A stretch of DNA of 39,991 bases from Deltaproteobacteria bacterium (lineage in GTDB: Bacteria; Desulfobacterota; Desulfarculia; Desulfarculales; Desulfarculaceae), in NCBI GenBank assembly GCA_020444205.1, contig JAHLLJ010000020.1, positions 1 through 39,991 on the forward strand. The letters are read 5' to 3'. The position numbers and the translations under genes were made by a program. Numbering within the stretch: position 1 is the stretch's first letter; each line of letters opens with the position of its first letter. Below, piece after piece: positions 1 through 39,991 of the stretch. A model generated the notes under the pieces. That model had not been told where the DNA came from and searched no databases. It saw only the letters and a program-made list of their open reading frames with translations.

Positions 1-351
1 GGCGCCCACGTAGCAGATGAAGCCGATCAAGACCGCCGCGTTGACGATGGGCTTGAGCTCGGTCTTGCCTACCAGGTAGTTGAGGAAGCTGGTGAAAAAG
101 GCGCCCGCCCCCAGGGCGATGACCGCCAGGTCCACCACAATCCACACGCCGAAGGCGAAGTAGTCGTTCATATTGGTCTGGTTCAGGCCCAGGGCCAGAC
201 ACAACACCGCGCCCACGCTGAAGTAGGCCAGCAGGGTCAGGGGAAGGCCCAACCAGATCAGGAATACCTCGGGCCGGCACCGCTTGGTCCCTTTGGGCCA
301 CCAACTCGAGTCATCCGCGTACTTAGGTAGATCGTCTAACCATCTTCTCAT
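1..351 (-). CDS. qrcD: QrcD-like NrfD-family membrane subunit (N-terminal part, cut by window edge)
   Basis: This is the quinone-interacting integral membrane subunit expected at the end of a qrcABCD operon. About 117 N-terminal residues are visible, beginning MRRWLDDLPKYADDSSWWPK and followed by at least two hydrophobic segments, the second ending in LGAGAFFTSFLNYLVGK, typical of NrfD/PsrC-like proteins. The ATG at 351 follows a GAGGT ribosome binding site and lies 18 nt after the qrcC stop codon. In this family the subunit holds menaquinone in the membrane and receives electrons from the Fe-S subunit. Only the first helices are present, so the assignment rests on both sequence and gene order. 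The rest lies left of base 1. Confidence 0.85.
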   Translation of the reverse strand, partial: MRRWLDDLPKYADDSSWWPKGTKRCRPEVFLIWLGLPLTLLAYFSVGAVLCLALGLNQTNMNDYFAFGVWIVVDLAVIALGAGAFFTSFLNYLVGKTELKPIVNAAVLIGFICYVGA

Positions 352-369
352 CGTTGACCTCGCCTATTG

Positions 370-1212
370 CTAGTGACCGCTCTGATGGGCAGCCTGGGCA
401 AACTTATTGTGGCGGGTTACATAGTTGTCGGCCTTTTTGCGCACCCACTCCCGCTTGGACATGTAATACACCTTGGGGTTGGTGTGCAGCCGCTCCAGCA
501 AACGGAAGGTGTGCTCGCTGGAGATCAGCTTGTGCACCTTGTGCTCGGGGTTCTGCAACTGCCCAAAGGTGATGGCCCCGGAGGGGCACGCCTCGGTGCA
601 GGCGGTCTGGTAATCCATCTCGCCCACTTCGCCTTCGCCGGATGCCAAAACTTTGTTACGGGCGGCCTGGTAACGCTGGTAGCAGAAGGTGCACTTCTCC
701 ACCACGCCGCGCATGCGCGGGCTGACAAATGGGCTCAAGGCCCGGGGAGTGCCCTTGGGCCAGGGCACATCGTACCAGTTGAAGTAACGGGCGTGGTAAG
801 GACAGGCCGCGACGCAGTACCGGCATCCGATGCACCGGGTGGGAATCTGGCTTACTATGCCGGTTTCCTCGTCATAGTCGGTGGCCGTGGCCGGGCACAC
901 GCTCACACAGGGGGGATGGGCCTCCTCATGCATGGGCGCCTCCTGGAAGAAGGCCTGGCCCGGGGTGCCCGAAGTGCCGCCCTGGCAGTGCATGCAGGGC
1001 CGGGGGATAAAGGCCACCTCGGTGTTGGGGAAGGGCTTGCCGTTGTCGATCTGATAGACCCGCATCCAGGTGATGGAGCGGATCTTGTCGGTCTCGTCGT
1101 GCAAGACCCCAGTGTTGTTTTCGCTCATGCAGGCCACCGAACAAGCCCCGCAACCGGTGCACTTGTCCAGGTCGATGACCATGCCGAATCTCTTTACGTC
1201 TTTTCGCCACAT
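370..1212 (-). CDS. qrcC: QrcC-like periplasmic iron-sulfur subunit
   Basis: A 280-residue multi-[Fe-S] ferredoxin-type subunit (DmsB/HybA-like fold) that relays electrons from the cytochrome and large subunit to the membrane quinone subunit. Cysteine groups are visible in order: CTGCGACSVAC near residue 19, CMHC with a later CVSVCP, CIGCRYCVAACP near 128, CTFC near 175, and CTEACPSGAI near 205. This is enough for about four cubane-type clusters. The N-terminus has no signal peptide of its own, so export by hitchhiking on the Tat-exported QrcB is likely, as in related complexes. The gene lies 5 nt from the qrcB stop and just before qrcD. Other NrfD-linked complexes use similar subunits, but the order cytochrome, Mo-fold protein, Fe-S, NrfD argues for Qrc. 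Confidence 0.88.
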   Translation of the reverse strand: MWRKDVKRFGMVIDLDKCTGCGACSVACMSENNTGVLHDETDKIRSITWMRVYQIDNGKPFPNTEVAFIPRPCMHCQGGTSGTPGQAFFQEAPMHEEAHPPCVSVCPATATDYDEETGIVSQIPTRCIGCRYCVAACPYHARYFNWYDVPWPKGTPRALSPFVSPRMRGVVEKCTFCYQRYQAARNKVLASGEGEVGEMDYQTACTEACPSGAITFGQLQNPEHKVHKLISSEHTFRLLERLHTNPKVYYMSKREWVRKKADNYVTRHNKFAQAAHQSGH

Positions 1213-1217
1213 AGCTA

Positions 1218-3542
1218 CTAACCCTGCACCTTCTCGACGCTAACCGCGGTCAGCTCCCAGACGGGCAGCCCGCTCATCGGATCGGTGGTCACCTTGGCTG
1301 CTCGGTTGAAGTTCATTCCCTTGCCTTCCACCTGGAAGCCGAAGGCGCTGTGTCCCAATCCCACCGGCGCATAAACCACCCCAGGAGCGGCGCCCGCGAA
1401 CAGGCTGAGCTTGGCGGTGAGGCTGCCGGCCACCGAGTCGACGCGTATCAGATCGCCGTCATGCAAGTGCAGTTCGTGGGCGGTCTGAGGGTTCATCTCC
1501 ACCACCAGCTTGTCCATGTTGGCCAGCATGGTGTCGGGCAGAACCTTTACCATGTAGGGGGTGATGGCCTCGCCGCCCCAGGTGGTCCTAAGAGAGGGCA
1601 TCGCGGTAAGCAGCAAGGGCATTCCGGTGCCCAATTCGTCCGCCGCCGCCGGTGCCTCCCAGTGTGGCAGGAAGGCCGCTTCCAGGCCTCCCCCAACTCC
1701 CATGCCGGCCACCATGCGCTCCAGGGCCTGGGGATTGCCCGCGCGTCCGGAGAGCACCTTGAACAGGCCCATGCTGAAGAACTCGAAACGGCCGGTGGGG
1801 GTTTGGAAGCGCACCTGTCCGTAAGCCGGCTTGGCTTGCACCCAGAAGCTCTTCTCGGCCAACTCCTCGAAGTCGCCCATGGCTTCGGTGCGCGCCGCCA
1901 GGACCTCTTCCATATTCTTGTAGGGCAAGGCCGCGGCAGCTTTGCCGCCCAGGCGCGAGGCCACCTGCAACAGAACCTCGCCCGCGTCCTTGGCCTGTTC
2001 AACCGCCTTGATCAAGGGGCGGTGCAGGCCGTAGCAGGCCACCGGGCTGCCGTAGGGTGAGGTGCTGTCGCCCCAGCCTTCCAGCCAGTGAGTGGTGGGC
2101 AGGATCAAGTCCGCCACCGAGGCCGACTCGTCCATATACGGGGTCAGCGCCACCACAAAGGGCGTCTTACGGGCCAACTCCTCCATCACTCCGGCCTGGG
2201 GGCCGTTGTAGACGAAGTTGCCGCCCACCAGCATAAGGGTTTTGATGCCGTAGGGCTTGCCCGCCAGGGCCGCCTTGGCCAAGGCGTCGGGGTTGTTGGA
2301 ATCCAGCCCCGTGGCCGGGTCGATCAGCGGCTGCACGTTGCCCTGTACGCTGGTGGGGCCCAAGCCCTTGAGAGGCAAGGGCTGCTGCACTAGAACGCCG
2401 CCGGGCTTGCCTATGTTGCCCTTGAGGGCGTTCAGGGCCAACACGGCCATGAAGTCGTACATGCGGCCGGGATCGCTGGAGTTGCCGGGCCCGCAGACCG
2501 CCACGGCGCGCTTGGCCTTGGCAAAGCCCAGGGTCAGCTTCAGCAGCTTCTCCAGGGAAACCCCGGCCATTTGGGCCACCATCTCGCGGCGGTAGTTCTT
2601 AAGCACAAAGGACTTAAAGCCCTTGAAATCACCCTCGTCGTTAAAGCCGAAGGAAGCCTTCACCGCCGCCTGATCGTAGAGCCCTTCCTGGATCATGATG
2701 GAGCACATGGCCAGGGCCAGAGCGCCTTCGGTGCCCGGGCGGCAGGCCAGCCACAAGTCGGCCTGGCTGGCGGTGACGCTGGCCCGAGACTCGATCTGGG
2801 CCAGGAATCCGCTGTTTTTGGGGAAACCCCGCCAGGAGGCAAAAGCCTTGCGGGTGGCCACCGGCGCACCGAAGTTCTCCAACAGCGGAGTGCCAAAGGA
2901 AACCACATACTCGGCGTTGGCCAGGTCGAAGCCCAGATCGGTCTGGCCCATCATGGCCAGTCCGGCCAGGGCCAGGGTCTCGCTGGCGTTGGGGGTAAAG
3001 GCCAGGTTGGGCGAACCCAGGGCGGCCATGAGGCTCAGGAGTATCTGGCCGGTGGCGCTCTCGGGATCGTGGCCCAAGGCCATGATCTTCTCCGGCGTGC
3101 CCTGCTTGGTCACCTCGGCCAGGTTGCCGGCCAGGATGTCCAGGGCCTCGGGCCAGCTCAACTTGCTGTATTGCCCGGTAGACCGGTTGCGCAGCAGCGG
3201 GGCGGTCACCCGGATGTCGTTGTTATAAAGGAGTTGCAGGGCCGAGGCGTCTTGGGGAACCACGCCGCCCTGGCTCAAGGGGTGCTCGGGGTTGCCTTCC
3301 ACCCGGATGGCCCGGGTGCCGTCCACCCTGCCCTGCACCATGCGCGCCTTGGCGCCGGTTCCGGTCTGGGGGTTGACCACGTTGGCGTAGGCCACCGCAC
3401 CGTCCTCGGGCACCGGGACCCAAGACCAGTTCTGGGTCCAAATGGCGGTGTCGTCCATGAGTTTGTACACCAGCGGGCTTGCATGCACGCCCAGTACTCC
3501 ACCCACGGCCAGCTTGATAAATGCTCGTCTATCCCATTGCAT
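1218..3542 (-). CDS. qrcB: QrcB-like molybdopterin-oxidoreductase-family large subunit, Tat-exported
   Basis: A 774-residue protein of the molybdopterin oxidoreductase fold. It starts with a twin-arginine signal (DRRAFIKLAVGG, residues 4-15), so it should be exported folded to the periplasm. The N-terminal cysteine motif that binds a [4Fe-4S] cluster in catalytic family members is absent, and no Cys or Sec ligand is evident in the usual metal region. This fits Qrc, whose large subunit in Desulfovibrio was reported to contain no molybdenum and to act as a structural or electron-transfer scaffold. The ATG at 3542 has an AAGGAG site 9 nt upstream. The gene sits 30 nt after qrcA and 5 nt before qrcC. 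An alternative complex III-type protein is related, but the gene order favours Qrc. Confidence 0.87.
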   Translation of the reverse strand: MQWDRRAFIKLAVGGVLGVHASPLVYKLMDDTAIWTQNWSWVPVPEDGAVAYANVVNPQTGTGAKARMVQGRVDGTRAIRVEGNPEHPLSQGGVVPQDASALQLLYNNDIRVTAPLLRNRSTGQYSKLSWPEALDILAGNLAEVTKQGTPEKIMALGHDPESATGQILLSLMAALGSPNLAFTPNASETLALAGLAMMGQTDLGFDLANAEYVVSFGTPLLENFGAPVATRKAFASWRGFPKNSGFLAQIESRASVTASQADLWLACRPGTEGALALAMCSIMIQEGLYDQAAVKASFGFNDEGDFKGFKSFVLKNYRREMVAQMAGVSLEKLLKLTLGFAKAKRAVAVCGPGNSSDPGRMYDFMAVLALNALKGNIGKPGGVLVQQPLPLKGLGPTSVQGNVQPLIDPATGLDSNNPDALAKAALAGKPYGIKTLMLVGGNFVYNGPQAGVMEELARKTPFVVALTPYMDESASVADLILPTTHWLEGWGDSTSPYGSPVACYGLHRPLIKAVEQAKDAGEVLLQVASRLGGKAAAALPYKNMEEVLAARTEAMGDFEELAEKSFWVQAKPAYGQVRFQTPTGRFEFFSMGLFKVLSGRAGNPQALERMVAGMGVGGGLEAAFLPHWEAPAAADELGTGMPLLLTAMPSLRTTWGGEAITPYMVKVLPDTMLANMDKLVVEMNPQTAHELHLHDGDLIRVDSVAGSLTAKLSLFAGAAPGVVYAPVGLGHSAFGFQVEGKGMNFNRAAKVTTDPMSGLPVWELTAVSVEKVQG

Positions 3543-3572
3543 AAGGGTGTCTCCTTAGCATCCAGCCGACGC

Positions 3573-4184
3573 CTATTTGTGGCAAACGAAGCAGGCGTGG
3601 TTCACGCCGTTTTCGTTATGGCAATTGGCGCAGTCGTCCATTTTCATGCGGTGGGGCGGTCCGCTCAAACCGATGGGCCCGGTTCCCCAGATGTCCCGGC
3701 TGTAGCCTGTGAGGCGGTTGTACTCGTAGGGCCGCAGCTTGGTGGTTTTGCCGTGGTCGCCGTGGCAGGTGGCGCACTCAAACCCGGCATTGGCCGTGTG
3801 GGCCGCATGAGAGAAGAACACACAGTCGGGCTGGCGGGAGTAGACCAGCCAAGGTATTGGCTGGTTCTTCTTGAGGTACTCGTCGAAGACGGCCTCATTG
3901 GCTCCGTCGCCCATGGGCGAACCCGCCTCGTGACACTCCCTACATGACTCAATGCTGGGGATGCCCGAGAAGGACCCGTCTTCCCGCAGGCTGTGACAGG
4001 TTTGACAGTCGCCGGCTTCGCTCACGTGCAGTTCGTGATTGAATTGCATCGGCTGTGCCTTCTCAGCGTAGAGAATGGTGGGGGTGGCCCAGAACCCGAA
4101 GGCCGAGCCTATCACCAATCCCACGAAGAGAAGGATCCAGTCCGCACGCGACCGTTGTTTCTTTCCTTGCTGGTGCGATGACAT
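3573..4184 (-). CDS. qrcA: QrcA-like membrane-anchored multihaem cytochrome c
   Basis: A 203-residue periplasmic cytochrome held by one N-terminal membrane helix (WILLFVGLVIGSAFGFWATP). Five CXXCH haem sites are visible: CQTCH, CRECH, CATCH, CANCH and CFVCH. Qrc cytochromes are described as hexahaem; a CVFFSHAAH stretch in the middle lies where another site might be expected but lacks the second cysteine. The role is to accept electrons from periplasmic cytochrome c3 and pass them to the other Qrc subunits. I chose the ATG at 4184 (MSSHQQ) because AAGGA lies 6 nt upstream. A start at 4220 would add 12 unlikely residues. It is the first gene of the operon, about 185 nt downstream of a sigma70-like promoter. 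Confidence 0.85.
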   Translation of the reverse strand: MSSHQQGKKQRSRADWILLFVGLVIGSAFGFWATPTILYAEKAQPMQFNHELHVSEAGDCQTCHSLREDGSFSGIPSIESCRECHEAGSPMGDGANEAVFDEYLKKNQPIPWLVYSRQPDCVFFSHAAHTANAGFECATCHGDHGKTTKLRPYEYNRLTGYSRDIWGTGPIGLSGPPHRMKMDDCANCHNENGVNHACFVCHK

Positions 4185-4368
4185 AAGATCCTTGCCTCTC
4201 GCTACTCTCAATTGCCTCAAACAGACTTCCGGTACATCCGCCGTTCATGGGCACCGGCGATGTCCGATACTTATATGGTCAGGTACAACCACACCTTACG
4301 TCGCCGGATAGACTTGTCCTTTCCGGCACAAAGACCGGCCAAAAAACAAGTCCGCCTGGGACTGACGC

Positions 4369-4398
4369 AAAATAGCAGCTAAACGCGGGCCCTGTCAA
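4369..4398 (-). promoter_or_regulatory. sigma70-like promoter for the qrc operon
   Basis: On the minus strand a perfect -35 TTGACA (4398-4393) is followed after 18 nt by TATTTT (4374-4369) as the -10. It lies in the noncoding gap before qrcA and would give a leader of roughly 180 nt. Found by eye; the -10 matches TATAAT at four of six positions. Confidence 0.5.
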
Positions 4399-4423
4399 CA
4401 AACATCCCGGCCTAAATCGGAGC

Positions 4424-4861
4424 TTATCCCTCTGACTTGGCCATGGTGGCCGCTTTGAGGATCACTCGTTGGGTGTCGGGGGTTAGGCTGAAGCCGTCCA
4501 GGCTGTCCAAACCGGCCCATAATGCATCGGCCGCATCGTCGCCCGCCATGGGCTCCATGGGCTGGGCATAACACAAAAAATCAATGAGAACGTAATGATA
4601 TTCAACCCTACCCTGGGGGTCGCGCAGAATGCGCTCGATCACCTCCACCATGGGCCCCACCCTAACCTCGATGGCGGTTTCCTCGGCCACTTCCCGGGCG
4701 CAGGCTTGAGCCAGGCTTTCGCCCACCTCCACCCCTCCGCCGGGTATGGACCAGATGCCCCTGCTGGGCTCGGCCCCCCGTTTGACCAAAAGCACCTGCT
4801 CACCAGCCAACACCACCGCGCCAACTCCCACCACCGGGAGCTCGGGATAATGACGTCCCAA
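4424..4861 (-). CDS. Nudix hydrolase
   Basis: A 145-residue Nudix protein that probably hydrolyses a nucleoside diphosphate linked to another group (ADP-ribose, a nucleotide sugar or an oxidised nucleotide). The Nudix box runs from GGGVEVGESL to REVAEETAI at about residues 41-64, with the metal-binding REVAEE core intact. The usual glycine near its end is alanine. It begins at TTG (4861) with GAGGA upstream, only 4 nt after the stop codon of the UDP-glucuronate decarboxylase gene, so the two are almost certainly co-transcribed. That pairing makes a nucleotide-sugar substrate attractive, but the specificity cannot be read from the sequence. Confidence 0.85.
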   Translation of the reverse strand: MGRHYPELPVVGVGAVVLAGEQVLLVKRGAEPSRGIWSIPGGGVEVGESLAQACAREVAEETAIEVRVGPMVEVIERILRDPQGRVEYHYVLIDFLCYAQPMEPMAGDDAADALWAGLDSLDGFSLTPDTQRVILKAATMAKSEG

Positions 4862-4865
4862 CTAT

Positions 4866-5804
4866 CTAATCCTCTTGCAAAACTGAGCGAAAATACTTCA
4901 GGGTGGGCTTCAATCCCTGTTCCAGCTCCACGGTGGGGCTCCAGCCCAGCTTTTGTTGGGCCAGGGATATGTTTGGTTGGCGCTGGGTGGGGTCGTCGGG
5001 CGGCAGGGGCCTAAACTCCAGGGGGCTGCTGGAGCCGCTGAGCTTAATGACCTTTTCAGCCAGCTCCAACATGGTGAACTCAGAGGGGTTACCCAGGTTC
5101 ACCGGCCCGATGAACTCCTCGGCCTCCATCATGGCGATCATGCCGGCCACCAGGTCGTCCACATAGCAGAAGGAACGGGTCTGGGTGCCGTCGCCGTATA
5201 TAGTGATGGGCTGGCCCTTGATGGCCTGCACCGCGAAGTTGCTCACCACCCGGCCGTCGTTGACCGCCATGCGCGGGCCATAAGTATTGAAGATGCGCAC
5301 GATGCGCACGTCCACCCCGTTGCTGCGGTGATAGTCCATCATCAGAGTCTCGGCCAAACGCTTGCCTTCGTCATAGCAAGAACGGATGCCGATGGGGTTG
5401 ACATTACCCCAATATTCTTCGGTCTGGGGGTGCACTTCCGGATCGCCATACACCTCGCTGGTGGAGGCCTGCAAGATGCGTGCGCCCACCCGCTTGGCCA
5501 TGCCCAGCATGTTCAGGGTGCCCATTACATTGGTCTTGACCGTCTTGACCGGGTTGTACTGGTAGTGCACCGGCGAGGCCGGGCAGGCCAGATTGTATAT
5601 CTGGTCCACCTCCAACAAAATGGGTTCCACAACGTCGTGGCGCACTACCTCGAACAGCGGGTTGCCCAGGTGCCGGGCCACATTGCTCTTGGAGCCGGTG
5701 AAAAAGTTGTCCAGGCAAAGCACCTCGTGGCCTTTTTCGAGCAAGGCATCCACCAAGTGCGATCCGATGAAACCGGCGCCGCCGGTGACCAATATGCGTT
5801 TCAA
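4866..5804 (-). CDS. uxs: UDP-glucuronic acid decarboxylase (UDP-xylose synthase)
   Basis: A 312-residue extended short-chain dehydrogenase that converts UDP-glucuronate to UDP-xylose with bound NAD, supplying precursor for cell-surface polysaccharide. The Rossmann motif GGAGFIG is at residues 8-14. The catalytic YDEGK (Tyr144, Lys148) and the STSEVYGD substrate loop (114-121) are intact. [10 protein letters not shown] and [15 protein letters not shown] are typical of this family and separate it from GalE and dTDP-glucose dehydratases. The start is a TTG at 5804 behind a strong GGGAGG site. It is first of a two-gene unit with the Nudix hydrolase. No other sugar-nucleotide genes are adjacent. 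Confidence 0.93.
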
Positions 5805-5964
5805 CTATCTTGCCTCCCGCCCCGCTTTGGGATGCGCTGTAAATGTCCGATGCTGGCCGCATTATCCTTTAGGCTCACCAGTAGGTCAAGGCCGCCGGCC
5901 TTGCCGATCGCCCATCCCCATGCTAAAAATTTAATACATAACCTTTCACACAGCGAGGTATGCA

Positions 5965-6168
5965 ATGGCCGGTGAAACCTGCCGAAATCATCCGGACCGC
6001 AAATCAGTGGCCATGTGCCAAAAATACAATCACGGCTATTGCCTGGAATGTCTCGAAAACGACCCGCATTGCTCAGACCCTGATATTTACTGTAAGTTTC
6101 GGGAGCAATGCCTGGTGCATTTCCATTACAAGGAAAACAAGCGCGAGGCGGCCAGGAGTCTGGGATGA
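5965..6168 (+). CDS. Small Cys/His-rich protein, B-box-like zinc finger
   Basis: A 67-residue soluble protein with nine Cys and several His residues. The first part, CRNHPDRKSVAMC then YCLECL, has the C-x2-H ... C ... C-x2-C spacing of bacterial B-box-like zinc-binding domains. A second group (CSDPDIYCKFREQC, then HFH) may bind another metal. GAGGT lies upstream of the ATG. The reading frame ends in an ATGA overlap with the cupin gene, so translation is coupled. The 160 nt before it, shared with the divergent uxs gene, contains a CAAGGCC/GGCCTTG hairpin (5887-5903) and an AT-rich run that could hold its promoter. The function is unknown. Metal binding is inferred from the residues alone. Confidence 0.75.
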   Translation: MAGETCRNHPDRKSVAMCQKYNHGYCLECLENDPHCSDPDIYCKFREQCLVHFHYKENKREAARSLG

Positions 6169-6506
6169 GCAAGGACGCGGCGTTTGCCGATTTTATCAAG
6201 GAATTGCCCAAGGCGGCCCTGGGCCTGGCCGAGGTAACCGGCTATTTGTTGGCCGGCCCCAAGGGCCAGACGGTTTTTTTTGACCTGCCGGCCGGGGCCT
6301 CGGTTCCCTTGCACAGCCACGGAGCCCAATGGGGCATCGTGGTTTCCGGGGAAATGGAACTGACCATCGGCGACGAGACTAAAATTTACCGCGCCGGTGA
6401 ATGCTATGACATCCCCGCCGGCGCCCTGCACGGGGCCACGGTGTTGGTGCCCTCATTGGTAATAGACGTCTTTGCCGAGCCCAACCGCTACTCACCGCAA
6501 GGCTAG
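6165..6506 (+). CDS. Cupin-domain protein
   Basis: A 113-residue single-domain cupin. Motif 1 is visible as PLHSHGAQWGIVVSGEMELT (residues about 46-65), with the HxH metal ligands and a Gln where many cupins have Glu. Motif 2 is present as YDIPAGALHGATV with its His. Such small cupins may be metal enzymes or ligand-binding regulatory proteins; nothing here decides which. I chose the ATG at 6165, overlapping the previous stop codon with AGGAG upstream, over the in-frame ATG at 6108 that lies inside the preceding gene. A strong terminator follows directly, so the B-box-like protein and this cupin form a closed two-gene operon. Confidence 0.85.
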   Translation: MSKDAAFADFIKELPKAALGLAEVTGYLLAGPKGQTVFFDLPAGASVPLHSHGAQWGIVVSGEMELTIGDETKIYRAGECYDIPAGALHGATVLVPSLVIDVFAEPNRYSPQG

Positions 6507-6521
6507 ACCACCCGCGCCTAT

Positions 6522-6564
6522 AAAAAAGCGGCCCGCCAACCTGACGGGCCGCATTTCATTTTTT
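6522..6564. terminator. Intrinsic terminator, probably bidirectional
   Basis: An 8-bp perfect stem GCGGCCCG (6528-6535) and CGGGCCGC (6545-6552) is flanked by an A6 run on the left and ATTTCATTTTTT on the right. It can end the cupin operon on the plus strand and the sulfite-oxidase-fold operon on the minus strand. Confidence 0.85.
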
Positions 6565-6610
6565 ACCCATCAAAGGCACGGGCCGCGAACGACTACTTGA
6601 AAAACCGGAC

Positions 6611-7201
6611 CTAAAATTCGGTGACTTCTCCCCCCCTAATGGCTCGGCGCTGGCCGGAGTTCAGGTCCAGGGTAACCCCCGGCTCGATGATCCCTTCCCG
6701 GGTGTAGCCCCGGTCCTCCCAAAAACCTCCCAGCATCTTGTCGCCAAAGGTGATTCCCGCCAACCACTTGGCGCTCTTGTATCCCCAGAGATGGGGCACC
6801 AGCATGCGCAAGGGTCCGCCGTAATCCAGTTCCAGGGGCTCGCCCTCAACTCCCATGACCAGCATGACCCTGGGATGATCCAAGTCTTTTAGGCTCAGCG
6901 TGGTGGTGTAGCCCCCGCCCTGGCTGGTGAAGGTGGTATGACTGGCCTCGGGCTCAAGCTGTAGCTGCTTTAGAAAGTCGCGCCATAGCACCCCTTGCCA
7001 GCGGGCCCGTAGGCTGAAGCCAGACACAGAGGTGAGCCGGGCGTCCACCTCGCTCTGAGGCATGGCCTTGAGCTCCGCGAGGGCGTACTCGCGCTCCCCG
7101 GCCACCATGCCGTCCACGGCGAGACGCCACTCATCCGGGCCGATGCTGGGCCGCCCTCCGGCGCTGAAAGCCGGCATGCGGTGCTGGGACATGAAGCTCA
7201 T
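6611..7201 (-). CDS. Sulfite-oxidase-fold (molybdopterin-binding domain) protein with Cys-to-Ser at the Mo ligand position
   Basis: A 196-residue protein of the sulfite oxidase/YedY molybdopterin-domain family. Recognisable family features are the WRLAVDG opening, SVSGFSLRARWQGVLWRDFL (residues 58-77), LDYGGPLRMLVPHLWGYKSAKWLAGI and the FWEDRGY turn. Active members carry a molybdenum-binding Cys two residues before the SG/GW turn of the first segment. Here that position reads Ser58 (codon TCT, one base from TGT). No Tat or Sec signal is visible and the dimerisation domain is absent. The ATG at 7201 overlaps the chagasin stop codon (ATGA), ruling out the longer upstream start. It may have lost redox activity, or bind the cofactor in another way. 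Confidence 0.8.
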   Translation of the reverse strand: MSFMSQHRMPAFSAGGRPSIGPDEWRLAVDGMVAGEREYALAELKAMPQSEVDARLTSVSGFSLRARWQGVLWRDFLKQLQLEPEASHTTFTSQGGGYTTTLSLKDLDHPRVMLVMGVEGEPLELDYGGPLRMLVPHLWGYKSAKWLAGITFGDKMLGGFWEDRGYTREGIIEPGVTLDLNSGQRRAIRGGEVTEF

Positions 7202-7587
7202 CTCACCTCTACCTCCAGGCTGCGGGTCTTGGCCGGTTCCTTGTCCTTTTCCCATGGCCGTGCATAGTTGAGCACGATCATCGCCTTGCCCGGCCCCATG
7301 GCCTTGAAGGTCCAAGTTTCGTGACCACCCGCACCCACCAAGGGCTTGCCGTCAGGGCTTTTGGCCTTGGCCTGCTGGTAGTTGTTGGTCACCAACTTGA
7401 CCACCTTGGAATTGGGCACCTTGGCCAGCATCCATTTGTAGCCGGTGGTGTGGTTGGCTTCCAGGCTCACTTGGAACACCTGGCCCTTTTTAACCACCAA
7501 GGTCTGCGTAGGCCCCGCAGCCCAAGCCGTCCCGATGATGAGCAACAGCGTCAGGAGCAGCGGCAGCCCTCTTAGGAAACCGCGCAA
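7198..7587 (-). CDS. Secreted chagasin-type (I42) cysteine protease inhibitor
   Basis: A 129-residue secreted protein. A signal peptide (RGLPLLLTLLLIIGTAWA) precedes an immunoglobulin-like domain carrying all three loops of the chagasin/I42 inhibitor family: NHTTGYKW (45-52), GAGG (85-88) and RPW (110-112). In characterised members these loops wedge into the active site of papain-like cysteine proteases. In bacteria the target is usually unknown. It starts at a TTG 4 nt after the stop of the upstream gene and overlaps the start of the sulfite-oxidase-fold gene. No cysteine protease gene is seen in this window. Confidence 0.87.
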   Translation of the reverse strand: MRGFLRGLPLLLTLLLIIGTAWAAGPTQTLVVKKGQVFQVSLEANHTTGYKWMLAKVPNSKVVKLVTNNYQQAKAKSPDGKPLVGAGGHETWTFKAMGPGKAMIVLNYARPWEKDKEPAKTRSLEVEVR

Positions 7588-7591
7588 GGGT

Positions 7592-8014
7592 CTACTCTGG
7601 GAACTTGAGGGTGAGCAGTTGTCCGCCGTCTTCCTTTTCAGTCTTTACCTTGACCTCTAGGTTGTCGTTGCGCACCCCCAGGGCCAGCATGGCCTTTACC
7701 TTGTCACCCTCGGCGTGGGTCATGGCCCGCACCGCCTCTATAACCTTGGGCCCTATCTCCGCGCCCGGTGAGGGCAGTGTGCTGGCCCGGTACTTGGCCT
7801 TAACCGTAATTTCGCCGTCCGGCCCCTGGAACAGGGTAATCTTTTTGGCCCCGGCATTGACCGCGTGCAAGACGCTAAGAGCCAGCCACTTGAGGGCCGC
7901 CTCGTCCAGGTCTTGGTCCTGGGCCAGTTTGGACATCTCCTCCAGGTAATCGGTGGTGGCGAAGCAGTCGCAGAGTTCCTGAACTTTCAGGTGGATATTG
8001 CGTTTGTCTTCCAT
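7592..8014 (-). CDS. Conserved-looking protein of unknown function
   Basis: A 140-residue soluble, mixed alpha/beta protein I do not recognise. The first half looks helical (LKVQELCDCFATTDYLEEMSK). A central part (LHAVNAGAKKITLFQGPDGEITVKAKYR) and the C-terminal LEVKVKTEKEDGGQLLTLKFP look like beta strands. There is no signal peptide, membrane helix or clear catalytic motif. It is first of a three-gene unit with the chagasin-type inhibitor (4 nt away) and the sulfite-oxidase-fold protein. The ATG at 8014 has GGAG/AAGG upstream. A promoter and a dyad lie 35-80 nt before it. Confidence 0.7.
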   Translation of the reverse strand: MEDKRNIHLKVQELCDCFATTDYLEEMSKLAQDQDLDEAALKWLALSVLHAVNAGAKKITLFQGPDGEITVKAKYRASTLPSPGAEIGPKVIEAVRAMTHAEGDKVKAMLALGVRNDNLEVKVKTEKEDGGQLLTLKFPE

Positions 8015-8048
8015 GGTATCGCCTTACTCCAATGCATGGTTTTTTTGC

Positions 8049-8090
8049 GCTTACTTTAAAATTGTAAGCCAAGGGGAGATTCCAGGCCAA
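8049..8090 (-). promoter_or_regulatory. Promoter with overlapping dyad for the chagasin operon
   Basis: On the minus strand TTGGCC (8090-8085) and TACAAT (8066-8061), 18 nt apart, form a plausible sigma70 promoter. An inverted repeat GCTTAC (8049-8054) / GTAAGC (8064-8069), with 9 nt between arms, overlaps the -10 and the start site. That is a position typical of a repressor operator. Confidence 0.45.
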
Positions 8091-8184
8091 CTCCTTAGAT
8101 GCTTGTGCTTGCCCCAGGAGCGGCAGCCGCTTATCCTAATATTAAGAGTTGGTAGGCAATACTAAACACCTGAAAGCGGCGGCG

Positions 8185-9339
8185 ATGAACTTCGAACCTG
8201 TCCCAATAGAGCGCCTGAACCTTTTCTTGGAAAAGCTTGAGTTGGATCACTCCACCCTGGAGCGCCTGGCTCCCTGGCGGCAAATCTTTTTGGACCAAAG
8301 TGAAGAGTTTGGCCGGGAATTTTGCCGCTATTTCATGCGCATTGACCGCACCAGACAGATCATGGAGCAGGGTGACTATCTTCCAGGCCTGGAAAAAGTG
8401 CTGGGAGGATGGTTCCACGCCCTGTTTAAAGAAGAGTTCTCCTCGGGCTTCCTCAACTACCTGTGGAACAGCGGGGTGCGTCATGTCCGCCTCAACCTGG
8501 ACCAACGCTTTGTGAACCTGGGCTATGCCATGGCCCGCCAGTTCTGTCACCGAATTGTCAGCCAGCAGATACCGATTGATCATCAAGCACAGGTGGCTGA
8601 AGTAATAGACCGCATGCTCGACTTCTGCGTGCTGGTCGCCACCGACTCCTTTATCACCACCACCTTCCACTGCGACCGCCGGATGATTGAAGGCATTGCC
8701 CATCAAGTGCGCAATCCCATAACCATCATTGGCGGCAGTATTCGCCGCCTGCAAAAAAAGACCGATCCAGGCAGCCCGGCTTACTTGGCCTATGAAATGG
8801 TGTTAAAGGAGAATCAGCGCCTGGAGCGCATGATGGGCGATATTTCCATGTACTCCGGCTTGTTCCAAGAGGAGCCGGTTGCCAAGGTATGCGACCTGGC
8901 CGAGTTTTTGGACATAGCCCACCGCTGGGTGCTGGAACGGGGCCTCATGGAAGGCGTGGATTGGCAGCCGGATTTGCGTGCTGGATATGACCGGGTGTAT
9001 TGCGATCCCCAGGACCTTGAGGCCATGCTGTGTTATGTCTTGGAAAACGCGGCCGAGGCGGCAAATCAGGAGAAGCCCATATTGGAGGCGGCTTCAGGGC
9101 CGGACAAAGACCAACGCATGGTCAAGCTGACCATACGCAACAACGGCAATACCCCGGCCCCCATTCACATGGACGATATTCTCAGCCCTTTTCACTCTGA
9201 AAAGCCCTTGGGCACAGGCCTGGGCCTACCCATCGTCTTTTTGGCCGCCCGGCGCAACCTGGGCACCCTGAGCCTGGACCCCAGGCCCGGCGGTGGGGCC
9301 ATATGCCGATTAAGTTTGCCCGCCCCGCACAACCACTAA
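8185..9339 (+). CDS. Globin-coupled sensor histidine kinase
   Basis: A 384-residue soluble kinase. Residues about 15-150 resemble a protoglobin/globin-coupled sensor domain, with NSGVRHVRLNLDQRFVNLGY containing the expected proximal haem His (His100). Kinase motifs follow: H-box EGIAHQVRNPI with phospho-acceptor His173, N-box LENAAEAA and G-box GTGLGLPIV. The protein should sense O2, NO or redox state through haem and phosphorylate a response regulator, but none is encoded next to it. There is no membrane segment. I prefer the ATG at 8185; an in-frame TTG at 8149 would add 12 residues but has a poorly placed ribosome site. The 3' end overlaps the convergent LysR gene by 4 nt. The globin call rests on spacing and is less certain than the kinase call. 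Confidence 0.8.
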   Translation: MNFEPVPIERLNLFLEKLELDHSTLERLAPWRQIFLDQSEEFGREFCRYFMRIDRTRQIMEQGDYLPGLEKVLGGWFHALFKEEFSSGFLNYLWNSGVRHVRLNLDQRFVNLGYAMARQFCHRIVSQQIPIDHQAQVAEVIDRMLDFCVLVATDSFITTTFHCDRRMIEGIAHQVRNPITIIGGSIRRLQKKTDPGSPAYLAYEMVLKENQRLERMMGDISMYSGLFQEEPVAKVCDLAEFLDIAHRWVLERGLMEGVDWQPDLRAGYDRVYCDPQDLEAMLCYVLENAAEAANQEKPILEAASGPDKDQRMVKLTIRNNGNTPAPIHMDDILSPFHSEKPLGTGLGLPIVFLAARRNLGTLSLDPRPGGGAICRLSLPAPHNH

Positions 9340-10229
9340 ATTTGGGACATAAGTAAATCCACAAAGGCCTGTTGGTGCCGGTGCGATGCCCCGCCCTTGC
9401 GGCTGAGGATAACTATGCGGTCCGAGGGCAGCAGATGCTCCAAGGACAGGGCCCTGAGGTTCCACTTTTTCAGGCCGGGCGGCTCTCCGGCAATGGAGGC
9501 AAAAGCCAGGCCCAAGCCCTGTTCCACCAGGGCCGCGCTAACCTCGGCATTGGCTGATTCCGCTATCACCCTGCAAGGCAGCCTTTGGCTGCGGAACAAC
9601 TCATCCAGGGCGCCGCGATGAGAAACCTCGGGAGGAGGCGCCGGCAGGATCAGGCGATGGCGGCTGATGCTCTTTAGGCTGAGGGGCTGGGCCGCCTTGG
9701 TAAGGGGATGCTCCCTGGGCACCAAGAGCACCGGGCGCACCGCCTTCCAAGGCACTGCCCGCAAGCCCTTGGGCGCCACCGAGGCCAAGGCCAGGCCCAG
9801 GTCGGCCTCCGCGGAGCGCACCAAATGCACCACCTGGGTTTGAGGGCGATCCCACAGGGTCAATTCCACCTCGGGATGCTCCTGGCCATAGGCAGCCAAC
9901 AACGGGGGTAATAGCTGCACCAGGGTGGTTAGCGGCGCGGCTAGGCGCAGGCGATGCCGGGGCCTTTTATCCAAGGCGGCCAGATCTTCCCTTAGAGCTA
10001 ACTCCTCTTGCAGAGCCAGGTCGCAAAAGGCCAGCAGTCGCTCTCCGGCCCTGGTCAGGCGGGCTCCCTTGCGTCCGGAACGCTCCACCAAAACGCACCC
10101 CAGCTCATCTTCCAAGGCCTTGATCTGTCGGCTCACCGCCGGCTGGGTGCGCAAGGTAAGCTGGGCCGCCTTGCTGAAGCTGCCGGTCCTGGCCAAGTGG
10201 CGAAAGGCGTTTAGCTGCTGCCATTCCAT
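9336..10229 (-). CDS. LysR-family transcriptional regulator
   Basis: A 297-residue LysR regulator. The N-terminal winged helix-turn-helix is clear (LNAFRHLARTGSFSKAAQLTLRTQPAVSRQIKALEDELG in sense, residues about 6-44). It is followed by a periplasmic-binding-protein-like effector domain (from about residue 92). The start is well placed, with GAGGA before the ATG. It is divergent from the FlK-type thioesterase gene across an 87-nt AT-rich gap, the usual arrangement for a LysR regulator and its target. It probably controls that gene and itself. The effector is unknown. Confidence 0.93.
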   Translation of the reverse strand: MEWQQLNAFRHLARTGSFSKAAQLTLRTQPAVSRQIKALEDELGCVLVERSGRKGARLTRAGERLLAFCDLALQEELALREDLAALDKRPRHRLRLAAPLTTLVQLLPPLLAAYGQEHPEVELTLWDRPQTQVVHLVRSAEADLGLALASVAPKGLRAVPWKAVRPVLLVPREHPLTKAAQPLSLKSISRHRLILPAPPPEVSHRGALDELFRSQRLPCRVIAESANAEVSAALVEQGLGLAFASIAGEPPGLKKWNLRALSLEHLLPSDRIVILSRKGGASHRHQQAFVDLLMSQI

Positions 10230-10316
10230 GATTATTCCTCATATATTTTTTAATTATTATTAATTTTACTTATTTTTAGGCTGGTCTCATAGTGAAATAC
10301 AAGCAAGGAGGACGTT
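10230..10316. promoter_or_regulatory. Divergent LysR/thioesterase control region
   Basis: An 87-nt strongly AT-rich gap between divergent genes. It contains a TTAAT-TATT-ATTAA dyad at 10250-10263, consistent with the T-N11-A type half-sites used by LysR proteins. The thioesterase has a strong AAGGAGG site just before its ATG. The regulator-binding role is inferred from position. Confidence 0.45.
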
Positions 10317-10754
10317 ATGCTCCCCAGCCTTAAACTTGGCCTTAGCTTTACCTTTGAATACAAGGTACCGCCGGAGCGCACCGTGCCCTTCCTGTTACCT
10401 GAGTCACCAGAGTTTCAACAAATGCCCCAGGTGCTGGCCACCGGCTACATGGTGGGGTTGTTCGAGTGGGCCTGCATCCAGGCCCTTAAGCCCCACCTGG
10501 ACTGGCCCCGTGAGCAGAGCGTGGGCACCCAGGTGCGCCTGAGCCACGTGGCGGCCACGCCGCCGGGGCTCACGGTAAGCATAAGCGGAGAGCTGATAGA
10601 AATTAAGGGACGCCGCCTGTTGTTCGCCATGCAAGGTCACGACGGAGTGGAGCTGATCTCTAAAGGCACCCACGGGCGCTACATAATCGACGCGGCGCGC
10701 TTTAATGAAAAAGCAGGGGCCAAGCAGGCCGCCGCCATGGGCAAGGCGCCTTAG
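10317..10754 (+). CDS. FlK-type acyl-CoA thioesterase (fluoroacetyl-CoA thioesterase family)
   Basis: A 145-residue hotdog-fold protein closely resembling fluoroacetyl-CoA thioesterase FlK of Streptomyces cattleya, as I recall that sequence. Shared stretches include PESPEF, ATGYMVGLFEWAC, AATPPGLTV and GRRLLF. The catalytic Thr-Glu-His set is present almost co-linearly as Thr42, Glu50 and His77. Phe33 is kept, but the FlK lid residue Phe36 is Met here, so the natural substrate may be another small acyl-CoA. It hydrolyses acyl-CoA to acid and CoA in the cytoplasm. It is divergent from a LysR regulator and overlaps the convergent rubrerythrin-like gene by 4 nt. Homology is strong, substrate uncertain. 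Confidence 0.85.
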   Translation: MLPSLKLGLSFTFEYKVPPERTVPFLLPESPEFQQMPQVLATGYMVGLFEWACIQALKPHLDWPREQSVGTQVRLSHVAATPPGLTVSISGELIEIKGRRLLFAMQGHDGVELISKGTHGRYIIDAARFNEKAGAKQAAAMGKAP

Positions 10755-11239
10755 GCTACCGGCTGAAACTTTTCATGCACCGCGCCGCACACAGGGCAGC
10801 GCTCCGGCGCACTGCCGGTGGCGATCCAGCCGCAGATCGAGCAAACCAGGTAATCTGCCGACCCGTCTTCGCCAAGGGCCTGGGCCAGATCGCCCTGGCG
10901 CTGGGCCACCTGGGCCGATTGGTCCAAAGCAGTACCCGCCACTCTTTGCCCTTGCCGGTCGGCTTCTGCCACCAGCCCGGCATAGCCTTGGAGTAGTCCG
11001 GGCAGCATCTCGACTTTGGTTTCCTCGAGGTTGGCCTCGGCGTCGCCCAGCTTACCCCGCATAAGCATGAGAAAGCGCCGGGTGTGCACCCGCAGGGAGG
11101 CGGCCAGGGCCTCATAAAATTCAGCCTCCTGGTCGCGCTGGCGGCTGCGGGCCTGCTGGGCGAACATCTCCAGCCTGGCCAGGGCCAAACTGGCCTGAAC
11201 AAAAGCTTGCTGCAACTGGTCTTGAGGGGCTTGGCTCAT
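10751..11239 (-). CDS. Rubrerythrin-like protein with rubredoxin-type C-terminus, di-iron ligands mostly missing
   Basis: A 162-residue protein with a helical N-terminal region (about 1-120) and a C-terminal rubredoxin-like knuckle pair, CSICG (133-137) and CPVCG (148-152), arranged as in rubrerythrin. In the helical part Glu24 and His52 fit rubrerythrin ligand positions, but the ExxEH, ENYE and ExxRH motifs cannot be found. For example AQRQGDL stands where ExxRH is expected. So the FeCys4 site is likely present while the di-iron peroxidase site is probably lost. I chose the ATG at 11239 (AAGGA upstream), 10 nt after the ThrRS editing-domain gene. Possible roles are electron transfer or metal binding. 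Confidence 0.75.
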   Translation of the reverse strand: MSQAPQDQLQQAFVQASLALARLEMFAQQARSRQRDQEAEFYEALAASLRVHTRRFLMLMRGKLGDAEANLEETKVEMLPGLLQGYAGLVAEADRQGQRVAGTALDQSAQVAQRQGDLAQALGEDGSADYLVCSICGWIATGSAPERCPVCGAVHEKFQPVA

Positions 11240-11249
11240 ACCGGTCCTT

Positions 11250-11660
11250 TCAAATCTCTTTGAACACCTTGGCCAGGGACTCCCCGGCCACGTGCATTTT
11301 CCATTCGTTGAGATAGCCAAAAGGCGTGGCGCTGACCTCGTAGCCGGTGTCGCTCAGGCGTTGGGCGGTGCGCCCGGCCATCTCCTGGGCCAGCTCTGGC
11401 GGGGCCTTGCTGGTTGAAAGATGGCCAAAGGAGTGCAGCACCACCCGCTTGGTGTTGAACTTGCCCGCCAGCCACTTGATGTTTTTAAGCATCTTGTTGA
11501 CCACTTTGGTCTCGCGGCCCTGGTCTTCGGCCTCGGCGTGGTAGAACACCACCACCGCATCGCTGGTTTGGTCGCTCTGGGTCGCCTCCGGGGCTTCCTC
11601 CAGGGATTTGGCAAAGGGCTTATGCCAAAAGCTGGGGGCATAGAACATGAGCAGCTTCAC
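11250..11660 (-). CDS. Free-standing archaeal-type threonyl-tRNA synthetase editing domain
   Basis: A 136-residue protein that aligns along its whole length with the N-terminal editing domain of archaeal ThrRS (a D-aminoacyl-tRNA deacylase fold). The opening MKLLMFYAPSFW, the HSFGHLS motif (77-83) with its conserved His80, and the ending ATPFGYLNEWKMH all match the archaeal pattern. In archaea this domain removes Ser from mischarged tRNA-Thr. No synthetase domains follow, so it would act in trans. A lysine I recall as catalytic in the Pyrococcus domain (in GYYKAF) appears as Asn118 here, so activity is not assured. The ATG overlaps the stop codon of the upstream hotdog gene. It could also act on another aminoacyl-tRNA or ester. 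Confidence 0.75.
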   Translation of the reverse strand: MKLLMFYAPSFWHKPFAKSLEEAPEATQSDQTSDAVVVFYHAEAEDQGRETKVVNKMLKNIKWLAGKFNTKRVVLHSFGHLSTSKAPPELAQEMAGRTAQRLSDTGYEVSATPFGYLNEWKMHVAGESLAKVFKEI

Positions 11661-12154
11661 TTTTTATTTCCGAGCCTGCTGCGTTTTTCCTGTTCCTTTT
11701 CCGCCAGGCGCATCTTGCGGCGGCTCATGGCCTCGTCGTTGCGCCGGCGCTCGTCAGGGGTTTCCAAGATCAAGCCCGGCACCGGGGCGGGTTGCTTGTT
11801 TTGGTCCAGAGCCACAAAAGTCAGATACGCGCTGGCCACATGCCTGGTCTGCCTCTTTTGGGGATTTTCCGCCTCCACCCGAACCCCGATCTCCATAGAG
11901 CTCTTGCCCACCAGGTTTAAGCCCGCCTTTAGAAACAACAGCTCTCCCACGTAGACCGGGTTGTGGAAATCCAGGCGGTCGATGCTGGCCGTAACCGCAT
12001 TGCACGCGGCATGGCGCAAGCCCACCACCCCGGCGGCGGAGTCTATGTTTTTCATGATGACACCACCGTGTACGTTGCCGGCGGGGTTGGCGTCCGCCGG
12101 TTGCATGACCACGGCCATTACCACGCTGGAGTCACTTACGCGTTTACTTTCCAT
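11657..12154 (-). CDS. Acyl-CoA thioesterase, hotdog fold (YciA/BFIT-like)
   Basis: A 165-residue hotdog thioesterase. The family signature is seen in ANPAGNVHGGVIMKNIDSAAG (active-site region, about 22-42), followed by RLDFHNPVYVGELLFLKA and the SMEIGVRVEAEN strand. The enzyme should hydrolyse acyl-CoA in the cytoplasm. The C-terminal 25 residues are highly charged and probably helical or disordered. It is first of three co-directional genes, its stop codon overlapping the ATG of the ThrRS editing-domain gene. AAGGA precedes its own ATG. It shares a 90-nt divergent control region with pyruvate kinase. Substrate chain length cannot be read. Confidence 0.88.
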   Translation of the reverse strand: MESKRVSDSSVVMAVVMQPADANPAGNVHGGVIMKNIDSAAGVVGLRHAACNAVTASIDRLDFHNPVYVGELLFLKAGLNLVGKSSMEIGVRVEAENPQKRQTRHVASAYLTFVALDQNKQPAPVPGLILETPDERRRNDEAMSRRKMRLAEKEQEKRSRLGNKK

Positions 12155-12196
12155 GACAATTCCTTTTTAACCTGTCCGGGGCAACACTTTTGCCCT

Positions 12197-12219
12197 AAGC
12201 TTACCGTTAGAAAGCTTAC
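12197..12219. repeat. 8-bp direct repeat in the hotdog/pyk divergent region
   Basis: AAGCTTAC occurs at 12197-12204 and again at 12212-12219, a 15-bp period, 26-48 nt before the pyk start. A GGGCAA/TTGCCC hairpin (12179-12195) lies beside it. It could be a regulator site for pyk. No promoter with good spacing was recognised. Confidence 0.35.
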
Positions 12220-12244
12220 AATGGCAATCAATGGTGGAGCCAAT

Positions 12245-13660
12245 ATGACTCAGCCCCGAAAAACCAAGATCGTTGCGACCATAGGACCGGCCAGCGCCGA
12301 CCCTCAGGTGCTCGGAAAAATCATCAATGCCGGTCTGGACGTGGCCCGGCTCAACTTCTCCCATGGCGACCACGCCAGCCACCGCAAAACCATGGACCTG
12401 GTGCGCCGCCTGGCCGCCGAACAGGGCCGCACCGTGGCCATCTTGCAGGATCTGGCCGGGCCCAAGATTCGCCTGGGAGATTTACCCGAGCCCATGTGGC
12501 TGGAGTCGGGCCAGGAGGTGGAGCTCACCCCCGGAGCCAGCGCCACCCCGGGCGTATTGCCCGTGGATTACGCCGGTTTGGTGGAGGACGTGGCTCCTGA
12601 ACAGAGCATACTACTGGCTGATGGACTGGTGGAGCTCAAGGTCCTGGAGACCTCGGGCGGCAAGGTAAGGGCCATGGTCAAGGTGGGCGGCGAGGTCAGC
12701 TCTCGCAAAGGAGTGAACCTGCCCACCAGCGAGCTGGGCATAAGCTCCTTCACCGACAAGGACCGGCGCGATTTGGAAATGGGCCTGGAGGCAGGGGTGG
12801 ATCTGGTGGCCCTGTCCTTTGTGCGTCACGAAAAAGACCTGGCCCCGGTGCGCGAGCGCCTCAACCACAGCGAAGACCCTCCCCTACTGGTGGCCAAGAT
12901 AGAAAAACCCCAGGCGGTGGAGCGGCTGCATGAAATTTTGGCCGCGGTGGATGGAGTAATGGTGGCCCGGGGAGACTTGGGCGTGGAAATGCCTTTGGAA
13001 AAGGTGCCGCTGATCCAAAAACGCATAATCGCCGAGGCCCGCCGGGCGGGCAAGGTGGTGGTAACCGCCACCCAGATGCTGCGCTCCATGATGGACAACC
13101 CCCGCCCCACCCGGGCCGAAGCCGCCGACGTGGCCAACGCCATCCTGGACGGCACCGACGCGGTGATGCTCTCCGACGAAACGGCCATGGGCTCCTACCC
13201 GGTGGAGTCTGTGAAGATCATGGACCGCCTGTGCCGGGCCACCGAAGGTCAGGTAAACAGCGAAACCCTGCTCAAGGAAGAGCTGAGCCCCCTTCTCCCG
13301 GCAGTGGCCGCCGCGCTGAGCCGGGCCGCCTGTTGGTTGTCGCGCGACCTCAAGCCCGCGGCCATAGTTGCCTCAACCACCAGCGGGAGCACTGCCAGGC
13401 TCATCAGCCGCTATCGCCCGGAAGCTACCTTTGTGAGCCTCACCCCAGACCCCTCCACCTGCCGCCAATTGGCCCTGTCCTGGGGCGTGGTTCCGGCCTT
13501 GGTGGAGCCTTTTGAGGACATTGAAGAAATGGCCCAACGAGCCGGACGGTGGATATTGGAAAACGGCCTGGCTCAACCCGGGGAGCACATCATACTCACC
13601 GGTGGTGTCCCGGTGGGCACGCCGGGCACCACCAATCTGCTCAAGGTTTTGGAACTGTAA
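12245..13660 (+). CDS. pyk: Pyruvate kinase
   Basis: A 471-residue pyruvate kinase, the usual length, transferring phosphate from PEP to ADP in glycolysis. The start MTQPRKTKIVATIGPAS and the DVARLNFSHGDH, ILQDLAGPKIRLGD, LLVAKIEKPQAVE and VMVARGDLGVEMPLEKVP segments are all family signatures, with the active-site Lys in AKIEKP intact. The C-terminal allosteric domain is complete, ending GTPGTTNLLKVLEL. I chose the ATG at 12245 because GGTGGAG lies 7 nt upstream; an upstream ATG at 12221 would add eight unsupported residues. It is a single gene followed by a hairpin terminator. Confidence 0.96.
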   Translation: MTQPRKTKIVATIGPASADPQVLGKIINAGLDVARLNFSHGDHASHRKTMDLVRRLAAEQGRTVAILQDLAGPKIRLGDLPEPMWLESGQEVELTPGASATPGVLPVDYAGLVEDVAPEQSILLADGLVELKVLETSGGKVRAMVKVGGEVSSRKGVNLPTSELGISSFTDKDRRDLEMGLEAGVDLVALSFVRHEKDLAPVRERLNHSEDPPLLVAKIEKPQAVERLHEILAAVDGVMVARGDLGVEMPLEKVPLIQKRIIAEARRAGKVVVTATQMLRSMMDNPRPTRAEAADVANAILDGTDAVMLSDETAMGSYPVESVKIMDRLCRATEGQVNSETLLKEELSPLLPAVAAALSRAACWLSRDLKPAAIVASTTSGSTARLISRYRPEATFVSLTPDPSTCRQLALSWGVVPALVEPFEDIEEMAQRAGRWILENGLAQPGEHIILTGGVPVGTPGTTNLLKVLEL

Positions 13661-13672
13661 ATCAAATCATAG

Positions 13673-13707
13673 ACAGGAGTGGGCGCCCAAGGCGCCGCTC
13701 CTGTTTA
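13673..13707 (+). terminator. Terminator-like hairpin after pyk
   Basis: Arms ACAGGAG-T-GGGCGCC and GGCGCC-G-CTCCTGT (13673-13687 and 13691-13704) form a long stem with one mismatch or bulge and a 3-nt loop. Only a weak T tract (TTTAT) follows. It is strong as a hairpin, less certain as a factor-independent terminator. Confidence 0.65.
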
Positions 13708-13859
13708 TAGCGCGTTGTTTATTCGTAAGAGTAATTGAAATTACTTGTTTGACTAAAAAAACTCTATTGATATACCCTCATTCTCACGTTCCCGATAAGG
13801 TCGAGCTTTAATACTTCGCGCGGTTACTCCTCTCATTTGGGCATGAGACCAGGATCACA

Positions 13860-16664
13860 ATGGAAACCTGGGTAAACAACGCCTGGATCATTTCACTGGT
13901 GAGCGGCTCCATGTGCCTAACCGCCGCCATCCAGCTTTGGCGCTACCGGGATTCATGGCAGGTCAAGAGCCTGGTGGTCATGCTGCTGGACCTGTTCCTG
14001 TGGGCCCTGGGCTATGGGATGGTCTTGAGGTTTGCCGCTACCCCCTCAAAGATGTTGTGGGTCGGGGTGGAGATGACCGGCGTGGCCATCATTCCCGCGG
14101 CCCTGGCCATGCTGGCCCTTAGCTACTCTCAATGGGTTTCCCTACTCAACCGCAGAGTGGTTGCCTGCTTGTTCGTGCTGCCGGCAATCACCGCTCTCCT
14201 GACCTGGACCAACGGATATCATCACCTAATTTTCGGTCATGTAGCGGGCGCCCCGGGCGTCAATGTGCTTCGGCCCGATTTCAAGGCGGGTTTTTGGATA
14301 CTCTATCTGGCCTACCCCTACCTGGTGTCCACGGCCTGCATAGTGATCATGCTCCACTCCCTCGTTCGTCTTAAAGGGCAGCCAAAACATGAGCTCCTGT
14401 TCATCCTGTTGAGCTTTTCCCTGCCGACTTTTTTGGTGTTTTTGTACCACTTCCGGCTGTCCCACCTTGAGATCCCCGACCCCACCACCGCATCCTTTGC
14501 CGTGGCCGCCCTATTCGCCTTTATCGCCATATTTCGTTATCGCTCTCCCAAGACCAGCGCGGTGGACGATTTTGGAAAAGCAATTGAGGTCAATTTCAAG
14601 ATTCAGGTGGTACGCGCCCTGACCGTGGTAATGATCCCTACCTTCACCTTTTTTGCGGCCAGCAACCTTGACGGTGGGTGGTTTTTTGCCGGCACCATCA
14701 ACGTCCTGTGCCTGGCCCTCATAGTGATCTTCGCTGTTCTAATCGTCAACGCCCGGTCCATGAAAAGCATAGACCGGTTGTTAAAAACCAGCGTGATCCT
14801 TTTCGTGGTCTTTTTGGGGATTCTGTGCATCTACTTTTTAAGCTACGACCTAAATAGCGGCACTATTCTATGGTCTTTGGCCATGCCCTTGGTGTGCATG
14901 CTGGCCTTTGGCCCCAACTGGGGCCTGGTCCTCGCCCTGATGTATCAGGCGGTATCGGTCATGTTCAGCCTGCACATGGGCAACTTTGACCAGATTTACT
15001 TTTCCAGTTTCGGCATACGCTACATCGTGATCTATCTCATTTTGACCATCAGCTTGTTTTACATGGACAAAAAACGCCGGGAGTTCCTCAAACAAACCAC
15101 CAGCCAAAGAGACTTCCTGCTGGAGTCGGACCGGCGCTACCGTTGGGCCACCGAATCAGGCTCAGTGGGGGTGTGGGAAATGGATAGCCACGGACGCAGG
15201 ATGCACATCGACCGCAATATCCTCAAGATGCTGGGCCTGCCCCACAGTTCCCAACTTTCCAGCTTGGATGAGCTGTTGGCCTTGTGTCCACAGAGCCTAC
15301 GCCTGCAAGCGCGGCGTGGCTGGCGAACTCTGAGGACGGGCGGCCCGGAGCGCACCTCTTTTGAGATGCCCTTGTTGGACCACCAAGGGGAGTTGCACTG
15401 GTTTTTGATTCGCGGCCAGATGGTGGAGGGCGTGGAAAGGCTAGAAAGTTCGCTCTATGGGACCATCACCGAAATTACCGAACGCAAGCAAGCGGAAAAT
15501 GAAAAAAACCGGCTGGAGGCTCAGCTGCGCCATTCTCAAAAAATGGAGGCCGTAGGCACCCTGGCCGGTGGCATTGCCCACGAGTTCAACAACCTGCTGG
15601 CAGCGATCATGGGATATGCCGAATTGGCCCAGGATAAACCCAAGAACCAGCCCGAGGTGACCGAAAGCCTGGACCAGATCGTGGCCGCCTGTCTGCGGGC
15701 CCAGGAATTGATCACCCAGTTGCTTACTTTCAGCCGAAAGGGAGTCTCAGAGGTAAGGCCTCTGGAGGTCAACAATGAGATCCTGGCTGGGCAAAAAATG
15801 CTGCAAAGGCTGCTGCCCCGCTCGGTGGAGTTCATAACCGACCTTGCCCCGGAGTTAAAGACGGTCGAGGTATCGGCCAGCCATATAAACCAGCTTCTGG
15901 TGAACCTGGTGAGCAACGCGGCCCACGCCATGCCCCAAGGGGGCCAGCTGGACATAAGCACCCAAAACGTAAGTATTGATAAGATGCCCTGTCCCACCTG
16001 CGGTGAAAGCCTCAACGGTGATTACGTGCTTTTGCAAGTAAAGGACACCGGCCACGGCATGGACGAAGCAACCATGAGCCGTATTTTGGAGCCCTTCTTC
16101 ACTACCAAGGAAGTAGGCTCGGGCACCGGCCTTGGCTTGTCGGTGGTTCACGGCATTATCAGGAGTTATGGGGGCCACATAGTCTGCCAAAGCCAACCGG
16201 GGCAAGGCTCCACTTTCCAGGTGTATTTGCCGGTATATGGAGGCGCCGCGAACCTGGGCGGGCAGGACATGGACGATAGCGGCCCCTTGCCCGGCGGCGA
16301 TGAGACCGTTCTTTTAGTGGACGACGAAGCGGTGCTTTGTGATATGGGACGCCGCACCCTACAGGAAGCCGGCTACAAAGTATTCACCGCGGGCAGCGGG
16401 GAAGCGGCCCTGCAGACCTACCGGGAAAACGCCGCGCAAATAGGACTGGTGGTGTTGGACCTGGGTATGCCCGGCATGGGCGGCCAGGACTGCCTGAGCA
16501 CCCTGTTTGAAATTAGCCCCGAGTTGAAAGTGATCGTGCTCAGCGGCTACACGGCCGGCGAACATAGGCAAAGCGCCTTGCAGGCCGGAGCAGCCGCTTT
16601 TTTGAACAAGCCCACCCCCAAAGCCAAGTTCCTGCGCACTGTGCGCGAGGTGCTGGACGCCTAG
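13860..16664 (+). CDS. Membrane hybrid sensor histidine kinase (two membrane modules, PAS, HisKA, HATPase, receiver)
   Basis: A 934-residue hybrid kinase. Residues about 8-235 hold a seven-helix N-terminal module of the histidine-kinase 7TM type. A second hydrophobic module with about six helices spans roughly 250-395. Next come a PAS-like domain (about 415-540), HisKA with [14 protein letters not shown] (His574), HATPase motifs [16 protein letters not shown] and [11 protein letters not shown], and a receiver with DDE, Asp867 (VVLDLGMPG) and Lys917. A CPTCGES pair lies inside the ATPase domain, as often seen in this kinase family. The ligand is unknown and no output regulator is adjacent; a phosphotransfer protein elsewhere would be needed. 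The ATG has AGGA upstream. The 3' end overlaps the convergent cupin gene by 4 nt. Confidence 0.92.
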
Positions 16665-17074
16665 AGCACCTCCTCGTCTTCATATACATTGGCGATGCAG
16701 CACAAAAAGCGGCCCACCTCGCTGTCGCTGAGGTTCTTCATACCGTGGGGCTCCATGGAAGGGATGTACACGCTGGAGCCCGGGCCGCACACCTGGGTTT
16801 CGCTCAACTCGTCGCTCTCGGCGTCGTAGCCGTAGCACTCAAAGGTGCCTTCCAGGATGTACATGGTCTGGTGGTAAAAGTGGTTGTGTATGGGTATCTC
16901 GCCACCGGGCTGGGCGGTGAACAGCCTTAGCCCGTACTCCGGCGATCCGTGCCCGTCGTCGCCGCACTTGGACAGCCAGCGAACGCTGATGCCCTTTACC
17001 TCGTACATCTTGCCCCGGTAGGGGAACTGTTCGATCTTTACGTCCTGGGCGTCCAGGGCCTTGATGGCTTGCAT
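16661..17074 (-). CDS. Cupin-domain protein
   Basis: A 137-residue single-domain cupin. Motif 1 reads IPIHNHFYHQTMYILEGTFE (residues about 61-80), with HxH, a further His and the conserved Glu-Gly turn. Motif 2 is SVYIPSMEPHGMKN with the last His. The ligand set for a mononuclear metal appears complete. The start region (KIEQFPYRGKMYEVKGISVRWL) is typical of cupins related to dioxygenase-like or storage-type folds. It lies 37 nt downstream of the ftsH-side block on the same strand and is convergent with the hybrid kinase. The substrate is unknown. Confidence 0.85.
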   Translation of the reverse strand: MQAIKALDAQDVKIEQFPYRGKMYEVKGISVRWLSKCGDDGHGSPEYGLRLFTAQPGGEIPIHNHFYHQTMYILEGTFECYGYDAESDELSETQVCGPGSSVYIPSMEPHGMKNLSDSEVGRFLCCIANVYEDEEVL

Positions 17075-17111
17075 AGTGCAGGATTACTCCACCTAAGTTG
17101 TTAATGATCGG

Positions 17112-18992
17112 TTATGCCTCTTGCCCTGGTTCCTGGGCCGGCTCTTTATCGATCTCCGGCGGCGGAGGCGGCTCGGGCAAATCGCCTTCTGCTTCGGCCT
17201 TAATGAGCGCCTCGAACTCCTTGCCCTCGAGCACCTCCACGCTCAGCAGACGCTGGGCCACGTTCTCCAGCAGATCGCGGTGCTTGGTCAACAGGTTCTC
17301 CACCCGTTGCTCATGGTCTTCCATGAAACGCCTAATCTCCTCATCCAACGCGGCGGCGGTGGCCTCGGAATATTCTTGCTGAGACGGTGCAAAGGCCGAG
17401 TCCTGGGGAATGAACACCGGCTGGTTGCGGCGGCTGTAGGTAACCGGGCCCAGGGTGGTGCCCATGCCGTACTGGGTGAGCATGGCCCTGACCAGGTCGG
17501 TGGCCCGCTGCAAATCGTTGGCCGCGCCGGTGGAGCCTTCGCCAAATATGATATGCTCAGCCACCCTGCCTCCCAGCATCACCTCCACCTTGCCCTCCAA
17601 CTCGCTGGTGCTCATCAGGTAGCGGTCCTCGGTGGGGCGCTGCTCGGTGTAGCCCAGGGCGGCGATGCCCCTGGGGATGATGGATATTTTGTGCACCTTG
17701 TCGGCCTTGGGGGTGAAGGCAGCCACCAGGGCGTGCCCGGTTTCGTGGTAGGCCACCCGCTTTTTCTCTTCCGTGTTGATGACCCGGTTCTTTTTCTCCA
17801 GCCCGCCCACAATGCGGTCCACGGCCTCGTCCAGATCGGCCATGGTCACCTCGTCACGATTGGCCCGCGCGGCCAGCAGGGCGCCTTCGTTGAGGATGTT
17901 CTCCAAGTCGGCCCCGGAGAGCCCCGGCGTACGCTGGGCCAAGGCCTTCAAATTGACGTCCTGGGACAGCACGATACGCTTTGCGTGCACTTCCAAAATG
18001 GCCAAGCGGCCGTTGAGATCCGGCTTGTCCACCAGTACCTGGCGGTCGAAACGCCCGGCCCGCAGCAAGGCCGGGTCCAATATCTCGGGCCGGTTGGTGG
18101 CGGCCATGATGATAACCCCCACCCTGGGGTCAAAGCCGTCCATCTCCACCAAAAGCTGCTGCAAGGTCTGCTCGCGCTCATCATGCCCGCCCATGGCGCC
18201 CATGCCACGGGCCTTGCCCAGGGCGTCCAGCTCGTCGATAAACACTATGCAGGGTGCCTTTTCCCTGGCCTGTTTGAACAGGTCGCGCACCCGGGCCGCG
18301 CCCATGCCCACGAACAGCTCCACGAATTCCGAGCCGCTGATGGAAAAGAAAGGCACTCCGGCCTCTCCAGCCACGGCGCGGGAAAGCAAAGTTTTGCCGG
18401 TGCCCGGAGGGCCTACCAACAGCACGCCCTTGGGCATACGCCCGCCCAAGCGGCTGAATTTTTCTGGGGTGCGCAGGAACTGGATTATCTCCTCCAACTC
18501 CTCCTTGGCCTCGTCCACCCCGGCCACGTCGTCAAAGCGGGTAGGAATGTCTTCCTCGGCAAAGATCTTGGCCTTGTTGCCCGCGAAGTTCATTACCCCC
18601 TGACCGCCGGGCCCCATGCGCTTCATCATGAAGTACCACACCCCCAGGAACAGGAAGATGGGCACCATCCAGGAGAACAGGGTGCGCAGAAAAGTGGACT
18701 CCACCTCGCCGCGAAACTCCACCTCGTGCCCTTGCAGCTCCTTGGCCAAGTCGGGCGAGACCCGCACCGTGGTGAAGGTGACCTCGCTGCCCCGCTCATC
18801 GAGCATCTTTCCGGTTATGCGGTCTTTGCCAATGGCAATTTCCTTGACCTTGTCGGCGCGTACCTGTTCCAGGAACTTACTATAGGGAATCTGTTTGGGC
18901 CCGATCTGGCTGGAGATCACATTATTGAGAATGAGCACGAACCAGATGCCCAGAAGCACGTACCAGATGGAAAATTTATGGTGCTTTTCCAA
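17112..18992 (-). CDS. ftsH: ATP-dependent zinc metalloprotease FtsH
   Basis: A 626-residue membrane protease, normal in length, that degrades misfolded membrane proteins and short-lived cytosolic regulators. In order: membrane helix 1 (about 8-24), a short periplasmic domain, helix 2 (about 104-124), the AAA ATPase with Walker A GPPGTGKT (194-201), Walker [10 protein letters not shown] and the second region of homology around [20 protein letters not shown], then the M41 protease with HETGH (416-420). The start is a TTG at 18992 with an AAAGGG site; no better in-frame start was found. The gene is preceded by a promoter in the 135-nt gap after the methyltransferase gene. Confidence 0.97.
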
Positions 18993-19084
18993 GCGAAGCC
19001 ATCCCTTTCCCCGGCCCAGGTATTTCCCTGTGAACCACCCACCTGTGATCTTGCCGGGGCAATGGTTAACAAATGATTGTTTTT

Positions 19085-19113
19085 AGGTTACTATCAGGAC
19101 GAAAACCGGTCAA
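19085..19113 (-). promoter_or_regulatory. sigma70-like promoter for ftsH
   Basis: On the minus strand TTGACC (19113-19108), 17 nt, then TAACCT (19090-19085), about 95 nt before the ftsH start. The -35 is strong and the -10 weak. It lies in the only gap in this part of the minus-strand block. Confidence 0.4.
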
Positions 19114-19127
19114 TAGCCGCGCCTAGC

Positions 19128-20321
19128 TCAGGCACGGCTCCCCCATACGGCATAGATGGGGTCGGAATGGGAGTACTCGCCGTAGTGGCGGTCGTCTTCC
19201 GGGCGGGGCCAACCCCTTTGACTCAGGCTTGCCAATTGGTTAAAGGACCCGCTCTCGATGAAGTAGTCCAGCACCAGGCCCAATCTCTCGAAGTCGTGAA
19301 GTTCCTTCCATAGATGCACCGCCTTGGGCGGGAAGAAGCGGTTGGAAAAGGCCATGGCCAGCACCCCGCCGGGCCTGAGCACCCTCGCTGCTTCCAGGAA
19401 AATCTCCCTGGGTTGGGTCAGATACTCCACGCTTACGGTGCAAATCAACGCATCGAACGACTCGTCGTCAAAAGGCAGCGTCGGCTCCTGGTTGAGGTCG
19501 TGCACCACGGCGCGATCCACCTGGGGGTTGGCCTCCATCTCCTCCAGGTTCAGGCCCAGGCCCTTTACCTCGGCTGCCTCCAGGTGAACCGGCAGGTGGC
19601 TCTGATAGCTGCTCATCAAATCCAACACCCGCGAGCCGGGCGATATCAACTCCCCATATAGCGCGGCCACGTGGGCGCTGGCCTGAGAGTCCAGATGGCC
19701 CACCAGACGGGGCTTTTCATAAAAAGCCGCGTCAGGCACTTCCTCATCGCGCAGCAGGGCATCGCCGCCCAAAAAATCAGTTGGCTTGCCCCCTGCCCTG
19801 GCTTGCATGCCTGGGCCGGAGCACAGGCGCGACATCCAATCCACCCCTTGGCCGGTGGTCTTTTCCGGCGGCAGCCCGGCCTGTTCCACGCTCACTTTGA
19901 GCCGCAACTGCCTTCCCGCAAGGGGATGGTTGAGATCGGCGATCAGGCCGTGGAGTTCGGCGGCCAGGCAGCGAAAGGGCTCGGTGCTGCCCGGCGAAAC
20001 CCCGGGCACCCCGGCGAGCAAATGGCGGGGATAAAAGCGGCCCAAACGCGGCAGAAGCGCTCCGCCGGCGAACTGCTCCAGGGGCACGGTGCGCACCAAG
20101 TCCTGGGAGGGCCCGGGCACCGACTCAGCCGGGGTGGGCTCCATCTCCACGCTCTGGCCGTCTTCCAGGCCCTTTAGCGCGTCCAAAAGGCGCGGGGGAA
20201 GCATGTCGCCCCACAAGTCGGCCGGGGCATACATTACCTCGCGGTGAGCCGCCTCGGGGCTTTGCCAATCCAGCTCCAAGACCAGTCCGGCCGCGCCTCT
20301 GGGATCAACTCCTGGGCTCAT
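19128..20321 (-). CDS. FKBP/SlyD-like domain fused to a SAM-dependent methyltransferase
   Basis: A 397-residue two-domain protein. Residues about 10-150 look like a SlyD/FKBP-type prolyl isomerase: GDMLPPRLLDALKGLEDGQS, then TVPLEQF, then the SlyD hallmark DLNHPLAG (129-136) leading into a last strand. Residues about 200-397 form a class I methyltransferase: VLDLMSSYQSHLP (232-244), VHDLNQEPTLPFDDESFDALIC and RVLRPGGVLAMAFSNRFFP. The SAM-binding glycine loop is replaced by MSSYQ, which I recall as normal for this methyltransferase subfamily. The ATG overlaps the YceI stop codon. No signal peptide is seen. The isomerase may be inactive, serving as a binding domain; the methyl acceptor is unknown. 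Confidence 0.78.
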   Translation of the reverse strand: MSPGVDPRGAAGLVLELDWQSPEAAHREVMYAPADLWGDMLPPRLLDALKGLEDGQSVEMEPTPAESVPGPSQDLVRTVPLEQFAGGALLPRLGRFYPRHLLAGVPGVSPGSTEPFRCLAAELHGLIADLNHPLAGRQLRLKVSVEQAGLPPEKTTGQGVDWMSRLCSGPGMQARAGGKPTDFLGGDALLRDEEVPDAAFYEKPRLVGHLDSQASAHVAALYGELISPGSRVLDLMSSYQSHLPVHLEAAEVKGLGLNLEEMEANPQVDRAVVHDLNQEPTLPFDDESFDALICTVSVEYLTQPREIFLEAARVLRPGGVLAMAFSNRFFPPKAVHLWKELHDFERLGLVLDYFIESGSFNQLASLSQRGWPRPEDDRHYGEYSHSDPIYAVWGSRA

Positions 20322-20911
20322 TTGGACCGCACCAGCTCCAAGTGGATATACATATTCACTTTGTTACCCACCAAGCCCTGTTCATAGAACTTGCCGCCGC
20401 CCACATGGTAGTCCAAACGCTCTATGGAGAAACCGCCTTGGAATCCGGCAAGCATTTGGTCCTTGTTCATGGGGTTGGGCTTGGTGCCCAGGTGGGTGAA
20501 CACGATCTCCACCGGCCGGGTGACATTCTTGACGGTCAGCTTGCCCTTGACCGCGTACTGGTTGGCACCGCGCCTGGCAAAGCTGTCGCTCACAAAACGG
20601 ATCACCCGATAGCGGGCCACGTCAAAGAAGTCGGCGGTTTTGAGGTGCTTGTCCCTGGCGGCAATCCCTGTATCAATGCTGTCCACCTGGATGCTCAGAT
20701 CCACCTTGCTGCCCGCCAGGTCATCGGGGCTGAAAAATATCTTGCCGTCGAACTTGTGAAACTGGCCCATGACCGGAGCGAAGATGTGCTTGATGGTGAA
20801 GATGATCTGGCAATGGGGCGGATCAATGCGCCACTGGGGCGCGGCGGCCATGGCAGGAACGCTCAGGCCCAGAATAAGGGCCAGGGTGATAATCAGTCGC
20901 GCGGGTTTCAT
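20318..20911 (-). CDS. YceI-family periplasmic lipid-binding-like protein
   Basis: A 197-residue secreted protein of the YceI family, a lipocalin-like barrel that binds isoprenoid-type lipids in characterised members. A signal peptide (LIITLALILGLSVPAMA) is followed by the hallmark WRIDPPHCQIIFTIKH. The DLAGSKVDLSIQVDSIDTG and RDKHLKTADFFDVARY segments are typical of the family. I chose the ATG at 20911 with AGAGG upstream; the longer frame reading back to 21043 lacks a signal-like start. It overlaps the FKBP-methyltransferase gene (ATGA). The pairing of a periplasmic and a cytoplasmic protein is unexplained. Confidence 0.92.
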   Translation of the reverse strand: MKPARLIITLALILGLSVPAMAAAPQWRIDPPHCQIIFTIKHIFAPVMGQFHKFDGKIFFSPDDLAGSKVDLSIQVDSIDTGIAARDKHLKTADFFDVARYRVIRFVSDSFARRGANQYAVKGKLTVKNVTRPVEIVFTHLGTKPNPMNKDQMLAGFQGGFSIERLDYHVGGGKFYEQGLVGNKVNMYIHLELVRSK

Positions 20912-20987
20912 AGAGCCTCTCATTGTGCGGTTGGGTTTATGAGTAAAATTATGAGGCCTTGGGGCGCTCAAATCCAGGGCTGGAGGT

Positions 20988-22325
20988 TTATCCGGCCACG
21001 GCCCGCACCATGAAGAAGCAGTCTTTGTCCGCCCTGCCCACATACCCGCCGTCCAGGCTCACGTACCAGGCGGCCAGGGGGGTGGCCCAGTCTGAGGACC
21101 ACAAGCGCTGGGCCAGGGGGTCCAACAAGCTCGGTCCGCAAAAACCATCCGGGCCCTGAGGCGGCCCCAGCAAGGAGACAAGCTCTGAGACGGTGGGCAA
21201 GCGCCAATCGCCCCGCCCGCCCAAACGGCGCAGATTCAGAGCCCTCACATAGGCTGGGGCCTGTTCCCAGGCCAGAGGTTGAGGCGAACACCCGCGCTGC
21301 CACAGCAAGCCGGTGTCCAAATCCTGGGCCACGCCGGTCTCCTGTTCCCGTAGGCGCTGCTGGGGCCAGGTTTGAGGCCGCATAAGCCGGTCCAGGCCCA
21401 GGGCTGTAGGCGCTTCGGCCAGCCTGATGCGCGCTGCTTGGCTGCGAGTAACGGCATCGCCTTTTGCAGTGGCTTCAGCTTTATTCAGCTCCGGCCAGGC
21501 GGCGCACACTGCCTCGCGTTTTTGTTGCCACTGAGAGGCCAAGCCCTCCAAGGCCTGGGCCATGGTCTTGGCCGAAGCAAAGCGTGCGCCCGGTTCAGGG
21601 GCCATGGCACGGATTAGAAACTCGTCCCAGGCCGCATCGGCCAAGGGGGCCAGGGACGAAGCCGCGGGGCCTCCCGGCTCGGGCAGCTCGCCGGTAAGCA
21701 GGCGGAACAGGCTCACCCCCATGGAGTAGAGGTCAGCCCTGGGGCCCGTGCTCAATGGCTCTACTTCCTGCTCCGGCGCGGCATAGGCCGGAGAGCCCAG
21801 CACCAGGTTGGAGGGACCGGCCAGGCTCTCGCCCCGGCGGTGGCTCAGGCCCAGGTCGCCCAGGCGCAGCCCGTCTCCATCTCCCAGCATGAGATTGGCC
21901 GGCTTCAAATCGCCGTGCACCAGCCCGGCCTGGTGCAGAGCGCCCAGGGCAGCCAGGCTCTCTCGGCCATAGGCTATGACCTGGTCCATGCCCAGGGCGC
22001 GGCTGGGGTCATCCAGGCGCGGCCCTTCGCCGATGATATCAGCCAGGCTGAGGCAGAAGTGCTCCATGAGGTAATAGGACGGCGCATCCTCATGTACGGC
22101 CAGCACCCGCACCAGGTTGGGATGGCTCAGCCCGGCCAGGCTGTGGGCTTCTTCCAGGAAGCGGGCCAGCAGCTCGCCCCGGCCCTGCAGGGCCTCCAGC
22201 TCGGGCCGGGGATCGAACAGCTTCAAGGCCCGCACCGGCCCGAACTCCCGGCGCACCTTGTACACCCGGGAGGTGCCCCCCCGGCCCAGCAGGCCCAGCA
22301 CCTGGTATCCGTCTACGAGCTTCAT
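20988..22325 (-). CDS. Ser/Thr protein kinase with C-terminal DUF1566-type domain
   Basis: A 445-residue cytoplasmic kinase. The Gly-rich loop GRGGTSRVY (14-22), Lys35 in RALKLF, the catalytic loop HGDLKPAN (137-144) and the metal-binding DLG (157-159, in place of DFG) are present, followed by GSPAYAAPEQ and DLYSMGVSLFRLLTGELP. The HRD arginine is Gly, as in many bacterial members. Residues about 320-445 form a DUF1566/Lcl-like lectin-type domain: TGLLWQRG, GDWRLPTVSELVSLL, LWSSDW and ADKDCFFMVRAV. No transmembrane helix separates the two, so the second domain would be cytoplasmic. It lies 8 nt after the metallophosphoesterase gene, suggesting a kinase/phosphatase pair. Confidence 0.9.
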   Translation of the reverse strand: MKLVDGYQVLGLLGRGGTSRVYKVRREFGPVRALKLFDPRPELEALQGRGELLARFLEEAHSLAGLSHPNLVRVLAVHEDAPSYYLMEHFCLSLADIIGEGPRLDDPSRALGMDQVIAYGRESLAALGALHQAGLVHGDLKPANLMLGDGDGLRLGDLGLSHRRGESLAGPSNLVLGSPAYAAPEQEVEPLSTGPRADLYSMGVSLFRLLTGELPEPGGPAASSLAPLADAAWDEFLIRAMAPEPGARFASAKTMAQALEGLASQWQQKREAVCAAWPELNKAEATAKGDAVTRSQAARIRLAEAPTALGLDRLMRPQTWPQQRLREQETGVAQDLDTGLLWQRGCSPQPLAWEQAPAYVRALNLRRLGGRGDWRLPTVSELVSLLGPPQGPDGFCGPSLLDPLAQRLWSSDWATPLAAWYVSLDGGYVGRADKDCFFMVRAVAG

Positions 22326-22333
22326 GCCACCAA

Positions 22334-23062
22334 TTACAGTAAGCGGTCCGCGTTGAATCTGGGCAGGCCCAGGCGATGTATCTTGTCCACCGTGGTCTGC
22401 ACGTCATAAGGCACGCGGCGCACCTCCAGGGTGCCGGCCTCATGGTCCACGATGACGTACTTGGCCCTATTGTCTCCGTCCCTGGGCTGACCTACCGCGC
22501 CCACGTTTATCAGGTAACGGTCGCCCTTTTTAAGTTGGTTCATCCCTTGGCGCAGTTTGAGGCGTTCCAGGCCGCCCGAGGCGGGCAGATGGGCCATGGC
22601 CAACTCATGGCTGTGGCCCACCAGGCAAATGGGCTCGTCGATGAGCCCCATGCGCCGAAGTATTTCCCGGCGATCCAACTCAAAGTAGTAGGTGCGGGGC
22701 GAGTCCGGCGGCGCGCCGTGCACCAGGCGGCAACCATCCATCACCAGGAAGGTGGGCAATCCGGCCAGCCACTCCATGGAGGACTGGCTTAGCATGTCCA
22801 TGCACTGCTCCAAGGAACGGCGGGCAGTAGGGTTGAACCAGGCCAGCTCACCGCGTTTGCTCATGCCCAGCTCGTGGTTGCCCATAACGCTGGGCAGGCC
22901 CAGCTCCCTGGTCAGCTCCACGCAGGCCTCGGGGTCCGGGCCGTATCCCACGATGTCACCCAACAGGGCGATTTTATCCGCCCCGGCCTGGTCCACATCG
23001 GCCAGGACCGCCGTGTAGGCCTCCAGATTGCCGTGAATATCGCTTAAAACCGCCAGCCTCAT
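22334..23062 (-). CDS. Metallophosphoesterase (calcineurin-like, YfcE/MJ0936 type)
   Basis: A 242-residue cytoplasmic two-metal phosphoesterase. The metal ligands occur in order: SDIHGN (Asp8, His10), GDIVGYGP (Asp36), GNHE (61-64), VHGAP and GHSHE. The domain is complete. It lies 2 nt after the GT9 gene and 8 nt before the Ser/Thr kinase gene. It may be a protein phosphatase opposing that kinase, but members of this family also act on nucleotides and phosphodiesters, so this is inference from position. Confidence 0.92.
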   Translation of the reverse strand: MRLAVLSDIHGNLEAYTAVLADVDQAGADKIALLGDIVGYGPDPEACVELTRELGLPSVMGNHELGMSKRGELAWFNPTARRSLEQCMDMLSQSSMEWLAGLPTFLVMDGCRLVHGAPPDSPRTYYFELDRREILRRMGLIDEPICLVGHSHELAMAHLPASGGLERLKLRQGMNQLKKGDRYLINVGAVGQPRDGDNRAKYVIVDHEAGTLEVRRVPYDVQTTVDKIHRLGLPRFNADRLL

Positions 23063-23064
23063 GC

Positions 23065-23937
23065 TTACAAATCTAGCACAGCCTGGGGCTTGGGCGGAGA
23101 GAGATCAGCGTAACGAGCCTCTTGGGCGCCCAGCACGCGGGCTCTGGGACCCAGGGGAGACCATAGGCGCGGGTCGCTGGCCTGAAACACGGCCAAGGTT
23201 GGAGCGCCCAAGGCTGCGGCCAAATGGCTTACCCCGGAGTCCGCGCCCACATACAGGGACGCGCCCAGAAGAGCTCGAGCCAACTCGTCAATGGCCGGAT
23301 CAGCCATGAGGCGGTATTTGACGCCCTCCAGGGCGCTGGTTAGTTGCTCCCGAAAGGCGGGCTCTTCGGCCGGCCCCAATACCAGGGTAAGCGACGGATG
23401 CTCCGCCTCCAAACGGTGGGCCAAAAAGGCGGTTAACTCCGGGGGCAGACGCTTGGCCTTGCCCCCGCTGCCCGGGGCCAGCAAGGCTCCGAAGGATTGG
23501 GCAGGGGGCGTTACCAGGGGTTTTAGGGGATGGGCCTCATCTGCCAGGCCCAGACTCTCCAGTTGCTCCACCTGCCAGCGGCCCACCAACTTAAAACGGC
23601 CCTTGGGCGGGCGGGTGGATACGGCATACACATGGGGGATTGCTGCCTCGAGGTTGCGCAGCAGGGCTTGGTCCGGCGCGGCGGCAAACACCACCGCCCG
23701 CTTAAAGCCGTTCAGCCATTTTCGCAGAAGGGGCTCCATGTTCTGGGCGAACAAGGAGGCATAACCGGCTGCCTCGCGATCGTGCACCCGCTCGGGCGGC
23801 AGGATAAGGCGGCCCCACTCTCCCCTGCCCCACAGGTGCAACGGCCCCAAAGCGGCCAGCCGCCCCAAGGCGGGCCAGGAGAGTACAAAGTCGCCCAAGG
23901 CCCCCAAATGCAAGGCCAGGGTGGATTCCTCAGCCAT
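23065..23937 (-). CDS. Glycosyltransferase family 9 (heptosyltransferase-like)
   Basis: A 290-residue GT9-type transferase, slightly shorter than typical heptosyltransferases (about 320-350). The N-terminal GALGDFVLSWPAL corresponds to the conserved G-x-GD motif. The C-terminal YVGADSGVSHLAAALGAPTLAVF is the nucleotide-sugar binding signature of the family. It probably adds heptose or another sugar to lipopolysaccharide core at the inner face of the membrane. Its ATG abuts the stop codon of the OYE-type gene upstream and the next gene follows after 2 nt, so co-transcription is very likely. The acceptor is unknown. Confidence 0.88.
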   Translation of the reverse strand: MAEESTLALHLGALGDFVLSWPALGRLAALGPLHLWGRGEWGRLILPPERVHDREAAGYASLFAQNMEPLLRKWLNGFKRAVVFAAAPDQALLRNLEAAIPHVYAVSTRPPKGRFKLVGRWQVEQLESLGLADEAHPLKPLVTPPAQSFGALLAPGSGGKAKRLPPELTAFLAHRLEAEHPSLTLVLGPAEEPAFREQLTSALEGVKYRLMADPAIDELARALLGASLYVGADSGVSHLAAALGAPTLAVFQASDPRLWSPLGPRARVLGAQEARYADLSPPKPQAVLDL

Positions 23938-25932
23938 TCAGCAGGCGGGGCCGGACACAGGAGCGTCCAAGGCGCCTTCTTCGGCCATGCGGTGGATCTC
24001 CAAGGCGGCCCGCACCCCTTCGCTGGTGGCCTGCCCCATGCCCGCCGGGCTCATGGCATCACCTACCAAGAAGATGGCGTTCACCTTGGGCTCCAGGGCC
24101 AGGAATATCTGCTCGTTGGGCTTGGCCCCCAAGGCCGAGACAAAAGTGTCCACCGGCTCCACGTAGGTCAGCTGACGGCTGCCGTCGGGCCGAGTGTGCA
24201 AAAAGCTCACCTTGTTCTCGAACAAGCGGCGCACCTTGGCCCTTATGTAACGGCGCACTTTGTACTTGCCCAGCTCGCGGCGCAAGTGGTAGCGCCGGGC
24301 CGGCCCCAGGTCGTTGCCGATGCCCAGGCCCAGCTCAATGATGCATACGTCGTGGCCTCGCGTGGCCAAATAATGGGCCACCTCGCTGCCCAGGTTGCCG
24401 CCGCCCATCACCGCCACCTTGTGGCCCACCTGAACCTCGCCGGAGAGCACTTGGCGGGCGTTGACCAGGGGCGCTTCGTCGGCTCCGGGCAGGTCGGGCA
24501 AAATGGGCTCGCTGCCCGCGGCCACCACCACCGCGCGGGGGTTGATCTTGCACACCGCTCCCACCGTGGCCTTGGTGCCCAATCTGATTTCCACATTAGG
24601 CAGCTCGGACAGGGCCTGGCGGTAGTAATCGATCAGTCCCCGGAACTCGTCCTTGCCCGGCGGCAGGCAGGCCAAGCGCACTTGGCCGCCCAGTTGCTCG
24701 TCTGCCTCGAACAGCACCACCTTGTGACCCAGTTGCCCCAGGGTGCAGGCCGCTTCCATGCCCGCCAGGCCTCCGCCCACCACTACGGCGGTGATGGGCT
24801 TGGCCGCCGGCTTGAGCTGTTCGGCCTGAACCTCCAACCCCACCCAGGGGTTGGAAACGCAGCTTATGGGTGCGCCGAAAAGCACCTTGTCTATGCAGCC
24901 CTGGTTGCAGCCGATGCAGGGCCGCACCCCGCCGCTTTTGCCCTCGGCGGCTTGGGTGAGCCAAAGGGGATCAGCCAAAAAGGCCCGGCCCACGGCCACC
25001 ATGTCCAAACCATCCATGGCGTCCTCGGCCTCGGCCGCATTGCGTATGCGCCCCACTCCGGCCACCGGCACCTCAACCTCTTTTCTCACCCGCCGGGCCG
25101 GGCCCAGATGGACCCCCGGAGGCATGGGGGTGGGCGGCACCACCATGGAGGGAGTCTCGTACACTCCGCCGGTTACCGAAATCAGGTCCACCCCGGCGGG
25201 CACCAGCAGCTTGGCCGTGGCCGCCGCGTCCTCGGGGCCCATGCCGCCGGAAACGTGGTCGTCGCCCGAAAGCCTGAAGGAGATGATGGCCTCCGGGCCC
25301 ACCGCCCGGCGCACCGCCTGAACCACTTCCACGGCAAAACGGGCGCGGTGCTCCAGGTCGCCGCCATAGCCGTCCTGGCGCTTGTTGGCATAGGGGGTCA
25401 GGAACTCGTGCACCAGGTACTCGTGGGCGCCGTGAATTTCCACCCCCGCGAACCCGGCTTCCATGGCCCGCCAGGCGGCCCGGGCAAAGGCCTGGACCAT
25501 GGCCTCTATCTCGATGACGGTCATGGCTCGCGGGGTGGAATGGGCCGTGGGCCCGCGCAGGGAGCTGGGGGCCATGGGCTCGCCCACCAGGCGGGGATGG
25601 GCGTTGCGCCCTCCGTGAATGAGCTGCAGGATGGGCACGCTGCCCTGACCTTTGACCGCCGAGGCCAGCTCGGTCATGCCCGCAATAAGCGAGTCGTCAT
25701 GGGCCATGAAGTTACGGTCGATGACCTTGCCCGAGTGATGCACGCAGGCTGCCTCCACCACCAACAAACCGGGACGCCCGGCCGCCCGGGCGCGATAATA
25801 AGCCAACATGGCGGGAGTGACTCGGCCCTGGCCATCGGCCAGGTTGCTGCCCATGGAGGGCATAATCACGCGGTTGGGCAGCGTGTGGCTACCCACCTTC
25901 ACGGAGCTAAGCAGTTTTTCAAAGGCGGCCAT
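23938..25932 (-). CDS. NADH:flavin oxidoreductase of the 2,4-dienoyl-CoA reductase/OYE type
   Basis: A 664-residue FMN/Fe-S/FAD enzyme like FadH and bacterial enoate reductases. The N-terminal barrel (1-330) carries EIHGAHEYLVHEFL with Tyr172 as likely proton donor. A [4Fe-4S] cluster is bound by Cys339, 342, 346 and 358 (CIGCNQGC...C). A FAD site starts at GGGLAGMEAA (386-395) and a second Rossmann motif (MGGGNLGSEVA) binds NAD(P)H. Such enzymes reduce activated C=C bonds using NAD(P)H, often with CoA thioesters. ACAGGAG precedes the ATG. It is followed without a gap by the GT9 gene, whose link is not obvious. The substrate is unknown. Confidence 0.92.
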   Translation of the reverse strand: MAAFEKLLSSVKVGSHTLPNRVIMPSMGSNLADGQGRVTPAMLAYYRARAAGRPGLLVVEAACVHHSGKVIDRNFMAHDDSLIAGMTELASAVKGQGSVPILQLIHGGRNAHPRLVGEPMAPSSLRGPTAHSTPRAMTVIEIEAMVQAFARAAWRAMEAGFAGVEIHGAHEYLVHEFLTPYANKRQDGYGGDLEHRARFAVEVVQAVRRAVGPEAIISFRLSGDDHVSGGMGPEDAAATAKLLVPAGVDLISVTGGVYETPSMVVPPTPMPPGVHLGPARRVRKEVEVPVAGVGRIRNAAEAEDAMDGLDMVAVGRAFLADPLWLTQAAEGKSGGVRPCIGCNQGCIDKVLFGAPISCVSNPWVGLEVQAEQLKPAAKPITAVVVGGGLAGMEAACTLGQLGHKVVLFEADEQLGGQVRLACLPPGKDEFRGLIDYYRQALSELPNVEIRLGTKATVGAVCKINPRAVVVAAGSEPILPDLPGADEAPLVNARQVLSGEVQVGHKVAVMGGGNLGSEVAHYLATRGHDVCIIELGLGIGNDLGPARRYHLRRELGKYKVRRYIRAKVRRLFENKVSFLHTRPDGSRQLTYVEPVDTFVSALGAKPNEQIFLALEPKVNAIFLVGDAMSPAGMGQATSEGVRAALEIHRMAEEGALDAPVSGPAC

Positions 25933-26025
25933 GTCGTCTCCTGTCCTGCTTTCAAATCGACTCGAAAAAAACCAACGGGCGGATCAATATCTTATCTCAG
26001 GTAGACGGCTACATAAAAGGGAGTC

Positions 26026-26613
26026 TTATTCTCCGTTTTTGTGGTTGTGCACCCATAGGTCGTCGCGCTTTTCAAACCACCAGTCGGTCCAATCGGTGGT
26101 GAGCACCGCCTGGGCCAACTCGCGGGCCGCCTCGGTGTTCAGACGCTTGAGGGCGTAGTGGATCCAATGCTTGGCGTAGATGTTGCCCAGGTCTTGTTGC
26201 TCCTTGAGCTCTATGAGCAAATCGAGCTGGTCGGCATCCTTGGCCAGCTGGGCCTCGGGAGTGAGGCACTCGTTAAACTCCTGGGCGAACTCTTTGATGC
26301 GCGCCGCGGTGGCCTCGGGCAGGTCCCGGGTGGCATGATCCAAGGCCTTGTCCTCATTGGCGGTGCAATAGCGCTTGTTCATATAGTTCAAATCGCCGGT
26401 GCGGGCTTCGGCCAGGTCATGGTGCAAAAGCAGTAGAGCCACCCTGGTCTCATCCACGTCTTCCAGCTCCAGAGCCAGCAGATAGCCCAGCAGGGCCGCC
26501 CGGAAGCAATGGTCGGCTATGGATTCGCCACCGCTACCCAAAAATGGATAGCCGGTGCGGCGCATCTTCTTGAGCATGCCCGCCTCGAAGAAAAAACGCG
26601 CCAGGGCTTTCAT
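26026..26613 (-). CDS. HD-domain phosphohydrolase (YfbR/HDDC2-like)
   Basis: A 195-residue HD-superfamily protein. The metal ligands are visible in ESIADHCFRAALLGYLLA, then LLLHHDLAEARTGDLNY and later KDADQLDLLIELKEQ, the pattern of YfbR/HDDC2-type 5'-nucleotidases acting on deoxynucleoside monophosphates. The ATG at 26613 overlaps the FmdE stop codon (ATGA), which decides the start over the longer frame. It is last of the HtrA-FmdE-HD run, with a 93-nt gap before the OYE gene. The nucleotidase activity is inferred from the family. Confidence 0.88.
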   Translation of the reverse strand: MKALARFFFEAGMLKKMRRTGYPFLGSGGESIADHCFRAALLGYLLALELEDVDETRVALLLLHHDLAEARTGDLNYMNKRYCTANEDKALDHATRDLPEATAARIKEFAQEFNECLTPEAQLAKDADQLDLLIELKEQQDLGNIYAKHWIHYALKRLNTEAARELAQAVLTTDWTDWWFEKRDDLWVHNHKNGE

Positions 26614-27161
26614 GCGCCCATCTCCTGGGCGCAGGGGCGGCAATACAGCTTGCCGCCAAGCTCCACGGTGCGGCTGGCCTGGGTGGGCTCGCCGCAGCGG
26701 GCGCAGGTGATGGACTTTTCGATCACCGCCTCGGCGGGTGGCTCCACATCCACCTCTTCCACCTTGAAAAGCTCCTCCTGGGGTGCGTTGAGCAGGTCCT
26801 TGGCAAAGGCCTCGCGGTCCACCTTGCCGTCCGGGCCCGCGTGCTTGAGCCGGTCACCGATAAAGCTGACCCTCACCGCCCGGTCCTGGTTGCGGTCGAT
26901 CACCGTAAAGGCCTGCTTGCCGTAGTCGCGCCATATGAGATTACCCTTGCCAAAGGTGGTGGAGAGCATCTGCTGAAAGGCGTCCACGCTGCAGGAGTTG
27001 TTTTCAGCTATGGTGACCAGCTCCTCGTCCTCGGACTTATTCAGGTCCAGGGCCTGGGAAGCCGCCTGGGCCGCTCTATAACCGATCAACAGACCGGGGC
27101 ACAAATGGCCGTGAAAGGCAACCGCCTGCTTAAGTTGCTCGGGCAAAGGTCCTAAATCCAT
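26610..27161 (-). CDS. FmdE-family protein with C-terminal zinc finger
   Basis: A 183-residue protein of the FmdE family (first named for formylmethanofuran dehydrogenase subunit E). The family core is seen in AVAFHGHLCPGLLIGYRAA (residues about 13-31) and NSCSVDAFQQMLSTTFGKGNLIWRDYGKQAF (54-85), with conserved His and Cys residues likely binding metal. A C-terminal CARCGEP ... YCRPC (about 153-177) forms a zinc ribbon, as in many FmdE proteins. No methanogenesis genes are nearby. In sulfate reducers such proteins are common and of uncertain function. AAGGAG precedes the ATG. It overlaps the HD gene and lies 36 nt after the HtrA gene. Confidence 0.9.
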   Translation of the reverse strand: MDLGPLPEQLKQAVAFHGHLCPGLLIGYRAAQAASQALDLNKSEDEELVTIAENNSCSVDAFQQMLSTTFGKGNLIWRDYGKQAFTVIDRNQDRAVRVSFIGDRLKHAGPDGKVDREAFAKDLLNAPQEELFKVEEVDVEPPAEAVIEKSITCARCGEPTQASRTVELGGKLYCRPCAQEMGA

Positions 27162-27197
27162 GTCTTACAGCTCCTTGCTGTGGGAAGCCGCCAAGAA

Positions 27198-28583
27198 CTA
27201 GCGGCCGAAGGTTATTACTTGCTGGGCCCTGCCCCTCTGGAAGAGGATGGCCACCTTGGGCTGGTGACGGCTTCGCACCATGTCCAGATAGAACTCGTCC
27301 AGGTCGGTTATCTTGTCCCGGCCTATGCGGCGCAACAGATCGCCGGGCTTGAGCCCGGCCCTCTGGGCCTTGGAGCCAGGACGCACCTTGGTGACCATCA
27401 GGGCTTGGTCCTGGGGCAACCGGTTGCGCTGGGCGGCCAGGGCGTCCATGGGCCCCACCCCCAGGCCCAGGCGCTGCCAGACCAAGTCCTTGGCTCGCTC
27501 CACGGGATAGCGCTGGGCGTTGAGAACCAGGGTGCTGCGCTTGCCTCTTTCCAGCAGCCAAAGCTTGATCTTTTGCTCCGGAGCCACCGAGCCCAGGCGG
27601 GACTGATAATCCGCCGTGTCCTCCAGAGACACCCCGTCCAAGGCCAGCACCACCATGCCCCGCTTGAGCCCGGCAAGCGCGGCGGGGCTGCTTTTTATCA
27701 CCCGTACCACCACTACCCCGGAAGGGGCTTCCAGGCCGAAGTGAGAGGCCAGGCGGGGAGTGATGTCTTGCACCTCGATGCCCAGCCAGGTGGGTATTAC
27801 CTTGCCGTGGGCCAGCAAGTCTTCCACCACCCGGCTCACCCGGTTAACCGGTATGGCAAAGCCTATGCCCTGGGCCCGCTGAAATATAGCGGTGTTTATG
27901 CCCATGACCTCGCCGTCCAGGTTGAGCAAAGGTCCGCCGGAGTTGCCGGGGTTGATGCTGGCGTCGGTTTGTATAAGCCCGCCCATCCACTCGCCCGGGC
28001 CGGTGGGCACCCTGCGGTTGAGGGCGCTGACCACTCCAGTGGTCACAGTGTGTTGCAGGCCAAAGGGATTGCCGATGGCGATAAGGCTCTCGCCGATCAT
28101 CAGCGAGCGCGAGTCGCCCAGCCTTACCTGGGGCAAGGGGCTGCCACGGGGCTTGATCTTGAGCACCGCCAGGTCGGAGGTGGGATCAGCCCCCACAAGC
28201 ACCGCCTTAAAGACCCGGCGGTCGGCCAGTTGCACTTTGATTTTGCTGCCGCCGCCCACCACATGGCTGTTAGTGACAATGAGCCCCTTTTTACCGTCAA
28301 TGATCACTCCGGAGCCCAGGTTGGTCTGCTCCCTTTCCAAGGGCTGGAAAAACTCCTGGAAAAAGCGGTCCAACATATCGTCGCCGCTATTGAAGGAGCG
28401 CATGCGCACCTTGGCGGTGCTGGAGATGTTGACAACCGCGGGTCCGGCGGAGCGCACCACCGACACCACCGGGGTGACCCGGCCCATGGATTTGGTCTGG
28501 GCGGTCCCGGGGCCGGCGGCTACTAGGAACAAGACCAGAGTTGCCAAAACCAAAAGGAGCCTATGGGAATGCCGTATGGCCAT
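27198..28583 (-). CDS. HtrA/DegP-family periplasmic serine protease with two PDZ domains
   Basis: A 461-residue exported protease for envelope protein quality control. A signal peptide (HRLLLVLATLVLFLVAAGPGTAQ) is followed by the trypsin-like domain with the full triad: His107 (TNSHVV), Asp137 (TSDLAVL) and Ser215 (NPGNSGGPLL). PDZ1 lies at about 260-350 (WLGIEVQDITPRLASHFGLE) and PDZ2 at about 370-455 (VRPGSKAQRAGLKPGDLL). The start is uncertain: ATG at 28583 or an in-frame TTG at 28598, neither with a strong ribosome site. It leads the HtrA-FmdE-HD run. DegP, DegQ and DegS cannot be separated by eye, but two PDZ domains exclude a DegS type. Confidence 0.94.
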   Translation of the reverse strand: MAIRHSHRLLLVLATLVLFLVAAGPGTAQTKSMGRVTPVVSVVRSAGPAVVNISSTAKVRMRSFNSGDDMLDRFFQEFFQPLEREQTNLGSGVIIDGKKGLIVTNSHVVGGGSKIKVQLADRRVFKAVLVGADPTSDLAVLKIKPRGSPLPQVRLGDSRSLMIGESLIAIGNPFGLQHTVTTGVVSALNRRVPTGPGEWMGGLIQTDASINPGNSGGPLLNLDGEVMGINTAIFQRAQGIGFAIPVNRVSRVVEDLLAHGKVIPTWLGIEVQDITPRLASHFGLEAPSGVVVVRVIKSSPAALAGLKRGMVVLALDGVSLEDTADYQSRLGSVAPEQKIKLWLLERGKRSTLVLNAQRYPVERAKDLVWQRLGLGVGPMDALAAQRNRLPQDQALMVTKVRPGSKAQRAGLKPGDLLRRIGRDKITDLDEFYLDMVRSRHQPKVAILFQRGRAQQVITFGR

Positions 28584-28644
28584 TAATGCAAATTCCAAAC
28601 GCCGGGTTGGTTGAAATTAGTTCCCGGTTTCTTAATCCCGTGGT

Positions 28645-29142
28645 CTAAGTATGGCCGCTATCGGTATTGATCGCCAGGGCCATGGGCACAAAACTGATGC
28701 CATTATGGGTTTGCATGCCTCCGGTTGATTTAAAACCCAAGCGACGATAGGCATCTACCGCGTTGGGCGAGGCATTAACCGTTAGGCGCTCCAGGTCCGG
28801 CTTCTGCTTGAGGCATACCTCCAGGGCCCTGCCTAGAAGGCTTCGCCCCAACCCCTGGCCTTGTAAAGAGCCTTCAGTAAAAAACATGGCAATGTGCTCC
28901 AGGCCGCGCACTTCAATGAAACCTGTCATGCGCTCCCCGGACCAAGCGGCCAAAAACAGGTTGCCTTCAGCCATACGCTGCTCAAGGGCAGCAATGGTCG
29001 CGTAGCTTAAAAATTCACTCACCCCTTCGGGAGGAAACTGCGGAGCCACGAATTGCTCAAAGACCCGGGTCACCAGCTCGGCCGCCGCAGCCACCTCTGC
29101 GGGCGGCACAGGCTTGATGCGTACGTGCTCAGATTCAGTCAT
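28645..29142 (-). CDS. GNAT-family N-acetyltransferase
   Basis: A 165-residue GNAT protein. The acetyl-CoA binding motif is visible as MFFTEGSLQGQGLGRSLLGRALEVC (residues about 91-115), and motif B as LTVNASPNAVDAYRRLGFKSTGG. The substrate cannot be predicted. I chose the ATG at 29142 (MTESEHV) although its ribosome site is weak; upstream in-frame starts would add about 20 hydrophobic residues not typical of GNATs. It is divergent from surE and separated from the HtrA gene by 61 nt. Confidence 0.87.
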   Translation of the reverse strand: MTESEHVRIKPVPPAEVAAAAELVTRVFEQFVAPQFPPEGVSEFLSYATIAALEQRMAEGNLFLAAWSGERMTGFIEVRGLEHIAMFFTEGSLQGQGLGRSLLGRALEVCLKQKPDLERLTVNASPNAVDAYRRLGFKSTGGMQTHNGISFVPMALAINTDSGHT

Positions 29143-29265
29143 GGTTATAGCTCGCATTTGGTAAACCGCTCCGGGCAGGATATAAAACCATATGAACCCC
29201 ATGCCGCCTTGTCAACGCAGTGTAATTTGACCTCTACAAAGCCACGGAGTTAGACTTCAAATATT

Positions 29266-30030
29266 ATGCGCCTACTTCTCACCAATGACGACGGGGCCTA
29301 CGCCCCGGGCATAAAAGCCCTGCACCAGGCCCTTGCCGCTGAGCACGAGGTATGGGTGGTGGCCCCGGAAACCGAGCAATCAGCGGTGGGCCACGCCATA
29401 ACCCTGGCCGACCCCATCCGGGTGCACCCCCTGACCACTGAAAGCGGCATGCAGGGCTGGGCGGTTACCGGCACCCCGGCCGACTGCGTAAAGCTGGCGG
29501 TGCGCAGCCTTTTGCCCCAGCCGGTGCAGATGGTGATCTCAGGCATAAATCAGGGGGCCAACGTGGGGGTGAACCTGCTGTACTCGGGCACGGTCAGCGC
29601 GGCCACCGAGGGAGCCATCATGGGCCTGGGGGCCATCAGCGTGTCCCTGGCCACCCACCACCCCTCCGACTTCAGCCAGGCGGCCCAGATCACTTCGCGC
29701 CTGGTGACGGCCTGGGCAGGCCTGGGAGTTCCGCCCGGGGTATCGCTTAATGTCAATGTGCCCGCCCTACCCCCAGAGGAAATAAAAGGGGTTCGCTTCA
29801 CCCGCCAGTCCACCGCTTCCCTGCGAGAAACTTTCCTGGAGCGGCGCGACCCCAGGGGGCATGTTTATTATTGGCAGGCGGGCGAGGTGATGAGCACCGA
29901 CGGCAACGGCCAAACCGACTACCCCGCTCTCCTGGAGGGGTACGTGACCATCACTCCGGTGGGCCACGACCTGACTCATGACTCAACCCTGGCCTCGCTG
30001 AAACCGGATGCATTGGACCTGGGTCTGTGA
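29266..30030 (+). CDS. surE: 5'/3'-nucleotidase SurE
   Basis: A 254-residue metal-dependent nucleoside monophosphate phosphatase of normal length. The N-terminal LLLTNDDGAYAPGI carries the paired Asp metal ligands. AVGHAITL, TGTPADCVKLA and SGINQGANVGVNLLYSGTVSAA are invariant SurE segments including the metal-binding Asn. It acts on nucleotides during stationary phase or stress. The usual neighbours pcm and rpoS are not seen. The ATG at 29266 is fixed by the conserved N-terminus even though the nearest GGAG is about 18 nt upstream. It is probably a single gene. Confidence 0.96.
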   Translation: MRLLLTNDDGAYAPGIKALHQALAAEHEVWVVAPETEQSAVGHAITLADPIRVHPLTTESGMQGWAVTGTPADCVKLAVRSLLPQPVQMVISGINQGANVGVNLLYSGTVSAATEGAIMGLGAISVSLATHHPSDFSQAAQITSRLVTAWAGLGVPPGVSLNVNVPALPPEEIKGVRFTRQSTASLRETFLERRDPRGHVYYWQAGEVMSTDGNGQTDYPALLEGYVTITPVGHDLTHDSTLASLKPDALDLGL

Positions 30031-30107
30031 ACCCCCTGAGGGTCTGTCGGAGCCGATTGAAGAGGGCTTTTACCCTCTAAATCCACGATACCCCTAGGAT
30101 ATTGAGT

Positions 30108-30128
30108 CATGGGGAAATTTTCCCCATG
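30108..30128. promoter_or_regulatory. Perfect palindrome, candidate enhancer site
   Basis: Arms CATGGGGAAA (30108-30117) and TTTCCCCATG (30119-30128) are perfectly complementary around one central T. The palindrome is centred about 190 nt upstream of the expected start of the sigma54 promoter, a usual distance for a bacterial enhancer-binding protein. It has no T tract suited to a terminator. Confidence 0.5.
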
Positions 30129-30280
30129 GCGGGGGATAATGCACCATCAAAAGCCTTCTTTGTAACGTTTGTGAATTTTCTCCCCATTAGGTTACCAATT
30201 GGCTATGGATGACACATTTTCCCTTAATAATCGTTTCTATGGGCCATTCACGAAGTGCTTAGCTAGGGTATTTTAGGTAG

Positions 30281-30296
30281 TGGCACACAAATTGCT
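30281..30296 (+). promoter_or_regulatory. sigma54 (RpoN) promoter
   Basis: TGGCACACAAATTGCT matches the -24/-12 consensus TGGCAYR-N4-TTGCW at every defined position, with GG and GC exactly 10 nt apart. Transcription would start near 30307, about 50 nt before the FmdB-like ATG. An activator of the NtrC type would be needed. None is encoded in the window. Confidence 0.75.
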
Positions 30297-30356
30297 ATTA
30301 AAAGCGGGCAACCTACAACCGCCGCCTACTTACAAACGGCAGCAGGAGAAAAAAAG

Positions 30357-30536
30357 ATGCCCGCATACGAGTATGTTTGCAGCAACTGCGAAGCAAGAGA
30401 GCAGCGCATTGGCGGTCTGGACGACCACACGATCATTTGCGACCAATGCGGCCAAGTCATGGTGCGCCAGGCAGATCTGGACACCTTGCTGGCTTCCTAC
30501 TCTCAGGTTCAGCAACAGGCCGACAGCCTGGGCTAG
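30357..30536 (+). CDS. Small FmdB-like zinc-ribbon protein
   Basis: A 59-residue protein. The start MPAYEYVCSNCEA is the hallmark of the FmdB/CxxC small regulatory-protein family, and the second knuckle is ICDQCGQVM. Together the CSNC and CDQC pairs should bind one zinc. The C-terminal half is probably helical (LDTLLASYSQVQQQADSL). AGGAG lies 9 nt before the ATG. The gene is the first downstream of a sigma54 promoter and lies 52 nt before the Cys-cluster gene. FmdB was proposed as a regulator of formamidase genes; no biochemical function is established. Confidence 0.8.
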   Translation: MPAYEYVCSNCEAREQRIGGLDDHTIICDQCGQVMVRQADLDTLLASYSQVQQQADSLG

Positions 30537-30588
30537 AACCCGAGTTTTTCCACCGCCCTTTTGCCGTGGCGGAGCCTGAGGACCGGTT

Positions 30589-31347
30589 ATGAGTCACTCG
30601 GGACGTCCGGATTTGAGGAGCGGCTTGCAAGAGGCCTCTGCAAGAGGCCTCTTCGTTATTTTAGAGCAGCTTTATCAAGAGCTCCCCAACACCACCTGCG
30701 CCCGCCAAGGTTCCTGCTGCACCTTGCTGCCCCCGGTTTCCACAGTGGAATTGGCCGCTTGGCTGCACCGCCTGCCCGAAACTCCCTATAAGGAGCGTGC
30801 CGCCCAGGCCCGGCGGCTGGTGGAGCATTTCCTGTGTAACGCGGCAGAGCGCCGCTCCTGTCCATGGGCCCGTCCTGATTCCTGCGCCATATATTCCCAG
30901 CGCTTCATGGGCTGCCGCACCTATGGCCTCTGGTCGCCCCAGGTCTATGAAAAGCGCGCCACCCAGGCGGCCCAGAGCCAACAAGCCGTGGCCCAAGCCT
31001 GGAAAAGCATGGGAGTGGAGCTACCCGCCGAGGTTCTGGCCCCGCCCCCGCCCTATTGCCGTCAAGTGAAACCGATTGGCGGCTCCGCCCCAGACGATGC
31101 GGCCATCGAGGCTTTGGAGGACCGGGCCTTGCAACTGAGCCACGATCTGCCGGATAGCCTGGAGCGGCTGCACGACTTTGGCGGAGACATTGCCTTTGCC
31201 GTGGCCTCCCTGGCCCTGGGGCAGCAACAGGCCCTGAGTCTTAAGGTGGCGGTTACCAAAGCCCTGTTGTCTGGAGAAGAGGCAGAGGCGCATGAGCTGC
31301 TGGCCAAGGCCGGCACCGCTGCCCGGCGTTGGGCCCAATCTTTCTAA
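30589..31347 (+). CDS. YkgJ/UPF0153-like cysteine-cluster protein
   Basis: A 252-residue protein with a metal-cluster pattern like the YkgJ (CxxCxxxCC) family: CARQGSCC (Cys37, 43, 44), then Cys91 in CPW, Cys99 in DSCAIY and Cys109 in GCRTYGLW. A helical, Ala-rich C-terminal half of about 130 residues follows and has no motif I recognise. The cluster may bind zinc or iron. The ATG at 30589 has GAGGA upstream, but codons 13-22 lie within a tandem repeat that also forms a hairpin, so a later start is possible. It is probably co-transcribed with the FmdB-like gene. Confidence 0.75.
   Translation: MSHSGRPDLRSGLQEASARGLFVILEQLYQELPNTTCARQGSCCTLLPPVSTVELAAWLHRLPETPYKERAAQARRLVEHFLCNAAERRSCPWARPDSCAIYSQRFMGCRTYGLWSPQVYEKRATQAAQSQQAVAQAWKSMGVELPAEVLAPPPPYCRQVKPIGGSAPDDAAIEALEDRALQLSHDLPDSLERLHDFGGDIAFAVASLALGQQQALSLKVAVTKALLSGEEAEAHELLAKAGTAARRWAQSF
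30627..30662 (+). repeat. Tandem 13-bp repeat forming a terminator-like hairpin inside the 5' coding region
   Basis: GCAAGAGGCCTCT occurs twice without a gap (30627-30639, 30640-30652). The copies let AAGAGGCC (30629-30636) pair with GGCCTCTT (30646-30653) across a 9-nt loop. CGTTATTTT follows, resembling a weak terminator or attenuator. It lies within the first 25 codons of the Cys-cluster gene. Confidence 0.55.
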
Positions 31348-31406
31348 TAAAATCTGATTTTAAACAATTAATAACAATAAGTTAATATATTTTATTAATA
31401 TTATTT
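31348..31406. other. AT-rich gap between convergent genes
   Basis: These 59 nt contain very few G or C bases (for example TTAATATATTTTATTAATATT), unlike the GC-rich surroundings. No GC-stem terminator is present although two genes converge here. Confidence 0.6.
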
Positions 31407-32147
31407 CTAGCTTTTTCCAGCTTGCTTTTCCGCCATTTTCGCCTGCTTTTTGCGGCACCAATTTTCATAACGACCGGCCAACTCCCGGTAGCGGTCCACG
31501 CTCAAGGGAGGCCGTTGGATGGCCGCCAAGGTGCCGGAACGCACCCTGCCCTCTTGGGCTACTTCCCGGCCCGCCTGGGTGATCAAGGCCAGATGCGGCT
31601 CCAACACCGAGGGCTCCATCTGTATGGCCAGGGAGCCCGGTACGCACAGCTCGGCTATGCAACTACCGCCAAAGTTAATGGTCTGGGCCCGTATGGTGGC
31701 CACCAGGGGCTCGAAATTCACCGGCTCAGGAAAAGAGCCGGTGGATATCAGCATCACCTTGGGGGGCATGTCCCAAGCTTTGGGGTGACGCACCCGTCCG
31801 CCGGCATCCTGGTATAAAAACGGCTGTTTGGAGCAGATGGTGCGGTCCATAACCGCCTTTAGTTGGGCGCTCATGGTGTCGGTGTACACCGGAGCGGCCC
31901 AGACCAGAAGATCGGCCTGCTTTAGCAGGGGCACCACAACGTCCATGTCGTCGCGCTGGGCGCAGTGGCCGGGGTGCAGGTGCATGCAGCTTAGGCAGGC
32001 GGTACAGGGGGCGATGTTCATATCCGCCACGAACAGGGTGTCCACATGGGCCCCGCCTTGGACCAAGCCCTCGGCCAGGGCCGCGCCCATCTTGGCGGTG
32101 ACTCCCTTGGCGCCCCGGGCGCTGCCGTTGATTATCAGTGCGCGCAT
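31407..32147 (-). CDS. Iron-sulfur flavoprotein / NAD(P)H-dependent FMN reductase-family protein
   Basis: A 246-residue flavodoxin-fold protein. The FMN phosphate loop is LIINGSARGAKGVT at the N-terminus, and the flavin-binding AAPVYTDTMSAQLKAVMDR segment follows. The cysteine motif CTACLSCMHLHPGHC (C-x2-C-x2-C-x7-C, about residues 47-61) matches the compact [4Fe-4S] motif of archaeal iron-sulfur flavoprotein. Such proteins carry out one- and two-electron transfer, for instance to O2 or peroxide in anaerobes. GGAGGTGA lies 4 nt before the ATG at 32147, which decides the start. It is probably a single gene. Confidence 0.88.
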   Translation of the reverse strand: MRALIINGSARGAKGVTAKMGAALAEGLVQGGAHVDTLFVADMNIAPCTACLSCMHLHPGHCAQRDDMDVVVPLLKQADLLVWAAPVYTDTMSAQLKAVMDRTICSKQPFLYQDAGGRVRHPKAWDMPPKVMLISTGSFPEPVNFEPLVATIRAQTINFGGSCIAELCVPGSLAIQMEPSVLEPHLALITQAGREVAQEGRVRSGTLAAIQRPPLSVDRYRELAGRYENWCRKKQAKMAEKQAGKS

Positions 32148-32209
32148 GTTCACCTCCCACTCTGGGTCAACTTAGCACACCATGCTTGGGGAGTAAGAAA
32201 ATTGCGCCG

Positions 32210-33811
32210 TCAATTTTTTGACGTACGCAGCCACCACACGCTGAAAACGGTTTGCAAGGCGCTCAGGCCCACAAAATACCAGGCCCATAATGGCCAACCC
32301 ATTAGAGTGCCCCCCACCCTGCCCCAGGCCCAATAGTCCTGAGCCGCCACGAAGATGCCGCCAAACAGCACCAGGGCCAGCCAGCCCCGCTTGGTGAACC
32401 TGGGCAGGCTTAGTCCGCCGGAGAGCAATTGCACCGCCAGGTAGGCAACCGTGGAGAGAGCCATAACCGGCACGGCCGGCAAAAACCCGCCAGTGGGCAG
32501 CATTTTGAGATGATAGGCAATTACCAAGACCTCACCCGCCACCATGGAGGTTATGGCAGCGCCCGCCTTGGGTTTTTTCAAGTACAAGCCCAAGAACACG
32601 GTGGGGAACAAAGCGGCCAACCCGGTGAAAGCGGTAAGCCCCAGCTTGAGGATGGTGGTGTCGGAAATCAGGGCCACGCCTAGCCCGGCCAAGGCCAGAA
32701 ACACCACGAAGATGCGCCCCACCAGGCCGCTCTGGGCCTTGCGCCCCCAGAGGTAGGGGAACAGGTCACGGCTGAAAATGGAGCTAAGGGTGAGTAGCTG
32801 AGAGTCCATGGTGGACATCAAGGCGGCCAGCCCGGCAGCCAGCACCAGGGTGCCCATGAAGTCGCCGGCAAGGTGAGTCATCATCAGGGGCACTATGGCG
32901 TCCGACTCCCTCCCGCTGAGGCCGGGAAAGGCCAGATGACCCAGAACCCCCAAGGCTATGGGCAGGGTGAACACCGCGGTGCAGATCACCGGATACAGGG
33001 CCATGGTACGCCCCAGGGAACCTTGGCTGCGCGCCGAGTAAAAGCGCTGGAAAAGCTGGGGGAACATGGGGTCACAGAAAAACCACAGGGTGATGAAGCT
33101 GAACCACACCGCCGGGCTGTACACCCCATGGGGACCCGGGCGGCTGAACAGGGCGGGCTCGGCCTGGCGCACCCGGTCAAAGGCCTCGCTCCAGCCGCCA
33201 TAGTGGGACACCACCAGGCCCAAGGCCCCGGCCATGAGTATGAACATCAGGATGCCTTGGAAAACGTCGGTCCAGGCCACGGCCTTGAGCCCTCCGCGCA
33301 GGGTGTAGGCCAGGATGATGGCCGTCACCAACGAGGCCCCGGCCCAGGGAGGCAGGCCGAAAAGTTGGCTCAGCACCTTGGCCCCGGCCAGAGGCTGCAA
33401 GGCCAGATAAGGCACCGTGAACACAACCATGACCAAGGCAAAAAGCCCGGCCAGGGGGCGGCTGGAGTACACCTGCTCCACCAGCTCGGCCGGGGTGACC
33501 AACTCGTGGGTGCGGCCCCATCGCCATACCTTCCTGCCCACCAGCCAAAAGGTCAGGGCCATGAAGCCGGTTCCAAAGGCCATGATGGGGAAAAAGCTCA
33601 GGCCCTCGCGGTAGCCGGCCCCCGAGGCCCCGAACACGGTGAAGGCGCTGAAGTTGGTGGCCGCCATGGTGCCTACCAGGACAAAGGGTCCCAGGGCCCG
33701 GCCCGCCAAGAAATAATCCGTGGGGCCGTCCTTAAGGCGGCTTTTGGCCAAAAAACCCAGGATAAGCACCACCACGAAATATACGGTCAGCACGATAACC
33801 TTGGTCAGCAT
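32210..33811 (-). CDS. Sodium:solute symporter (SSS family)
   Basis: A 533-residue inner-membrane transporter with about 13 hydrophobic helices. Family features include DYFLAGRALGPFVLVGTMAATNFSAFTVFGASGAGYREG near the N-terminus, YTLRGGLKAVAWTDVFQGILM and LAAGLAALMSTMDSQLLTLSSIFSRDLF, the last containing the conserved sodium-site Ser residues. The substrate cannot be read; pantothenate, proline, acetate and sugars are all used within the family. The ATG at 33811 has GGGAG 12 nt upstream; the longer frame would run through a hairpin. A terminator-like hairpin lies just before the gene. Confidence 0.93.
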   Translation of the reverse strand: MLTKVIVLTVYFVVVLILGFLAKSRLKDGPTDYFLAGRALGPFVLVGTMAATNFSAFTVFGASGAGYREGLSFFPIMAFGTGFMALTFWLVGRKVWRWGRTHELVTPAELVEQVYSSRPLAGLFALVMVVFTVPYLALQPLAGAKVLSQLFGLPPWAGASLVTAIILAYTLRGGLKAVAWTDVFQGILMFILMAGALGLVVSHYGGWSEAFDRVRQAEPALFSRPGPHGVYSPAVWFSFITLWFFCDPMFPQLFQRFYSARSQGSLGRTMALYPVICTAVFTLPIALGVLGHLAFPGLSGRESDAIVPLMMTHLAGDFMGTLVLAAGLAALMSTMDSQLLTLSSIFSRDLFPYLWGRKAQSGLVGRIFVVFLALAGLGVALISDTTILKLGLTAFTGLAALFPTVFLGLYLKKPKAGAAITSMVAGEVLVIAYHLKMLPTGGFLPAVPVMALSTVAYLAVQLLSGGLSLPRFTKRGWLALVLFGGIFVAAQDYWAWGRVGGTLMGWPLWAWYFVGLSALQTVFSVWWLRTSKN

Positions 33812-33828
33812 AGGCGAAGCACTCCCGC

Positions 33829-33871
33829 CAAAATAAAAAAACGGCCACCCCGGTGCAGACCGGGATGGCCG
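33829..33871 (-). terminator. Strong terminator on the minus strand just before the symporter gene
   Basis: Arms 33842-33854 (CGGCCACCCCGGT) and 33859-33871 (ACCGGGATGGCCG) pair over 13 positions with one mismatch. On the minus strand the hairpin is followed by TTTTTTTATTTT. It lies about 20 nt upstream of the symporter ATG, so it either attenuates the symporter leader or ends transcripts from the HEAT-repeat gene to the right. Confidence 0.8.
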
Positions 33872-34011
33872 AAACCTAGAAACATAATCCGCGCCTGCTT
33901 GTATAGCCGCCCAGGCAGGCTTTGGCAAGTATTTATTGGCCCCAGGGACTCATTAACCCGCTACATTGTTGACGGCTTGGGGACCCTATGGTAAAAATCG
34001 CTCAACGTTTT

Positions 34012-34087
34012 TCCCCGGTAGCTCAGTTGGCAGAGCAGGTGGCTGTTAACCACCGGGCCGTTGGTTCGAGTCCGACCCGGGGAGCCA
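34012..34087 (+). tRNA. tRNA-Asn (anticodon GTT)
   Basis: A 76-nt cloverleaf: acceptor stem TCCCCGG (34012-34018) with CCGGGGA (34077-34083), D arm 34021-34036, anticodon arm GGTGG-CTGTTAA-CCACC (34038-34054) with anticodon GTT (34045-34047), T arm GTTGG-TTCGAGT-CCGAC (34060-34076), discriminator G and an encoded CCA. It is followed by its own terminator. No integrase or repeated 3' end was seen, so there is no sign that it serves as an attachment site here. Confidence 0.97.
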
Positions 34088-34095
34088 AATATTAC

Positions 34096-34132
34096 AAGGA
34101 GTTAGGTCGCTGGACCTAACTCCTTTCTTTTT
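34096..34132 (+). terminator. Intrinsic terminator after tRNA-Asn
   Basis: A perfect 13-bp stem (AAGGAGTTAGGTC at 34096-34108 with GACCTAACTCCTT at 34113-34125), a GCTG loop, then TCTTTTT. Confidence 0.95.
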
Positions 34133-34196
34133 AAGGTAACTAGGGGGTAAACACCAGGAACTGTTCCGGCCCCCTGGAGCACACCAGGTATAAGAG

Positions 34197-34787
34197 CTAA
34201 TCACCAACCGCGATTTGATACTTTTCGGAAATTATCATGGCCTTCCTACGCAAGGCAACCATTGCCGTCAGCTGTACTTGGCCGGAATTGTGCCGCACCA
34301 CCTGACGAAGAGCTTGTACGGCATGCCGGCCCTTAATCCGCCCCAGTGCGCGGGCAGCGGTACAGCGCACCAGGGTGGGCTGACTTTGATCATTTGCAAT
34401 AACGGTCAATGGACTTACTGCTTGCTCACAGCCGATCTTGCCGAGCGCGTGGACAGTCACCCGACGCATGGTGGGATCGGTATCGTCAAGCAAATCAATA
34501 AGAGTTGTTGCGGCGTCGGAGCAGCGGATCTCGCCCAAGGTGTAAACGGCCACAAAGCGCACATGGTCACACGGAGCATCCACCAAGGCAATCAGAGCAC
34601 CCTGATCCACAGTGCTAATCGGTGACATTAGCCCCTGCTCTGCGGCCTGGCTACATGCCGCCAATACCTTCTTCTGCAGGTAAGTGGGGATTTCTCTCAG
34701 CTTTTCACCTGACCATGCAAGGCTGCTACTCAAGCAAAGGATACCGACCAGGGTAGCCTTCATAAGGCTAAAAAGTGGGTTTCTCAT
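34197..34787 (-). CDS. Secreted HEAT-repeat protein
   Basis: A 196-residue exported protein. A signal peptide (LMKATLVGILCLSSSLAWS) is followed by about four HEAT/PBS-lyase-type repeats: HVRFVAVYTLGEIRCSDAATTLIDLLDD, PTMRRVTVHALGKIGCEQAVSPLTVIAND, PTLVRCTAARALGRIKGRHAVQALRQVV and a last one ending the protein (described by their starts near residues 75, 105, 137 and 168). Such solenoids bind other proteins. The ATG at 34787 has GGAGGTGA 5 nt upstream. It is isolated between tRNA-Asn and the diguanylate cyclase gene. The partner is unknown. Confidence 0.85.
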   Translation of the reverse strand: MRNPLFSLMKATLVGILCLSSSLAWSGEKLREIPTYLQKKVLAACSQAAEQGLMSPISTVDQGALIALVDAPCDHVRFVAVYTLGEIRCSDAATTLIDLLDDTDPTMRRVTVHALGKIGCEQAVSPLTVIANDQSQPTLVRCTAARALGRIKGRHAVQALRQVVRHNSGQVQLTAMVALRRKAMIISEKYQIAVGD

Positions 34788-35191
34788 TTTTCACCTCCCA
34801 TGGTTTGTTTCTCGGGCCTTAGGCCCCAGCAACGGGACTGATCTTTACCTCCGTTGTGGTCCCAGGCTAAAACGTCTCATGAGGAGGCGGTTAGGAGACC
34901 TGGCGCAAACAACATAGGGATTTGGCGCATTCATGCCCGGCTATCGGTAAGCCAGACCATACCAGTGGGCGCACCCCACTTGACGGCACGAACCTTCTTG
35001 CAATAATTCTTTTGTTGAGTCTAGTGGGGTAAGGGCCGCCCTTGAGTTACCCTCAGCCAAAATAGAAACATCCGGCGTTATTGCCCGGGCAGTTGCTCCA
35101 TTAGCGGGCATTAAACCTTATTGATTTCTTAATCCCGTTATTTAATAGTAAGAAGGTTATAGCGATACAGGTGGATCGGATATAGGCCATT
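34788..35191. other. 404-nt divergent gap between HEAT-repeat and diguanylate cyclase genes
   Basis: No gene is supported here. Several short hairpins are visible: GGGCC-TTA-GGCCC (34814-34826), GGCT/AGCC (34939-34953), AGTGGG-CGCAC-CCCACT (34964-34980) and GGGTAA/TTACCC (35027-35052). I compared the region by eye with c-di-GMP riboswitch classes I and II and saw no match to their conserved cores. A possible promoter for the right-hand gene is listed separately. Confidence 0.5.
35121..35148 (+). promoter_or_regulatory. Possible sigma70 promoter for the diguanylate cyclase gene
   Basis: TTGATT (35121-35126), 16 nt, then TAATAG (35143-35148), about 44 nt before the ATG. The match is moderate and AT-rich sequence makes chance hits likely. 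Confidence 0.35.
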
Positions 35192-36886
35192 ATGCCCCGT
35201 GCCCTTGCCACATTGTTGTGTTTCCTAACGCTACTGTCTTGCTCGGCGTGCAATTGGAGTTCCGGCCCGGATGCAATGCATCCTCCTACCGAGGTCGGCT
35301 TTTTCAGAGACTCTTCCGGCTACATGGACATCACCCAGGCGGCCTCAGCCCAAAACGCATCCCTTTATCAAATCAGGCATGCCAATCGCATGTCCTTCGG
35401 CTTTTGCCGGTCACCCCTGTGGGTGCGCATACCCCTGAGCCAAGCACCGTCCGGCGGTAGTTGGGTTCTGGAAATCACCGCGCCATGGATGGATTACATA
35501 GACCTATACTTGCCCGGGCCGGATGGAGGATGGCGCAAGCAATCCACCGGACTCCAGCAGCCCTTGGCGGACAACCGGCAAGGTATTTTCGCCTTAAAGG
35601 CCCCGGTCGACACACCCCGAACCGGTTATGGCTATCTGCGTCTGCAATCAGTGCTGTCGTTGAATGCCGGGCTACGCATATGGTCCAACACCGCCTTTGA
35701 GGTCAACAACAGCACCAACACCTTCTTTTATGGCCTGCTCTTTGGCGTAATGGGGGCCATGGTTTTGATAAACCTTCTGGTGTTGGCTACCACTCACGAC
35801 CAAGCCTATCTGATGTATATCCTCTACTTGGTCAGCATAATGGCCCACCAGTTCTGCCTGCAGGGGCAGGTATTATTTTTACCCACTTCAATCTGGCACC
35901 TGGTGCCGGTCATAAGCCTGGTGGTCGCCTCATGCACTCTTTTCTTTGGCGCGGGTTTCTGCCGGGTCTTCCTAAACGTAAAGAAAAACGCTCGTCTGGC
36001 CGACTATCTACTACGTGGTTACCAGGCGGCATCCGTGGTTCTTTTTATTCTGGCCCTCACCGGCCAAATCTGGTGGGGTACCTGGCTGGTGCACAGCTTG
36101 GCCATGGTGGGCCCCCTGATCGGCATCTATGCCGGGTTCATGGCCCTGGCTCGCGGATTCCGCCCCGCGCGGTTCTATCTTGTGGCCTGGATCGTGCTTT
36201 TATTCGGAGCCATGAGCTGGGGAGCCTGGAGCATGGGGATGAATTTCCTGGTGCCCTTACCCAGGGAGTTGATTACCATTGCCGCCGCCTTGGAGAGCGT
36301 GCTTTTGTCCCTGGCCTTGGCCGACCGTATCGGGGTCATCCAGCGCGAGCACAGCATTTTGGCCCAGCGGGAGCGCCGCTACCGCCAGCTAAGCACCACC
36401 GACGAACTCAGCGGGCTGTACAACTCCCGCTATTTCAGGAGCAAGCTCACCAGCGAGATAATACACGCCCACGAAATGGGCCATCCCTTGGGGCTGATCC
36501 TGTTGGACGTGGACGATTTCAAGCGTTTCAACGACACCTACGGCCACACCGAGGGCGACAGGGTATTGTCCACCTTGGGCAAGCTTATGAAATCGGCGGT
36601 GCGCCCGGCGGACTCACCGTGCCGGTACGGCGGCGATGAGTTTGCCATACTGCTCCCCGGAGCAGATAACCGGGCCTCTTTGGATGTATGCAACCGCATC
36701 AGCGAAGCCCTGGCCCGGTGCGTGTTCCTGCCTGGAGACGGCGCGCGCGAGGTGGTTACCGTCAGCCTGGGCATCGCCCAACTCCAACCCGGTGACGACG
36801 CTCATACCTTGCTTAGGCGGGCTGACCAGGCTCTATACCAAGCCAAGAACCAGGGCAAAAACCAAACCGTGGAATCCTCCGCCTAA
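35192..36886 (+). CDS. Membrane diguanylate cyclase: 7TMR-DISM sensor with GGDEF domain
   Basis: A 564-residue protein that should make c-di-GMP in response to a periplasmic ligand. An N-terminal export signal is followed by a periplasmic 7TMR-DISM extracellular domain (about 30-170, with PLWVRIPL and WVLEITAPWMDYIDLYLP). Seven helices lie at about 175-380, then a short coiled linker and the GGDEF domain (about 400-560). The active-site motif GGDEF is intact (480-484). An inhibitory-site RxxD (Arg471, Asp474) stands five residues before it, so product inhibition is likely. LILLDVDDFKRFNDTYGH is a further family signature. The ligand is unknown; carbohydrate is typical of this sensor fold. Confidence 0.94.
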   Translation: MPRALATLLCFLTLLSCSACNWSSGPDAMHPPTEVGFFRDSSGYMDITQAASAQNASLYQIRHANRMSFGFCRSPLWVRIPLSQAPSGGSWVLEITAPWMDYIDLYLPGPDGGWRKQSTGLQQPLADNRQGIFALKAPVDTPRTGYGYLRLQSVLSLNAGLRIWSNTAFEVNNSTNTFFYGLLFGVMGAMVLINLLVLATTHDQAYLMYILYLVSIMAHQFCLQGQVLFLPTSIWHLVPVISLVVASCTLFFGAGFCRVFLNVKKNARLADYLLRGYQAASVVLFILALTGQIWWGTWLVHSLAMVGPLIGIYAGFMALARGFRPARFYLVAWIVLLFGAMSWGAWSMGMNFLVPLPRELITIAAALESVLLSLALADRIGVIQREHSILAQRERRYRQLSTTDELSGLYNSRYFRSKLTSEIIHAHEMGHPLGLILLDVDDFKRFNDTYGHTEGDRVLSTLGKLMKSAVRPADSPCRYGGDEFAILLPGADNRASLDVCNRISEALARCVFLPGDGAREVVTVSLGIAQLQPGDDAHTLLRRADQALYQAKNQGKNQTVESSA

Positions 36887-36970
36887 CCGTGCCGTAATTT
36901 TTCGGTCGAAATTTTCCGCATTGTTCAACTGAGCGTTCAGACCCAGCTTATGATGGCCGCCTGAGAATCG

Positions 36971-37000
36971 TTGTTGCCTATATATCCCTAGGTTTAATAT
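36971..37000 (+). promoter_or_regulatory. Possible sigma70 promoter for the TAXI-protein gene
   Basis: TTGTTG (36971-36976), 18 nt, then TAATAT (36995-37000), 34 nt before the ATG at 37035. The flanks are AT-rich, so confidence is limited. Confidence 0.35.
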
Positions 37001-37034
37001 AGTCTTAACAAAAAGCCTTACTCTAAACCTCAGT

Positions 37035-38042
37035 ATGGAGCGTCCAGTGTTTAGGGAATCCATTACTTGGATGTTGGGGGGACTTCTGCTCCTGTCCATT
37101 GTTTTGTTAAATAATTATGCTCAAGCGCAAACCACCATTGTCATGGGCACCGGCTTAACGGGAGGCAACTACTACAAGTTCGGTCAATTGTTGGCCAGGG
37201 CGGTCAATCAATACAGCGCACAAACCGGCATCCGCATAAAGCCTCGCCCCACCGACGGCTCTTTAAGCAATCTTGAAGGGCTCCGAAGCGGGAAATACCA
37301 ATTGGCCATCACCCAGGCGGATATGGAATACATGGCCTGCAAAGGTAAAGGCCCATGGGCGAAAACCGGCAAGTTCAAAGGCCTGCGCACCGTGTATGAG
37401 CTTTACACCGAAGCGGTGACCTGCGTGGCTTCGGCTGATTCCGGCATACGCACCTGCGCCGACTTGCGGGGCAAACGGGTAGCCATGGGCACCAAGGGTT
37501 CAGGGACTTATGTGAACGCGGTGCAGGCCTTGGGCACTTGTTGGCTCAAGCCCTCGGACTTGGCCCAAGCGCTGCCCATAAATCCACCAGAGGCCATGCG
37601 CCTGATGACCCAGGGCAAGCTCGACGCCTTCTTTTATACCGTGGGCCATCCCAACCAGGCTTTACGCAAGTTCATAGCCAAATACGGCCGGGCCCGTTTC
37701 GTGCCGTTCACCCCCACCAAGTCGATGACCAGCAAGGTGCCCTATTATGTGAAGTACTTTTTGTGGACCAACGATTATCCGGGAGTGCAAAACCATGATA
37801 TGAAGGTGGACACCTTTGGCATTAAAAGCTTCCTGGTGACCACCGACAAAGTGCCGCCCAAGATCGTTTACGAAATAGCCAGGACCTACCTGAGCCAGTT
37901 GAACAAATTAAAAACCAAGCTACGCCCCCTCCGTGAGGTTGATCCTCCGGAGCGTCACACCATGCGTGATGACAAATGGGCGGTGAGCGCGCCATACCAT
38001 GAGGGAGTCAAGCGCCTATTCAAAGAGCGGAGAGGCAGGTAA
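37035..38042 (+). CDS. TAXI-family TRAP-type solute-binding protein (orphan)
   Basis: A 335-residue periplasmic binding protein. A signal peptide or anchor (WMLGGLLLLSIVLLNNYAQA) is followed by VMGTGLTGGNYYKFGQLLARAVNQ, the hallmark of TAXI (TRAP-associated extracytoplasmic immunogenic) proteins. GSLSNLEGLRSGKYQLAITQAD and ADLRGKRVAMGTKGSGTYVNA are further family segments. TAXI proteins normally feed a fused DctQM permease, but none is encoded here. It may serve a permease elsewhere, or act as a ligand sensor with the DISM-type cyclase upstream. The ATG lacks a clear ribosome site. The substrate is unknown. Confidence 0.9.
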   Translation: MERPVFRESITWMLGGLLLLSIVLLNNYAQAQTTIVMGTGLTGGNYYKFGQLLARAVNQYSAQTGIRIKPRPTDGSLSNLEGLRSGKYQLAITQADMEYMACKGKGPWAKTGKFKGLRTVYELYTEAVTCVASADSGIRTCADLRGKRVAMGTKGSGTYVNAVQALGTCWLKPSDLAQALPINPPEAMRLMTQGKLDAFFYTVGHPNQALRKFIAKYGRARFVPFTPTKSMTSKVPYYVKYFLWTNDYPGVQNHDMKVDTFGIKSFLVTTDKVPPKIVYEIARTYLSQLNKLKTKLRPLREVDPPERHTMRDDKWAVSAPYHEGVKRLFKERRGR

Positions 38043-38399
38043 ACACCCCAACCGTTTATATTAGGCTTATCGTGGCAAAGTCACCTAGCGCCAAGAGCGA
38101 TATCCAAACCAATTCAAAAGCCATCCCCAGGCCGATACGGTCTTGAATGGACTAAGGCCTCACAAGCCACCCCATCGTTGTGTGTCTGGCCGGGCGCTGA
38201 TAATATTAAAAATCATTCTAATTAGCACACTCCGGAAAATTCCAGCACCGTTAAGACAACGGCAATTTGAACATAATCGACACCTCGGAGACCAACCCCA
38301 CTTATTACGGGCCCCAAGGTTCAATGCGCCCGGTGACCAGCCCTTTTGGCGATTGACAAAGGACCGTCAAGTATAGTGAACCAAGCTTGACAACTGCTT
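38043..38399. other. 357-nt gap with no supported gene
   Basis: Codon use and repeated stop codons argue against a gene. A dyad TTGAC-N8-GTCAA (38353-38370) lies shortly before the SGNH-like gene, with another TTGAC copy at 38387, a possible regulator site. No good promoter spacing or terminator was recognised. Confidence 0.5.
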
Positions 38400-39275
38400 A
38401 TGCCCGTTTTATCAACCAGACAATTTTGGCAACTCAAGGTTTCCCAGCCTCCGGTCCACGACATGGTCCTGGCCGGCAACTCCCGCATATTTTTGGGGCT
38501 GCGGCCTCGCCAGATGGCCAAGTTCTTGCCCGGGCGTAGTATTTACAACTTCAGCTTCGTGGGTTGCTCTTTGGAAAGGCCCTATCTTTTACATGCGGCC
38601 AGGCTGTTGAATCCAAAATCCCCGAACCGCAGCCTGGTAATCGGCATAAGCCCGCACTGCTTCATGCCTCGGACCAAGGTCAACCTAAACCAGGGCTATT
38701 TGCACTGGTCCGCCCAAAGGCCAGCCAGCCGGCAGGCTCTTCTTGCTGAAATCCGGCGGGACAACTGGACCGGTCTGGCGCAGGCGCGCTTTTTTGTCAA
38801 AAACCTCCTGTGCTTGGTGAAAAGACAACCCCTTGGTTGTTATTTCCTTGATGGCTGGGAAGCATCCGTGCCCTTGCGCAAACAAAAGGAGGGTTACGTT
38901 CAATGGATGCAGAAGGTCTATCAAAAGCAGCCGGTTGATTTGGCTATTCTGGACGGGCTGTTCCATATGATAGGTGAGTTGCAACAAGCAGGCATCACGG
39001 TCTATGGCTTCCGCTCTCCGGGCGACAAGGAAATGCGCAGAGTGGAGAACCAAAAAAGTGGGGTTGATTTCGACGAGGTGCCGGGCAGGTTCCAAACCTC
39101 GGGCGGCGTATGGCTGAAGGTAGACGAAACTTCCTTCCCCACCTACGACGGAGTGCACATGGGATGGCGTAGCGCTATCCGCTTCTCGCGGCATCTGGCC
39201 GAGGTACTGTTTGAAACCGAGCAGCGGCTAATGGCGAACCATGAGCGCCCGCACCGCCTCGTCCAGACCGTCTAA
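38400..39275 (+). CDS. SGNH-hydrolase-like protein, possibly N-terminally shortened
   Basis: A 291-residue protein with SGNH-type features. The N-terminal DMVLAGNSRIFLGL has GNS (26-28) in place of the GDS nucleophile motif. The C-terminal FPTYDGVHMGW carries the Asp-x-x-His pair (Asp250, His253). Related proteins linked to polysaccharide acylation (AlgX or DltD type) usually have an N-terminal membrane helix before this point; here the frame is closed by a stop at 38376 and no ribosome site is evident, so truncation is possible. The last 48 nt overlap the convergent VWA gene. The function is uncertain; an esterase or acyltransferase is the best guess. Confidence 0.65.
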   Translation: MPVLSTRQFWQLKVSQPPVHDMVLAGNSRIFLGLRPRQMAKFLPGRSIYNFSFVGCSLERPYLLHAARLLNPKSPNRSLVIGISPHCFMPRTKVNLNQGYLHWSAQRPASRQALLAEIRRDNWTGLAQARFFVKNLLCLVKRQPLGCYFLDGWEASVPLRKQKEGYVQWMQKVYQKQPVDLAILDGLFHMIGELQQAGITVYGFRSPGDKEMRRVENQKSGVDFDEVPGRFQTSGGVWLKVDETSFPTYDGVHMGWRSAIRFSRHLAEVLFETEQRLMANHERPHRLVQTV

Positions 39276-39991
39276 AGTCAGGGGGAACATGGGGAAGACC
39301 TTGGCGACAGTGGATATGGTGGGGTGCATCCAGGCCCGCTCGGGCATGGGGTTTAGCCACACGCAGTAGCGGAAATGGTCGGCGATGCGCTGCAGCCAAT
39401 CCAGGCCGGGTATCTCATTGTGATAGTAGTAGTCAATGGCCCCGCCCACGCTCACCAACTCCGAAGGTGACATAAAGGCGTCACCCACGATTATCACCTT
39501 ATAGTCGGCTCCCAGATTGCGTATCAGGCTCCCGGTGGGCTCCGCCTCGGAGGTGTAGATGTCGGTGAAGATGTCCTGATAAATGCAGTTGTGGAAGTAG
39601 TAGGCCTTTAGGTCGCGGAAGTGGGTCATCTGGTGGGCAGCGGAAAACAGACGGTCCACCAGGCGGGCGTAAGGATTCATGGAGCCGCCCGAGTCCATTA
39701 AAAGGAGAACCCGCACCGTGTTTTTGCGCTCGCGGGTGAATACCAGTTCGATCTCGCCCGCTTCCTTGCAGGTTTTGTCAATGGTGGCCTCGATGTCCAA
39801 GAAGTCCTCAGGGCCTTCCTTGGCAAAACGCCGCAGCTTTTTCAGGGCCATCTTCACCTGGCGCACGTCCAAGGTAACGTCGGTGCGGTAATTCTTGAAT
39901 TTGCGCGCCGCGGCGATCTGCACAGCCCGGCCTCCACCGCCCGGCCCGCCGATGCGGATGCCCGCCGGGTTGGCCCCGGAGTGGCCAAAGG
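39228..39991 (-). CDS. VWA-domain protein, CoxE-like (C-terminal part, cut by window edge)
   Basis: At least 254 residues are visible and the frame stays open to the right edge, where it reads FGHSGANPAGIRIGG and GGGGRAVQIAAARKFKNYR before the VWA domain. The MIDAS metal motif is LLLMDSGGSMNPY (DxGxS), with TGSL and GDAFMSP later. Such proteins usually work with a MoxR-type AAA ATPase in metal-cofactor insertion or complex assembly; that gene would be expected to the right, outside the window. The start codon is not in the window. The 3' end overlaps the convergent SGNH-like gene by 48 nt. Confidence 0.87.
   Translation of the reverse strand, partial: FGHSGANPAGIRIGGPGGGGRAVQIAAARKFKNYRTDVTLDVRQVKMALKKLRRFAKEGPEDFLDIEATIDKTCKEAGEIELVFTRERKNTVRVLLLMDSGGSMNPYARLVDRLFSAAHQMTHFRDLKAYYFHNCIYQDIFTDIYTSEAEPTGSLIRNLGADYKVIIVGDAFMSPSELVSVGGAIDYYYHNEIPGLDWLQRIADHFRYCVWLNPMPERAWMHPTISTVAKVFPMFPLTLDGLDEAVRALMVRH

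Follow-up and report, generated by a model that had tools for sequence, protein, structure and literature searches.

Trans-editing factors safeguard the genetic code. To our knowledge, the list of known ones (DTD, ATD, AlaX, the YbaK/ProXp group and archaeal ThrRS-ed) holds no entry for the protein family described here, which we term the K134 family. Among the closest described systems is the archaeal ThrRS editing domain, represented by that of Pyrococcus abyssi (PabNTD; PDB 1y2q, 2hl1, 4rrf and 4rr6), whose numbering (Pab) we use for residue positions. In such classical domains, catalysis requires the 2'-OH of the tRNA, Lys121 places the attacking water and is not a nucleophile, and the K121M change severely compromises three archaeal domains (PMC4491819). 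The side chains of Tyr120 and Glu134, the latter entering the active site from the other protomer, are dispensable, since a Y120A/E134A double mutant is still active and selective; serine is selected via the main-chain nitrogen at position 121, His83 is not catalytic, and Gly-tRNA-Gly is a second substrate (PMC4491819). Archaeal editing domains are also thought to need U73 in the tRNA (PMC11295145). Stand-alone tRNA-Thr-ED proteins near SepCysS in archaea, and a tRNA-Thr-ED fused to bacterial SepRS, are described in two further reports (PMC5424206, PMC8762117).

We analysed a 39,991-nucleotide stretch of a contig from a Desulfarculaceae bacterium (the window), in which a stand-alone member of this superfamily is encoded together with two close neighbours:

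11250..11660, minus strand: stand-alone tRNA-Thr_ED-family protein (K134 family), 136 aa, GTG start (PF08915, AlphaFold model, tree placement, dN/dS)
11657..12154, minus strand: YciA-like hotdog acyl-CoA thioesterase, 165 aa (PF03061 4HBT, E 2e-15)
10751..11239, minus strand: 162-aa gene with a C-terminal rubrerythrin-type rubredoxin domain (PF21349, E 2.1e-9)

The initial annotation had read the 136-aa protein as an archaeal ThrRS editing domain from end to end, and the profile search bore this out. PF08915 (tRNA-Thr_ED) was the sole Pfam-A family found on the protein (E 2.5e-42; 144.6 bits against a cut-off of 30.2), with residues 1-136 aligned to positions 1-137 of the 137-position profile. 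Among sequences in the PDB, phmmer recovered the ThrRS editing domains of P. abyssi, M. jannaschii and Aeropyrum (A. pernix), with a best E of 1.6e-11. An AlphaFold model built with 46 relatives as input reached a mean pLDDT of 94.7 and aligned with the P. abyssi domain in VIA-align at Z 23.3 (1.4-1.5 A over 136 residues, ~25% identity); Foldseek matched a ThrRS editing domain at E 2.1e-14 and TM 0.92. ThrRS editing domains ranked first in both comparisons, with DTD well behind at Z about 15-15.7. The predicted fold of the window protein is thus that of the solved ThrRS editing domains. A single copy of the gene was found in its own assembly, which spans 4.44 Mb in 342 contigs and is 82% complete. 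Its dN/dS of 0.15-0.34 against same-genus relatives shows that it is under purifying selection, and the pocket residues of the protein are invariant in 45 relatives.

Besides the whole-length fold, the window protein and the archaeal ThrRS domain have in common invariant equivalents of His83, Gly118, Glu46 and Asp49 and a PFG[YW] loop. The window protein differs in being free-standing, in falling into a separate clade and at several residue positions: Leu replaces Tyr120, Asn replaces Lys121, Lys replaces Glu134, Ser replaces Pro80, His replaces Tyr79 and Tyr stands at Trp/Tyr119, and there is an extra KN-KW motif. In the alignment, window residues Leu117, Asn118, Lys131 and His80 correspond to Pab Tyr120, Lys121, Glu134 and His83, and are encoded as follows:

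11307..11312, minus strand: Leu117-Asn118 codons, at Pab Tyr120-Lys121, which serve the pocket and water positioning in classical domains (alignment; PMC4491819)
11268..11270, minus strand: Lys131 codon, at Pab Glu134, which reaches the other protomer's active site in PabNTD (alignment; PMC4491819)
11421..11423, minus strand: His80 codon, at Pab His83, invariant in 161 of 161 sequences from both groups

The exchange extends across the family. Sequences were labelled K134 or classical by K121 itself, and with that label the 119 K134-family sequences carry Asn (75), Leu (18), Ser (14), Cys (6), His (3), Met (2) or Tyr (1) at position 121, and lysine in 0 of 119. At position 134 the same 119 sequences have Lys (98) or Arg (21). 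The classical set comprised archaeal ThrRS, the SepRS and CysRS fusions of another genome of the phylum (G089) and six stand-alone archaeal domains, some of them beside SepCysS. Whether attached to ThrRS, SepRS or CysRS or standing alone, all 42 classical domains have Lys121, and their position 134 is Glu (39), Asp (1), Thr (1) or Val (1), never Lys or Arg. Further fixed differences in the K134 family are His at Tyr79, Ser at Pro80, Lys at Leu88 and Ser at Pro131, and the KN-KW helix motif is invariant within it. The replacement of Lys121, by Asn in the window protein, runs through the whole family and is accompanied at 134 by a switch from acid to base, a pattern that speaks against the site being decayed or inactive. 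Replacement of K121 together with a fixed basic residue at 134 suggests that the positive charge may have shifted across the pocket, from 121 to 134 of the other protomer. The earlier statement that Asn118 replaces a catalytic lysine stands as regards the replacement and needs correcting as regards the role, since Lys121 positions water and is not a nucleophile (PMC4491819). Given the severe effect of K121M on three archaeal domains (PMC4491819), loss of Lys121 could also mean altered chemistry or a non-hydrolytic role.

Starting from the observed family, fold, clade, residue exchange, co-occurrence and U73 pattern, we infer a dimer, its catalysis and its substrate by analogy with the archaeal domain. 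We think it fairly probable that the window gene encodes a homodimeric, trans-acting aminoacyl-tRNA deacylase that uses a relocated lysine to remove small mis-acylated residues from U73 tRNAs (Thr, Cys, Gly). Such a free-standing homodimer with the D-aminoacyl-tRNA-deacylase fold would accommodate a charged tRNA's CCA end across its two subunits, pick small amino acids mainly via main-chain contacts and hydrolyse the ester with a water that the tRNA 2'-OH activates. The invariant Lys/Arg134 would probably assume or re-tune the water-holding role of Lys121; the aligned positions point to Lys131 as the residue that may rescue its loss in the window protein. The task would be trans-editing of wrongly charged tRNA-Thr, tRNA-Cys and tRNA-Gly, with Ser, Ala, Gly or a non-protein analogue as the candidate residue. 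The K134 family offers a natural test of the DTD fold without Lys121, which is thought crucial in the ThrRS branch.

Tree reconstruction separated this family from the classical domains. In a tree of 118 rows the K134 family forms one side of a 100/100 branch, and in a tree of 92 rows with columns 119, 120, 121 and 134 masked, the 50 sampled K134 rows again lie on one side of a 100/100 branch, apart from the ThrRS-linked domains. Because the branch persists with the diagnostic columns masked, the split is independent of the K121 label. On this placement, the window protein represents a distinct paralogous family rather than an editing domain that became detached from ThrRS. The family is also widespread: a scan of a public collection with one genome per species returned at least 256 loci with a relative. 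Among the best 80 of these, the bacterial hosts are Desulfobacterota, many Nitrospirota, Chloroflexota, Bacteroidota, KSB1, Calditrichota, Aminicenantes and Poribacteria, and the archaeal hosts are Methanococcoides, Methanohalophilus, Methanosalsum, Borrarchaeum and Bathyarchaeota. PF08915 occurs in 8 of 8 sampled same-genus genomes (the window's own included); at class level the count is 12 of 63 genomes, and at phylum level 41 of 394. The description of the gene as a free-standing archaeal-type domain in a bacterium consequently holds for its free-standing state, while the lone archaeal domain gives way to a large separate family of bacteria and archaea. The open-licence literature that we searched contained no report on the bacterial family or on its residue exchange; some archaeal members may already figure among the proteins in PMC5424206 and PMC8762117. 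One editing-domain gene, in genome G308 (L119, C43:91486-91875), carries an in-frame TAA and is probably a decayed copy.

The gene neighbourhood bears on a different reading, that the protein is no tRNA deacylase at all and the domain has been repurposed for another acyl ester or thioester, perhaps linked to acyl-CoA via the thioesterase, or has become a non-catalytic tRNA binder. The upstream thioesterase gene and the editing-domain gene overlap by 4 nt (GTGA, 11657-11660), which hold the TGA stop of the former and the GTG start of the latter, confirming the tight coupling claimed at the outset. The rubredoxin-domain gene begins ~10 nt past the editing-domain stop and is the probable third gene of the operon. 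Both the 4-nt overlap and the adjoining rubredoxin-gene relatives recur in close relatives. An operon-conservation survey showed, however, that neither the thioesterase pairing nor the arrangement with the rubredoxin-domain gene is kept beyond the window's taxonomic family; in other lineages the neighbours include a universal stress protein, Nif3, an alpha/beta hydrolase, malate dehydrogenase, a methyltransferase and many others, and no neighbour was common across lineages among the loci compared. Because the pairing is so confined and neighbours differ elsewhere, the thioesterase coupling carries no general functional signal. A repurposed domain would fit the loss of Lys121, but the highly conserved pocket residues and the invariant basic residue at 134 weigh against it, and we regard it as unlikely. 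The thioesterase itself scores E 6e-12 and 45.6 bits against NF007970 (YciA), under the cut-off of 162. A gene for an FlK-like, fluoroacetyl-CoA-specific thioesterase (PF22636, E 3.9e-27) lies at 10317-10754 (+), convergent to the operon, such that two hotdog-type thioesterases (YciA-like and FlK-like) flank the editing-domain gene. The window also holds a tRNA-Asn (GTT) gene at 34012-34087 (+).

If the protein is a deacylase, one alternative would be hydrolysis of Ser-tRNA-Thr in trans, exactly as by the archaeal ThrRS domain, as a second line behind the N2 site of ThrRS. Fold and family are the same, tRNA-Thr has the U73 that archaeal domains are thought to need (PMC11295145), and with serine selected through the main chain and the Y120A/E134A mutant active (PMC4491819), side-chain changes need not alter specificity. 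In-trans action is also a likeness to crenarchaeal ThrRS-ed, a Ser-tRNA(Thr) hydrolase (NF011500; ApThrRS-2); ThrRS-ed, however, also has an anticodon-binding domain, whereas the window protein consists of nothing but the editing domain and reaches 38 bits on NF011500, whose cut-off is 362. Such an activity would nevertheless be redundant. The ThrRS of the window's own genome, split over two contigs, carries the bacterial N2 motifs HSTAH and CRGPH intact, in agreement with the initial annotation's point that the bacterial ThrRS editing domain is unrelated. N2 motifs were likewise read in the ThrRS of two relatives, and ThrRS was above the model cut-off in 25 of the 26 carriers checked; compensation for an editing-less ThrRS was rejected on these grounds, full-length ThrRS being present in those 25. 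Moreover, members of the Methanosarcinaceae carry both kinds, classical and K134, in one genome, and archaea that have the classical domain in ThrRS while also carrying the K134 family indicate a different job for the latter. K121 is, in addition, lost throughout the family. Taken with the points in its favour, these observations leave Ser-tRNA-Thr hydrolysis of the archaeal type as a rather doubtful alternative to a broader U73-tRNA deacylase.

DTD provides a second point of comparison. Both DTD (PF02580) and ATD resemble the window protein in fold (Z 13-16), but no PF02580 match to the window protein was obtained at E up to 1, and its sequence contains no Gly-Pro dipeptide. The Gly-Pro is needed for the cross-subunit Gly-cisPro motif of DTD. 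Because both marks are missing, the window protein is, on sequence, not a DTD. A second D-aminoacyl-tRNA or Gly-tRNA deacylase acting as DTD backup or replacement would accord with the common fold and with the cleavage of Gly-tRNA-Gly by classical domains (PMC4491819). Yet DTD accompanied the K134 gene in 40 of 42 carriers and was also present in 16 of 21 genomes without it, so that one does not stand in for the other. The idea that the protein makes up for an absent DTD was rejected on that count, and we consider the whole explanation quite improbable.

A U73-tRNA deacylase of the kind we favour would, rather, plausibly complement DTD, to judge by the properties of the related enzymes. On Gly-tRNA-Gly, E. 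coli DTD is ~100-fold less active when base 73 is the natural U than when it is A, and in tRNA-Thr across bacteria A73 is commoner than U73 (PMC6097841). We found U73 in the tRNA-Thr(CGT) of the window's own genome and, in a sister genome, in all three tRNA-Thr isoacceptors, tRNA-Cys and tRNA-Gly. In 64 genomes surveyed across the phylum, the pattern used for tRNA-Thr was matched with U73 alone and never with A73, with the gene present or absent. A correlation with tRNA-Thr U73 accordingly had no contrast to draw on: because U73 is universal in the sampled phylum with or without the gene, it permits a U73 substrate and does not support one. The question raised is how mischarged U73 tRNAs, poor substrates for bacterial DTD, are cleared. 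We tentatively put forward, as possible though less than probable, that the K134 proteins form a widespread, undescribed trans-editing family for these tRNAs, the blind spot of DTD, with the water-positioning lysine moved from 121 to 134 of the other protomer.

For archaeal stand-alone tRNA-Thr-ED, a role has been proposed in helping SepRS/SepCysS cysteine synthesis by clearing Ser-tRNA-Cys. Extending it to the window protein would draw on the stand-alone genes near SepCysS in archaea (PMC5424206, PMC8762117), on a Borrarchaeum K134 gene divergent from a SepCysS gene and on SepCysS in 4 of 4 archaeal K134 carriers tested. Bacteria contradict it: SepCysS was above the model cut-off in 0 of 46 bacterial K134 carriers tested, and a further five tested genomes of the genus, including two at 98-100% completeness, gave none (the window's own assembly is 82% complete). 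A SepCysS link in bacteria was rejected for this reason. In archaea, too, the SepCysS-adjacent stand-alone genes are classical in 4 of the 6 loci examined, one of these via a weak 29%-identity match. The SepCysS-linked stand-alone proteins and SepRS fusions belong to the same superfamily as the window protein, and the former are also stand-alone; unlike it, those examined keep Lys121, have no Lys or Arg at 134 and are placed among the classical domains. We therefore hold this role to be the least probable of those considered. Because the bacterial carriers tested nearly all have ThrRS and DTD and lack SepCysS, the K134 protein in bacteria replaces neither ThrRS cis-editing nor DTD and has no part in tRNA-dependent cysteine synthesis.

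Several loci met during these comparisons join editing domains to other tRNA-related genes. G089 encodes a classical editing domain (Y120, K121, T134) at the N terminus of a cysteinyl-tRNA synthetase (L115:5587-7545), with PF08915 at 1-136 and PF01406 at 182-477 of 652 aa; we met no description of an editing-domain-CysRS fusion in the literature examined. G089 also carries SepCysS (TIGR02539 above cut-off; L114:1341-2522), and this gene is followed by an editing domain with a continuation that is SepRS-like by eye (L114:2728-4000), in which Pfam recognised the editing domain alone and the remainder is N-masked and enters an unrelated reading frame. In Methanococcoides (L092 and L095), K134 members stand beside TusA-, ThiF/MoeB-, MoaD/ThiS- and threonine-synthase-like genes, named by eye, and a SepCysS gene lies ~10 kb off on the same contig.
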